Shown: in pieces, positions 1 through 39,612 of the stretch
Numbering within the stretch: position 1 is the first letter of the stretch
How the letters are laid out: every line of letters begins with the position of its first letter
NCBI GenBank assembly: GCA_905235335.1
Contig: CAJOKZ010000005.1
Location: forward strand, 1 to 39,612
Direction: 5' to 3'
DNA from: an uncultured Succiniclasticum sp.
GTDB taxonomy: Bacteria > Bacillota > Negativicutes > Acidaminococcales > Acidaminococcaceae
DNA: 39,612 bases
Translations under genes and position numbers: made by a program
Notes under the pieces: generated by a model
Told to the model about the DNA's origin: nothing
Seen by the model: only the letters and a program-made list of their open reading frames with translations
The model's database searches: none

Positions 1-302
1 AGTTCCATTACCGTCTGTTTGGGCAGGTATTCAGTAAGCCAGCCCCCAAATTCAGTAGTAAAATTATACTTCCCGTCAGAAAAGGCACCGGCGCCCCCAA
101 ATCCCCGCATAATCGCACAGGGAGTACAGCGAAGACACTGGGTTGACGTTCCTTCAGCCAGCGGGCATTTGCGTTTCGCCACCATATGCCCTTCTTCCAG
201 CATGATAACGGAAATCCCCGGAAATTTTTCAGCAAATTCCAGACAGGCAAAAATCGCAGCCGGACCTCCGCCGATAATAGCTACATCATACTTTTCCCGC
301 AT
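1..302 (-). CDS. FAD-dependent oxidoreductase, N-terminal part (runs off the window)
   Basis: The first 100 residues are visible; the gene continues past the left edge of the window. Residues 6-15 (DVAIIGGGPA) are a classic GxGxxA dinucleotide-binding fingerprint of a Rossmann FAD domain, followed by a CPLAEG...CLRCTPC cysteine-rich segment and a GFGGAGAFSDGK motif. That combination is typical of the large family of uncharacterised FAD-dependent dehydrogenases (COG2509-like), but the substrate is unknown. The start ATG lies only 6 bp after the Lon stop codon, and an AAGGGTGA ribosome binding site overlaps the Lon stop, so it is probably co-transcribed with lon. Confidence 0.8.
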   Translation of the reverse strand, partial: MREKYDVAIIGGGPAAIFACLEFAEKFPGISVIMLEEGHMVAKRKCPLAEGTSTQCLRCTPCAIMRGFGGAGAFSDGKYNFTTEFGGWLTEYLPKQTVME

Positions 303-308
303 TTTCTG

Positions 309-2645
309 TCACCCTTTTCCATCAGCCTCTTTCAATGCAAGTTTCAGCACTTCATCCATGTGGCTTACCGGCACAAACCGGATCTCGTTCCGTACTTTCT
401 GCGGCAGTTCCTCCAAATCCTGCATGTTCCGCTCCGGCAGCAAAACAGTCTTTATGCCGTAACGGTGAGCCGCCAGCATTTTTTCCTTGATCCCGCCCAC
501 GGGAAGCACCCTGCCGGACAGGGTGATCTCCCCTGTCATGGCCAGATCCGCCTTTACGGCCCGTCCCGTCAGTGCAGACACCATTGCTGTTACCATGGTA
601 ATACCGGCGGAAGGTCCGTCCTTGGGGATCGCGCCCTCCGGCAGGTGGATATGGATATCGGTCTTGTCATAAAAATCCGCGTTCAGCCCCAGTTCCCTGC
701 AACGGGAACGGATATACGTATATCCGGCGCGGGCGGACTCCTTCATCACATCGCCCAACTGTCCAGTCAGGGTCAGGCCGCCTTTACCTTCTGCAGCCAG
801 CACCTCTACCTTCAGCAGCTCGCCCCCCACACTGGTCCAGGCCAGTCCTGTTACAATCCCCGTCTCCTCCCGGGCCCGCAGGTCTGTTTCCAGATAAATG
901 CATGGGCCAAGGTATCCGGCCAGGTTTTTTACCGTAACGCTGGCTGCAGATTCCTTTTTCGTAACGATATGGTATGCGACCTTACGGCACAGCTTCGCGA
1001 TTTGCCGTTCCAGACGTCGCACACCGGCCTCCCGTGTATAATCCCGGATAATTTTCCGGAGCGCGCCGGATGTTACGGAAAAGGTTTCCTTTGAAAGACC
1101 GTTTGCTTCCATTTCTTTCGGCAGCAGGTGAAGCTTTGCTATATTCAGCTTTTCTTCTTCCGTATAACTGGAAAGCTCGATCACCTCCAGCCTGTCCAAC
1201 AGGGCCGGCGGAATCGTGTCCACGGTGTTGGCCGTCACAATCCAGAACACGGAAGACAGGTCGAAGGGATATTCGATAAAATGGTCGCTGAAAGCATGGT
1301 TCTGTTCAGGATCCAGTGCTTCCAGCAAAGCCGAAGCAGGATCCCCCCGGAAATCACCGGCCATCTTGTCCACTTCATCCAGCAGGAACAGCGGATTCAG
1401 GCAGCCGGCCTTCTGCATGCCGTGGATAAGACGTCCCGGCATGGCTCCGATATAGGTGCGGCGATGTCCGCGGATCTCAGCTTCATCCCGGATACCGCCC
1501 AGGGATACCCGGGTAAACTTCCGATTTACCGCCTCAGCGATGGAAATCGCCATGGAAGTTTTACCCACGCCGGGCGGCCCTACAAGGCACAGGATAGGGG
1601 CTTTATTGGTTTTTGCCAGTTTCTGTACGGCCAGGTGCTCCAGGATCCGTTCCTTGACCTTTTTCAGGCCGTAATGGTGCTTGTCCAGAATCCGGGCAGC
1701 CTTGTCAATGTCAAAACCATTTTTGTCATACTTTCCCCAGGGAAGGTCGAGAACCGTGTCCAGATAGTTGCGGATCACAGCACTTTCCGCCATCATGGGC
1801 GGCATCTTGAACAGCCGGTCCACTTCTTTTCCAAGGCCTGCGGCCGCTTCTTCCGACAGGGGAAGCGATTTTATCTTCTCCCTGTACTCTTCCGCTTCTG
1901 CGTGGACATCCTCTTCATCACCCAGCTCCTGGCTGATGATTTTTATCTGTTCCCGCAGGTAATACTCCTTCTGGTTTTTCTCAATGCTCTGGTGCACTTT
2001 TTGGGCAATGCTTTTTTCCAGTTCGGAAATGGTCAGTTCTTTATGGAGCAGTTCGAACAGTGTTTCCAGCCTGGCCCTGACAGAAACAGTTTCCAGCAGC
2101 TGCTGCTTCATCTCCATCGCCACGTCCAGATAACCGGCGATGGTATCCGCCACGGCACCCGCATCCGGATTATCCTTGAAGGAAAGAAGGATTTCCGGGC
2201 TGATCTTCTTTCCCAGCAGCACCCACTTTTCAAACTCTGCAATCACCATCCTGCGAAGGGCTTCCAGTTCGGCGCCCTCCTCCGGCCGGACCCCGGGTTT
2301 CAGTTCCCGGAAAGCAGCCTGCCAGCACAGCTCTTCACTTTCCGTCACCAGATCCACCCCGGCGCGGAACAATGCTTCTACCATAATCCGCACGGCCCCG
2401 CCCGGCATTTTAAGCATCTGCCGGATCTCGGCCGCGACGCCCACCCTGAACAGCTGGTCCGGTGCCGGATCTTCCGTCTCCGATTTTTTCTGTGTAACGA
2501 TGATGATCCTTTTTCCCCGGCGCATGGCAGCATTCACGGCATGCAGGGACCGGGTCCTCGCAATATCCAGATTCATGACCATTCCGGGAAAGATGACCGT
2601 CCCGCGCAACGGCATCAAAGGTAGTATCTGAGAATTCGTATCCAA
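309..2645 (-). CDS. lon: ATP-dependent protease Lon (LonA type)
   Basis: Cytosolic AAA+ serine protease that degrades misfolded and regulatory proteins. Three parts are visible. The N-terminal substrate domain begins [16 protein letters not shown]. The AAA+ module has Walker [10 protein letters not shown] and Walker B LLDEVDK. The C-terminal protease domain has the catalytic serine in PKDGPSAG and the lysine in [12 protein letters not shown]. The open frame extends upstream to 2804, but the TTG at 2645 is preceded by AACGGAGG seven bases away, and starting there gives 778 residues, the usual LonA length. The extra 53 upstream residues look non-conserved. It lies downstream of clpX but behind a strong terminator, so it probably has its own promoter, which I could not identify with confidence. 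The last gene of its unit appears to be the FAD oxidoreductase. Confidence 0.95.
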
Positions 2646-2652
2646 CTTGTAT

Positions 2653-2660
2653 CCTCCGTT
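2653..2660 (-). promoter_or_regulatory. Ribosome binding site that decides the Lon start
   Basis: On the minus strand this reads AACGGAGG, seven bases before the TTG codon at 2645. It is the only near-ideal Shine-Dalgarno sequence among the in-frame start candidates. A second candidate ATG at 2720 has only AAGGA at four bases. Confidence 0.7.
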
Positions 2661-2894
2661 ATCCAACGCAGCCGTTCCTAAAGGAAACGCTGATGAAATG
2701 AGTTTGTGCAAATCAATCATCAGTTCCTTAAACGACCGCCGCACAATATCGCTGACCCGGCAGAAGACACAGGGAAACGCCCCTTTCTGAGGATTTTGGG
2801 ACATGCCCCCCGCTTCTTGCCCGATCGTTTTACTGTTTCAATGTATGATTTCGATATTATCCTTCATATTTATTTTACCATACATCCTGCGCAT
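2661..2894. other. Lon upstream region with no separate gene
   Basis: The lon frame stays open to 2804, but the encoded residues show no family similarity and no good ribosome binding site. The stretch most likely holds the lon promoter and 5' leader. I saw no clear CIRCE or CtsR-type heat-shock operator in it. Confidence 0.4.
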
Positions 2895-2925
2895 AAAAAA
2901 GGGAAAAGGTTGTGAACCTTTTCCC
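2895..2925 (-). terminator. Terminator after clpX
   Basis: A perfect 11-bp stem (GGGAAAAGGTT paired with AACCTTTTCCC, 3-base loop) is followed on the minus strand by six Ts. It separates clpX from lon. Confidence 0.9.
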
Positions 2926-3051
2926 GCTACAGAACAAACAATTTCTGATATCCCCGCACCACTTTTCTCCGGGCGCACAGCACGCATGACCACTGCATTC
3001 CGTTGACCCACCGGTGCAATCCGCTACAGGATCGTCCGGTTTTGCCCCAAA

Positions 3052-4308
3052 TCAGGCAACGATCAGTTCCGGTTCCATATGTCTGCGCACCGTATCCTCG
3101 GTGATGATGCATTTGACCACATCCGACCGGGAGGGAACCTCGTACATCACATTCCGCATAATGCCTTCAATGATGGCCCGCAGGCCCCGGGCGCCGGTCT
3201 CGCGCCGCAACGCTTCCTCGGCGATCGCAACAAGGGCGCCTTCCTCAAACACAAGCTCCACGTTATCCATGCTGAGAAAATGCTGGTACTGTTTGATCAG
3301 TGCGTTCTTCGGCTCTTTCAGGATCCGTACCAGGGCAGCCTTATCCAGGGAATCAAGGGTGACCATGACGGGAAGCCGCCCGGCAAATTCCGGGATCAGC
3401 CCGAACTTCATCAAATCCTCCGGCATGACCTCCTTCAGCAGCGAATCCTCAGATTTCATCTCGTCTTTCTTCTTGATGTCTGCCCCAAACCCCATGGACT
3501 TCGTGTCCGTGCGCTCTTTGATGATGCTTTCCAGCCCCGCGAATGCACCGCCGCAAATGAACAGGATGTTGGTGGTATCAATCTGCAAAAATTCCTGATG
3601 GGGATGCTTGCGGCCGCCTTGTGGGGGAACATTGGCCACAGTGCCTTCTAAAATCTTCAGCAGCGCCTGCTGTACCCCTTCACCGGAAACGTCCCTCGTG
3701 ATGGAAACATTTTCCGACTTCCGGGCGATCTTATCGATCTCGTCAATATAAATAATACCCCGCTGGGCTTTTTCAATATCATAATCCGCGTTCTGGATCA
3801 GGCGCAACAGGATATTCTCCACATCTTCCCCTACATACCCCGCCTCTGTCAGCGTGGTGGCATCCGCAATGGCAAAAGGCACCTGCAGGATCTTGGCCAG
3901 GGTCTGCGCCAGCAGTGTTTTACCGCTGCCCGTAGGACCCAGCATCAGGATGTTGGATTTCTGCAGTTCGATATCCCGATCCTCCGGACGGCCCGTTTCG
4001 TAATTGATCCGTTTGTAATGGTTATAGACAGCGACAGCCAATGTCTTTTTCGGTTCTTCCTGCCCTATCACATATTCATCAAGGATTGCCTTGATCTCCT
4101 TTGGCGTAGGCAGGCTCTGAAGCGCTGCCACATCCGAAACGGAATTTTCCTTTTCAAACTCTTCCTTCAACACTTCCGTGCAAAGCTCGATGCATTCGTC
4201 GCAGATGTACCCGTTGCGGCCCGCAAGCATACGCTTTACCTGGTCCCCCCGTTTTCCGCAGAAAGAGCAAATTACATTTTTGTTTTTATTCTTATCGGAA
4301 AAATTCAT
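3052..4308 (-). CDS. clpX: ATP-dependent Clp protease ATP-binding subunit ClpX
   Basis: Hexameric AAA+ unfoldase that recognises tagged proteins and feeds them to ClpP. The 418-residue length is normal for the family. The N-terminus carries the zinc-binding domain (CSFCGK ... CDECIELC, residues about 15-43). It is followed by Walker A GPTGSGKT, Walker [10 protein letters not shown] and a sensor region. The ClpP-docking loop normally found in ClpX was not separately checked. It lies 166 bp downstream of clpP on the same strand, with no terminator seen between them, so the two are probably one transcript ending at the hairpin at 2895-2925. AGAGGAG lies 11 bases before the ATG. Confidence 0.97.
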
Positions 4309-4474
4309 TCCCTTCTAGTCTCCTCTTACGTATTACTTTTTTCCCCGTTCCTCTGTTTTCCAGTCTGCCCCCTCAATACAGGTTCCCGGGGATGTATGGC
4401 TGACTGCCTGCTGTCAGTAACAGCCTGTCTTCCCTGTCTGCCGGCAATCCCGGATGGGTTAAGCCGCCGCAGCG

Positions 4475-5065
4475 TTATGCTTCCGGCGCCCGGTTCACCA
4501 CCTGATCGATAATACCATATGCCTGCGCTTCTTTCGCAGTCAGGAAATTATCCCTGTCCGTATCGGCGGCTACGGTATCTTTGTCCTTCCCCGTATGCTT
4601 TACGATGACATCATACATCTCATCACGGATCCGCAGGATGTTTTTTGCATGGATCTCGATATCGGATGCCTGTCCTTCATACCCTCCCAAAGGCTGATGG
4701 ATCATAACCTCGGAATGGGGCAGCGCATACCGTTTCCCTTTAGTACCCGCCATCAGCAGGATGGATGCCATGCTGGCGGCCAGCCCCACACAGATGGTGG
4801 AAACATCCGGCTTGATGTACTGCATGGTGTCATAGATCGCCATCCCGGCAGTCACGCTGCCGCCAGGACTGTTAATATATAAATGGATATCCTTATCCGG
4901 ATTTTCCGATTCCAGAAACAGCATCTGCGCGATCACCACATTCGCCATGGAATCATCAATCGGTCCGGACAGGAAAATGATCCTGTCTTTCAATAAACGG
5001 GAATAGATATCATAAGAACGTTCTCCCCGGTTATTTTGCTCAATGACAATAGGAACATAATTCAT
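4475..5065 (-). CDS. clpP: ATP-dependent Clp protease proteolytic subunit ClpP
   Basis: Serine peptidase that forms the tetradecameric chamber of ClpXP. With the start at 5065 the protein is 196 residues. The catalytic triad falls exactly at Ser98 (GLAASMAS), His123 (MIHQP) and Asp172 (DRDNFL), the canonical numbering. GGGAGGG sits about seven bases upstream of this ATG, whereas the longer open frame to 5155 adds 30 unconserved residues. It lies between tig and clpX, the common Firmicute order. A terminator-like hairpin after tig implies either partial read-through or a separate clpP promoter. Confidence 0.97.
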
Positions 5066-5182
5066 ACAGTTCCCTCCCTTCCATATGTATCGTCCAAATC
5101 CCACAAAACCTGTCTGTGTATCCCCGGACGGTTTTACACCGGCCGTCACAGTCACTGCTGAATCTTAGCAGCATGCTATGGC

Positions 5183-5214
5183 AAAAAGGCTGTCTGCACA
5201 GACGCACAGACAGC
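5183..5214 (-). terminator. Terminator between tig and clpP
   Basis: An 8-bp stem, GCTGTCTG paired with CAGACAGC around a 10-base loop, is followed on the minus strand by CTTTTTG. The T run is short, so it may only attenuate transcription into clpP. Confidence 0.7.
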
Positions 5215-5237
5215 TCTTTCCGCAACAGCTTCTTTTT

Positions 5238-6536
5238 TTATTTCGCGTTGTCCAGAATGACATGCGCCGCCTTATGACGCAGGATATTCGCCAGCAGCAG
5301 GCCCATATTATTGTTCTTGCGGATGATTGTCTTCACATCTTCCACCCGGGCTCCGTTCTGGTCTGCGATGGACTTCAGCTGGGCATCCACGTCATCCATG
5401 GTAACCTGAATGTTCTCCGCCCTGGCAATAGCGTCCAGTACCAGGTCGGTACGCACATTCTTTTCCGCCCCTTCCCGCTGCGCTTCGCGAAGCTTTTCCA
5501 TGTCCATGCCGGTATAGTTCATGTACTGGTCCAGCGTCATCTTGCGGCTTTCCAAATTCAGTTTGATCTCCTCGATCATCTGGGTGATGCGGTCTTCGAT
5601 CATGACAGCCGGAATATCAACCTTCGCATTGTTGACAGCGGTGTCGATCAGGGCATTTTCATATTCTACATTGGCATCCCATTCCGCCTGTTCCTGCATA
5701 TGCTTTTTATAATCTTCCTTTGCTTCGGCAACGGTTTTGTAACGGGTATATTTCGCAATGTATTCGTCGTTCAGTTCCGGCAGTTCCTTATGTTTTACAG
5801 CCTGGATATGAACCTTGAAGATGGCCTGTTTGCCTGCCAGTTCCGGTACAAAATAGCTTTCCGGGAACGTTACGTCCACATCGGTATCATCGTCCTTCTT
5901 CAGACCGATGAGCTGATCTTCAAATCCGGGGATAAAGGAACCGGATCCCACTTCCAGCGGATATCCCTTGCCTTCACCGCCGCTGAAGGCTTCCCCGTCC
6001 ACGGTGCCTGCGAAGTCGATGATGGCAAAGTCGCCTTTTTCGATGACGGTTTCATCATCGGTATCTACCATCTTTGCACCCCGGCTGCGCAGATCTTCCA
6101 ACGCTTTGTCAACATCTTCGTCAGAAACCTTCGCCTCTTTTTTCTCTACATGGATCCCTTTGTATTCCCCTAACTCCGGTTCCGGTTTCAGGGTCACCTT
6201 AACATCTGCCGTAAAATCCTTGCCTTCCGCAAACGCTTCAAAGGCTTTCTTTTCATCCTGTACTTCCGGATCAGAAACGGGCATCAGCTTTTCCGCTTCC
6301 ACCGCTTCCTGATAGGCGCGGTTCACACAGATATTGAAGGCTTCTTCCTTCACAGCGCCTTTACCGAAATGCATCTCCAGAATATTGCGGGGTGCTTTGC
6401 CAGGACGGAAACCGGGGATCTTCACCTGGTTTGCGATCCGCGCCACAGCCTGCTTAAAGCTTTTATCAACTTCCTTGGCGGAAACAGTAATTTTTAATGC
6501 CGCTTCATTTCCTTCCCTCGTAACAGTCACGTTCAT
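5238..6536 (-). CDS. tig: Trigger factor, ribosome-associated chaperone and prolyl isomerase
   Basis: Binds the ribosome near the exit tunnel and shields nascent chains. The 432-residue length is typical. The N-terminal ribosome-binding domain contains PGFRPGKAPRNILEMHFG, including the family signature FRxGKxP around residues 43-48. The central FKBP-type isomerase domain (about residues 150-240) contains GDFAIIDFAGTVDGEAF and FIPGFEDQLIG. The C-terminal part is the helical chaperone domain. AAGGGAGG precedes the ATG by a normal spacing. A good sigma-A promoter lies about 90 bp upstream. First gene of the tig-clpP-clpX protein-quality cluster. Confidence 0.96.
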   Translation of the reverse strand: MNVTVTREGNEAALKITVSAKEVDKSFKQAVARIANQVKIPGFRPGKAPRNILEMHFGKGAVKEEAFNICVNRAYQEAVEAEKLMPVSDPEVQDEKKAFEAFAEGKDFTADVKVTLKPEPELGEYKGIHVEKKEAKVSDEDVDKALEDLRSRGAKMVDTDDETVIEKGDFAIIDFAGTVDGEAFSGGEGKGYPLEVGSGSFIPGFEDQLIGLKKDDDTDVDVTFPESYFVPELAGKQAIFKVHIQAVKHKELPELNDEYIAKYTRYKTVAEAKEDYKKHMQEQAEWDANVEYENALIDTAVNNAKVDIPAVMIEDRITQMIEEIKLNLESRKMTLDQYMNYTGMDMEKLREAQREGAEKNVRTDLVLDAIARAENIQVTMDDVDAQLKSIADQNGARVEDVKTIIRKNNNMGLLLANILRHKAAHVILDNAK

Positions 6537-6586
6537 TGAAAAATCCTCCCTTTATATATGTTACTGTTATAATAACCACAGGAACC

Positions 6587-6605
6587 GGGCGGGACTACTC
6601 CGCCC
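6587..6605 (-). other. GC-rich stem-loop in the tig leader
   Basis: GGGCGG and CCGCCC form a 6-bp stem with a 7-base loop. It lies just downstream of the predicted transcription start, so it may stabilise the 5' end of the tig messenger. Confidence 0.4.
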
Positions 6606-6624
6606 ATTTTCACAATGCTACAAT

Positions 6625-6653
6625 ATAATATCACAACGATTTCCTTTTGACAA
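6625..6653 (-). promoter_or_regulatory. Promoter of tig
   Basis: On the minus strand, -35 TTGTCA and -10 TATTAT are separated by 17 bases. It gives a leader of roughly 80 bases. Confidence 0.7.
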
Positions 6654-6767
6654 GCAAGCAGTCAAAAAAACATCTGCCCAAAAGCAAATTTTCTGTGAAA
6701 AAACCGCCACAGCATCGTCAGTGCGTTCAGATGTTAACAATATAAACATTTAACTTATCAACAACAA

Positions 6768-6796
6768 ACAAAAAATCCCGGCCGCAGGACCGGGAT
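6768..6796 (-). terminator. Terminator after tRNA-Gly
   Basis: ATCCCGG and CCGGGAT form a 7-bp stem with an 8-base loop, followed on the minus strand by a run of Ts. Confidence 0.9.
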
Positions 6797-6805
6797 GTGC
6801 TTTCA

Positions 6806-6881
6806 TGGAGCGGAAAACGAGACTCGAACTCGCGACCCCAACCTTGGCAAGGTTGTGCTCTACCAACTGAGCTATTTCCGC
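6806..6881 (-). tRNA. trnG-GCC: tRNA-Gly (GCC anticodon)
   Basis: A 76-base cloverleaf with acceptor stem GCGGAAA/TTTCCGC and the anticodon loop reading TTGCCAA. The T arm contains GTTCGAGTC. The 3' CCA is encoded. It is a single-gene transcript with its own consensus promoter and terminator. Confidence 0.97.
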
Positions 6882-6900
6882 ATCGGTAACAACATGGTTG

Positions 6901-6929
6901 ATTATAAAGTATCGGTTTCAATTTGTCAA
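6901..6929 (-). promoter_or_regulatory. Consensus promoter of tRNA-Gly
   Basis: A perfect TTGACA-17-TATAAT on the minus strand. The -10 box ends about 19 bases before the mature tRNA 5' end. Confidence 0.9.
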
Positions 6930-6969
6930 GCAGGTTTTTGAAAAATACCGTCTGCCGGATATCTTGTTT

Positions 6970-8580
6970 TTAAAAGATCCCCAGCACCATCTGACAGATA
7001 TTTTTCGCGTGATCGCTGGTCCTTTTCATATTGATCACCAGTTCCAGGAACACCAGTCCGGAATCCGGATGACAGGCGCCCTCATTCAGCCGCCGTATGT
7101 GGTTGTTGCGCATCTCTTTCTGGGCTGCTTTTACCTCCCGGCAGGCCTCCCAGGCCTGCTCGGCCATTTTTTTATCATTCTTCGCAAAACTTTCCAGACT
7201 GATCTTCAGTGCTCTTTCCGTAAGCGCGCCCAGCCTCTCGATCTCATGCTGCGCTTCCGGGGACAACGCGATGCTTTCTTCAAAAATCTTCCGGCTGCGC
7301 TTGACCAGCGTCTGGGCATGGTCGCCGATACGTTCTATATCGATACAGGCATGCATCAGCGCCATGTGCTTGGCGGAAAGGGCCCCGCCCAGTCCGCCTT
7401 TTGCGGAAATGCGCGTCAGGTAGCGGGTAATCTCCTCGTTCAGCTTATCCACGATCGGCTCGTGCTCCAGAACATATTTCACCTTGCTTTCATCATAAGA
7501 CACCAGCGATTCCACTGCCATATGCATATTTTTCTGCGCCACCTCACCCATGCGGATCACTTCTTTTTCGGCCAGCATCACAGCGATGGAAGGCGTCTCC
7601 AGCATATTGTTGTTAATATACAGCGGTTTGAATGAAATTTTATCGTCCTTGTCCGGCAACAGCTTTTCGATCAGGTGGGTAAAAGGCGTGATCAGCGGCA
7701 GGAAGATCAGCGTGTTCAACACATTGAACGCACTGTGGGAGTTGGCTATCTGCCTTCCGATATCCCCCGCCGGCGAAATCGCCAGTACAACTTTGATGAA
7801 CAGGGGCATGAATATGATGAAAATCACGCAGCCCACGGAATTGAATAATACGTGGGACAGGGCCACCTGCTGCGCCGATTTGTTGCTGCGGGACGCCGCC
7901 ACGATAGCCGTCAGGCAGGTGCCGATATTATCGCCCAGCAGTACCGGGATGGCCCCTTCCAGGGGAAGCAGGCCGTGTCCTGCCATAACCATAAGGATAC
8001 CGACCGTCGCCGCGCTGGACTGAATGAGTATGGTCAGGATGATGCCCACAAAAACGCCCAGCACCGGATTGTCCGCAAAGCGGGCGATAAAATCCACAAA
8101 CACAGGGCTGCTCCTGAGGGGCGATGCCGCGTCCCCCAACACCTTCATGCCCAGCATCAGGAGGCCGAAGCCCAGCATGATCTGCCCGATAAACTGCCCG
8201 TTCTTATGCTTGGCAAACACGCGGACCATCACGCCGATAAAAATCATGATGGTCAGATAATCCGTCAGGTTAAACGCAATCAGCTGCGCCGTGAGCGTCG
8301 TACCGATATTGGCCCCCATGACCACGCTGAAGGCCTGCTTCAGCGTCATGACGCCCGCGTTGACAAGCCCCACGGACATAACCGTGGTAGCGGTGGAAGA
8401 CTGAAGGGTAGCCGTCACCAGGGCGCCCACCAAGACCCCCATCACCGGCACGCCGGTCAGGGACTCCAGCACCTTCTGGAGTTTTGACCCGGCAGCCTGC
8501 TGCAGGCCTCCGCCCAACAGTTCCATACCATAGAGGAATAAACCTACGCCGCCTAAAAAAGCAAATAAGTATAATATCAT
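6970..8580 (-). CDS. Na/phosphate cotransporter (NptA/PhoU-like, type II family)
   Basis: Inner-membrane protein expected to carry inorganic phosphate with sodium. The first two thirds hold the two inverted repeats of the Na/Pi-II family, each with a QSS motif (ATLQSSTATT near residue 60 and ILIQSSAATVG near 186) and many hydrophobic segments. The last third is a soluble helical domain of the PhoU type (LMHACIDIERIGDHAQTLVK; VINMKRTSDHAKNICQM). The reading frame extends upstream to 8718 but the arginine-rich leader does not resemble the family, so I place the start at the ATG at 8580 (536 residues). The Shine-Dalgarno there is weak. It is separated from the upstream oxidoreductase gene by a terminator. 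Confidence 0.9.
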   Translation of the reverse strand: MILYLFAFLGGVGLFLYGMELLGGGLQQAAGSKLQKVLESLTGVPVMGVLVGALVTATLQSSTATTVMSVGLVNAGVMTLKQAFSVVMGANIGTTLTAQLIAFNLTDYLTIMIFIGVMVRVFAKHKNGQFIGQIMLGFGLLMLGMKVLGDAASPLRSSPVFVDFIARFADNPVLGVFVGIILTILIQSSAATVGILMVMAGHGLLPLEGAIPVLLGDNIGTCLTAIVAASRSNKSAQQVALSHVLFNSVGCVIFIIFMPLFIKVVLAISPAGDIGRQIANSHSAFNVLNTLIFLPLITPFTHLIEKLLPDKDDKISFKPLYINNNMLETPSIAVMLAEKEVIRMGEVAQKNMHMAVESLVSYDESKVKYVLEHEPIVDKLNEEITRYLTRISAKGGLGGALSAKHMALMHACIDIERIGDHAQTLVKRSRKIFEESIALSPEAQHEIERLGALTERALKISLESFAKNDKKMAEQAWEACREVKAAQKEMRNNHIRRLNEGACHPDSGLVFLELVINMKRTSDHAKNICQMVLGIF

Positions 8581-8739
8581 AAACGTATCACACTGCTTCT
8601 TTCTGTCATTGAACCAAAATCCGTCTGCATGCCGGCCAGAATCACGCACCCCGTCCCGGCAGCCGCGCCCCCGCTTCCGCCTCGCCATGCCGTATCTCCC
8701 GGCCTCGATCCGCGGCAAAGGGCGCGCATAAAATGCGGC

Positions 8740-8771
8740 AAAAAATCAGCCGGAGATCAGTCCGGCTGATT
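8740..8771 (-). terminator. Terminator after the pyruvate:ferredoxin oxidoreductase gene
   Basis: AATCAGCCGGA pairs with TCCGGCTGATT around a six-base loop, followed by Ts on the minus strand. Confidence 0.92.
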
Positions 8772-8814
8772 TAATTCGGGGAAACGCCGATAACCCGGGT
8801 TTCCTCACCTTTCT

Positions 8815-11800
8815 CTATTCTTTTCCTGCCATCTTTTTGTAATTAGCCAGCCGCTCCATAGCGTCCGCTTCCGTCTTCTTATACAGCTCTTCCGCCAGCT
8901 GCGGCCGCACCTTCTGCAGGGATGCGAAACGCACTTCACCCAGCAGATAGTCGCGGAAGCTTTCCGTCGGTTCCTTGGAATCCAAAATGAACGGATTCTT
9001 GCCCTGGGCCTTCAGTTCCGGATTGTAACGGTAGGTCGCCCAGTACCCGCAGGCAACAGCACGCTTTTCTTCCAGCTGGCTGCAGCCCATGCCGGCCTTC
9101 AGGCCATGGTTGATGCACGGGCAGTATGCAATGATCAGGGACGGGCCGTCATAGGCTTCCGCCTCGGTCAGGGCCTTGACCAGCTGGTTCTTGTCGGAAC
9201 CCATGGAAACCTGTGCCACATATACATAGCCATAGCTGATGGCCATCATGCCCAGATCTTTTTTCTTGGTGCGCTTGCCGCTGGCAGCAAACTGCGCGAT
9301 TGCTGCCGTCGGGGTCGCTTTGGAGGACTGGCCGCCGGTGTTGGAGTACACTTCGGTATCCAGTACCAGTACATTTACATTTTTACCGCTGGCCAGCACA
9401 TGGTCCAGTCCGCCGTAGCCGATATCATAGGACCAGCCGTCGCCGCCGAAGATCCAGTGGCTGCGTTTGATGAAGTACTGTTTCATGTCCAGAATGGCCT
9501 GCAGCGCTTTCTCCCCGCCGGCTTCTTTCTCCAGCAGTGCCGCCAGTTTATCGGCGCGTTCACGGGTTCCCGCGCTCACATTCTTATTCTCTTTCCAGTC
9601 TTTCATAGCGGCCTGCAGGTCAGCAGAACCCTTGCCCGCTGCCAGCGCGGCATCAATCAGTTCTTCCACCCGCTCCCTGGACTGTTCCACACCTAAGAAC
9701 ATGCCCAGACCGTATTCTGCATTGTCTTCAAACAGGGAATTAGCCCAGGACGGACCGTGGCCTTTCTTGTTTACGGTGTACGGCATGGAGGGGGAAGACG
9801 CGCCCCAGATAGAGGAGCAGCCCGTGGCATTGGCCACCATCATGCGGTCGCCGAACAGCTGGGTCACCAGTTTTACATAGGGGGTCTCGCCGCAGCCGGA
9901 GCAGGCACCCGAGAACTCCAGCAACGGCTGTTCAAACTGGGAGCCTTTTACCGTATTCTTATTCATCGGGTTCGGTTTTTCCGTTACTTCTTTTACTGCA
10001 TAATCCCAGGCCGGCGCTTTATCCAGCTGGGTAGCCAGCGGTTTCATAGTCAGCGCTTTCTTGGGAGCCGGGCAGATCTGCGCGCAGTTGCCGCAGCCCT
10101 GGCAGTCATACGGGGAAATGACCATAGCGAACTTGCTTCCGTCTTTGGCGCCCATAGCCGGTTTGGACGGATAGCCGATCTTTTCCGCTTCCGCGTCATT
10201 CAGCAGCACCGGACGGATCGCAGCGTGCGGGCAGACGAATGCGCACTGGTTGCACTGTATGCAGTTCGCCACTTCCCATTCCGGGACGTTGATGGCGATG
10301 CCGCGTTTTTCGTAAGCAGATGTGCCAACCGGGAAGGTGCCGTCGGCGTGGCGGGCCATGATGCTGACAGGCAGCTTGTCGCCCTCTTGGCGGTTTACGG
10401 GAACCAGGATCTCGTCAATGAACGCATTGCCGGTCTTTTTGGTTTCCACTTTATCTTTCGCGTCAGCCCAGGCAGCCGGCACATCGATCTTCACGATAGC
10501 CTCAATGCCTTTATCGATGGCCGCGTTGTTCATATCCACAACGTTCTGGCCTTTCTTGCCGTAAGATTCTTCTACCGCGTCTTTCAGGTATTTCACCGCG
10601 TCTTCCAGGGGGATGATGTCCGCCAGCTTGAAGAATGCGGACTGCATAATCATATTGATACGCCCGCCCAGGCCGATGGACTGCGCGATCTTCACAGCGT
10701 CGATAATATAGAAGTTGACATGTTTTTTCGCGATGTACTGCTTGATGGCCGCCGGCAGCTTATCCTCCAGCTCTTCCGGTGTCCAGGCGCAGTTCAGCAG
10801 GAAGTTGCCGCCTTCTTTCAGGCCGGCCATGATGTCGTATTTATAAACATAAGACTGATTGTGCACCGCCACATAATCCGCATCCGTAATCAGATATGGC
10901 TCCATGATGGGCTCTTTACCGAAACGCAGATGGGATACGGTGATGCCGCCGGATTTTTTGGAGTCGTAGGCAAAATAACCCTGGGCATACATGTCCGTGT
11001 GATCGCCGATAATCTTGATGGCACTCTTGTTGGCGCCTACCGTGCCGTCAGAACCCAGGCCCCAGAACTTGCAGCCCTTGGTTCCCTTCGGGGTGGCGTT
11101 GATAATTTTCGTCTTCGGCAGGGACAGGCAGTTGATATCATCTTCAATGCCAACGGTAAAGCCGTTCTTCGGTTCCGCCTGCCGCAGGTTTTCGATAACC
11201 GCATATGCATCGGACGGCGTGAATTCCTTGGAACCCAGACCGAAGCGGCCGCCCACGATGACCGGATGCTGTTCGCTGCGGTAGAACGCGTTACATACAT
11301 CCAGATACAGGGGTTCGCCCAGACTGCCGGGCTCCTTGGTACGGTCCAGCACCGCTACCCGTTTTACCGTCTTGGGAACCGCGGCCAGGAAATGCTTTAC
11401 AGAGAACGGGCGGTACAGGTGAACGGCCAGCACGCCGACCTTCGCGCCTTCCGCCGCATTGACCAGCTCTGCTGTCTTGACACAGGTATCCTGACCGGAA
11501 CCCATGACCACGATCAGGTTTTCCGCATCCTGCGGACCGTAGTAATTGAACAGGTGGTATTCACGGCCGGTGATCTTGCTTACCTTCGTCATGTATTCTT
11601 CCACGATTTCGGGCACTTCTTCATAATATTTGTTCACCGCTTCACGGCTCTGGAAATAGGTGTCCGGATTCTGGGCCGTGCCGCGCATAACCGGAGCATC
11701 CGGATTCAGACCACGCTGGCGGAAATCCTTGACAGCGTCCCAATCCAGCAGTTCCGCGTAATTTTTATAATCAAATACTTCAATTTTTTGGATTTCATGG

Positions 11801-12327
11801 GAAGTACGGAACCCGTCAAAGAAATTCAGGAAGGGCACCCGGCTCTTAATGGCCGCCAGATGGGCCACACCGGTCAGATCCATAACTTCCTGCACGCTGC
11901 CTTCGGCCAGCATGGCAAAGCCGGTCTGGCGGCAGGCCATAACATCCTGATGGTCGCCGAAGATGCTCAGAGTACTGGTAGCCAGCGCACGAGCCGATAC
12001 ATTAAAGACGGCCGGCAGCAGCTCGCCGGAAATTTTATACATATTAGGGATCATCAGCAACAGACCCTGGGACGCCGTATACGTGGCAGTCAGGGCTCCT
12101 GCCTGCAGCGAGCCGTGCACCGCGCCGGCTGCGCCGGCTTCAGACTGCATCTCCAGCAGTTTTACCGTCTGCCCGAACAGGTTCTTCTTTCCCGCGGAAG
12201 CCCATTCATCCACATGCTCCGCCATCGGCGAAGACGGTGTGATCGGATAGATACATGCAGCATCAATAAACGCGTACGATGCGTGAGCGGCAGCTTCGTT
12301 GCCGTCCATGGTTTTCATGATAGTCAT
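8815..12327 (-). CDS. nifJ: Pyruvate:ferredoxin (flavodoxin) oxidoreductase, one-chain
   Basis: Oxygen-sensitive enzyme that converts pyruvate and CoA to acetyl-CoA and CO2 with reduction of ferredoxin; a central step of anaerobic energy metabolism. At 1170 residues it is the fused single-chain form. The order is: N-terminal domain with YPITPSSPMAEH (residues about 28-39), a CoA-binding region, a two-cluster ferredoxin domain (CIQCNQCAFVCP near 690 and CQGCGNCAQICP near 742), and a C-terminal thiamine diphosphate domain (GDGWSYDIGYGG near 962) with CSGCGE supplying proximal-cluster cysteines. AAGGGG lies about nine bases before the ATG. It is monocistronic, with its own promoter far upstream and a strong terminator. 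Confidence 0.97.
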   Translation of the reverse strand: MTIMKTMDGNEAAAHASYAFIDAACIYPITPSSPMAEHVDEWASAGKKNLFGQTVKLLEMQSEAGAAGAVHGSLQAGALTATYTASQGLLLMIPNMYKISGELLPAVFNVSARALATSTLSIFGDHQDVMACRQTGFAMLAEGSVQEVMDLTGVAHLAAIKSRVPFLNFFDGFRTSHEIQKIEVFDYKNYAELLDWDAVKDFRQRGLNPDAPVMRGTAQNPDTYFQSREAVNKYYEEVPEIVEEYMTKVSKITGREYHLFNYYGPQDAENLIVVMGSGQDTCVKTAELVNAAEGAKVGVLAVHLYRPFSVKHFLAAVPKTVKRVAVLDRTKEPGSLGEPLYLDVCNAFYRSEQHPVIVGGRFGLGSKEFTPSDAYAVIENLRQAEPKNGFTVGIEDDINCLSLPKTKIINATPKGTKGCKFWGLGSDGTVGANKSAIKIIGDHTDMYAQGYFAYDSKKSGGITVSHLRFGKEPIMEPYLITDADYVAVHNQSYVYKYDIMAGLKEGGNFLLNCAWTPEELEDKLPAAIKQYIAKKHVNFYIIDAVKIAQSIGLGGRINMIMQSAFFKLADIIPLEDAVKYLKDAVEESYGKKGQNVVDMNNAAIDKGIEAIVKIDVPAAWADAKDKVETKKTGNAFIDEILVPVNRQEGDKLPVSIMARHADGTFPVGTSAYEKRGIAINVPEWEVANCIQCNQCAFVCPHAAIRPVLLNDAEAEKIGYPSKPAMGAKDGSKFAMVISPYDCQGCGNCAQICPAPKKALTMKPLATQLDKAPAWDYAVKEVTEKPNPMNKNTVKGSQFEQPLLEFSGACSGCGETPYVKLVTQLFGDRMMVANATGCSSIWGASSPSMPYTVNKKGHGPSWANSLFEDNAEYGLGMFLGVEQSRERVEELIDAALAAGKGSADLQAAMKDWKENKNVSAGTRERADKLAALLEKEAGGEKALQAILDMKQYFIKRSHWIFGGDGWSYDIGYGGLDHVLASGKNVNVLVLDTEVYSNTGGQSSKATPTAAIAQFAASGKRTKKKDLGMMAISYGYVYVAQVSMGSDKNQLVKALTEAEAYDGPSLIIAYCPCINHGLKAGMGCSQLEEKRAVACGYWATYRYNPELKAQGKNPFILDSKEPTESFRDYLLGEVRFASLQKVRPQLAEELYKKTEADAMERLANYKKMAGKE

Positions 12328-12490
12328 AGCCTGATTCCCCTTTTCTTTAAAAAAATTAGAACAACCATTCTTTACTTTTCTTTGGTTTTCTTTACAGCAG
12401 GAACCCTGTTCCGGGAAGCCCTCGCTTCCTTTGACGAAGTTCTTTCAATATTACAATGACAACGCGCTGCACATTATAATATTATTATTT

Positions 12491-12519
12491 ATTATATCGT
12501 ATGTACGGTTCTTCCGCAA
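12491..12519 (-). promoter_or_regulatory. Promoter of nifJ
   Basis: Minus strand -35 TTGCGG and perfect -10 TATAAT are separated by 17 bases. A second TATAAT lies slightly downstream without a good -35. Confidence 0.6.
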
Positions 12520-12628
12520 TGTTTTACCCGAATGTATACAAGAATTATTTAGAACCGCGTTCCCTGCCACAGATAGCAGCGTTTCAACCGGGACAACACA
12601 GCAAACTCCTGCTCTTCTTCCCGGAATA

Positions 12629-12637
12629 TGGTATAAT
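12629..12637 (+). promoter_or_regulatory. Extended -10 promoter of the 165-residue gene
   Basis: TGGTATAAT, a TGn-extended -10 element, lies about 35 bases before the start codon. No good -35 box accompanies it. Confidence 0.6.
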
Positions 12638-12671
12638 TAAGTAGTAAAATTATAATACGAGGTGAATACAA

Positions 12672-13169
12672 ATGCATGCAATGACAGAACTGCTGATCAA
12701 CAGTCTTGGCTCTATTTTACAAACAGAAGCGGTTACCGACATAAACGGCAGCACGATCACGGCGGTGTTTCCCAATCCGTCCGGGGGAAGCCCGGTCAGG
12801 TTTACAGACGATCTCCAGGGGGATTTCAAAGTGATCCTGAATAAAACGCCCCGGTATTATCCCCGCGAAACGCTCTCCGCCGGGCAGATCCAAAAAGACA
12901 TCACAGCATATGCAAACGGCAGCACGGCGCTGCTGGATTTCACATACAACAACGGAAGCGAAAGTAAAATCGACCGGATCGCCAAAACCTCTGACATGGA
13001 AAACCTTTCCCTTTCCTCCCTGGTCGACCTGTGCGTCCGCATCAGCCTGGCGCGCAGCGTTGAACTGAAAGACCTGTTAGCCGCAGGCGGCACCGTTAAC
13101 GTGCATTTCTGGGATGCCGCGAAAGATTTCCGCTACCGGCAGATCGGGGACAGGCTGGAAAAACTCTGA
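12672..13169 (+). CDS. Unrecognised 165-residue protein
   Basis: I do not recognise a family. The protein appears soluble and cytosolic: no signal peptide and no membrane segment. The N-terminal half has alternating hydrophobic residues suggestive of beta strands (TDINGSTITAVF; FKVILNK), and the C-terminal half looks helical (LSSLVDLCVRISLARSVELKDLLAA). GAGGTGA lies six bases before the ATG, and an extended -10 promoter precedes it, so the gene is probably real. It is transcribed divergently from nifJ and converges with the symporter homologue, leaving only 21 bp between the two stops. Confidence 0.75.
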   Translation: MHAMTELLINSLGSILQTEAVTDINGSTITAVFPNPSGGSPVRFTDDLQGDFKVILNKTPRYYPRETLSAGQIQKDITAYANGSTALLDFTYNNGSESKIDRIAKTSDMENLSLSSLVDLCVRISLARSVELKDLLAAGGTVNVHFWDAAKDFRYRQIGDRLEKL

Positions 13170-13190
13170 TTCAACAGCCTGCGCGCCGCG

Positions 13191-14363
13191 TCACCTTTTC
13201 ATCCAGTCCAGCTTGTCCGCCAGGTACGCTCCCGTACCCGCCGCAGCCGCATTCAGCGCCGAACGCATGCCGTCCAGCATCCACTCGAACAGTAACAGCG
13301 GAACGGCGGCCCGCAACGGAAGTCCCAGCATAAAAAGAAGGAACAGCGCGCAGTAAAGACCGCTGCCGCGATAGTTCATCCCTGCCAGCGAGAACAGCAG
13401 GATCCAGACAAAGAATCCGCCGCCCGAGAATTCGGAAACCGGCATACCAACGTAACGGGCCGCCAGCATGCAGGCAATGCCCAGATACAGCACCGTGCCC
13501 GTTTTACCCAGCAGTTTACCGCATCTCCAGGCAGCCCGCCCCGTTTCCTCTGCAATCCCCATGCGCCGCAGACTGCGCAGGGCATCTCCTTCACCGGAAT
13601 CGGAAGCGCAGACCGCAAAGGCCTGCAGCAGGACCAATTTGAAGTTGCGCAGAAAATGCGCCGGGCAGTCTTTGCCGCAATGGCGCAGTTGATATCCGTA
13701 AACCAAAACTCCGTAGGCCGCACAGCAAAATGCCGTAACCAGGGCCAGCTTCACACCGGGCCACAGAACGGCCATTCCCCGGGTCGCAACCATAGGGCAC
13801 AGAAGGAAAAACAGACCGACAGGCAAAAGCCGCAGCAACAAGGTGCCGGCAAAAGCAGACACGTCCGCCAGCGAAAAGAACAGCCGGCGGGTTTCCTCGC
13901 CCTCCGGACCGATTTTCGCGGCGGCAGCACCGACCAGCACCGACAGCAGAAGCGCCCAGGGCATGGCAGGCCGGAGCCAGCGCAGCCCGAAATCGCCAAA
14001 GCCGGCAAAAGCGGCAGGAATCTGCGCAGACCCGGCAATACCGCCCGCGACCAGGCCAAGGATGGCAGCGCCAAACACCGCAATGCCATGGAAAAAACAT
14101 AACCTTGCAGGCGCCGAACCGTCAGCGCGCAGTTGCAGCCGCAAGATCACACCGGAAACAAGATTCAAAACGACAAGCGGAAGCGCCAGCAGAAGCAACA
14201 GCTTCAGATACGCCATCCCCACCGTATACAGCATCGCGTATACGCCGCGTCCGGTTCCCACAAAGCCAAGGATGATGCCAACCAGAATACTCACAATTAA
14301 GGAAGCGATCATCAGGACTGTATTATTCAATTTTAGATTAACCGGTATTCCGCGAATCTGCAT
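13191..14363 (-). CDS. Divergent dicarboxylate/amino acid:cation symporter (SDF/DAACS) homologue
   Basis: A 390-residue polytopic membrane protein. The overall pattern matches the glutamate/dicarboxylate symporter family: an early segment LKLLLLLALPLVVLNLVSG, a hairpin-like region CASDSGEGDALRSLRRMG, a segment with GKTGTVLYLGIA, and a C-terminal segment FEWMLDGMRSALN. Compared with archaeal GltPh, the NMDGT sodium-site motif reads GKTGT here, and the NVTGD end of helix 8 reads NAAAA, while the aspartate and arginine of the substrate site (LDGMR) remain. It may therefore transport without the usual sodium coupling, or do something else. The start at 14363 is chosen because AGGAAGG lies seven bases upstream; the frame is open to 14450. 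Confidence 0.75.
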   Translation of the reverse strand: MQIRGIPVNLKLNNTVLMIASLIVSILVGIILGFVGTGRGVYAMLYTVGMAYLKLLLLLALPLVVLNLVSGVILRLQLRADGSAPARLCFFHGIAVFGAAILGLVAGGIAGSAQIPAAFAGFGDFGLRWLRPAMPWALLLSVLVGAAAAKIGPEGEETRRLFFSLADVSAFAGTLLLRLLPVGLFFLLCPMVATRGMAVLWPGVKLALVTAFCCAAYGVLVYGYQLRHCGKDCPAHFLRNFKLVLLQAFAVCASDSGEGDALRSLRRMGIAEETGRAAWRCGKLLGKTGTVLYLGIACMLAARYVGMPVSEFSGGGFFVWILLFSLAGMNYRGSGLYCALFLLFMLGLPLRAAVPLLLFEWMLDGMRSALNAAAAGTGAYLADKLDWMKR

Positions 14364-14480
14364 AGTCCGCCCTTCCTGTTGAAACAGCGCGCCTAAAGTG
14401 AGGAGCATCCGATCAGCCGTCTGCGCGTCACCGGCGCAAACCCATGGCATTTTCCTTAAATCAATACGGCGCAGCCTTGT

Positions 14481-14509
14481 AAAAAAGCCGGTTCCTTACG
14501 GTTCCGGCT
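14481..14509 (-). terminator. Terminator after tRNA-Leu
   Basis: An AGCCGG/CCGGCT stem with an imperfect inner part is followed by six Ts on the minus strand. Confidence 0.85.
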
Positions 14510-14518
14510 GTATTTTTT

Positions 14519-14602
14519 TGGTGCGGGCGACAGGACTTGAACCTGCATGGTAAAACCGCCAGATCCTAAGTCTGGTGCGTCTGCCAATTCCGCCACGCCC
14601 GC
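14519..14602 (-). tRNA. trnL-TAG: tRNA-Leu (TAG anticodon)
   Basis: Acceptor stem GCGGGCG/CGCCCGC, an anticodon loop reading CTTAGGA, a short class II variable arm and a GTTCAAGTC T arm. The 3' CCA is encoded. No convincing promoter was found just upstream, so it may be read from the exported-protein gene at 14729-15259. Confidence 0.95.
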
Positions 14603-14728
14603 AAAACATTTTTAACAAAACTCTGTAACCAATTGCGTTTGCAACGTAGTCCACCCGGAGTTTTATCAATTTTATAGACGCACCAGACCAAGAGCCGGAT
14701 GCGTTATAAGTAGCTGATTCTTGTGTTA

Positions 14729-15259
14729 TTAGCTTTTTACTCTCATGGCCATGCTTATTACCTTACGTTCTTGTGCGTCTTTTCCCCCGGCTAATAAAAA
14801 TTGTAAGCTCCATCCAGCTGTTTCATAATTCACTATACAAGGACCCTGATAGTTTTTATCATCCATAGATATACGGTTATTCATGGTATCCAGACATTCA
14901 TCGGGTTCCCCATACGCTTTTTTCACTTCTGCGGCGGTAGAACCAGTTTTGATGCCGGCTTTCGTTGCAATCTTTATGTCGCCGTTAATGGCTACGCTTA
15001 ATACCGACTTGTCACCGTCCGGCATCGTATCTACTAAAAACCATTTGGAACTTCCTTCTTTAACGAAATAATATCTGGAATACTCGGTTGCCTGATCCTG
15101 ATGCACAGGCTGTCCGTATTTCGCAATTACTTCATTAAAGGGTTGCCCTAAGTAGATATTCCCAATTACAAAATCCTCTTTCGATACTGCAAAGCAAGTA
15201 CCTGTCACAGCGATTGCCAAAGCAGTAATAACAGTCATCACCAGCTTTTTACTATTCAT
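14729..15259 (-). CDS. Exported protein with two BamE/SmpA-like segments
   Basis: A 176-residue protein starting MNSKKLVMTVITALAIAV, a typical Sec signal peptide with likely cleavage near residue 24 after TCFA. The mature part repeats a short motif of the outer-membrane small lipoprotein (SmpA/OmlA/BamE) type: IYLGQPFNEVIAKYGQPV and later IKTGSTAAEVKKAYGEPDE. There is no lipobox cysteine, so it is probably soluble in the periplasm or cell surface layer. Function unknown. The start at 15259 has GAGGGGTG at good spacing; the frame is open to 15301. A good promoter lies about 75 bases upstream. Confidence 0.8.
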   Translation of the reverse strand: MNSKKLVMTVITALAIAVTGTCFAVSKEDFVIGNIYLGQPFNEVIAKYGQPVHQDQATEYSRYYFVKEGSSKWFLVDTMPDGDKSVLSVAINGDIKIATKAGIKTGSTAAEVKKAYGEPDECLDTMNNRISMDDKNYQGPCIVNYETAGWSLQFLLAGGKDAQERKVISMAMRVKS

Positions 15260-15330
15260 ATGGACACCCCTCGCTTTATAATTTGAATGATTTCTTAACA
15301 TTTATGCCAGCTAAGTTAAACTACGGCTTT

Positions 15331-15359
15331 ATTATAGCAGATACTCACAAAAATTTCCA
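15331..15359 (-). promoter_or_regulatory. Promoter of the exported BamE-like gene
   Basis: Minus strand TGGAAA-17-TATAAT, with a perfect -10. Confidence 0.65.
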
Positions 15360-15474
15360 TGAGGCTCGCGCGAGGAAAAGATTTTTATTTTAATTGAAAC
15401 TTACACCTGCCAGGGAAAAGGCAAAAGCAACGGCCTTCCCCCGCATCGTTTTTTAATCTATATTGCGATGCACT

Positions 15475-15511
15475 GAAAAAACAAAACTCCCGCCCTTTCG
15501 GACAGGAGTTG
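15475..15511 (-). terminator. Terminator of the His-Gln-Lys tRNA operon
   Basis: An AACTCC.../...GGAGTT stem capped by a GAAA tetraloop, followed by TTTTGTTTTTT on the minus strand. Confidence 0.85.
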
Positions 15512-15516
15512 TTTTC

Positions 15517-15592
15517 TGGTGATCCATCCGCGACTCGAACGCGGGACACCCTGATTAAAAGTCAGGTGCTCTGCCAACTGAGCTAATGGACC
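15517..15592 (-). tRNA. trnK-TTT: tRNA-Lys (TTT anticodon)
   Basis: A 76-base cloverleaf with acceptor GGTCCAT/ATGGATC and anticodon loop CTTTTAA. CCA is encoded. Last gene of a three-tRNA operon. Confidence 0.97.
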
Positions 15593-15597
15593 ATAAC

Positions 15598-15673
15598 TGG
15601 CTGGGGTGGCAGGGCTCGAACCTACGCATACAGGAGTCAAAGTCCTGTGCCTTACCGACTTGGCTACACCCCA
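15598..15673 (-). tRNA. trnQ-TTG: tRNA-Gln (TTG anticodon)
   Basis: A 76-base cloverleaf with acceptor TGGGGTG/CACCCCA and anticodon loop TTTGACT. CCA is encoded. It lies 5 bases before tRNA-Lys. Confidence 0.97.
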
Positions 15674-15689
15674 ACGTTTAGATAAAAAT

Positions 15690-15766
15690 TGGGGTGGGTA
15701 ACAGGATTTGAACCTGCGCATAACGGAGCCACAATCCGCCGTGTTAGCCGCTTCACCATACCCACC
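15690..15766 (-). tRNA. trnH-GTG: tRNA-His (GTG anticodon)
   Basis: A 77-base cloverleaf, acceptor GGTGGGTA/TACCCACC including the extra 5' G of histidine tRNAs, and anticodon loop TTGTGGC. CCA is encoded. First gene of the operon. Confidence 0.97.
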
Positions 15767-15797
15767 GTATCACAAGTAACGCTTAGTGACGGAAATT

Positions 15798-15826
15798 ATT
15801 ATAACACAGGCTCCTTTGCCTGTCAA
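15798..15826 (-). promoter_or_regulatory. Consensus promoter of the tRNA operon
   Basis: A perfect TTGACA-17-TATAAT on the minus strand ahead of tRNA-His. Confidence 0.92.
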
Positions 15827-15872
15827 CCAGTTGCCTCCCGGAAATATTATTGCCGGCTTTTCCAATCCGGGG

Positions 15873-15901
15873 TGGAATTTTTTTGTTTTATCGTTTATAA
15901 T
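15873..15901 (+). promoter_or_regulatory. Possible promoter of corA
   Basis: A perfect TATAAT -10 with a weak -35 TGGAAT at 17 bases, about 50 bases before the corA start. Confidence 0.45.
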
Positions 15902-15950
15902 AAAATAGTTATAGTAGACAGCTAATTCTTACGGAAAGGAGGAACGGGCC

Positions 15951-16901
15951 ATGTACAAAATCATGAAGACCAACTACACCGGCGTCGATGAATTTGTCCT
16001 CGCCGATATGGATAAAGGCTGCTGGATCGATGTGGTCGATCCGGATGAGAAAGAACTTAATGAAATCGCGCAGGCCACACAAATCTCCATGGATTTTTTA
16101 ACCGCGGCGCTGGACCGGGAAGAAAAAGCCCGTACGGAAATAGACGAAGAGCAGCTTCTGGTCGTCATCGACATCCCTTTTTTCCGCAGCAACAAAGATT
16201 ACGATACCATGCCCCTTGGCATCATCGTAACGAAAGATATCATCGTGACCGTCTGCCTGGAAAGCAATGCGGTCACCTCCGGCTTCAATGCCAAAACATA
16301 CAAGACATTCAGCACGTATAAAAAGACCCGTTTCCTTTTCCAGATTTTGTATAAATCAGCAACGCTTTATCTGCGGTATATCCGGAACATCATCCGCAGG
16401 ACGGACGATTTGGAACAGCATCTCCGCCAGGCCATGGAAAATTCCAAGCTGTTCAGCATGCTGGACCTGCAAAAATCACTGACCTATTTTACGACATCCC
16501 TGCGCAGCAATTACATGGTAACAGAAAAACTGCTCCGGCTGCGCACCACCGCCCAGACGCAGCAGCTGATCCGACTGTATGAGGAAGACCAGGATCTTTT
16601 GGACGATGTCATCGTCGAATATAAGCAGGCCATTGAAATGGTTGAGATGTACAGCCACATCCTCAACAGCATGATGGAAGTGTTTGCCTCCATCATCAGC
16701 AATAACCTGAACCTTGTCATGCGGTTCCTGGCATCGGTGACCATCATCCTTGCGATCCCGACCCTGATCTCCGGGCTATGGGGCATGAACGTCCCCGTTC
16801 CCTTCGCCGAAGAGGCCAACGGCTTTTTCATCATCTTTATCATGGCCTGCGTGGTCAGCCTGCTGGCCGGTTTCTGGCTGTGGAAAAAAGATATGTTCTG
16901 A
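15951..16901 (+). CDS. corA: CorA-type magnesium/divalent cation channel
   Basis: Pentameric inner-membrane channel for magnesium. The 316-residue length fits. A large cytosolic, charged and helix-rich domain occupies residues 1-250, including LDLQKSLTYFTTSLRSNY. It is followed by two C-terminal membrane helices with the diagnostic GMN motif at 278-280 (LWGMNVPV) and a basic tail WKKDMF. AAAGGAGG precedes the ATG. Monocistronic, ending at a bidirectional terminator shared with the convergent stress-protein gene. The conserved aromatic residue before GMN is tryptophan, a common variant in this branch; another divalent metal cannot be excluded. Confidence 0.93.
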   Translation: MYKIMKTNYTGVDEFVLADMDKGCWIDVVDPDEKELNEIAQATQISMDFLTAALDREEKARTEIDEEQLLVVIDIPFFRSNKDYDTMPLGIIVTKDIIVTVCLESNAVTSGFNAKTYKTFSTYKKTRFLFQILYKSATLYLRYIRNIIRRTDDLEQHLRQAMENSKLFSMLDLQKSLTYFTTSLRSNYMVTEKLLRLRTTAQTQQLIRLYEEDQDLLDDVIVEYKQAIEMVEMYSHILNSMMEVFASIISNNLNLVMRFLASVTIILAIPTLISGLWGMNVPVPFAEEANGFFIIFIMACVVSLLAGFWLWKKDMF

Positions 16902-16973
16902 CTTCCTGTTTCAAAGGCGGCGCCCCGCCGGATTCCGACTGGCGTAAAAGGGCAGCCCGCTTTCCAAGCCTCA

Positions 16974-17020
16974 TAAAAAAAGGCAGCGTTCTGATAACAG
17001 AACCTGCCTTTTATTTTTTT
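16974..17020. terminator. Bidirectional terminator between corA and the stress-protein gene
   Basis: An AAAAAAAGGCAG...CTGCCTTTTATTTTTTT stem with inner GTTCTG/CAGAAC pairing has T runs on both sides. Confidence 0.9.
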
Positions 17021-17102
17021 GCGGCTTTGCGAAAACCGGTTCAGCGGCCTTGCGAAAACGCCCGGAACACGAGTCCGTCCGTCAGCGCAGAGTGTCGTTC
17101 CC

Positions 17103-17546
17103 CTATTTTACGATCAGCACCGGGATATTGGAGTACTGGGAAATTTTCGCGCTTACACTTCCCAGGAAGAACTCTGCGATGCCGGAAAGCCCGCGGCTTC
17201 CTATTACGATCGCATCAGCCTGGCTGGATTTTGCAACCGCAAGGATCCGTTCTGACGGATGCCCCAGTTCCATTTCATACTCTGTCTTCCCGGTGAAGCC
17301 TGATTCTTTCACCTTGTCTTTCGCAGCGCTCAGCACGCTTTTCCCGATTTCTTCCAGATCCGCATTGCTCTGTCTGATGATGCCCGGATCAATCGGTACT
17401 GCCATCAGCGCCACATTATCGTAGGGTTGGATAACGGTCAGAATCACTAATCCGCCGTCAAATTTTCCTGCCAGGGCGGCCGCCTGTTCCAGCGCGCGCC
17501 ATGCAGTTTCGGAACCGTCAACAGGAACCAGGATTTTCTTGAACAT
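17103..17546 (-). CDS. Universal stress protein (UspA family)
   Basis: A 147-residue small cytosolic protein of the UspA fold, usually dimeric and induced by stress or starvation. It starts MFKKILVPVDGSETAWRAL, the standard first strand and acidic ATP-contact residue. The C-terminus carries the ATP-binding signature G-x2-G-x9-G-S (GSRGLSGIAEFFLGSVS), so it belongs to the nucleotide-binding subgroup. The ATG at 17546 is preferred because AAGGTG stands at a proper distance, whereas the GTG two codons earlier is too close. Specific role unknown. Confidence 0.93.
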   Translation of the reverse strand: MFKKILVPVDGSETAWRALEQAAALAGKFDGGLVILTVIQPYDNVALMAVPIDPGIIRQSNADLEEIGKSVLSAAKDKVKESGFTGKTEYEMELGHPSERILAVAKSSQADAIVIGSRGLSGIAEFFLGSVSAKISQYSNIPVLIVK

Positions 17547-17658
17547 GATCACACCTTCTTTTCTTTAATAAAAATTCGTGAAACGGGTTATACGGCGACG
17601 TTTTGCCGTACTTCCGCTGCCTGTATCCTTCAAAATGCAGGTTGTATCCTGTAAAATA

Positions 17659-18069
17659 TCATTCTTTGTTTTCCCGCCGGGCTCCCTGTTTTCCCTGCTC
17701 ACGCCGGGCCGCCCGTCTTTCCCTTGCCTCCCGGATACGCCGGGATTTGGAGCTTTCCCTGCGCTGGAAGTCAGACTCCGGCTTTGCCTGGGGTTCGATA
17801 TAGGTGCCGTGATTGCCGAACCGGTAATACAGGCAATAGCCAAGGATCAGCGCAATGGGCAGGAACCCGACCAGGTAACGCCATTTCCCGGCCAATATGA
17901 CCAGGAAGTTGTACCCCATCACCGAGACGGGAATCAAAAAGTAGCTCAGCATTTTGGCCGTCTGGGTGCCACGCCCGAAATAGCGATTGACCGCTACCCA
18001 GACGATCACGCCTACGGCAAAGCTGACAAGGGACATCATCAACAAAAACAGGAATATTTCGAAATTCAA
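17659..18069 (-). CDS. Small membrane protein with a basic tail, unknown function
   Basis: A 136-residue protein with three hydrophobic segments (about residues 5-27, 40-60 and 65-83). They are followed by a long arginine/lysine/glutamate-rich cytosolic tail (KSRRIREARERRAARREQG) that looks disordered or RNA/protein-binding. I recognise no family. It probably starts with TTG at 18069, eight bases after a GGGGG run, because no good ATG is available earlier and the internal ATGs lack ribosome sites. The 17-bp gap from the upstream DUF697-like gene argues that the two form an operon. Confidence 0.7.
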   Translation of the reverse strand: MNFEIFLFLLMMSLVSFAVGVIVWVAVNRYFGRGTQTAKMLSYFLIPVSVMGYNFLVILAGKWRYLVGFLPIALILGYCLYYRFGNHGTYIEPQAKPESDFQRRESSKSRRIREARERRAARREQGKQGARRENKE

Positions 18070-18086
18070 ATTACAGACCCCCGAAC

Positions 18087-18569
18087 CTATACGTCAAATT
18101 TTTTCTTTTCGTCACCCAACGGTTTATCTTTATCCGGATTATCCTTAAAGAGATCAATGTTTTCCTTCGCGTACTTCACAGCGTCATCATACACCTTTTT
18201 GAAGGCACTCATGTCCTTGGGTTTTCCCGCCTTGATCCATTCCATGACCACACGGCCCAGCCCGTAGGTCATGCCTACCGCCAGCGGGATCTGCAACGGG
18301 GCAAAGGGGATCAGGGTTGCCAGCTTGCCGCCCGCAAATACCGTCCCCATGGAACCCAGCAGGCTTACCGCCGCTTTTTCTGTGATCTTCTCTTCATAAA
18401 CCGAACCGATCTTCATGATCATGTAAATATCATTGGCCACGGTGGAAAGGGTTCCCAGTCCCGGCACCACCACGATAACGCCGGCCCGGGCCGCCGCCCA
18501 TTTGCACAGGGACAACGCTTCCTCTTCCCTGTCTTTGTCGTCAATAACAGTAATTTTTTCGTCTTCCAT
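18087..18569 (-). CDS. DUF697-like small membrane-associated protein
   Basis: A 160-residue protein. Residues about 20-112 resemble the DUF697 domain: a helix CKWAAARAGVIVVVPGLGT, then DIYMIMKIGSVYE, then a glycine-rich hydrophobic stretch (LLGSMGTVFAGGKLATLIPF...). In other bacteria this domain occurs fused to or beside small GTPases, but no GTPase is present here. The N-terminus is acidic and the C-terminus very charged. GGAGGGG lies just before the ATG. Probably co-transcribed with the next small membrane protein. The family assignment is by pattern only. Confidence 0.65.
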   Translation of the reverse strand: MEDEKITVIDDKDREEEALSLCKWAAARAGVIVVVPGLGTLSTVANDIYMIMKIGSVYEEKITEKAAVSLLGSMGTVFAGGKLATLIPFAPLQIPLAVGMTYGLGRVVMEWIKAGKPKDMSAFKKVYDDAVKYAKENIDLFKDNPDKDKPLGDEKKKFDV

Positions 18570-18692
18570 AGTTTCCCCTCCATTCTGAAACCATATCCGT
18601 CCGCGTTCTGAACAGCCTGGACCATTCTGCCGTATGTTTTAATTATATACTATGTCTGTATGTCTGGCAAGGAAGATCAGCCGGCGGCGCGG

Positions 18693-19097
18693 TCAGCAGT
18701 CCGGCTCATCCATCAGCGGCAGCGCTCCTCTTTTCAGCTTCGCCCTGTTTACTTCCATATATTTTGTATACAGCGCAGTCATCGGCACAATGACCGCCAA
18801 AAAATGTTTGTTTTCGTTCGCCTCCAGGAACGGATACAATTTCGCCAGGTGCTCTTTTGTATCTACAATTTCGATGATGAGGGGAAGGTTGTAGGATCCG
18901 CTGAAAAAGATCGGCATAGCACGCCCGTTCTGGCCGCGGATCTGGGTCCCGTACCCTTCATTCGCCCGGATCAAAGTGCCGCCGCCAAGACCGAGACGGC
19001 GCGCCTCTTTGAACAACGCTTTGTAAAACGGCTCATCGCCGCAAAGCACATCTTCCGCAGTGTAAATTTTTAATTCGTAGAGCTTGATAAACTTCAT
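18693..19097 (-). CDS. DUF190 family protein
   Basis: A 134-residue protein that matches the DUF190 pattern: KLYELKIYTAEDVLCGDEPFY at the start and ARRLGLGGGTLIRANEGYG in the middle, where family members have a conserved AGATVxRGxxGYG-like stretch. It ends with a strand-rich segment (PLIIEIVDTKEHL). Relatives fold like the PII signalling protein and are often encoded beside the fluoride exporter CrcB, but no crcB is in this window. The ATG at 19097 has AAGGGTTG upstream; the frame is open to 19142. A 110-base leader with alternative hairpins precedes it. Confidence 0.85.
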   Translation of the reverse strand: MKFIKLYELKIYTAEDVLCGDEPFYKALFKEARRLGLGGGTLIRANEGYGTQIRGQNGRAMPIFFSGSYNLPLIIEIVDTKEHLAKLYPFLEANENKHFLAVIVPMTALYTKYMEVNRAKLKRGALPLMDEPDC

Positions 19098-19158
19098 TTT
19101 CAACCCTTCTTTCTGCCCGTCTTCCAAAATTTTACAATACAACGGATCATATATGGCT

Positions 19159-19203
19159 AAAAAAACAACGACCGAAGGGTCAGCATGCGGTAATTTGCTA
19201 ACC
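19159..19203 (-). promoter_or_regulatory. Candidate regulatory leader RNA with alternative hairpins ahead of the DUF190 gene
   Basis: In the minus-strand transcript, GGTTAGC (19197-19203) can pair with GCTGACC (19178-19184). The 3' half of that stem can instead form a short GACC-CTTC-GGTC hairpin (19170-19181), followed by GTTG and seven Us, which resembles a terminator. The two structures exclude each other, as in attenuators and riboswitches. The sequence does not match the fluoride riboswitch motif. The terminator stem is only 4-5 bp, so this is tentative. Confidence 0.4.
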
Positions 19204-19214
19204 TTTTCGCTTTC

Positions 19215-19243
19215 ATTATATCATTTTACTCCGGCATATGTAA
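19215..19243 (-). promoter_or_regulatory. Promoter of the DUF190 gene
   Basis: A perfect minus-strand TATAAT with a weak -35 TTACAT 17 bases upstream. It places the start of transcription just before the alternative hairpins. Confidence 0.5.
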
Positions 19244-19252
19244 GTATTTTAT

Positions 19253-19281
19253 TTGCATAATGCGGTTCAATAGAGTAAAAT
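19253..19281 (+). promoter_or_regulatory. Promoter of the HAD-pentapeptide region
   Basis: Plus strand TTGCAT-17-TAAAAT, with the predicted start near 19288, inside an inverted repeat. Confidence 0.45.
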
Positions 19282-19282
19282 T

Positions 19283-19307
19283 AGTAAAGCGCCACAGGTG
19301 CTTTACT
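19283..19307 (+). repeat. Inverted repeat over the predicted transcription start
   Basis: AGTAAAGC and GCTTTACT form a perfect 8-bp inverted repeat with a 9-base spacer immediately after the -10 box. It could be an operator or a 5' hairpin. Confidence 0.5.
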
Positions 19308-19362
19308 GTTATAAAATCACAATTTATGCCGCTGACACGAAAGCGGCAGGACGGAGACCTCT

Positions 19363-20067
19363 ATGTTATATCTGGCCTGGGATATCGACGGCACCCTGTT
19401 ACTGACAAACCGTGCCGGCTATGACGCGCTGGTGGAAGCTGTCAGTGATTACTTTTTCATGAAAGAGCCTTACCAATTCAGGCATTCGCTGGCCGGCTGG
19501 ACCGATTCCGCCATCATCAAGGAAATCGTGACGGATGTCAAGGGGCGCTGCACCAGCGGCTGGGCCGCAGGCCTGATCCTGAAATACGAAATGTATCTGA
19601 AGCGCAACCTGCAGATGCATAAGGGATGGCTGATGCCCAATGTGGAAAAGACCCTGCAGTACCTGCAGGACAATGCCCCGGATATCACGAACCTCCTTCT
19701 GACCGGGAATACTTCCATGGGCGCCAGATACAAAGTTACGGAATACGGCATCGCCCCGTATTTCGACTTCCGCCACAGCGCCTACGGGGATCTGGCGGAG
19801 GAACGGGATGAGCTGGCCCGGATCCTTTACACCCGGCTTTTGACAGACGGGCTGATAAAGCAGGACGAAACCGATACGATCATCGTCATCGGCGACACCC
19901 CTAACGACGCAAAATGCGCCGCTGCCATCGGCGCCCGCTGCATCATCGTCCTTGCGGGCAGCGAGTACAGGCCGGAAGATTTCGCAGCCTGCCCGCCCTG
20001 GAAACTGTGGAAGCAGCTCCCGGACGATCCGGCGGACTTTGTGCGGGAATTGGCCGCGCCATGTTAA
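19363..20067 (+). CDS. HAD-superfamily phosphatase
   Basis: A 234-residue cytosolic hydrolase that removes phosphate from a small metabolite; substrate unknown. HAD motif I is D7-I-D9-G-T, with the aspartyl nucleophile at residue 7. Motif II is LTGNT (113-117) and motif IV is GDTPND (177-182). The helical insertion between motifs I and II is a type C1 cap, as in phosphoglycolate phosphatase relatives. GGACGGAG precedes the ATG. The leader carries an inverted repeat near the start of transcription and a second GCCGC/GCGGC hairpin near the ribosome site. The next gene follows in the same direction after 55 bases. Confidence 0.88.
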   Translation: MLYLAWDIDGTLLLTNRAGYDALVEAVSDYFFMKEPYQFRHSLAGWTDSAIIKEIVTDVKGRCTSGWAAGLILKYEMYLKRNLQMHKGWLMPNVEKTLQYLQDNAPDITNLLLTGNTSMGARYKVTEYGIAPYFDFRHSAYGDLAEERDELARILYTRLLTDGLIKQDETDTIIVIGDTPNDAKCAAAIGARCIIVLAGSEYRPEDFAACPPWKLWKQLPDDPADFVRELAAPC

Positions 20068-20122
20068 CAAACTTTTTTGAAAACGGTCATGAAACCGTTT
20101 GATACAAAACGGGAGGATATAT

Positions 20123-20893
20123 ATGAAATCAAAATTCCTTTCCGCGACGGTTCTCTTTACGATGCTTCTGGCAGTGTCATCTGTACCGGCCGCCGGCGCC
20201 TACAATACCGGCGATGTTTCTGCCGTCGCAGGCGGAAGCAGCCGGCCCGGCGCTGATTTGCAGGGCGCGGACCTGAGCGGCGCCGACCTGACCGGGCTGG
20301 ACCTTTCAGACGCCAACCTGACCGGTGCCAACCTGACCGGCGCCAGGCTGGAACGGACCAATCTCAACAGGGCAAGCCTGAAGGACTGCAAGCTGAAACG
20401 GGCCGTATTTTCCGAAGCGCAGCTGGAAGACGCCGATCTGCGGAATACGGATGCGCCATATTCCTACTTCGGACATGCCAAACTGAAAAACGCCGACCTG
20501 TCCGGGGGCAATTTTTTCCGTGCCGACTTTCGCGCCGCGGACCTGACGGAAAGCACGGCGTATACCGCTGTATTTCAGGAAGCTACCTTTGATAAGGCGG
20601 ACCTGAGTAAGGGGGATTTCAGCTTTTCCAATTTCTCCTACGCCTGGCTGTTCCATACCAACCTGTCCGACAGCATCCTGTCCGGCGCAAACCTTTATGA
20701 GGTCAACGCCGCAGGGCTGAAGGCGCAGCGAACCAATTTCACCGGGGCCAAAATGGGAAAAGCGCGCCTTTCCGACGGCGATTTTACCGAAGCGGTCTTT
20801 GAAAACGCGGTGCTGGACAACGCTGTCCTGAAAAACGCTGTCTTAAAAGACGTGGTCTGGGGAACGGCATTTAAAGAAAAAACTGTTTTTTAA
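20123..20893 (+). CDS. Exported pentapeptide-repeat protein
   Basis: A 256-residue protein. Residues 1-26 form a Sec signal peptide ending in a VPAAGA cleavage region. The rest is almost entirely A(D/N)LxX pentapeptide repeats (for example ADLSGADLTGLDLSDANL), with a break around FGHAKLKNADLSGGN and an aromatic-rich stretch FSFSNFSYAWLF. Such repeats fold as a right-handed quadrilateral beta helix. Cytosolic members include gyrase-protecting proteins, but export makes that role unlikely here; a structural or surface role is possible. GGGAGG stands before the ATG at 20123. It lies between the HAD gene and another exported-protein gene. Confidence 0.85.
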   Translation: MKSKFLSATVLFTMLLAVSSVPAAGAYNTGDVSAVAGGSSRPGADLQGADLSGADLTGLDLSDANLTGANLTGARLERTNLNRASLKDCKLKRAVFSEAQLEDADLRNTDAPYSYFGHAKLKNADLSGGNFFRADFRAADLTESTAYTAVFQEATFDKADLSKGDFSFSNFSYAWLFHTNLSDSILSGANLYEVNAAGLKAQRTNFTGAKMGKARLSDGDFTEAVFENAVLDNAVLKNAVLKDVVWGTAFKEKTVF

Positions 20894-21003
20894 TAAAAGT
20901 AAGCGGCAGATCAAGCAAGCCGCAGAAACTCATGCAGCCATGACCGTCAGACCGGTACACTGCCGTAAATACACATTTTTATAAAAGGGGGTAAGAGAAC
21001 AAC

Positions 21004-21828
21004 ATGAAAAAATTACTTTCGTTCATTCTGGCAACCATCCTTGCATTAGCATTCACCCTCACCGCAGCAGCCAATCCTAACGGCGGCGTGCCCAGGTCTC
21101 TCACCTTTCCTACGGGTATGACGCCTGCCGAAACGCTGCAATATTTCCACCATAAAATTACCGACGGTGAGCCGGGATTGGCCTGGGATATCCTTACCGA
21201 AGACTATAAAAATGCATTCAGAAGCTACGGCGATTTTGAGCAGGGTTACCGGACAACCATCTCCAGCCGTCCCGGTAATATCCGGCAGCAGCAGCGGGAT
21301 GCCGACACGATGGAAGTTTTTTACCTGCTAAAAGCGGAAGACTGGGAGAACGACAGGCAGATTGTGGTGCAAACCTTTGAGTGTTCCACCGTCATGAAAC
21401 GGGTAAACGGCAGCTGGATGCTGGACAGCGGAACAGGCAAACAGCTTAGCCGCCAGGTGCTGGGTTCCCGGGAAACCGCCCGGACAATTCTGGCGGATTA
21501 CCATGAATGCATCACCAACAAAGAAATGAAACGGGCCTGGAGTTTTTTGAGCGACAACTATAAAAAAGCGTTCGGCAGTTTCCCCGCTTTCTGCGACGGC
21601 TTCACCACCACGGTCAGCAGCGTGATCAGCGATGCGGTGAACGTGGCCGACGCGCCTGATGAGACTGCCATCGAGTACACCCTGACCGCAAAAGATTCCA
21701 CCCCGGAAACCAATATCGTGCAGATTTTCCAAGGCATTGCGCAACTGACAGTCGTGCCGGGCCGGGGCTGGGTCATCACATCGGCCGAAAACAAACTGAA
21801 AAGCCGTTACTTCCCGCCGAAGTGGTGA
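21004..21828 (+). CDS. Exported protein with two tandem copies of an NTF2-like domain
   Basis: A 274-residue protein with a signal peptide MKKLLSFILATILALAFTL and cleavage near residue 23 (TAAA). The mature part is an internal duplication. The first copy has ETLQYFHHKITDGEPGLAW and DYKNAFRSYGDF, followed by YRTTISS. The second has TILADYHECITNKEMKRAW and NYKKAFGSFPAF, followed by FTTTVSS. The pattern suggests the cone-shaped NTF2-like or DUF4878-type fold often found in extracytoplasmic proteins. No catalytic residues are evident. AAAGGGGG precedes the ATG. A good terminator follows at 21936-21972. Confidence 0.75.
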   Translation: MKKLLSFILATILALAFTLTAAANPNGGVPRSLTFPTGMTPAETLQYFHHKITDGEPGLAWDILTEDYKNAFRSYGDFEQGYRTTISSRPGNIRQQQRDADTMEVFYLLKAEDWENDRQIVVQTFECSTVMKRVNGSWMLDSGTGKQLSRQVLGSRETARTILADYHECITNKEMKRAWSFLSDNYKKAFGSFPAFCDGFTTTVSSVISDAVNVADAPDETAIEYTLTAKDSTPETNIVQIFQGIAQLTVVPGRGWVITSAENKLKSRYFPPKW

Positions 21829-21935
21829 CGGAAAGCCGTTGCATTTTTCATTCCCGGCAGGCGGAGAGCTGCCCGATACATGTATCGGAAACGGCTTGCG
21901 AAAACCGTACCATATTCACGTACAGCACATAAACG

Positions 21936-21972
21936 AAAGACGGACGTTGACCGCAACGCCCGTCTTTTTTTC
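21936..21972 (+). terminator. Terminator after the duplicated-domain gene
   Basis: An AAAGACGG...CCGTCTTT stem with inner CGTT/AACG pairing is followed by a long T run on the plus strand. The reverse orientation has a weaker T run and may help end lgt transcripts. Confidence 0.9.
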
Positions 21973-22093
21973 TGTTTTAATATCCGGAGGAACCGCTGAG
22001 GCATTTACCCTCACGTCTGGCCGTGTTTTTGGCGGATAACTTCGTTACCGTCGGCAGACGCGGTTCCGGGGGAACGGTTACATCATATGGCCG

Positions 22094-22975
22094 CTACCTT
22101 TTCTTTGCATTCTTGCCCTGTTTATGCATTTCCTTCCCTGTATCATTTCCTGCCGCGCCGCCGGTCTGTTCCGTTGCACTGCCCGGCAGCATCACACGGG
22201 CCGGATCAAGTTTGGCAAGATACCCGAAGTACAGGAAGAAACCGAGACACACCAGCATGAAACCGGCGCTGGTCGCCTGGGCGCTGGTAAGGCCCAGGAG
22301 CCAGGGTTCCGCATAATCGCCCCGCAAAAATTCCAGACAGAAACGCTCCAGCGAATACAGGAAACCATACAGGCAAAGCGCCTGCCCCCTGGCATGGGGA
22401 AAAGCGCGAAATACCAGCAGCAGCGCAAAGATCACCACGTCCAGCTGGCCTTCCCACACTTCCGCCGGCCATAACGGCTGGGTCCCGTACGTAGCCCGGG
22501 CCAGCGTCCCTTCCGGATAGATTATGCCAAAGTCGCCGCCGGTAGGAGCGCCAAACGCGTCGCCGTTCAACAGGTTGGCCATACGTCCCACGGCCTGCCC
22601 CAGGATCATGGCCGGGCAGACGATATCCGCCAGCGCCAGCCAGTCGATCTTATGCAGCTTACAATAGATAATGCCTGTGAGCAGTCCGCCCAGCATGCCG
22701 CCCTGCACCGCCATGCCGCCCTGCCACACAAAGGGAATCTCCAGCAGGTGATCCTGATAATAGCTCCAGTCAAAGAAAAAAACATCCCACAGGCGGGCGC
22801 CGATCAGTCCGGCAAAGCCGCCGTAAATGCCGATGTCCGGCACGTGCTCATGCCAGCGTCCGTCCTGCCGCGCCAGAAAATACGCCGTGCCGGTGGCCAG
22901 GAAGATCGCCAGGGTGAGCATCAGCCCGTACATGCGTATGGGGAAGCCGCCTATATGGAATAAATACTGATGCAT
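22094..22975 (-). CDS. lgt: Prolipoprotein diacylglyceryl transferase
   Basis: Inner-membrane enzyme that adds diacylglycerol from phosphatidylglycerol to the lipobox cysteine of prelipoproteins. Here it could process the ABC substrate-binding lipoprotein encoded at 26062-26841. At 293 residues it has about seven hydrophobic segments. The Lgt signature appears as GQAVGRMANLLNGDAFG (residues 126-142), with Arg131 and Asn138 kept but a GRMANLLNGD pattern instead of the usual GRxGNFxNxE. WQGGMAVQGG stands in the loop where many homologues have a histidine. A hydrophilic 30-residue C-terminal extension (from LPGSATEQTGG) is unusual. GGAG lies eight bases before the ATG. Confidence 0.93.
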   Translation of the reverse strand: MHQYLFHIGGFPIRMYGLMLTLAIFLATGTAYFLARQDGRWHEHVPDIGIYGGFAGLIGARLWDVFFFDWSYYQDHLLEIPFVWQGGMAVQGGMLGGLLTGIIYCKLHKIDWLALADIVCPAMILGQAVGRMANLLNGDAFGAPTGGDFGIIYPEGTLARATYGTQPLWPAEVWEGQLDVVIFALLLVFRAFPHARGQALCLYGFLYSLERFCLEFLRGDYAEPWLLGLTSAQATSAGFMLVCLGFFLYFGYLAKLDPARVMLPGSATEQTGGAAGNDTGKEMHKQGKNAKKR

Positions 22976-23155
22976 AGTATTGTCTCCGTTCAGATTCTTT
23001 TCTACCTAATATTTATCATACTAATCATATCATACCACAAACCGCACGAACAAATCCATCTTCTTTGCTGCATGCCAAAAAAACATGCTGCGGCACTGGC
23101 TGCCGTATGCTGCCGGCAGCGTGACAACGATATTTTTACAAATGCAAAAAAACTA

Positions 23156-23184
23156 TTGACTTTTTTCGACGATTGCGCTATCAT
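23156..23184 (+). promoter_or_regulatory. Promoter of tRNA-Gln (CTG)
   Basis: TTGACT-17-TATCAT, 14 bases before the tRNA. Confidence 0.8.
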
Positions 23185-23198
23185 ATGAAAGTACTCAC

Positions 23199-23272
23199 TC
23201 CGGGATGGTGTAATGGTAGCACAGGAGATTCTGGATCTTCTTGTCTGGGTTCGAGCCCTAGTCCCGGAGCCA
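23199..23272 (+). tRNA. trnQ-CTG: tRNA-Gln (CTG anticodon)
   Basis: A 74-base cloverleaf, acceptor TCCGGGA/TCCCGGA, anticodon loop TTCTGGA and T arm GGTTCGAGCCC. CCA is encoded. This is the second Gln isoacceptor in the window. Confidence 0.96.
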
Positions 23273-23314
23273 TTTTATTATCCGGGAATTTTGTAATTTT
23301 TTTGTTTCCGGGCT

Positions 23315-23342
23315 TTGCACTTCCCCTAAAATTGTGTATAAT
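23315..23342 (+). promoter_or_regulatory. Promoter of tRNA-Glu
   Basis: TTGCAC with a perfect TATAAT after 16 bases, 16 bases before the tRNA. Confidence 0.65.
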
Positions 23343-23358
23343 GTTTATGTAGCAAAAC

Positions 23359-23433
23359 GGCGCCATGGTCAAGAGGTCAAGACGTCGCCCTCTCAAGGCG
23401 AAATCATGGGTTCAATTCCCATTGGCGCTGCCA
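23359..23433 (+). tRNA. trnE-CTC: tRNA-Glu (CTC anticodon)
   Basis: A 75-base cloverleaf, acceptor GGCGCCA/TGGCGCT (with a G-U closing pair), anticodon loop CTCTCAA and encoded CCA. Confidence 0.95.
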
Positions 23434-23442
23434 AATAAAAAC

Positions 23443-23477
23443 AACTCCGGTATCCGCAGGGATATCGGAGTTTTTTA
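23443..23477 (+). terminator. Terminator after tRNA-Glu
   Basis: An AACTCCGGTATCC/GGGATATCGGAGTT imperfect stem is followed by TTTTTTATT. Confidence 0.9.
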
Positions 23478-23525
23478 TTGGGCAAAATTAGACCGCCGGA
23501 GGCTTGCCTGCCATAACGGGATCCG

Positions 23526-24344
23526 TTATTTTTGTTCTGCCAGGCTCTCATTCATGCTGCCGCTGCGGAAGCCGGCCAGGTCCACCGTCACATAGCGGAA
23601 CCCCAGCGCGTTGAACTTTTCCAGGATCTTTTTCCTGGCGTTCGCCTGCGCCAGCAGCGTGATCTGGAAAGGCTCGACCTCGATGCGCGCCAGGGTGCCG
23701 TAGCTACGCACCCGGATCTTGGAAAACCCCATCTGCTCAAGAATCGTTTCCGCCTTCTCCACCCTCGCCAGTTTTTCCGGCGTGATCGGTTCGCCGTACT
23801 GGATACGGGATGCAAGACATGCGTAGGAAGACTTGGAAGCGGTAAACAATCCCATATCCCTGCTCAGATTCCGGATATCCTCTTTCGTGAATCCCGCTTC
23901 CTGCAGGGGGCTGCGTACGCCCAGCTCAGCCAGGGCCTTAGTTCCCGGACGGTAATCCTTGCTATCGTCGACATTGCTTCCGTCCACCACATTGGTGAAC
24001 CCTTCCGTTTCCGCAAAGTCCTTTATTCTGCTGAAAATAGCCTTTTTACAGTGGTAGCAGCGGTCCGGCCCGTTGGCGACAAACCCGGGAATTCCCATCT
24101 GGTCTACTTCGATATGCCGGTGCTTTACGCCCAGACGCTGGGCAATCCGCGCGGCGTCATCCATTTCATGCTGCGCGAAGCTGACGGACGTCACCGTCAC
24201 CGCCAGCAGCCTGATATGGTACATGCGTGCCGCAACCGCCAGCAGCAGCGCGGAATCCACCCCTCCGCTGAAAGCCACGGCCACGTTTTCCATTTCGTTT
24301 AAAATCTGCTCCAGTTTTTTTCGTTTGTTTTCCAACGTGTCCAT
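23526..24344 (-). CDS. larE: LarE-type sulfur transferase (nickel-pincer cofactor synthesis)
   Basis: ATP-dependent enzyme of the PP-loop family that sulfurates the pyridinium precursor of the nickel-pincer cofactor used by lactate racemase and relatives. The 272-residue length is usual. The PP-loop is AFSGGVDSALL (residues 24-34), and DGSNVDD and YRPGTKALAELGVRSPL are family landmarks. Cys176 in SSYACLASRIQYG corresponds to the sacrificial cysteine of the well-studied Lactobacillus enzyme. This protein also has Cys96 and Cys99 (DRCYHCK), a three-cysteine set like that of iron-sulfur-containing LarE. No larA, larB or larC lies in the window. AGGAGGG lies before the ATG, and the ABC ATPase gene ends 20 bases upstream. 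Confidence 0.92.
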   Translation of the reverse strand: MDTLENKRKKLEQILNEMENVAVAFSGGVDSALLLAVAARMYHIRLLAVTVTSVSFAQHEMDDAARIAQRLGVKHRHIEVDQMGIPGFVANGPDRCYHCKKAIFSRIKDFAETEGFTNVVDGSNVDDSKDYRPGTKALAELGVRSPLQEAGFTKEDIRNLSRDMGLFTASKSSYACLASRIQYGEPITPEKLARVEKAETILEQMGFSKIRVRSYGTLARIEVEPFQITLLAQANARKKILEKFNALGFRYVTVDLAGFRSGSMNESLAEQK

Positions 24345-24364
24345 AACGAACCCTCCTGGAAATT

Positions 24365-25126
24365 TTATCGCATAAGCAAAATGCTTCTCAGGAAGCTTTG
24401 CAGCCTTTCATTTTTCGGATGCTCGAAAATCTCTGTCGGTGTTCCCTGTTCCTGAATATATCCGTCTGCCATAAACAGGACCTTGGTCGCCACTTCCCGG
24501 GCGAATCCCATCTCATGGGTCACCACCACCATGGTCATGCGGTCTTCCGCCAGGTTCCGCATGGTTCTCAACACTTCCCCCGTCAGTTCCGGATCCAGGG
24601 ACGAGGTCGGTTCATCGAACAGCATGATGTCCGGCTTCATACAAAGGGCGCGGGCAATAGCAACCCGTTGCTGCTGGCCGCCGGAAAGCCGCAGCGGATA
24701 CTGGTCCCGTTTGTCCAGAAGGCCTACCTTCTGCAGCAGCGCCTCCGCCTCTGCCTGTACTTTCACCGGGTTCCGCATCTGCACATGCACCGGGGATTCC
24801 ATCAGGTTTTCCAGCACGGTCATATGGGGAAACAGGTTGAACTGCTGGAACACCATTCCCATCCTGCAGGCGATTTTGGAGGAGTTCCTCGAGTAATTCA
24901 CGTTGCCTTTCCCATCAGTACTCACCAGGGTCTCCCCGTCGATCACAATCGTTCCCCGGTTGATGGTCTCCAGCTTATTGAGACAGCGAAGGAAGGTACT
25001 CTTCCCGCCGCCGGAAGGACCGATGATGGCAACCACTTCGCCTTCCTCTACATTCATGTTGATGCCCTTCAGTACTTCCAGGTCACCATAATTTTTGCAA
25101 ATATCTTTTGCTTCTATCTTGCGCAT
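24365..25126 (-). CDS. Polar amino acid ABC transporter, ATP-binding protein
   Basis: A 253-residue cytosolic ATPase of the GlnQ/HisP type that powers import by the permease and binding protein encoded just upstream. Walker A is GPSGGGKST, the signature LSGGQQQR and Walker [11 protein letters not shown], followed by the D-loop SSLDPEL and switch [10 protein letters not shown]. The ATG at 25126 is preferred because GACGGAG lies six bases before it; the frame is open to 25141. It is third in the order binding protein, permease, ATPase. Confidence 0.95.
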
Positions 25127-25255
25127 AATCCGCTCCGTCAATGCTCTGTTCCAATTTCCAAATCTGTGAAAACAACCAGGCCGCCCGGCTGCCGCACGGA
25201 TTTTTGCAACGGGTCTCCCTGCAAACCGCCGGCCGCGGCGACACGAAATATCCTG

Positions 25256-25906
25256 TCAGTCCCAACGCGCGAAATGCTTTTCCAGTTTGTTGAAACCGTA
25301 CGTGAGGATCAGTGACATCACCAGGTAAAACACGCCCGCCACCACGAAGGGCAGGATGTTGAAATCGCGCTGCACCAGGTTCCTTGTGGTACGCAGCAGG
25401 TCGTTCATCGCCAGCACGTAAATCAATGAGGTATCCTTTACCAGCGTGATGGTCTCGTTGCTTACCGGCGGCAGGATGATCTTGAACACCTGGGGCAGAA
25501 TCACCCGGCGCATGGTCTGCGCGTAATTCATACCCAGGGTCTTCGCCGCCTCAAACTGCCCCCGGGGGATCGCCTGCAGGCCGGCGCGGAAAATTTCGCA
25601 GAAGTATGCGCCGTAATTAAACACGAAAGCCAGCACCGCGGCGGGGAAATCGTCCAGCCGCACGCCGATAACAGGCATGAACGGGAGGCCGAAGTACACA
25701 AACAAAAGCTGCAGCATCAGCGGCGTGCCGCGCAGTACATACACATATGCCGCCACAACGCTGCGAAGCGCGCCGAAAGATGACACGCGGCAAAAGGCCA
25801 TCAGGATTCCCAGCGGGATGGCAAGGACGATGGTAATAAAGAACAATCTTAATGTATCTACCGTCCCCATCAGCATCTGGGGAATGATTGAAATGATATA
25901 GTCCAT
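25256..25906 (-). CDS. Polar amino acid ABC transporter, permease
   Basis: A 216-residue inner-membrane permease of the His/Glu/Gln/Arg/opine family. It has about five hydrophobic segments (MLMGTVDTLRLFFITIVLAI at the N-terminus) and the cytoplasmic EAA loop EAAKTLGMNYAQTMRRVILPQ that docks to the ATPase. GGAGC precedes the ATG. Only one permease is encoded, so the channel is presumably a homodimer. A 28-base palindrome separates it from the binding-protein gene. Confidence 0.95.
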   Translation of the reverse strand: MDYIISIIPQMLMGTVDTLRLFFITIVLAIPLGILMAFCRVSSFGALRSVVAAYVYVLRGTPLMLQLLFVYFGLPFMPVIGVRLDDFPAAVLAFVFNYGAYFCEIFRAGLQAIPRGQFEAAKTLGMNYAQTMRRVILPQVFKIILPPVSNETITLVKDTSLIYVLAMNDLLRTTRNLVQRDFNILPFVVAGVFYLVMSLILTYGFNKLEKHFARWD

Positions 25907-25988
25907 ATAACGCTCCGTTAAACAGGAACTGTCCGCAAACGGTTCCGACAGCTATAAAAACCGGACCGGCAGCTCCTTACTATACATA

Positions 25989-26016
25989 AAGGCCGGTGGC
26001 TTAAGCCACCGGCCTT
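25989..26016 (-). other. Perfect 28-base palindrome between binding-protein and permease genes
   Basis: AAGGCCGGTGGC is followed by TTAAGCCACCGGCCTT, a perfectly self-complementary stretch. In the transcript it would form a very stable stem, but no long T run follows. It is well placed to stabilise the upstream messenger or partly terminate, so that more binding protein than permease is made. Confidence 0.75.
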
Positions 26017-26061
26017 CCTGCATTTCACTGAAATCATATTGCCGGGCAGACTGCCGGAAGC

Positions 26062-26841
26062 TTATTTCTTATCGTCGTAACGGGTGATATCGGTACCGAA
26101 CCACTGCATAGAGATCTTCTTGCAGGTGCCGTCTTTTTTCATTTCATCCAGCACTTTTCCGATCCGGGTCGCGAATTCCTTGTCGTCTTTGCGGAAACCA
26201 ACGCCGACCACTTCTTTGCCCAGGTCCTCTTTCAGCACCCTGTACTTGTCAGGCGCTTTCTTCATGTAGTAACGGACCAGGATCTCATCCACGACCAGCG
26301 CGTCCAGGCGGCCGGAGTCGATATCCAGGAACGCAGCGGCGAAATCGGGATATTTTTTGTATTCCTTCAGGCCTTTACGAAGATCGGAATACTTGCCGTC
26401 CAACAGGTAGCTGCCGGTGGAGTCGTCCTGTACGCCAACGGCCTTGCCCTTTAAGTCCGCAATCGTCTGGATGTTGGATTTTACAGGAACCGCCACGACC
26501 TGGCAGTTGTTGATGTAGGGTTTGGAGAACTGGATGACCTTTTCCCGTTCCGGGTTGATGGTGAAGCAGTTCCAGATGGCGTCGATGCGTTTGCCGTTCA
26601 GCTCGGCTTCCTTGGCGCTCCAGTCGATGGGCTTGAACGTTACTTCCATGCCGGCGCGTTTGCAGGCTTCCCGGGCCAGATCAATGTCAAAGCCGACGAT
26701 TTCATTCTTTTCGTTGCGGAAACCCATGGGCGCAAAGTTATCGTCCAGGCCGATGACCATCTTTTTGGGGCCGCTGCTGCCGCAGCCTACGACCATAAGC
26801 ATCATCAAAACGGAAAATAAAACAAGACAGATTTTTTTCAC
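26062..26841 (-). CDS. Polar amino acid ABC transporter, substrate-binding lipoprotein
   Basis: A 259-residue extracytoplasmic solute-binding protein of family 3. Its N-terminus (MKKICLVLFSVLMMLMVVGC) is a lipoprotein signal with cysteine 20 as the anchoring site. The mature part begins with the family pattern MVIGLDDNFAPMGFRNEKNE and FDIDLAREACKRAG, and includes IWNCFTINPEREKVI and GKAVGVQDDSTGS. The ligand is probably a polar amino acid but cannot be named from the sequence. It starts with GTG at 26841 after GAGGAAGGGG. It is first in its operon behind a strong promoter with a palindrome over the -10. Confidence 0.95.
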   Translation of the reverse strand: MKKICLVLFSVLMMLMVVGCGSSGPKKMVIGLDDNFAPMGFRNEKNEIVGFDIDLAREACKRAGMEVTFKPIDWSAKEAELNGKRIDAIWNCFTINPEREKVIQFSKPYINNCQVVAVPVKSNIQTIADLKGKAVGVQDDSTGSYLLDGKYSDLRKGLKEYKKYPDFAAAFLDIDSGRLDALVVDEILVRYYMKKAPDKYRVLKEDLGKEVVGVGFRKDDKEFATRIGKVLDEMKKDGTCKKISMQWFGTDITRYDDKK

Positions 26842-26865
26842 GGTAAAAAACCCCTTCCTCTATTT

Positions 26866-26904
26866 AGATAAATTCATTATACTTTATCTTGCTAAATTTG
26901 TAAA
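26866..26904 (-). promoter_or_regulatory. Promoter and possible operator of the amino acid ABC operon
   Basis: Minus strand TTTACA-17-TATAAT. The -10 box lies within AGATAAA-N10-TTTATCT (26866-26889), a perfect 7-bp inverted repeat that could bind a repressor. Confidence 0.7.
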
Positions 26905-26928
26905 GAGATGAAAGAACGATTTTGCCAA

Positions 26929-26951
26929 CGGGGCTCCCGTTGATAGCCCCG
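26929..26951 (-). other. Stem-loop upstream of the amino acid ABC operon
   Basis: CGGGGCT and AGCCCCG form a 7-bp GC-rich stem with a 9-base loop between the end of the ABC-F gene and the ABC promoter. The following sequence is not T-rich, so it is at best a weak terminator. Confidence 0.35.
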
Positions 26952-27046
26952 CTGAAACTTAATCGCGGCATGCGGATGAAATGCGCCGCCTGAACGCGGA
27001 TAAAACGCAGTTTAACTGATAAACACGCGCAGCCCGCTTTAATTTC

Positions 27047-29020
27047 TCACCCGTCTTTTTCACTCAGCTCGAGCCACCGCTCCGTCAGTTTTTCAATTTC
27101 CTTTTCTATTTTGCTCAGTCCGTCTGACAATTTGGCAATCTTTTCAAAATCCGTCCCGGCAAGTTCGATCTCCCGGGAGATCATTTTGCTTTCCGCTTCC
27201 CTGCCCGCGATCTGTTCCTCCAGTTTTTCCAGTTCGATCCTTTCGCTGAAGGTCAGCCCCGTCCGTGTCCCGCACCCCGGACCGCTGCCTTCGGAAACTT
27301 CTTTTTCAAGCGCGGCCTGCTTCCCTGTTTCTTTCCGGCTGCTGCGCGGGCTGCCGATGTTCCGCAGACCCGCCTGCATATCCTCTTCCTGTTCCAGGGC
27401 CTCCAGCCGCAGGATCTCCTCATAGTCGCTGTACCCGCCGGGATACTGCCGCAACGTGCCTCCTTCCTCCACCGCGAAGATGCGTTTGGCAAAGCGGTCC
27501 AGAAAATACCGGTCATGGGACACGGCGACCACCGCCCCGGCAAAAGTGTCCAGATATTCTTCCAGCACCGAAAGGGTCGGGATGTCCAGATCGTTAGTGG
27601 GCTCGTCCAGCAATAACACGTTAGGCGCTTCCATCAGGACATGGAGCAGATACAGCCGCCGCTGTTCCCCGCCGCTGAGCTTGCGGATGGGCACCCACTG
27701 CAGCTCCGGCGGGAACAGGAAGCGTTCCAGCATCATGGCCGCGCTGATATACGTCCCGTCCGCGGCCATGACATAGTTTCCCGCGTCCCTGATGTATTCC
27801 AGCACCCTTTCATCCTCATCCGGAAATTCGCTGTGCTGTGAAAAGTAGCCGATCTTCACTGTCTGCCCCACCGTGACCGTTCCCGTGTCCGGCGGCAGCT
27901 TTCCGGCGATGATATCCATCAGCGTCGTCTTCCCCGCGCCGTTGGGCCCGATGATCCCCACCCGGTCGTCACGCAGCAGGATATAACTGAAATCGTGGAT
28001 GTATTCAATCCCTTCGTAGATACAGGTGACGTGGTCCAGTTCCACCACGGTCTTTCCCAGACGGGTGGCTGCCGAACTGATTTCCAGTTCCTGACGGTTC
28101 ACCTTGGCCCTGGCCGCCGCCTCGATCTGCGCGAACCGCTCCACCCGGTCCTTCTTTTTGGTGCGGCGCGCCTCGGCGCCCCGGCTGATCCAGGCCAGTT
28201 CCCGCCGGTAAATGTTCTGCAGTTTCCGGGCCGCCGCGTTTTCCAGCTCACGCCGTTCCGCCCGTTTTTGCAGGAATCCGCTGTAATTGGCGGCATACAG
28301 ATACGCCGTCCCGCGATCCAGCTCCAGCGTCCGGTTGATGACGCGGTCGAAAAAGTACCGGTCGTGCGTCACCATGAGCAACGCGCCCTTACGCTTCTGC
28401 AGCTGTTCCTCCAGCCAGGCGACGGTCCCGTTATCCATGTGGTTGGTCGGTTCGTCCAAAATGAGAAGGTCGGAAGGGCGGACCAACACGCCGGCCAGCG
28501 CCACGCGCTTGCGCTGCCCCCCGGACAGGGTCTCCATCTTCTGGTTGAAATTCGTGATCCCCAGACGGTTCAGCACCGCCTTGGCCTCGCTCTCCAGCTG
28601 CCAGGCAAAATGCTGATCCATCTTCTGCTGCAGCTCGATCAGCCTGCGCTGGACCGTTTTGTCCTCCGGATGCAGCGCCGTATCCTCCAGTGCCTTTTCA
28701 TAGGCGCGCAGCAGCGTCATCATAGGGGAATTCCCTTTAAAGATCTGTTCGATGACCGAGGCGCCCGGCTCAAAAGAAGGATTCTGTTCCAGATATTCGA
28801 TGACACAGGCTCCGTTAGGCACCACCCTCCCCGGTTCCCCCGTGACCGGATCCCGGCCGCCGTCAAATTCCGCAATGTGACGCAGCAGGGTGGATTTTCC
28901 CGTGCCGTTGATGCCAATCAGCCCGATCTTGTCCCCCGTCTCAATATTGAACGAAACATTTTTGAAAAGCGTGCGCTCCCCGTAACTGTGGGAAAGGTTT
29001 TCTACCGTTAAAATAAGCAT
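27047..29020 (-). CDS. ABC-F family ATPase (Uup-like)
   Basis: A 657-residue soluble protein with two ABC domains and no membrane segment, typical of ribosome-associated ABC-F factors. Domain 1 has Walker A GINGTGKST, signature LSGGQRKR and Walker B LLILDEPTNHMD. A linker rich in arginine and glutamate (KRAERRELENAAARK) follows. Domain 2 has GPNGAGKTT, LSGGEQRR and LLLDEPTNDLD. The C-terminal part from about residue 560 is a charged predicted coiled coil (IELEKLEEQIAGREAES), which is typical of Uup and binds DNA or the ribosome in relatives. AAGGGG precedes the ATG. Antibiotic-resistance ABC-F proteins usually lack such a C-terminal coil, so housekeeping use is more likely. Confidence 0.93.
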   Translation of the reverse strand: MLILTVENLSHSYGERTLFKNVSFNIETGDKIGLIGINGTGKSTLLRHIAEFDGGRDPVTGEPGRVVPNGACVIEYLEQNPSFEPGASVIEQIFKGNSPMMTLLRAYEKALEDTALHPEDKTVQRRLIELQQKMDQHFAWQLESEAKAVLNRLGITNFNQKMETLSGGQRKRVALAGVLVRPSDLLILDEPTNHMDNGTVAWLEEQLQKRKGALLMVTHDRYFFDRVINRTLELDRGTAYLYAANYSGFLQKRAERRELENAAARKLQNIYRRELAWISRGAEARRTKKKDRVERFAQIEAAARAKVNRQELEISSAATRLGKTVVELDHVTCIYEGIEYIHDFSYILLRDDRVGIIGPNGAGKTTLMDIIAGKLPPDTGTVTVGQTVKIGYFSQHSEFPDEDERVLEYIRDAGNYVMAADGTYISAAMMLERFLFPPELQWVPIRKLSGGEQRRLYLLHVLMEAPNVLLLDEPTNDLDIPTLSVLEEYLDTFAGAVVAVSHDRYFLDRFAKRIFAVEEGGTLRQYPGGYSDYEEILRLEALEQEEDMQAGLRNIGSPRSSRKETGKQAALEKEVSEGSGPGCGTRTGLTFSERIELEKLEEQIAGREAESKMISREIELAGTDFEKIAKLSDGLSKIEKEIEKLTERWLELSEKDG

Positions 29021-29047
29021 GGCTATTTCCCCTTGACATACTTTTTA

Positions 29048-29082
29048 TAAAAAATTAACCTGCCGCACTGTCAGCAGGTTAA
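29048..29082 (-). terminator. Terminator after the FNT channel gene
   Basis: An ATTAACCTGC/GCAGGTTAAT stem with a 9-10 base loop is followed on the minus strand by TTTTTTAT. Confidence 0.92.
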
Positions 29083-29108
29083 TGGGATGCGTACTCACTC
29101 CGCCGTTT

Positions 29109-29921
29109 TTACTTTTTTCCGCAGCAGTACCAGAAGATGAAGCTGACCGCAAGGCCGCCCAAAATATTGCCCAAGGTCACAGGCAGCAGGTTACCTGCGA
29201 GGAAACTGCCCCAGTCCAGCACGGAAAGGTTCACGCCCGCTTTCACTGCCAGGGCCCGGTACGCCGGATCCGACGCGGCAAAAATCCCCGCGGGGACGTA
29301 ATACATGTTGGCGATGCTGTGCTCAAACCCGCAGATGACAAAGAACGCCACCGGCATATAGGCGCCGATGAAACGCCCGATGGCATCCTTCGCGCCCAGG
29401 CTGATCAGCACGCCGATGGTCACCAGCACGTTGCAGAAAAAGCCGAGACCCACCGCCGCCCCAAAGGACAGCGAGCACTTTGCCGCCGCCGCCTTCATGG
29501 CCGACACGGCAAAGCCGCCGCCGGACAGGTTAAGGCAGCCCAGGAACGCGATGCCCGCGGCTACCAGCAGGGCACCGCAAAAGTTTCCGATGTAGACGAA
29601 GATCCAGTTGCGCAGCATGGAGCCGAAACCGGTCTTCCCCTCGAATACGGAAATGTTGATGAGCACATTGCCGGTAAACAGCTCCGCCCCGGTCAGGATG
29701 ACCATGGCCAGCCCGAACGGAAACAGAAGGCCGCTGACCATCTTCGCGAGACCCGCGTTGGCAATGGCATGGGAAGCCGTACTGGCCGTTGCGCCCCCCA
29801 TGGCGATGAGGAAGCCTGCCAGCATCCCCAGCAGCAGCATGTTGGAAACCGGCAGCGACGCTTTTTTTACGCCGGCATTGGCGTAGTTATCCGTAAATTC
29901 AGCAGGTGTAAACAAATTCAT
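29109..29921 (-). CDS. Formate/nitrite transporter family channel
   Basis: A 270-residue membrane protein of the FNT family, pentameric channels for small monovalent anions. It has six hydrophobic segments, with the family patterns FPFGLAMVILTGAELFTGN (about residues 67-85) and GLGFFCNVLVTIGV. Also present is CGFEHSIANMYYVPAG, which supplies the central histidine gate (His of GFEHS). Formate from mixed-acid fermentation is a likely substrate; nitrite or hydrosulfide cannot be excluded. GAAGGA precedes the ATG. It lies 82 bases after iadA and may be co-transcribed with it. Confidence 0.94.
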   Translation of the reverse strand: MNLFTPAEFTDNYANAGVKKASLPVSNMLLLGMLAGFLIAMGGATASTASHAIANAGLAKMVSGLLFPFGLAMVILTGAELFTGNVLINISVFEGKTGFGSMLRNWIFVYIGNFCGALLVAAGIAFLGCLNLSGGGFAVSAMKAAAAKCSLSFGAAVGLGFFCNVLVTIGVLISLGAKDAIGRFIGAYMPVAFFVICGFEHSIANMYYVPAGIFAASDPAYRALAVKAGVNLSVLDWGSFLAGNLLPVTLGNILGGLAVSFIFWYCCGKK

Positions 29922-30003
29922 TTCAAAACATCCTTCACAAAACTCTTTTTTAAGGGAACGCCGGTGAAACGGGGCTATGCGATGACCGATTCCCTTACTT
30001 TAT

Positions 30004-31164
30004 TTATTCTTCAAAACGGCCTTTCATCAGCAGCTCGCCGTCCCGCATAGCGGTCTTTCCTTTGGCGAACAGGCCGGTGATTTCCAGATCCTCATCCAAC
30101 ACCAGCAGATCCGCGTCCGCGCCGGGAGCGATACAACCTTTGATCCCTTCTTTGGCAATCATCTTGGCGGGCGTGGAGGTAAGCATTTTGATGACGTCTT
30201 CCAGCGGCATGCCCATTTCCACCAGCAGTTTCACTGTCCTGTGCAGGTATTTGGGCGACGCGTAGGTATAACCGATGCATTCGCCGCAGCTGTCAAACTT
30301 GGGCTGGCTGCCAAACGCGTCGGAAGACATGGTCACATGGTCGGTGGTGACCCCTTCCATGTGCAGAAGGTCGTAAAGCCGTTTGGCGCTGTTCACCACT
30401 TCGGTCTCATCCGAACCTGCCGTACAGTCCATATAACCGCCCATGCGTACCAGACGCGCGCCGTCTTCGATCAGTTCGGGGCAGCGCAGCATATGGGTGG
30501 GCAGGAAATGTTTCGGCGGCAGGTCGCTCTTTTCCAGCGCGTCGAACAACGGGTTCAGCCGGCCTTTGCCGCTGCCCATGTGCATCGTGACAAGGCCAGC
30601 GGTGCCACTGATCATACCGGCCCGGCGGGCCTCAACGCCTAACGCGATCAGGTCATCGCCGTCCGGATTGGAACTGCGGTGATCGGAAACGGCTACTTTT
30701 ACGCCGATCATAGGAGTGAGCATGACGATATCTTTTTCCACACTGCCCAGCAATGTTTTGGGCGGATACATATAACTGCTGGTCAGCGTGTATACGGTCA
30801 TCCCCTCTTCCGTCAGCGCCCGCGCTTTGGCAACCAGCGCCTCAATGCTGCGGGTAATACCGTCGGTGCCTAACAGACCGACGCAGCTGGTAATGCCGTT
30901 CCGGAAGAAAATGCTCAGACAGGAGCCGGGCACGCTGGAAGAAAATCCCTGCTCGCCGCCCCCGCCGCAGATATGCACATGCATATCGATATAACCGGGA
31001 AGCAGTTTCTTCCCCGCAAGGTCGACCACTTCCACATCGGGCAGCCCGTCATATCCGGCGATCCCGTCATCGATCCGGCAGATTTTATCTCCCACGACCA
31101 GGACATCTTTTTTCCCCAGAAATGCAGGCGCGTAGACCTGCGCGTTTTTTATCAGTTTGATCAT
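30004..31164 (-). CDS. iadA: Isoaspartyl (beta-aspartyl) dipeptidase
   Basis: A 386-residue cytosolic amidohydrolase that splits beta-aspartyl dipeptides arising from protein damage or asparagine-linked peptides. The metal and substrate residues match the E. coli enzyme: HVHICGGGGE (His62, His64, Glu71), the carboxylated-lysine segment IGVKVAVSDHRSS, and the histidines in TMHMGSGKG and LPTHMLR. The catalytic aspartate is in TMSSDAFGS. I chose the ATG at 31164, eight bases after GGAGGT; a TTG just before it is an alternative. It diverges from yjiH-yjiG, its partners in E. coli, which supports the assignment. Confidence 0.95.
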   Translation of the reverse strand: MIKLIKNAQVYAPAFLGKKDVLVVGDKICRIDDGIAGYDGLPDVEVVDLAGKKLLPGYIDMHVHICGGGGEQGFSSSVPGSCLSIFFRNGITSCVGLLGTDGITRSIEALVAKARALTEEGMTVYTLTSSYMYPPKTLLGSVEKDIVMLTPMIGVKVAVSDHRSSNPDGDDLIALGVEARRAGMISGTAGLVTMHMGSGKGRLNPLFDALEKSDLPPKHFLPTHMLRCPELIEDGARLVRMGGYMDCTAGSDETEVVNSAKRLYDLLHMEGVTTDHVTMSSDAFGSQPKFDSCGECIGYTYASPKYLHRTVKLLVEMGMPLEDVIKMLTSTPAKMIAKEGIKGCIAPGADADLLVLDEDLEITGLFAKGKTAMRDGELLMKGRFEE

Positions 31165-31192
31165 CAAAAAGCACCTCCGTCAGTTTTGTTTT

Positions 31193-31201
31193 ATTATATC
31201 A
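31193..31201 (-). promoter_or_regulatory. Extended -10 promoter of iadA
   Basis: On the minus strand the element TGATATAAT is a TGn-extended -10, giving a leader of about 22 bases. Confidence 0.6.
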
Positions 31202-31229
31202 TAAAACCGGAGGCAAAAAGCGCTATTAT

Positions 31230-31358
31230 TTATTTATGGGAAATGGTATAATGATTTAACCCCTTTCCATGGATGGCAACTTCAGTTCCTTCCTTTGGCA
31301 GTCCCATTGCCGAGAACCTGAAACCACCAATTTTTTTGCCAAGATGGCTTCGGATCAT
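31230..31358 (-). CDS. Possible 42-residue small protein upstream of iadA
   Basis: A short open frame starting MIRSHLGKKIGGFRFS and ending HGKGLNHYTISHK. AAGGT lies nine bases before the ATG. The middle, FSAMGLPKEGTEVAIH, reads like a real, FeoA-like or SH3-like segment, but the match is weak. Stop codons lie just upstream, so it is not the tail of a longer frame. It overlaps the leader and -10 of yjiH on the other strand, so it may be chance or a gene remnant. Confidence 0.3.
   Translation of the reverse strand: MIRSHLGKKIGGFRFSAMGLPKEGTEVAIHGKGLNHYTISHK
31244..31252 (+). promoter_or_regulatory. Extended -10 promoter of the yjiH operon
   Basis: TGGTATAAT, identical to the element before the 165-residue gene. 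It would leave a leader of about 185 bases before yjiH. No recognised riboswitch was seen in that leader. Confidence 0.55.
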
Positions 31359-31446
31359 TTTATCCAGACCTTATCATGCAGGGGCTTCCGGAAATAGTTG
31401 CCGAAAATTTTGGAAACCGGGAAAAATATAAAGGAGGAGTTTTATT

Positions 31447-32115
31447 ATGGACGAGAAAAAACCCGTTCAGCAGGATGACGGAATCAGATGGTACAGCTAC
31501 GTAGCGCTGCTGTTTGCCATCGTTTTCTTCTCCGGCGTGCTGTCCACCAGCAAAGAGTGGTACAGCGTATTTGATTTTACCGTGTTAAACGGCAGCTTTG
31601 GCAAGATCGCCGCGGCCACCGGCAAGGCCCTGACGTTCCGGGGCGCGGGCGGCAACGGCGCCCAGGACGGCTTCGCGTTTGCGCTGTCCCTGCTGCCTGC
31701 CGTTATCTTTGCGTTAGGCGTTGTGAATGTCGTGGAAGGACTGGGCGGACTGAAAGCCGCGCAGAAACTTTTGTCGCCGCTGCTGCGGCCGCTGCTTGGC
31801 ATCCCCGGCGCCTGCGGCCTGGGCATGATCGCCAGCTATCAGAGCACGGATGCCGGCGCCGGCATGATCAAGGCCATGTACAACGAAGGAATCATCAACG
31901 ACGACGAAAAGACCATCTTCGCCATGTATCAGTTCTCCGGCGATGGGACCATCACCAACTTCTTCTCGTCGGGAGCCGCGCTGTTCAGCATCCTGGTCAC
32001 CCCGATCATCTTACCCTTCGGCCTGATCATGATCTTCAAATTCTTCGGCGCCAACCTGATGCGCCTGTATCTGAAGTATGAGCACAAAAAGAACGGCAGC
32101 AAGGAGGCAGCATAA
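31447..32115 (+). CDS. yjiH: YjiH family membrane protein (nucleoside-recognition/gate domain)
   Basis: A 222-residue polytopic membrane protein, similar in size to E. coli YjiH (about 227). It has five or so hydrophobic segments and the gate-domain pattern LLGIPGACGLGMIASYQSTDAGAGMI, with polar residues inside a membrane hairpin. The E. coli yjiG-yjiH pair sits beside iadA, as here, and is thought to form a transport or gate complex. With dipeptidases around it, import of acidic dipeptides is a reasonable guess but unproven. AAAGGAGG precedes the ATG. Its stop overlaps the yjiG start (TAATG). Confidence 0.88.
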   Translation: MDEKKPVQQDDGIRWYSYVALLFAIVFFSGVLSTSKEWYSVFDFTVLNGSFGKIAAATGKALTFRGAGGNGAQDGFAFALSLLPAVIFALGVVNVVEGLGGLKAAQKLLSPLLRPLLGIPGACGLGMIASYQSTDAGAGMIKAMYNEGIINDDEKTIFAMYQFSGDGTITNFFSSGAALFSILVTPIILPFGLIMIFKFFGANLMRLYLKYEHKKNGSKEAA

Positions 32116-32588
32116 TGGGAGAGCAGGCAAAGAAGAAAAATATTATCGACTTGTTTATTGAAGGCTGCCGCAAAGGCTGGAACACCGGTATCAGCAACAT
32201 GATGCCCAACGTCATCATGGCTTTCATCCTCATCAAAGCCCTGAACGTCACCGGCCTGTTAAAACTGCTGGGCAGCGTATTCGCGCCTGTTATGGCGCTT
32301 TGGGGTCTGCCGGGCGAAGCTGTAACCGTACTGGTTTCAGCGTTCATGTCCATGGGCGGCGCTATCGGCGCGGCGGCCGGCCTGTTAGGATCCAATGTGC
32401 TGAACGCGAAGGATGTCACCGTGCTGATGCCCGCCATCTACCTGATGGGCTCCATGGTACAGTACCTGGGACGCTGCCTGGGAACTGCGGAAGTCAACTC
32501 CAAATATTACGGCATCATGGTCGGCATCGCCATCCTGAACGCCCTTCTGGCGATGTGGGTGATGAAGATCCTCATCGTTATGTTCTGA
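32115..32588 (+). CDS. yjiG: YjiG family membrane protein (partner of YjiH)
   Basis: A 157-residue membrane protein with the gate-domain pattern CRKGWNTGISNMMPNVIMAF at the start and SAFMSMGGAIGAAAGLL later. It has three to four hydrophobic segments, a length close to E. coli YjiG (153). Start and stop share a base with yjiH, so the two are translationally coupled and probably form one complex. The M20 peptidase gene follows after 21 bases in the same operon. Confidence 0.88.
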   Translation: MGEQAKKKNIIDLFIEGCRKGWNTGISNMMPNVIMAFILIKALNVTGLLKLLGSVFAPVMALWGLPGEAVTVLVSAFMSMGGAIGAAAGLLGSNVLNAKDVTVLMPAIYLMGSMVQYLGRCLGTAEVNSKYYGIMVGIAILNALLAMWVMKILIVMF

Positions 32589-32609
32589 TCTGACTCGAGG
32601 TAACCATCT

Positions 32610-33749
32610 ATGACAACGTATAATATCGACCAATACATGAAGGATCTGGAATACCTGGTAAACATCGACAGCAACGCAGCAAACACTGCGGGGATCGACA
32701 AAGTCGCGGAGTATCTGTCCAACGGTTTTAACGCACCGTTCTGGAGGGTGGAACGGGTGGACTGCGGTCCCGGCTGCGCCAAACCGCTGCTGATCACCAA
32801 CACGGACGATACAGAATATGATGTGGTCCTTTGCTGCCACATGGATACCGTTTTCCCGGACGGCACCGTGGCCGTGCGCCCCTTTTCCGTGAAAGGCAGC
32901 CGCGCCTACGGCCCCGGCGTCAGCGATATGAAGTGCTGCTGCCTGCAGGCCACCCATGTCTTAAAAGCCATGGAAAAAGCCGGCAGCCTGAAAAAGCTGA
33001 AAGTCTGCCTGGCTTTTAACTCGGAAGAAGAAGTGGGCAGCGCCCATGTGCAGTCCTGGTTACAGGAACTGGGAGCCCGCAGCCGGTACTGTCTGGTATT
33101 GGAAGCGGCGCGTGCCAACGGCGCCCGGGTCCTGGAACGCAAAGGCGTAAGCCATTACCAGGTCAAACTGAAAGGCCGCGCGGCCCATGCGGGCAACGCG
33201 CCTCAGGACGGTCGCAGCGCCATTAACGAGATGGCCTATTGGATCCTGAAGCTGGCCGCCCTTACCAACTTCGAAACCGGCATGACGGTAAACACCGGCG
33301 TAGTAAAAGGCGGCACCGGTTACAACAGCGTGGCTGCGGAAGCTTTCATGGATATTGACCTGAGGGTAATGGAAAAATCCCAAGTCTCCATTATGGAAGA
33401 AGCCTTTGCCAAACTGCAGGAACACGCCAAAGCTGCGGAGATCGAGACGGAAATCAATGTCATTACCAGCATGCCCCCCATGGCCAGCACACCGGAAACG
33501 GCGGGACTGGTAGAAATCATTGACGCGGCCAGCCGCGCGTACGGCCTGTCCACCGAATGGGTAAAGGCGGGCGGCGGCAGCGACGGAAACCGCGTGTCCG
33601 GAGGCGGCGCAACTACCGTCGACGGTATCGGCCCCACCGGCGCAGGCGGACACAGCGAGGCGGAGTATCTGGAACTGGATTCCGTGGAACCGTCCCTGCA
33701 CTGCCTGGAAAAAATCCTGCTGGACCTGCAGGACAAACTGTACAAGTAA
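32610..33749 (+). CDS. M20 family metallopeptidase (glutamate carboxypeptidase-like)
   Basis: A 379-residue zinc peptidase without a signal peptide. It has the M20 metal motifs: CCHMDTVFPDG, YGPGVSDMKCCC, and NSEEEVGS with the catalytic glutamate. It also has a dimerisation-domain histidine in GRAAHAGNAPQDGRSA. The nearest known relatives are carboxypeptidase G2 and similar enzymes that release C-terminal glutamate or other amino acids. It is the third gene of the yjiH-yjiG operon and would hydrolyse what the pair imports. A strong terminator follows. Confidence 0.92.
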   Translation: MTTYNIDQYMKDLEYLVNIDSNAANTAGIDKVAEYLSNGFNAPFWRVERVDCGPGCAKPLLITNTDDTEYDVVLCCHMDTVFPDGTVAVRPFSVKGSRAYGPGVSDMKCCCLQATHVLKAMEKAGSLKKLKVCLAFNSEEEVGSAHVQSWLQELGARSRYCLVLEAARANGARVLERKGVSHYQVKLKGRAAHAGNAPQDGRSAINEMAYWILKLAALTNFETGMTVNTGVVKGGTGYNSVAAEAFMDIDLRVMEKSQVSIMEEAFAKLQEHAKAAEIETEINVITSMPPMASTPETAGLVEIIDAASRAYGLSTEWVKAGGGSDGNRVSGGGATTVDGIGPTGAGGHSEAEYLELDSVEPSLHCLEKILLDLQDKLYK

Positions 33750-33770
33750 AACGGTACAACTATAAAACAG

Positions 33771-33807
33771 GGACAGCCCTTCCGCGTGAAGGGCTGTCCT
33801 CTTTTTT
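33771..33807 (+). terminator. Terminator of the yjiH operon
   Basis: GGACAGCCCTTC and GAAGGGCTGTCC form a 12-bp stem with a 5-base loop, followed by CTCTTTTTTG. Confidence 0.95.
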
Positions 33808-33894
33808 GCGTCTGCCTGCAACCAGCGATTTATTCAACCACTAATTGCAGATAGCCTTTTTTTATAAATTTCCCTAATCCTTTTGCTGTAACTT

Positions 33895-35004
33895 TTATCC
33901 CAAAATCCTGGCAATAATTTTTTTATGGATGCTGACACCGTTTTCCAAATACTTCGGGTCAAAATGCATATTTTCATGATGCAGGCCCGGTTCGGCGCCG
34001 ACCCCGAGCCCTATGAAACCGACCTTCAGCCCCGGCATCCTCACGGGATAAAAGAAGAAATCCTCGCCGCCGGATGTGTTGAAAGAAGGAATGATGTTTT
34101 CCGCCCCCACCACTTCGGTAGCAGATTCCCGAATGATTTTCGCCAGTTCGGGATCAAATCCCTCCGCAGCCGGGAATCCGTTGTAGAACTCATATTCCTC
34201 CACCTTGGCCCCCACAGCGGCAACGCCGTTTTCAATCGCGCGGATGACCTGTTCCCGCATATCTTTCATCGTGGGATTATCCTGCGCCCGCATATCAAAG
34301 GTGATGTCCGCAAATTCGGGAACCGAATTGAACACGCCGGAATCGGAATGGAACCGGGTACACTTTACGCTGAACGGAATACGGGGATCCATATGGACAG
34401 CGTTGACCGCCGCAATGGCGCATAGGGACGCATCAATGGGATTGATACCCAGATGCGGTCTGGCGCCGTGGGCATGACGCCCCCTGATGCGGGCCCGGAA
34501 CTGGCAGCCCGCCGCATAATGCATTTCACAGATGACCCCGCCGGCATGACACTCCTGGGTAGGCCGCACATGCATGCCGACCAGGTAATCCACATCTTCC
34601 AGGATACCGCTCTCCAACATTTTCAGCGCGCCGGTTCCCAGTTCTTCTGCCGGTTCGAATAAAACCTTAAGCCGTCCTTTTTTGACCAGCCCTTGCGCCG
34701 CCGCTGCTTCCGCCGCCGCAAGGAGCATGGAACTGTGCCCGTCATGGCCGCAGGTGTGGCGGAATTCCTTTTTGCCGTTAATAATATGCGTCAGCGCATC
34801 CATATCCGCCCGGATCCCCAGCACCGGCCCCGGGACGCCGCTGTCAAACTCTCCGGCCAGCCCGGTGCTCCCCGCCAGATTGCGGGTCACCGTAAACCCG
34901 GCCTCTTCTAATTTCCCCGCCAGATAGTCAGAAGTCTTAAACTCCTGGAACCCCGGTTCGGGAATCGCGTGCAAAAACTGATAATGCGTTAAGACATTGG
35001 ACAT
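33895..35004 (-). CDS. M20 family amidohydrolase (N-acyl-amino acid / aminobenzoyl-glutamate hydrolase type)
   Basis: A 369-residue cytosolic metal-dependent hydrolase. The family motifs are GIRADMDAL, HTCGHDGHSSM, EPAEELGTGA, and GRHAHGARPHLGINP. GGEDFFFY near the C-terminus carries the last metal ligand. This pattern is that of amidohydrolases acting on N-acyl amino acids, hippurate or aminobenzoyl-glutamate. The ATG at 35004 is chosen because GGAGG lies eight bases upstream; the open frame to 35193 would add 63 residues of unrelated, leader-like sequence. It converges with the yjiH operon. A perfect minus-strand TATAAT lies about 90 bases upstream with no good -35. Confidence 0.92.
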   Translation of the reverse strand: MSNVLTHYQFLHAIPEPGFQEFKTSDYLAGKLEEAGFTVTRNLAGSTGLAGEFDSGVPGPVLGIRADMDALTHIINGKKEFRHTCGHDGHSSMLLAAAEAAAAQGLVKKGRLKVLFEPAEELGTGALKMLESGILEDVDYLVGMHVRPTQECHAGGVICEMHYAAGCQFRARIRGRHAHGARPHLGINPIDASLCAIAAVNAVHMDPRIPFSVKCTRFHSDSGVFNSVPEFADITFDMRAQDNPTMKDMREQVIRAIENGVAAVGAKVEEYEFYNGFPAAEGFDPELAKIIRESATEVVGAENIIPSFNTSGGEDFFFYPVRMPGLKVGFIGLGVGAEPGLHHENMHFDPKYLENGVSIHKKIIARILG

Positions 35005-35285
35005 AACAATGGCCTCCTTGGAATCATAAAACACGGTTGCATTTGCTTTCCGGTTGAAATGGAAAATAAAAAACAAATTTTCCTCAAAACCATTATACAC
35101 AAAAATTTCCGACAGCGCATTATATTTCAGTATTTCAGCAAATTTTAAAACAAAAGCGACGGACGCGCGATTTTGCCGCCGAATCTCGTCCAATCTAAAG
35201 TCAACTTTATTTTAGACGATATTTTTGTTTTTTCAATTTAGGCCTTGCACACCGCCGGATAAATGTATGCAGTCATGCTTTTTTC

Positions 35286-36404
35286 TTACAGCTTGTCAAA
35301 GGTATCTGTTATTATCTTCCAAACTTTCTTGCGGTCAACCTTCTGCACGATGTGGGCCTTTTGCGAACCTTCCGGTCCGGGGCCCACAAAGGCCAGCGTC
35401 TCGCCGTAAGACAGGGAATACGTATCGTTCACGTCAACCGGCATATACACTTCTTCGGTAATAATGGAGGGATCGAGCACATATGAGGCGGCGAGGACAT
35501 CCCAGATATAGTTTTCGAATTTGTGATCATTCCGGAACAGCGGGGTCTGGTAATGCCGCTCCCACATATCCTTAAAGACCGGGTTCTTCACGCGTTTTTC
35601 CAGATCAAGGAAGTTCTTGTAAGTGATCCTTTCGTTTTCGCATACATCCAGCGGGAAAAAGGTCTGCTTCGGCCAGGCGCCGCGATATTCCTTCTTCGCC
35701 GCTTCCGGATCCAGCCAGACATTAAATTCCGCGGTAGGCATCACATTGCCTGCGTGCAGGAAAGCCCCCGCCATGTATACGATCTCCTTCGCCAGCGGGG
35801 CGATAGACGGATCTTTTTCCAGCGCTTTGGCAATATTGCCGCCGGTACCGATGCCTACGACCGTCACTTTATGCGGATTCTCTTTAATGGTGCGGATGAT
35901 AAAATCGCTGGGGTCTTCCGATTTAGGGCCGACGGTCGGTTCGCCCTTATACCATTCACGGTATGTTTCCTGCCAGGAAGCAGGCTGCGGATGACCGGCC
36001 GCCCCCAAATGGGGATCATGGCCGCGGCCCCACAGTTTCTTTTCTGCCTGAATGTTTTCGATGCGGCCGGACCGGGTCGGTTTGTTATTGCCTGCAAAAA
36101 CCGGTATATCCGTCCTGCCGATGCCTTCCAGGTGGCGGATCGTACTGGCTACGCCCTCTTCCACCCAGCTGTTTCCGATAACAATCGTTACGCCTTTTAA
36201 ATCCACTTTGGGAGAGGTTGCCAAAATGAGCATGGCTACGCCGTCATCAAACAGGTCTACCATATCCGTGTCCAAAATGACGGGAATTTTTTCCGGCGCC
36301 TGCGCCACTGGCGCTTTAGCCGCGGAAGCCGTCACGGTCACAGCCGTAGCGCCCGCCAGAACCGCAACACAAGTCGTCTGCAACAAACGTTTCCAAGGTT
36401 TCAT
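35286..36404 (-). CDS. Exported nucleoside hydrolase (IunH family)
   Basis: A 372-residue enzyme expected to split the N-glycosidic bond of ribonucleosides. Residues 1-28 are a Sec signal peptide (KRLLQTTCVAVLAGATAV, cleavage near TASA), so it acts outside the membrane; most bacterial family members are cytosolic. The calcium-binding N-terminus is DTDMVDLFDD (Asp45, 47, 53, 54), a longer variant of the usual DTDxxxDD. GIGTGGNIAKAL and TAEFNVWLDPEAA are also family patterns. IWDVLAA stands where many enzymes have HDPLA, so substrate preference may differ. GGAGGAGG precedes the ATG; the frame is open to 36440. Confidence 0.9.
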   Translation of the reverse strand: MKPWKRLLQTTCVAVLAGATAVTVTASAAKAPVAQAPEKIPVILDTDMVDLFDDGVAMLILATSPKVDLKGVTIVIGNSWVEEGVASTIRHLEGIGRTDIPVFAGNNKPTRSGRIENIQAEKKLWGRGHDPHLGAAGHPQPASWQETYREWYKGEPTVGPKSEDPSDFIIRTIKENPHKVTVVGIGTGGNIAKALEKDPSIAPLAKEIVYMAGAFLHAGNVMPTAEFNVWLDPEAAKKEYRGAWPKQTFFPLDVCENERITYKNFLDLEKRVKNPVFKDMWERHYQTPLFRNDHKFENYIWDVLAASYVLDPSIITEEVYMPVDVNDTYSLSYGETLAFVGPGPEGSQKAHIVQKVDRKKVWKIITDTFDKL

Positions 36405-36473
36405 CGAAAGCCCTCCTCCGGATATAAGGAATATTTTCAAACTTTAACAAAAAAGTAAATCCTTGTGAAAATA

Positions 36474-36502
36474 GTTATACACTAAAACGAAACCGGGCGC
36501 AA
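36474..36502 (-). promoter_or_regulatory. Promoter of the exported nucleoside hydrolase gene
   Basis: Minus strand TTGCGC-17-TATAAC. It leaves a leader of about 60 bases. Confidence 0.5.
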
Positions 36503-36595
36503 CGCCATTTTATAAAAAGACAGGGGCAAAGTCCTCCGCAAGCACATGTTTGCCGATAAGGGAAGCAAGTAAAATCACATAATTCCCAATGAAAG

Positions 36596-36611
36596 TGTGA
36601 TTGTAATCACA
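36596..36611. promoter_or_regulatory. CRP/FNR-type palindromic operator
   Basis: TGTGATTGTAATCACA fits TGTGA-N6-TCACA exactly. A partial copy, AATCACATAATT, is repeated 27 bases upstream (near 36573-36584 and again at 36605-36616). The centre is about 93 bases upstream of the predicted flavoprotein transcript start, a distance used by class I activators, and about 136 bases upstream of the divergent nucleoside hydrolase start. Confidence 0.6.
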
Positions 36612-36661
36612 TAATTTATTTTTTTATGCGTTCGTAGCGTTGCCTAATCATATTTTCCAAT

Positions 36662-36690
36662 TTGCTCTTATTCTGTTTTTGTTGTACAAT
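36662..36690 (+). promoter_or_regulatory. Promoter of the FMN reductase gene
   Basis: TTGCTC-17-TACAAT, ending 26 bases before the start codon. Confidence 0.65.
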
Positions 36691-36716
36691 CGGTTCAGAA
36701 AGGGGGGCAATGTTTA

Positions 36717-37340
36717 ATGAAAGTATTAGTAATCAACGGAAGTCCCAGGGTAAACCAGTGTACGGCAACCGCACTGGACGAGGTAATAAAGACGCTGCAG
36801 GCCGAAGGCGTGGAAACAGAACTGATACACGTGGGCAAGACGGCTGTCCGCGGCTGCATAGCCTGCAATTACTGCAGGACTCACGGCAAGTGTGTGTTTG
36901 ACGATATTGTCAATGAAACCGCCAAAAAATTTGAAGAGGCTGACGGCATTATTATCGGCAGCCCGGTATATTACGCTTCCCCCAACGGAACGCTGCTTGC
37001 CTTTTTGGACAGGCTGTTTTTCAGCACGCCTTTCTCCAAACACATGAAGGTAGGCGCGGCGATTGTCAGCTGCCGGCGGGGCGGGGCCACGGCATCTTTT
37101 GATGTGCTCAACAAATATTTTACGATTTCCGGCATGCAGGTGGTCGGCAGCACCTACTGGAACCAGGTGCACGGCTTTACGGCCGAAGATGTGAAAAAAG
37201 ATCTGGAAGGCCTGCAGACTATGCGCAACCTGGCCCGTAATATGGCGTTTCTGATGAAAGCCATTGCAGACGCCAAAGAAAAATACGGCCTGCCGAAAGA
37301 AGAGACGGATGTATTCACCAGTTTCCCCGATGGGAAATGA
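36717..37340 (+). CDS. NADPH-dependent FMN reductase / flavodoxin-fold oxidoreductase
   Basis: A 207-residue cytosolic flavoprotein. The N-terminus MKVLVINGSPRVNQCTATAL is the FMN phosphate loop, and GSPVYYASPNG supplies the flavin ring contacts. Between them is a cysteine cluster (Cys47, Cys50, Cys53, Cys59 in GCIACNYCRTHGKCVF) seen in many anaerobe iron-sulfur flavoprotein relatives, though whether a cluster binds here is uncertain. AGGGGGG lies nine bases before the ATG. It is divergent from the nucleoside hydrolase and followed after 178 bases, without an obvious terminator, by the deoxyribosyltransferase-like gene. Confidence 0.9.
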   Translation: MKVLVINGSPRVNQCTATALDEVIKTLQAEGVETELIHVGKTAVRGCIACNYCRTHGKCVFDDIVNETAKKFEEADGIIIGSPVYYASPNGTLLAFLDRLFFSTPFSKHMKVGAAIVSCRRGGATASFDVLNKYFTISGMQVVGSTYWNQVHGFTAEDVKKDLEGLQTMRNLARNMAFLMKAIADAKEKYGLPKEETDVFTSFPDGK

Positions 37341-37518
37341 TACGTCTCCCGTTAGGAAAATAAACAGGTGAACCAGACAACAGTACTGACTATCTCGATA
37401 AATTAAGGCAAAAGAATACAGATAAGGTTATATAGTAATCAAATATCAGTTGCACAAAAATCAGAAGTTGTCAAACCGAAACGAACTGCGTTCAGAATGG
37501 AGAAGGAGGATACCGTTT

Positions 37519-38115
37519 ATGAAAAAAGTATCGGGAATGCTGAGTGCAATCATACTTTGCGCGGGCATGCTGTTTACAGTTGCCGCATACGCAAACACCA
37601 GCCGCGAGGCAAACTATGCTGCTGCCGAAGAAGCTTTTCAAGCAAAGGTGATCAAAAATATCGGACACGGGAAACTGGTTTATTTTGCAGCCCCGATGTT
37701 TAGCGCAAGCGAAAGGGATTATAATCTGAAAATCACGAACCTACTGGAAGAGTTCGGATATAAAGTCTTTTTACCGCAGCGCGACGGTATCGAAGCCGCA
37801 AGATTAGACGGCAAGACGGAAGAAGAACTGGTAAAGATGATTTTTCCGTTGGATGTGGGAGAAGTAAAAAAAGCGGATATCGTCTTCATGAATATAGACG
37901 GCCGGGCTCCCGATGAAGGCGCTTGCGTCGAACTGGGTATTGCTTACGCTAACGGTAAACGGTGCTACGGGTTCAAAACAGATCCCCGCACGGTAGAATT
38001 AAAGCTTGAAATGAACCCGATGATCAGCGGCTGTATGATCAAAATCTTCAAAAATTACGATAGCGATAAGATGATCGGAGAACTTAAAGAGTACTTGTCT
38101 AAAAACGCGCTGTAA
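37519..38115 (+). CDS. Exported nucleoside 2-deoxyribosyltransferase-like protein
   Basis: A 198-residue protein with a signal peptide (MKKVSGMLSAIILCAGMLFT, cleavage expected after AYA at residue 25). The mature part matches the nucleoside 2-deoxyribosyltransferase family: VYFAAPMFS (strand with the family's YLAGPxF pattern), IVFMNIDGRAPDEGACVELGI with Glu138 as the likely nucleophile, and IAYANGKRCYGFKTD. Known enzymes exchange bases between deoxynucleosides inside the cell; export would be unusual. The frame opens at 37450, but GGAGG stands before the ATG at 37519. It is downstream of the FMN reductase and close to an exported nucleoside hydrolase, so an extracytoplasmic nucleoside salvage role is inferred. 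Confidence 0.85.
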   Translation: MKKVSGMLSAIILCAGMLFTVAAYANTSREANYAAAEEAFQAKVIKNIGHGKLVYFAAPMFSASERDYNLKITNLLEEFGYKVFLPQRDGIEAARLDGKTEEELVKMIFPLDVGEVKKADIVFMNIDGRAPDEGACVELGIAYANGKRCYGFKTDPRTVELKLEMNPMISGCMIKIFKNYDSDKMIGELKEYLSKNAL

Positions 38116-38161
38116 GCCGACGCCGGGTATTGTAACAGGCAAGGATTTTTTATGCTTAGCG

Positions 38162-38210
38162 AAAAAGTTGCCAGCGTAACTCAATCTTGAATTACGCGGC
38201 AACTTTTTTA
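38162..38210. terminator. Terminator after the deoxyribosyltransferase-like gene
   Basis: AAAAAGTTGCC...GGCAACTTTTTT with inner GCGTAA/TTACGC pairing. T runs lie on both sides, so it could work in both directions. Confidence 0.9.
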
Positions 38211-38259
38211 TACTTCAACTCAAATTTTTGCGACACAATCCGACAAAACAACAAAGACT

Positions 38260-38282
38260 GACCGGCTAACGCCGGTCTTTTT
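38260..38282 (+). terminator. Second terminator in the right-hand accessory region
   Basis: GACCGGC-TAAC-GCCGGTC followed by five Ts. It lies only about 50 bases after the previous terminator. Confidence 0.8.
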
Positions 38283-38290
38283 GTATGTCG

Positions 38291-38321
38291 AAAAAACGCT
38301 GACACTACGAAGCCGTCAGCG
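38291..38321 (-). terminator. Minus-strand terminator after the LRAT remnant
   Basis: CGCTGAC and GTCAGCG form a 7-bp stem with an 11-base loop; six Ts follow on the minus strand. Confidence 0.75.
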
Positions 38322-38401
38322 TCTCAAAATTTTATTTCACTACCTTCTTGACGGAGAGCGGTTCACCATACCCCATACCAGTTCGTTTTGTTCCGGTTAT
38401 T

Positions 38402-38581
38402 TCACTCCAGCAGCAAGTCCATCAGGTTGAACACGCCACAGATTGTTTTCCCCGCCTCTTGCACCTGTAGGCTGGCCGAAATGCCGGTACGGCACCAAAG
38501 GGCAAAATGCTCGCAGTTATTGGCAAGCAGATAGTAAGCGCAGCGGCCCGGATTTTTGCGCAAACCCCCATGACCCCACAC
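38402..38581 (-). pseudogene. Remnant of an LRAT-domain (NlpC/P60-like) protein gene
   Basis: The minus-strand frame contains YYLLANNCEHFALWCRTG, followed by residues to a stop (LMDLLLE). NCEHFA with WCRTG is the hallmark of LRAT-type thiol acyltransferase/peptidase domains, including the catalytic cysteine in NCEHF. Only about 60 codons are intact; a TGA at 38582-38584 cuts off the N-terminal part, where the conserved histidines should lie, and nothing recognisable is found upstream in other frames. Its own terminator is still present at 38291-38321. I call it a decayed gene. Confidence 0.6.
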
Positions 38582-38584
38582 TCA

Positions 38585-38737
38585 GGCAGTTTGAATTTTC
38601 TGTTTTGCGGTTACGCTTACTGATACATACAACCTGTCTATCATATATTAAAGAGTGCGTAGGGTGTAAACCCTGTAGCCATACGGCCTCGTGAAAAAAA
38701 TCCGGGTGTTTTCCCCCCATAAATCAACCTTACGCCA
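38585..38737. other. Sequence with no recognisable gene
   Basis: Between the LRAT remnant and the toxin-antitoxin promoter I see no coding sequence with a ribosome site. It may hold more of the degraded LRAT gene. A short frame runs through on the minus strand without family similarity. Confidence 0.4.
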
Positions 38738-38766
38738 TTGCAACAAAGCAAATCTTCCTGTATAAT
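38738..38766 (+). promoter_or_regulatory. Promoter of the toxin-antitoxin operon
   Basis: TTGCAA-17-TATAAT, about 50 bases before the antitoxin start. Confidence 0.75.
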
Positions 38767-38815
38767 GAAGACAGAAAACCCTACTTTCCTACTTTATAAA
38801 TGGAGGTATTATAAT

Positions 38816-39085
38816 ATGGCTGTTTTTACCAATGATGCTAAGGTTATGCCGAAAGGCCAGGTAACGATACCAAAGAATGTCCGCAACGTGTTAGGAGTAG
38901 AAAGCGGAGACCGCGTAACTTTTATCGTAGACGGCAGCACGGTGCGGGTTGTCAACACTGCCGTATATACGCTGATGCAGTTCCAGGAGCAGATGAAAGG
39001 AGAAACTGCCAAATCCGGGTTATTTTCAGAAGAAGACGTTGCCGAATGGATAACGCAATCCCGTAGGGAGGCAGCCGCCAGATGA
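38816..39085 (+). CDS. AbrB/SpoVT-type antitoxin
   Basis: An 89-residue DNA-binding antitoxin. The N-terminal swapped-hairpin domain is MPKGQVTIPKNVRNVLGVESGDRVTFIVDG, a standard AbrB/MazE pattern. The C-terminal part (QFQEQMKGETAKSGLFSEEDVAEWI) is the likely toxin-neutralising tail. GGAGG precedes the ATG at 38816; the frame is open upstream to 38738 but without a site. It overlaps the PIN toxin start by four bases (ATGA), the usual coupling. It probably represses its own promoter. Confidence 0.9.
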   Translation: MAVFTNDAKVMPKGQVTIPKNVRNVLGVESGDRVTFIVDGSTVRVVNTAVYTLMQFQEQMKGETAKSGLFSEEDVAEWITQSRREAAAR

Positions 39086-39483
39086 AAGTAATGCTGGATA
39101 CGAATATCATCATTTCTGCCGCGCTGTTCCCGACAGGCCGGGCTGCGCAGGCTTTTATCAAGTCGCTTGCTTTCCCCTACGAACCAATCATCTGTGATTA
39201 TGTGCTAGAGGAACTGTACCGTAAGTTTGAAGAAAAATTTCCAGACCGTATTGCCAGTCTGGACGAATTTTTAGAGGCTGCATTACTGTTTATCCAGGTT
39301 GTTCCTACACCGGAGGCGGGGGCCGCAGAAGAAAATAAAATACGAGATCCCAAAGACCGTCCGATTTTACGTGCTGCGTTAAATATCCATGCAGATCTGT
39401 TTCTTACCGGAGATAAAGACTTTCTGGAGTCGTCGGTAACCGATCCGCGGATTATAAGCGTTGCCGATTTTTTGAAAATGTGA
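39082..39483 (+). CDS. PIN-domain toxin (PilT-like endoribonuclease)
   Basis: A 133-residue RNase of the PIN fold, toxic unless bound by the AbrB-type protein encoded just upstream. The four acidic metal ligands are visible: Asp6 (MLDTNII), Glu43 or Glu44 (VLEELYRKF), Asp92 (DPKDRPIL) and Asp111 (LTGDKDFLE). The length is typical. Its start overlaps the antitoxin stop by four bases. Nothing recognisable follows up to the window's end. Confidence 0.9.
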   Translation: MKVMLDTNIIISAALFPTGRAAQAFIKSLAFPYEPIICDYVLEELYRKFEEKFPDRIASLDEFLEAALLFIQVVPTPEAGAAEENKIRDPKDRPILRAALNIHADLFLTGDKDFLESSVTDPRIISVADFLKM

Positions 39484-39612
39484 AAATCGTTGGAAGTGGT
39501 TTGGTTAAGGCTGGTTGGCGGCATCTGTAATAGAATGCGGATTCAGAATCACGCAAAAAAATTATCTTTTCCTTTTTTAATGATTATAAGGGTTAATTTC
39601 CCCGAGCACAAC

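Follow-up and report, generated by a model that had tools for sequence, protein, structure and literature searches.

An SLC1/SDF-fold protein of Succiniclasticum with altered sodium-site residues

How carriers of the SLC1 family lose their coupling to sodium is a current question, which Reddy et al. (2025, PMC12668577) approached with reconstructed ancestors. The available portion of that report gives the NMD loop the central part in coupling, with M311 touching the substrate (residues are numbered after GltPh unless assigned to SDFx) and R397 and D394 setting specificity. It describes proton-coupled members with altered sodium sites (GltP and DctA, in the Ext-H clade), whose signature is [T/S]92[A/L/I/V/M/F], M311L and D405N, with S279E as a putative proton site. 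The same portion describes uncoupled aspartate transporters of Firmicutes (Ext-Int/Anc-Int; PDB 9bgy, 9bgz and 9bh0); their reconstructed ancestor, itself uncoupled, keeps all sodium residues, as do 16% of its living descendants, and by these reconstructions coupling was lost before the residues were. Its discussion states that living members of this intermediate clade await functional study. In GltTk, according to the available text of PMC8431971, the Na2 site has a single side chain, that of M314 (the equivalent of M311), which stands between the ion and the substrate. Proton-coupled members with altered sodium sites and an uncoupled lineage are thus already described, as far as the available text of PMC12668577 goes, and SDFx, the protein analysed here, is an unusually far-reaching case.

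The window is a 39,612-nucleotide stretch from an uncultured Succiniclasticum sp. (GCA_905235335.1, contig CAJOKZ010000005.1). It carries SDFx, an SLC1/SDF-fold protein with altered sodium-site residues, as an intact 390-aa reading frame on the minus strand at 13191-14363, stop codon (13191-13193) included; the first-pass annotation had the positions right, and the strand is here corrected to minus. We place the start at 14363, the A of an ATG, because a Shine-Dalgarno sequence read from the sequence, AGGAAGG (14371-14377, minus strand), lies 7 nt upstream and because the N-terminus M-x-I-H/R-G-I-P-V is common to eleven close copies of SDFx. AGGAAGG is identical in 8 of the 13 upstream rows listed, and an in-frame stop occurs 5 to 20 codons upstream in 7 of the 9 close copies listed (the window copy excluded), and at 58 and 83 codons in copies L052 and L053. 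A longer frame of 419 aa, reaching 14450, was rejected, as there is no conservation upstream of the 14363 ATG. A tRNA-Leu (TAG) gene lies 155 nt upstream of SDFx (14519-14602, minus strand), followed by a terminator-like palindrome and T run at about 14481-14509, which was recognised by eye and is absent from the computed scan. Downstream, g165 (12672-13169, plus strand) is a convergent neighbour between the PFOR gene and SDFx, given as context only. The 900-aa open frame opposite the PFOR gene (9757-12459, plus strand) is probably a coding-strand shadow.

By profile and predicted fold, SDFx is an SLC1/SDF protein. It matches Pfam SDF (PF00375) with an E-value of 1.4e-30 and 107.1 bits, against a cut-off of 27.9; of four other SDFx copies scanned, three exceed this cut-off, L043 only just (28.4), and the fourth, L042, is not matched. 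Nothing exceeds any cut-off in the NCBIfam scan of SDFx, in which the best score is 37.4 bits. An AF2 model predicted from 13 aligned rows (8 close SDFx rows plus five ordinary SDF rows) has a pLDDT of 84.7 and a pTM of 0.85, while the 8 close rows by themselves gave an unusable model (pLDDT 36.3). The 13-row model shows an elevator fold with HP1, HP2 and a TM7 helix broken at 286-287, and it overlaps GltPh (6wzb_A) over 368 residues with a Z of 43.4 and an rmsd of 2.5 Å. Since it leans on the five ordinary rows, the fold is inherited from them, and since these push the model toward the known fold, it supports the register and no finer detail. An earlier proposal that the fold pattern of symporters is kept thus agrees with both the Pfam match and the predicted match to GltPh.

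SDFx positions were mapped on GltPh through a HMMER alignment, with lists of sodium- and substrate-site residues taken from the available text of PMC8431971 (GltTk numbers converted) and PMC12668577. Seven sodium-site residues are altered in the window copy: Y89H, T92A, S93V, N310G, M311K, D312T and D405A. The Na3 site is affected through TM3 (Y89H, T92A and S93V; SDFx codons H92-V96, 14076-14090, minus strand, at GltPh Y89 to S93) and through N310G and D312T. At Na1, N310G and D405A are changed and G306 and N401 retained, and at Na2 the changes are M311K, T308L, I350L and T352G, with S349 retained. The acid-binding core of the window copy is kept (T314, Y317, D394, R397 and N401), with D390E nearby. 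In TM7, GKTGT (SDFx G286-T290, 13494-13508, minus strand; K287 codon 13503-13505) replaces NMDGT at the break, and in TM8 (SDFx E360-A375, 13239-13286, minus strand) N371 to A375 stand at N401 to D405; both blocks are gapless. The first-pass annotation had read the change from NMDGT to GKTGT and the missing aspartate of NVTGD in the last helix, and the gapless alignment bears this out; the TM3 changes and the lysine at M311 come in addition. It had also raised the case of a shifted alignment that restores sodium ligands. With gapless TM7 and TM8 blocks and a predicted fold that matches GltPh, there is none, and a register shift was rejected because the TM7 block 279-293 has neither an acidic residue nor Asn. 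In TM8, several canonical rows have the aspartate of VDK in the column of SDFx D383.

N310, M311, D312 and D405 are absent from all 14 SDFx copies, while T314, Y317, R397 and a Glu at 390 are present in 14/14. SDFx therefore looks like a living endpoint, with four sodium residues lost in every copy and acid-site residues kept, so that the question of what replaces the ion becomes testable in one protein. Foremost among the changes is M311K, whose position makes an unusual sodium contact that has been investigated for a long time. GKTGT and D405A are identical in the window copy and in eight homologues of 72-83% identity, and these nine copies have a common pocket of K311, T312, R356, D394 and A405. 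Copies L052 and L053 have C/S at 311, G/S at 394 and D at 401, and L041, L043 and L042 have S/S/P at 311 and retain D394. TM3 is less uniform (S92 in L041, S93 in L052 and T93 in L042), with His at Y89 in 10 of the 14 copies. Hairpin tips are variable among the copies: within the HP1 tip (SDFx C252-G259, GltPh 276-283; 13587-13610, minus strand) the window copy has Asp at position 279, where the eight further members of the nine-copy group have Gly, and Glu occurs at 282 in all eleven close copies, while the HP2 tip (SDFx S325-G335; 13359-13391, minus strand) has Arg332 at P356 in nine copies. In ordinary SDF relatives from the same bacterial family (62 of 67 family matches were examined, 5 being left out), N310 and D405 occur in 62/62, D312 in 54/62 and M311 in 56/62. 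The sodium-site change is thus not due to chance, being common to nine copies, with the four residues absent from 14/14 and N310 and D405 present in every ordinary relative examined. One ordinary protein, L128, has NKDG and lacks R397, so a lysine at 311 is not in itself unique to SDFx. Two earlier readings need amendment. The Asp and Arg of the LDGMR motif do correspond to D394 and R397 in the window copy, but D394 is not fixed, being Gly or Ser in 2 of the 14 copies; and the loss of sodium residues is real, but it is not loss alone, as a lysine was gained at the Na2-contact position in 9/14.

How does SDFx compare with the described systems? It has in common with the Na+/aspartate symporters GltPh and GltTk the fold and R397, D394, N401, T314 and Y317, and differs from them in the seven sodium-site residues, so that it lacks the residue set of a Na+ symporter. 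Of the three signature residues of the H+-coupled clade it has one (T92A), with no Glu at 279; its likeness to GltP and DctA lies in T92A and in needing no sodium, the latter presumed for SDFx. It scores 31-37 bits with three GltP/DctA models that have cut-offs of 513-638, and five ordinary SDF proteins score 155-280 bits with the GltP model. With the Ext-Int lineage, as described in the available part of PMC12668577, SDFx has the SLC1 fold in common and probably also sodium independence, but it lacks the N310, M311, D312 and D405 that the ancestor of that lineage keeps. Neither the Na+ nor the H+ signature is complete in SDFx, as in the Ext-Int clade, which is a weak, negative likeness. In the PDB search 9bgz was best by sequence and 9bh0 came first by Foldseek E-value. 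However, 9bh0 overlaps the SDFx model less well than GltPh does (Z 26.9 vs 43.4), with a Foldseek TM of 0.54 vs 0.77-0.84 for several inward-facing GltPh entries, a difference that may reflect a different conformational state. D394 is replaced by Ser in DctA and by Asn in CuqDCT, whereas the window copy keeps it (SDFx D364). In CuqDCT, a mosquito carrier and thus eukaryotic, unlike SDFx, the available text of PMC3737229 ties the D394 change to succinate preference, which D394G/S in two SDFx copies might match. In ApcT and LysP a lysine replaces the second sodium ion, as we propose below for SDFx, and the available text of PMC12764776 implicates the Na2-site Lys of the APC fold in proton coupling; the fold is unrelated and the likeness an analogy only. 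Our literature search, which had little coverage of subscription papers, brought up nothing that we recognised on the SDFx protein.

Because key sodium-binding residues are replaced, SDFx probably moves its acid without sodium. We consider it reasonably likely that SDFx is an SLC1-type elevator carrier which binds a carboxylate and works without sodium, a judgement that spans any Na+-independent carrier, proton-coupled ones included. An uncoupled or proton-coupled carrier, which the first-pass annotation had proposed beside a sensor or a regulator, appears to be the best class of explanation. The carboxylate would be held through the retained R397/T314/N401 site, and the substrate may be a small acid and could be a dicarboxylate. 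The ammonium group of Lys287 (at M311) in the nine closest copies would sit at or near the Na2 position and stand in for the ion, so that HP2 could close on the substrate with no ion bound. Lys287 would either take up and release a proton in each cycle, giving H+ coupling, or stay charged, giving uniport or exchange; plain Na+-independent exchange or uniport seems slightly more likely than H+ coupling. As a fixed cation, the lysine could be partnered by D394, the residue to which the substrate amine binds in aspartate carriers. We offer tentatively, as a doubtful proposal read from the residues, that the conserved lysine of the NMDGT loop permanently replaces the Na2 ion and pairs with D394, its built-in amine turning an aspartate site into a site for dianions such as succinate. 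If true, the lysine-for-sodium switch would be convergent with carriers of the ApcT type. The two copies without D394 are also without the lysine, but as sisters they count as a single event, and in three further copies D394 stands with no lysine. Counting against the carrier reading, the lysine occurs in only 9 of the 14 copies, and three of the five copies that lack it keep a Ser/Thr at one TM3 position; the variable hairpin tips, the raised dN/dS and the divergence of the copies in three genomes weigh in the same direction. Succiniclasticum, a genus of rumen bacteria, lives on succinate. Succinate uptake as a unique need for SDFx was considered and is unsupported, since PF00939 proteins occur in 14/14 genomes; for the DcuAB family, none of the 14 genomes of the genus has a match over the cut-off and two matches are weak (PF00939 and DcuAB being the dicarboxylate carrier families covered).

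A proton-coupled carrier working like DctA or GltP, a special case of the sodium-independent carrier whose probability overlaps with it, is rather unlikely in our estimate. T92A is a published signature of the H+ clade, and candidate proton sites can be named in the Lys near Na2, the His at Y89 and the Glu at 282, but where the signature has M311L and D405N SDFx has K and A, and at the putative proton site, S279E, the residue is D in the window copy and G in the eight others of its group.

SDFx could also be a relative that does not transport and instead senses a ligand or assists another carrier as subunit or regulator, with the old acid pocket serving as receptor. Its fast evolution and variable hairpin tips would fit, and a further SDF match in each of the 14 genomes (at least one per genome) could do the uptake. 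Yet the 390 aa hold no added domain and still have the two hairpins, the broken TM7 and residues R397 and Y317, and of the neighbours neither g165, the 190-aa gene at 14729-15301 nor CorA has a regulator-family Pfam match over the cut-off; we think this reading unlikely.

Evidence on decay comes from comparison of the copies, one of which (G047) is left out of the dN/dS comparison. Paired with the window copy, 7 close copies give a dN/dS of 0.16-0.25 and two others give 0.34; in three pairs, where dS is high, it is 0.40-0.68. For the ordinary paralogue the figure is 0.08-0.11 in those first 7 genomes, so that the SDFx values are about two to three times as high. Identity to the window is 27-83% for SDFx and 84-95% for PFOR. 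Three positional orthologues are 26-33% identical to it, depending on the aligner, and such divergence in three genomes accounts for L042 having no Pfam match. These rates and identities are what a relaxed or slowly decaying duplicate without important function would show. Against it, no stop interrupts the profile match in any of the 14 copies, dN/dS in close pairs is well below 1, and the altered pocket is the more conserved part in the nine-copy group, in which 20 of 26 mapped functional positions are invariant vs 203 of 390 overall (P 0.0067). A narrower set of TM3, TM7, HP2 tip and TM8, from which HP1 and part of HP2 are omitted, gives 17/18 invariant (P 1e-4); it was picked post hoc, and the 26-position set is the fair test. 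SDFx is under purifying selection, and decay is unlikely given the uninterrupted frames, the dN/dS values and the pocket conservation; a duplicate of little importance strikes us as improbable. To the question of whether the change is conserved or random in homologues, which had been posed at the outset, the answer is that it is conserved.

That SDFx is still sodium-coupled through other ligands, such as main-chain carbonyls at Na1/Na2 or acidic residues in new positions, is highly improbable: Na2 is mostly made of backbone carbonyls, and GltTk M314C and M314S keep the 3:1 stoichiometry (available text of PMC8431971), but in the window copy no D, N or E occurs in TM7 block 279-293, D405 and D312 are absent in 14/14, and a lysine in the Na2 region would presumably repel Na+.

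SDFx occurs at one locus in 14/14 Succiniclasticum genomes, and no match of its strength was found in 45 genomes of the other 17 genera of the bacterial family. The best match outside the genus is an ordinary SDF protein (8e-36), where eleven SDFx copies score 1.8e-186 or better; the remaining three were recognised by locus position and by their own profile (A5), which at 1e-15 picks out all 14 genomes of the genus and 0/366 others of the class. With the A2 profile there was no comparable match outside the genus in 380 class genomes or in 398 genomes drawn from the phylum, and neither the SDFx alignment nor the window protein found a relative in scans of viral contigs. As far as searched, SDFx is specific to Succiniclasticum. 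L040, a partial copy with 72% identity over residues 273-416, lies at the edge of a contig whose MAG carries the label Bacteroidales; it is likely a misbinning and counts against strict restriction to the genus. The order PFOR, g165, SDFx is found in 13/14 genomes, the window included, with about 2 kb between g165 and SDFx at L048; at L041 SDFx borders the end of its contig, and another contig opens with g165 and PFOR. The tRNA-Leu (TAG) gene is upstream of SDFx in 13/14, within 200 nt in 11 and at about 1.4-1.5 kb in two. No metabolic operon at the locus points to a substrate. In three genomes of other genera (G011, G029 and G032) PFOR adjoins g165, and the 14-16 kb examined there contain no match to SDFx. 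The locus being fixed in the genus and PFOR and g165 standing elsewhere without SDFx, SDFx was either acquired or formed by divergence of a duplicated gene at the root of the genus. The product of g165 (165 aa) has no Pfam match over the cut-off, is conserved beside PFOR, and is present in 17 of 63 genomes of the order and in 4 of 21 genera. In a tree of 73 rows, 62 of them ordinary proteins and the rest SDFx copies (11 of 14), SDFx comes out as a single clade (100/100) in which L041, L042 and L043 branch off first and L052 and L053 are sisters; because SDFx branches are long and all 11 SDFx rows have an odd letter make-up, the tree does not settle its origin within SLC1.

Other SDF variants were met in the course of these comparisons. 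In genus g2, a separate group (L106, L107, L117, L118, L119 and L133) has NMNGT, D394N and a Glu at 318, where EAATs have their proton-accepting Glu; the group is possibly of a proton/dicarboxylate type. Another group, comprising L128, L110, L125, L129, L130 and L132, has NKDG, NTDG, NYDG or NSDG together with R397T and D390Y, and probably represents a different substrate class. Finally, at L054 (2105-4519, genome G042) two SDF genes lie head to tail, with NMDGV and NMDGL and a Glu at 394.
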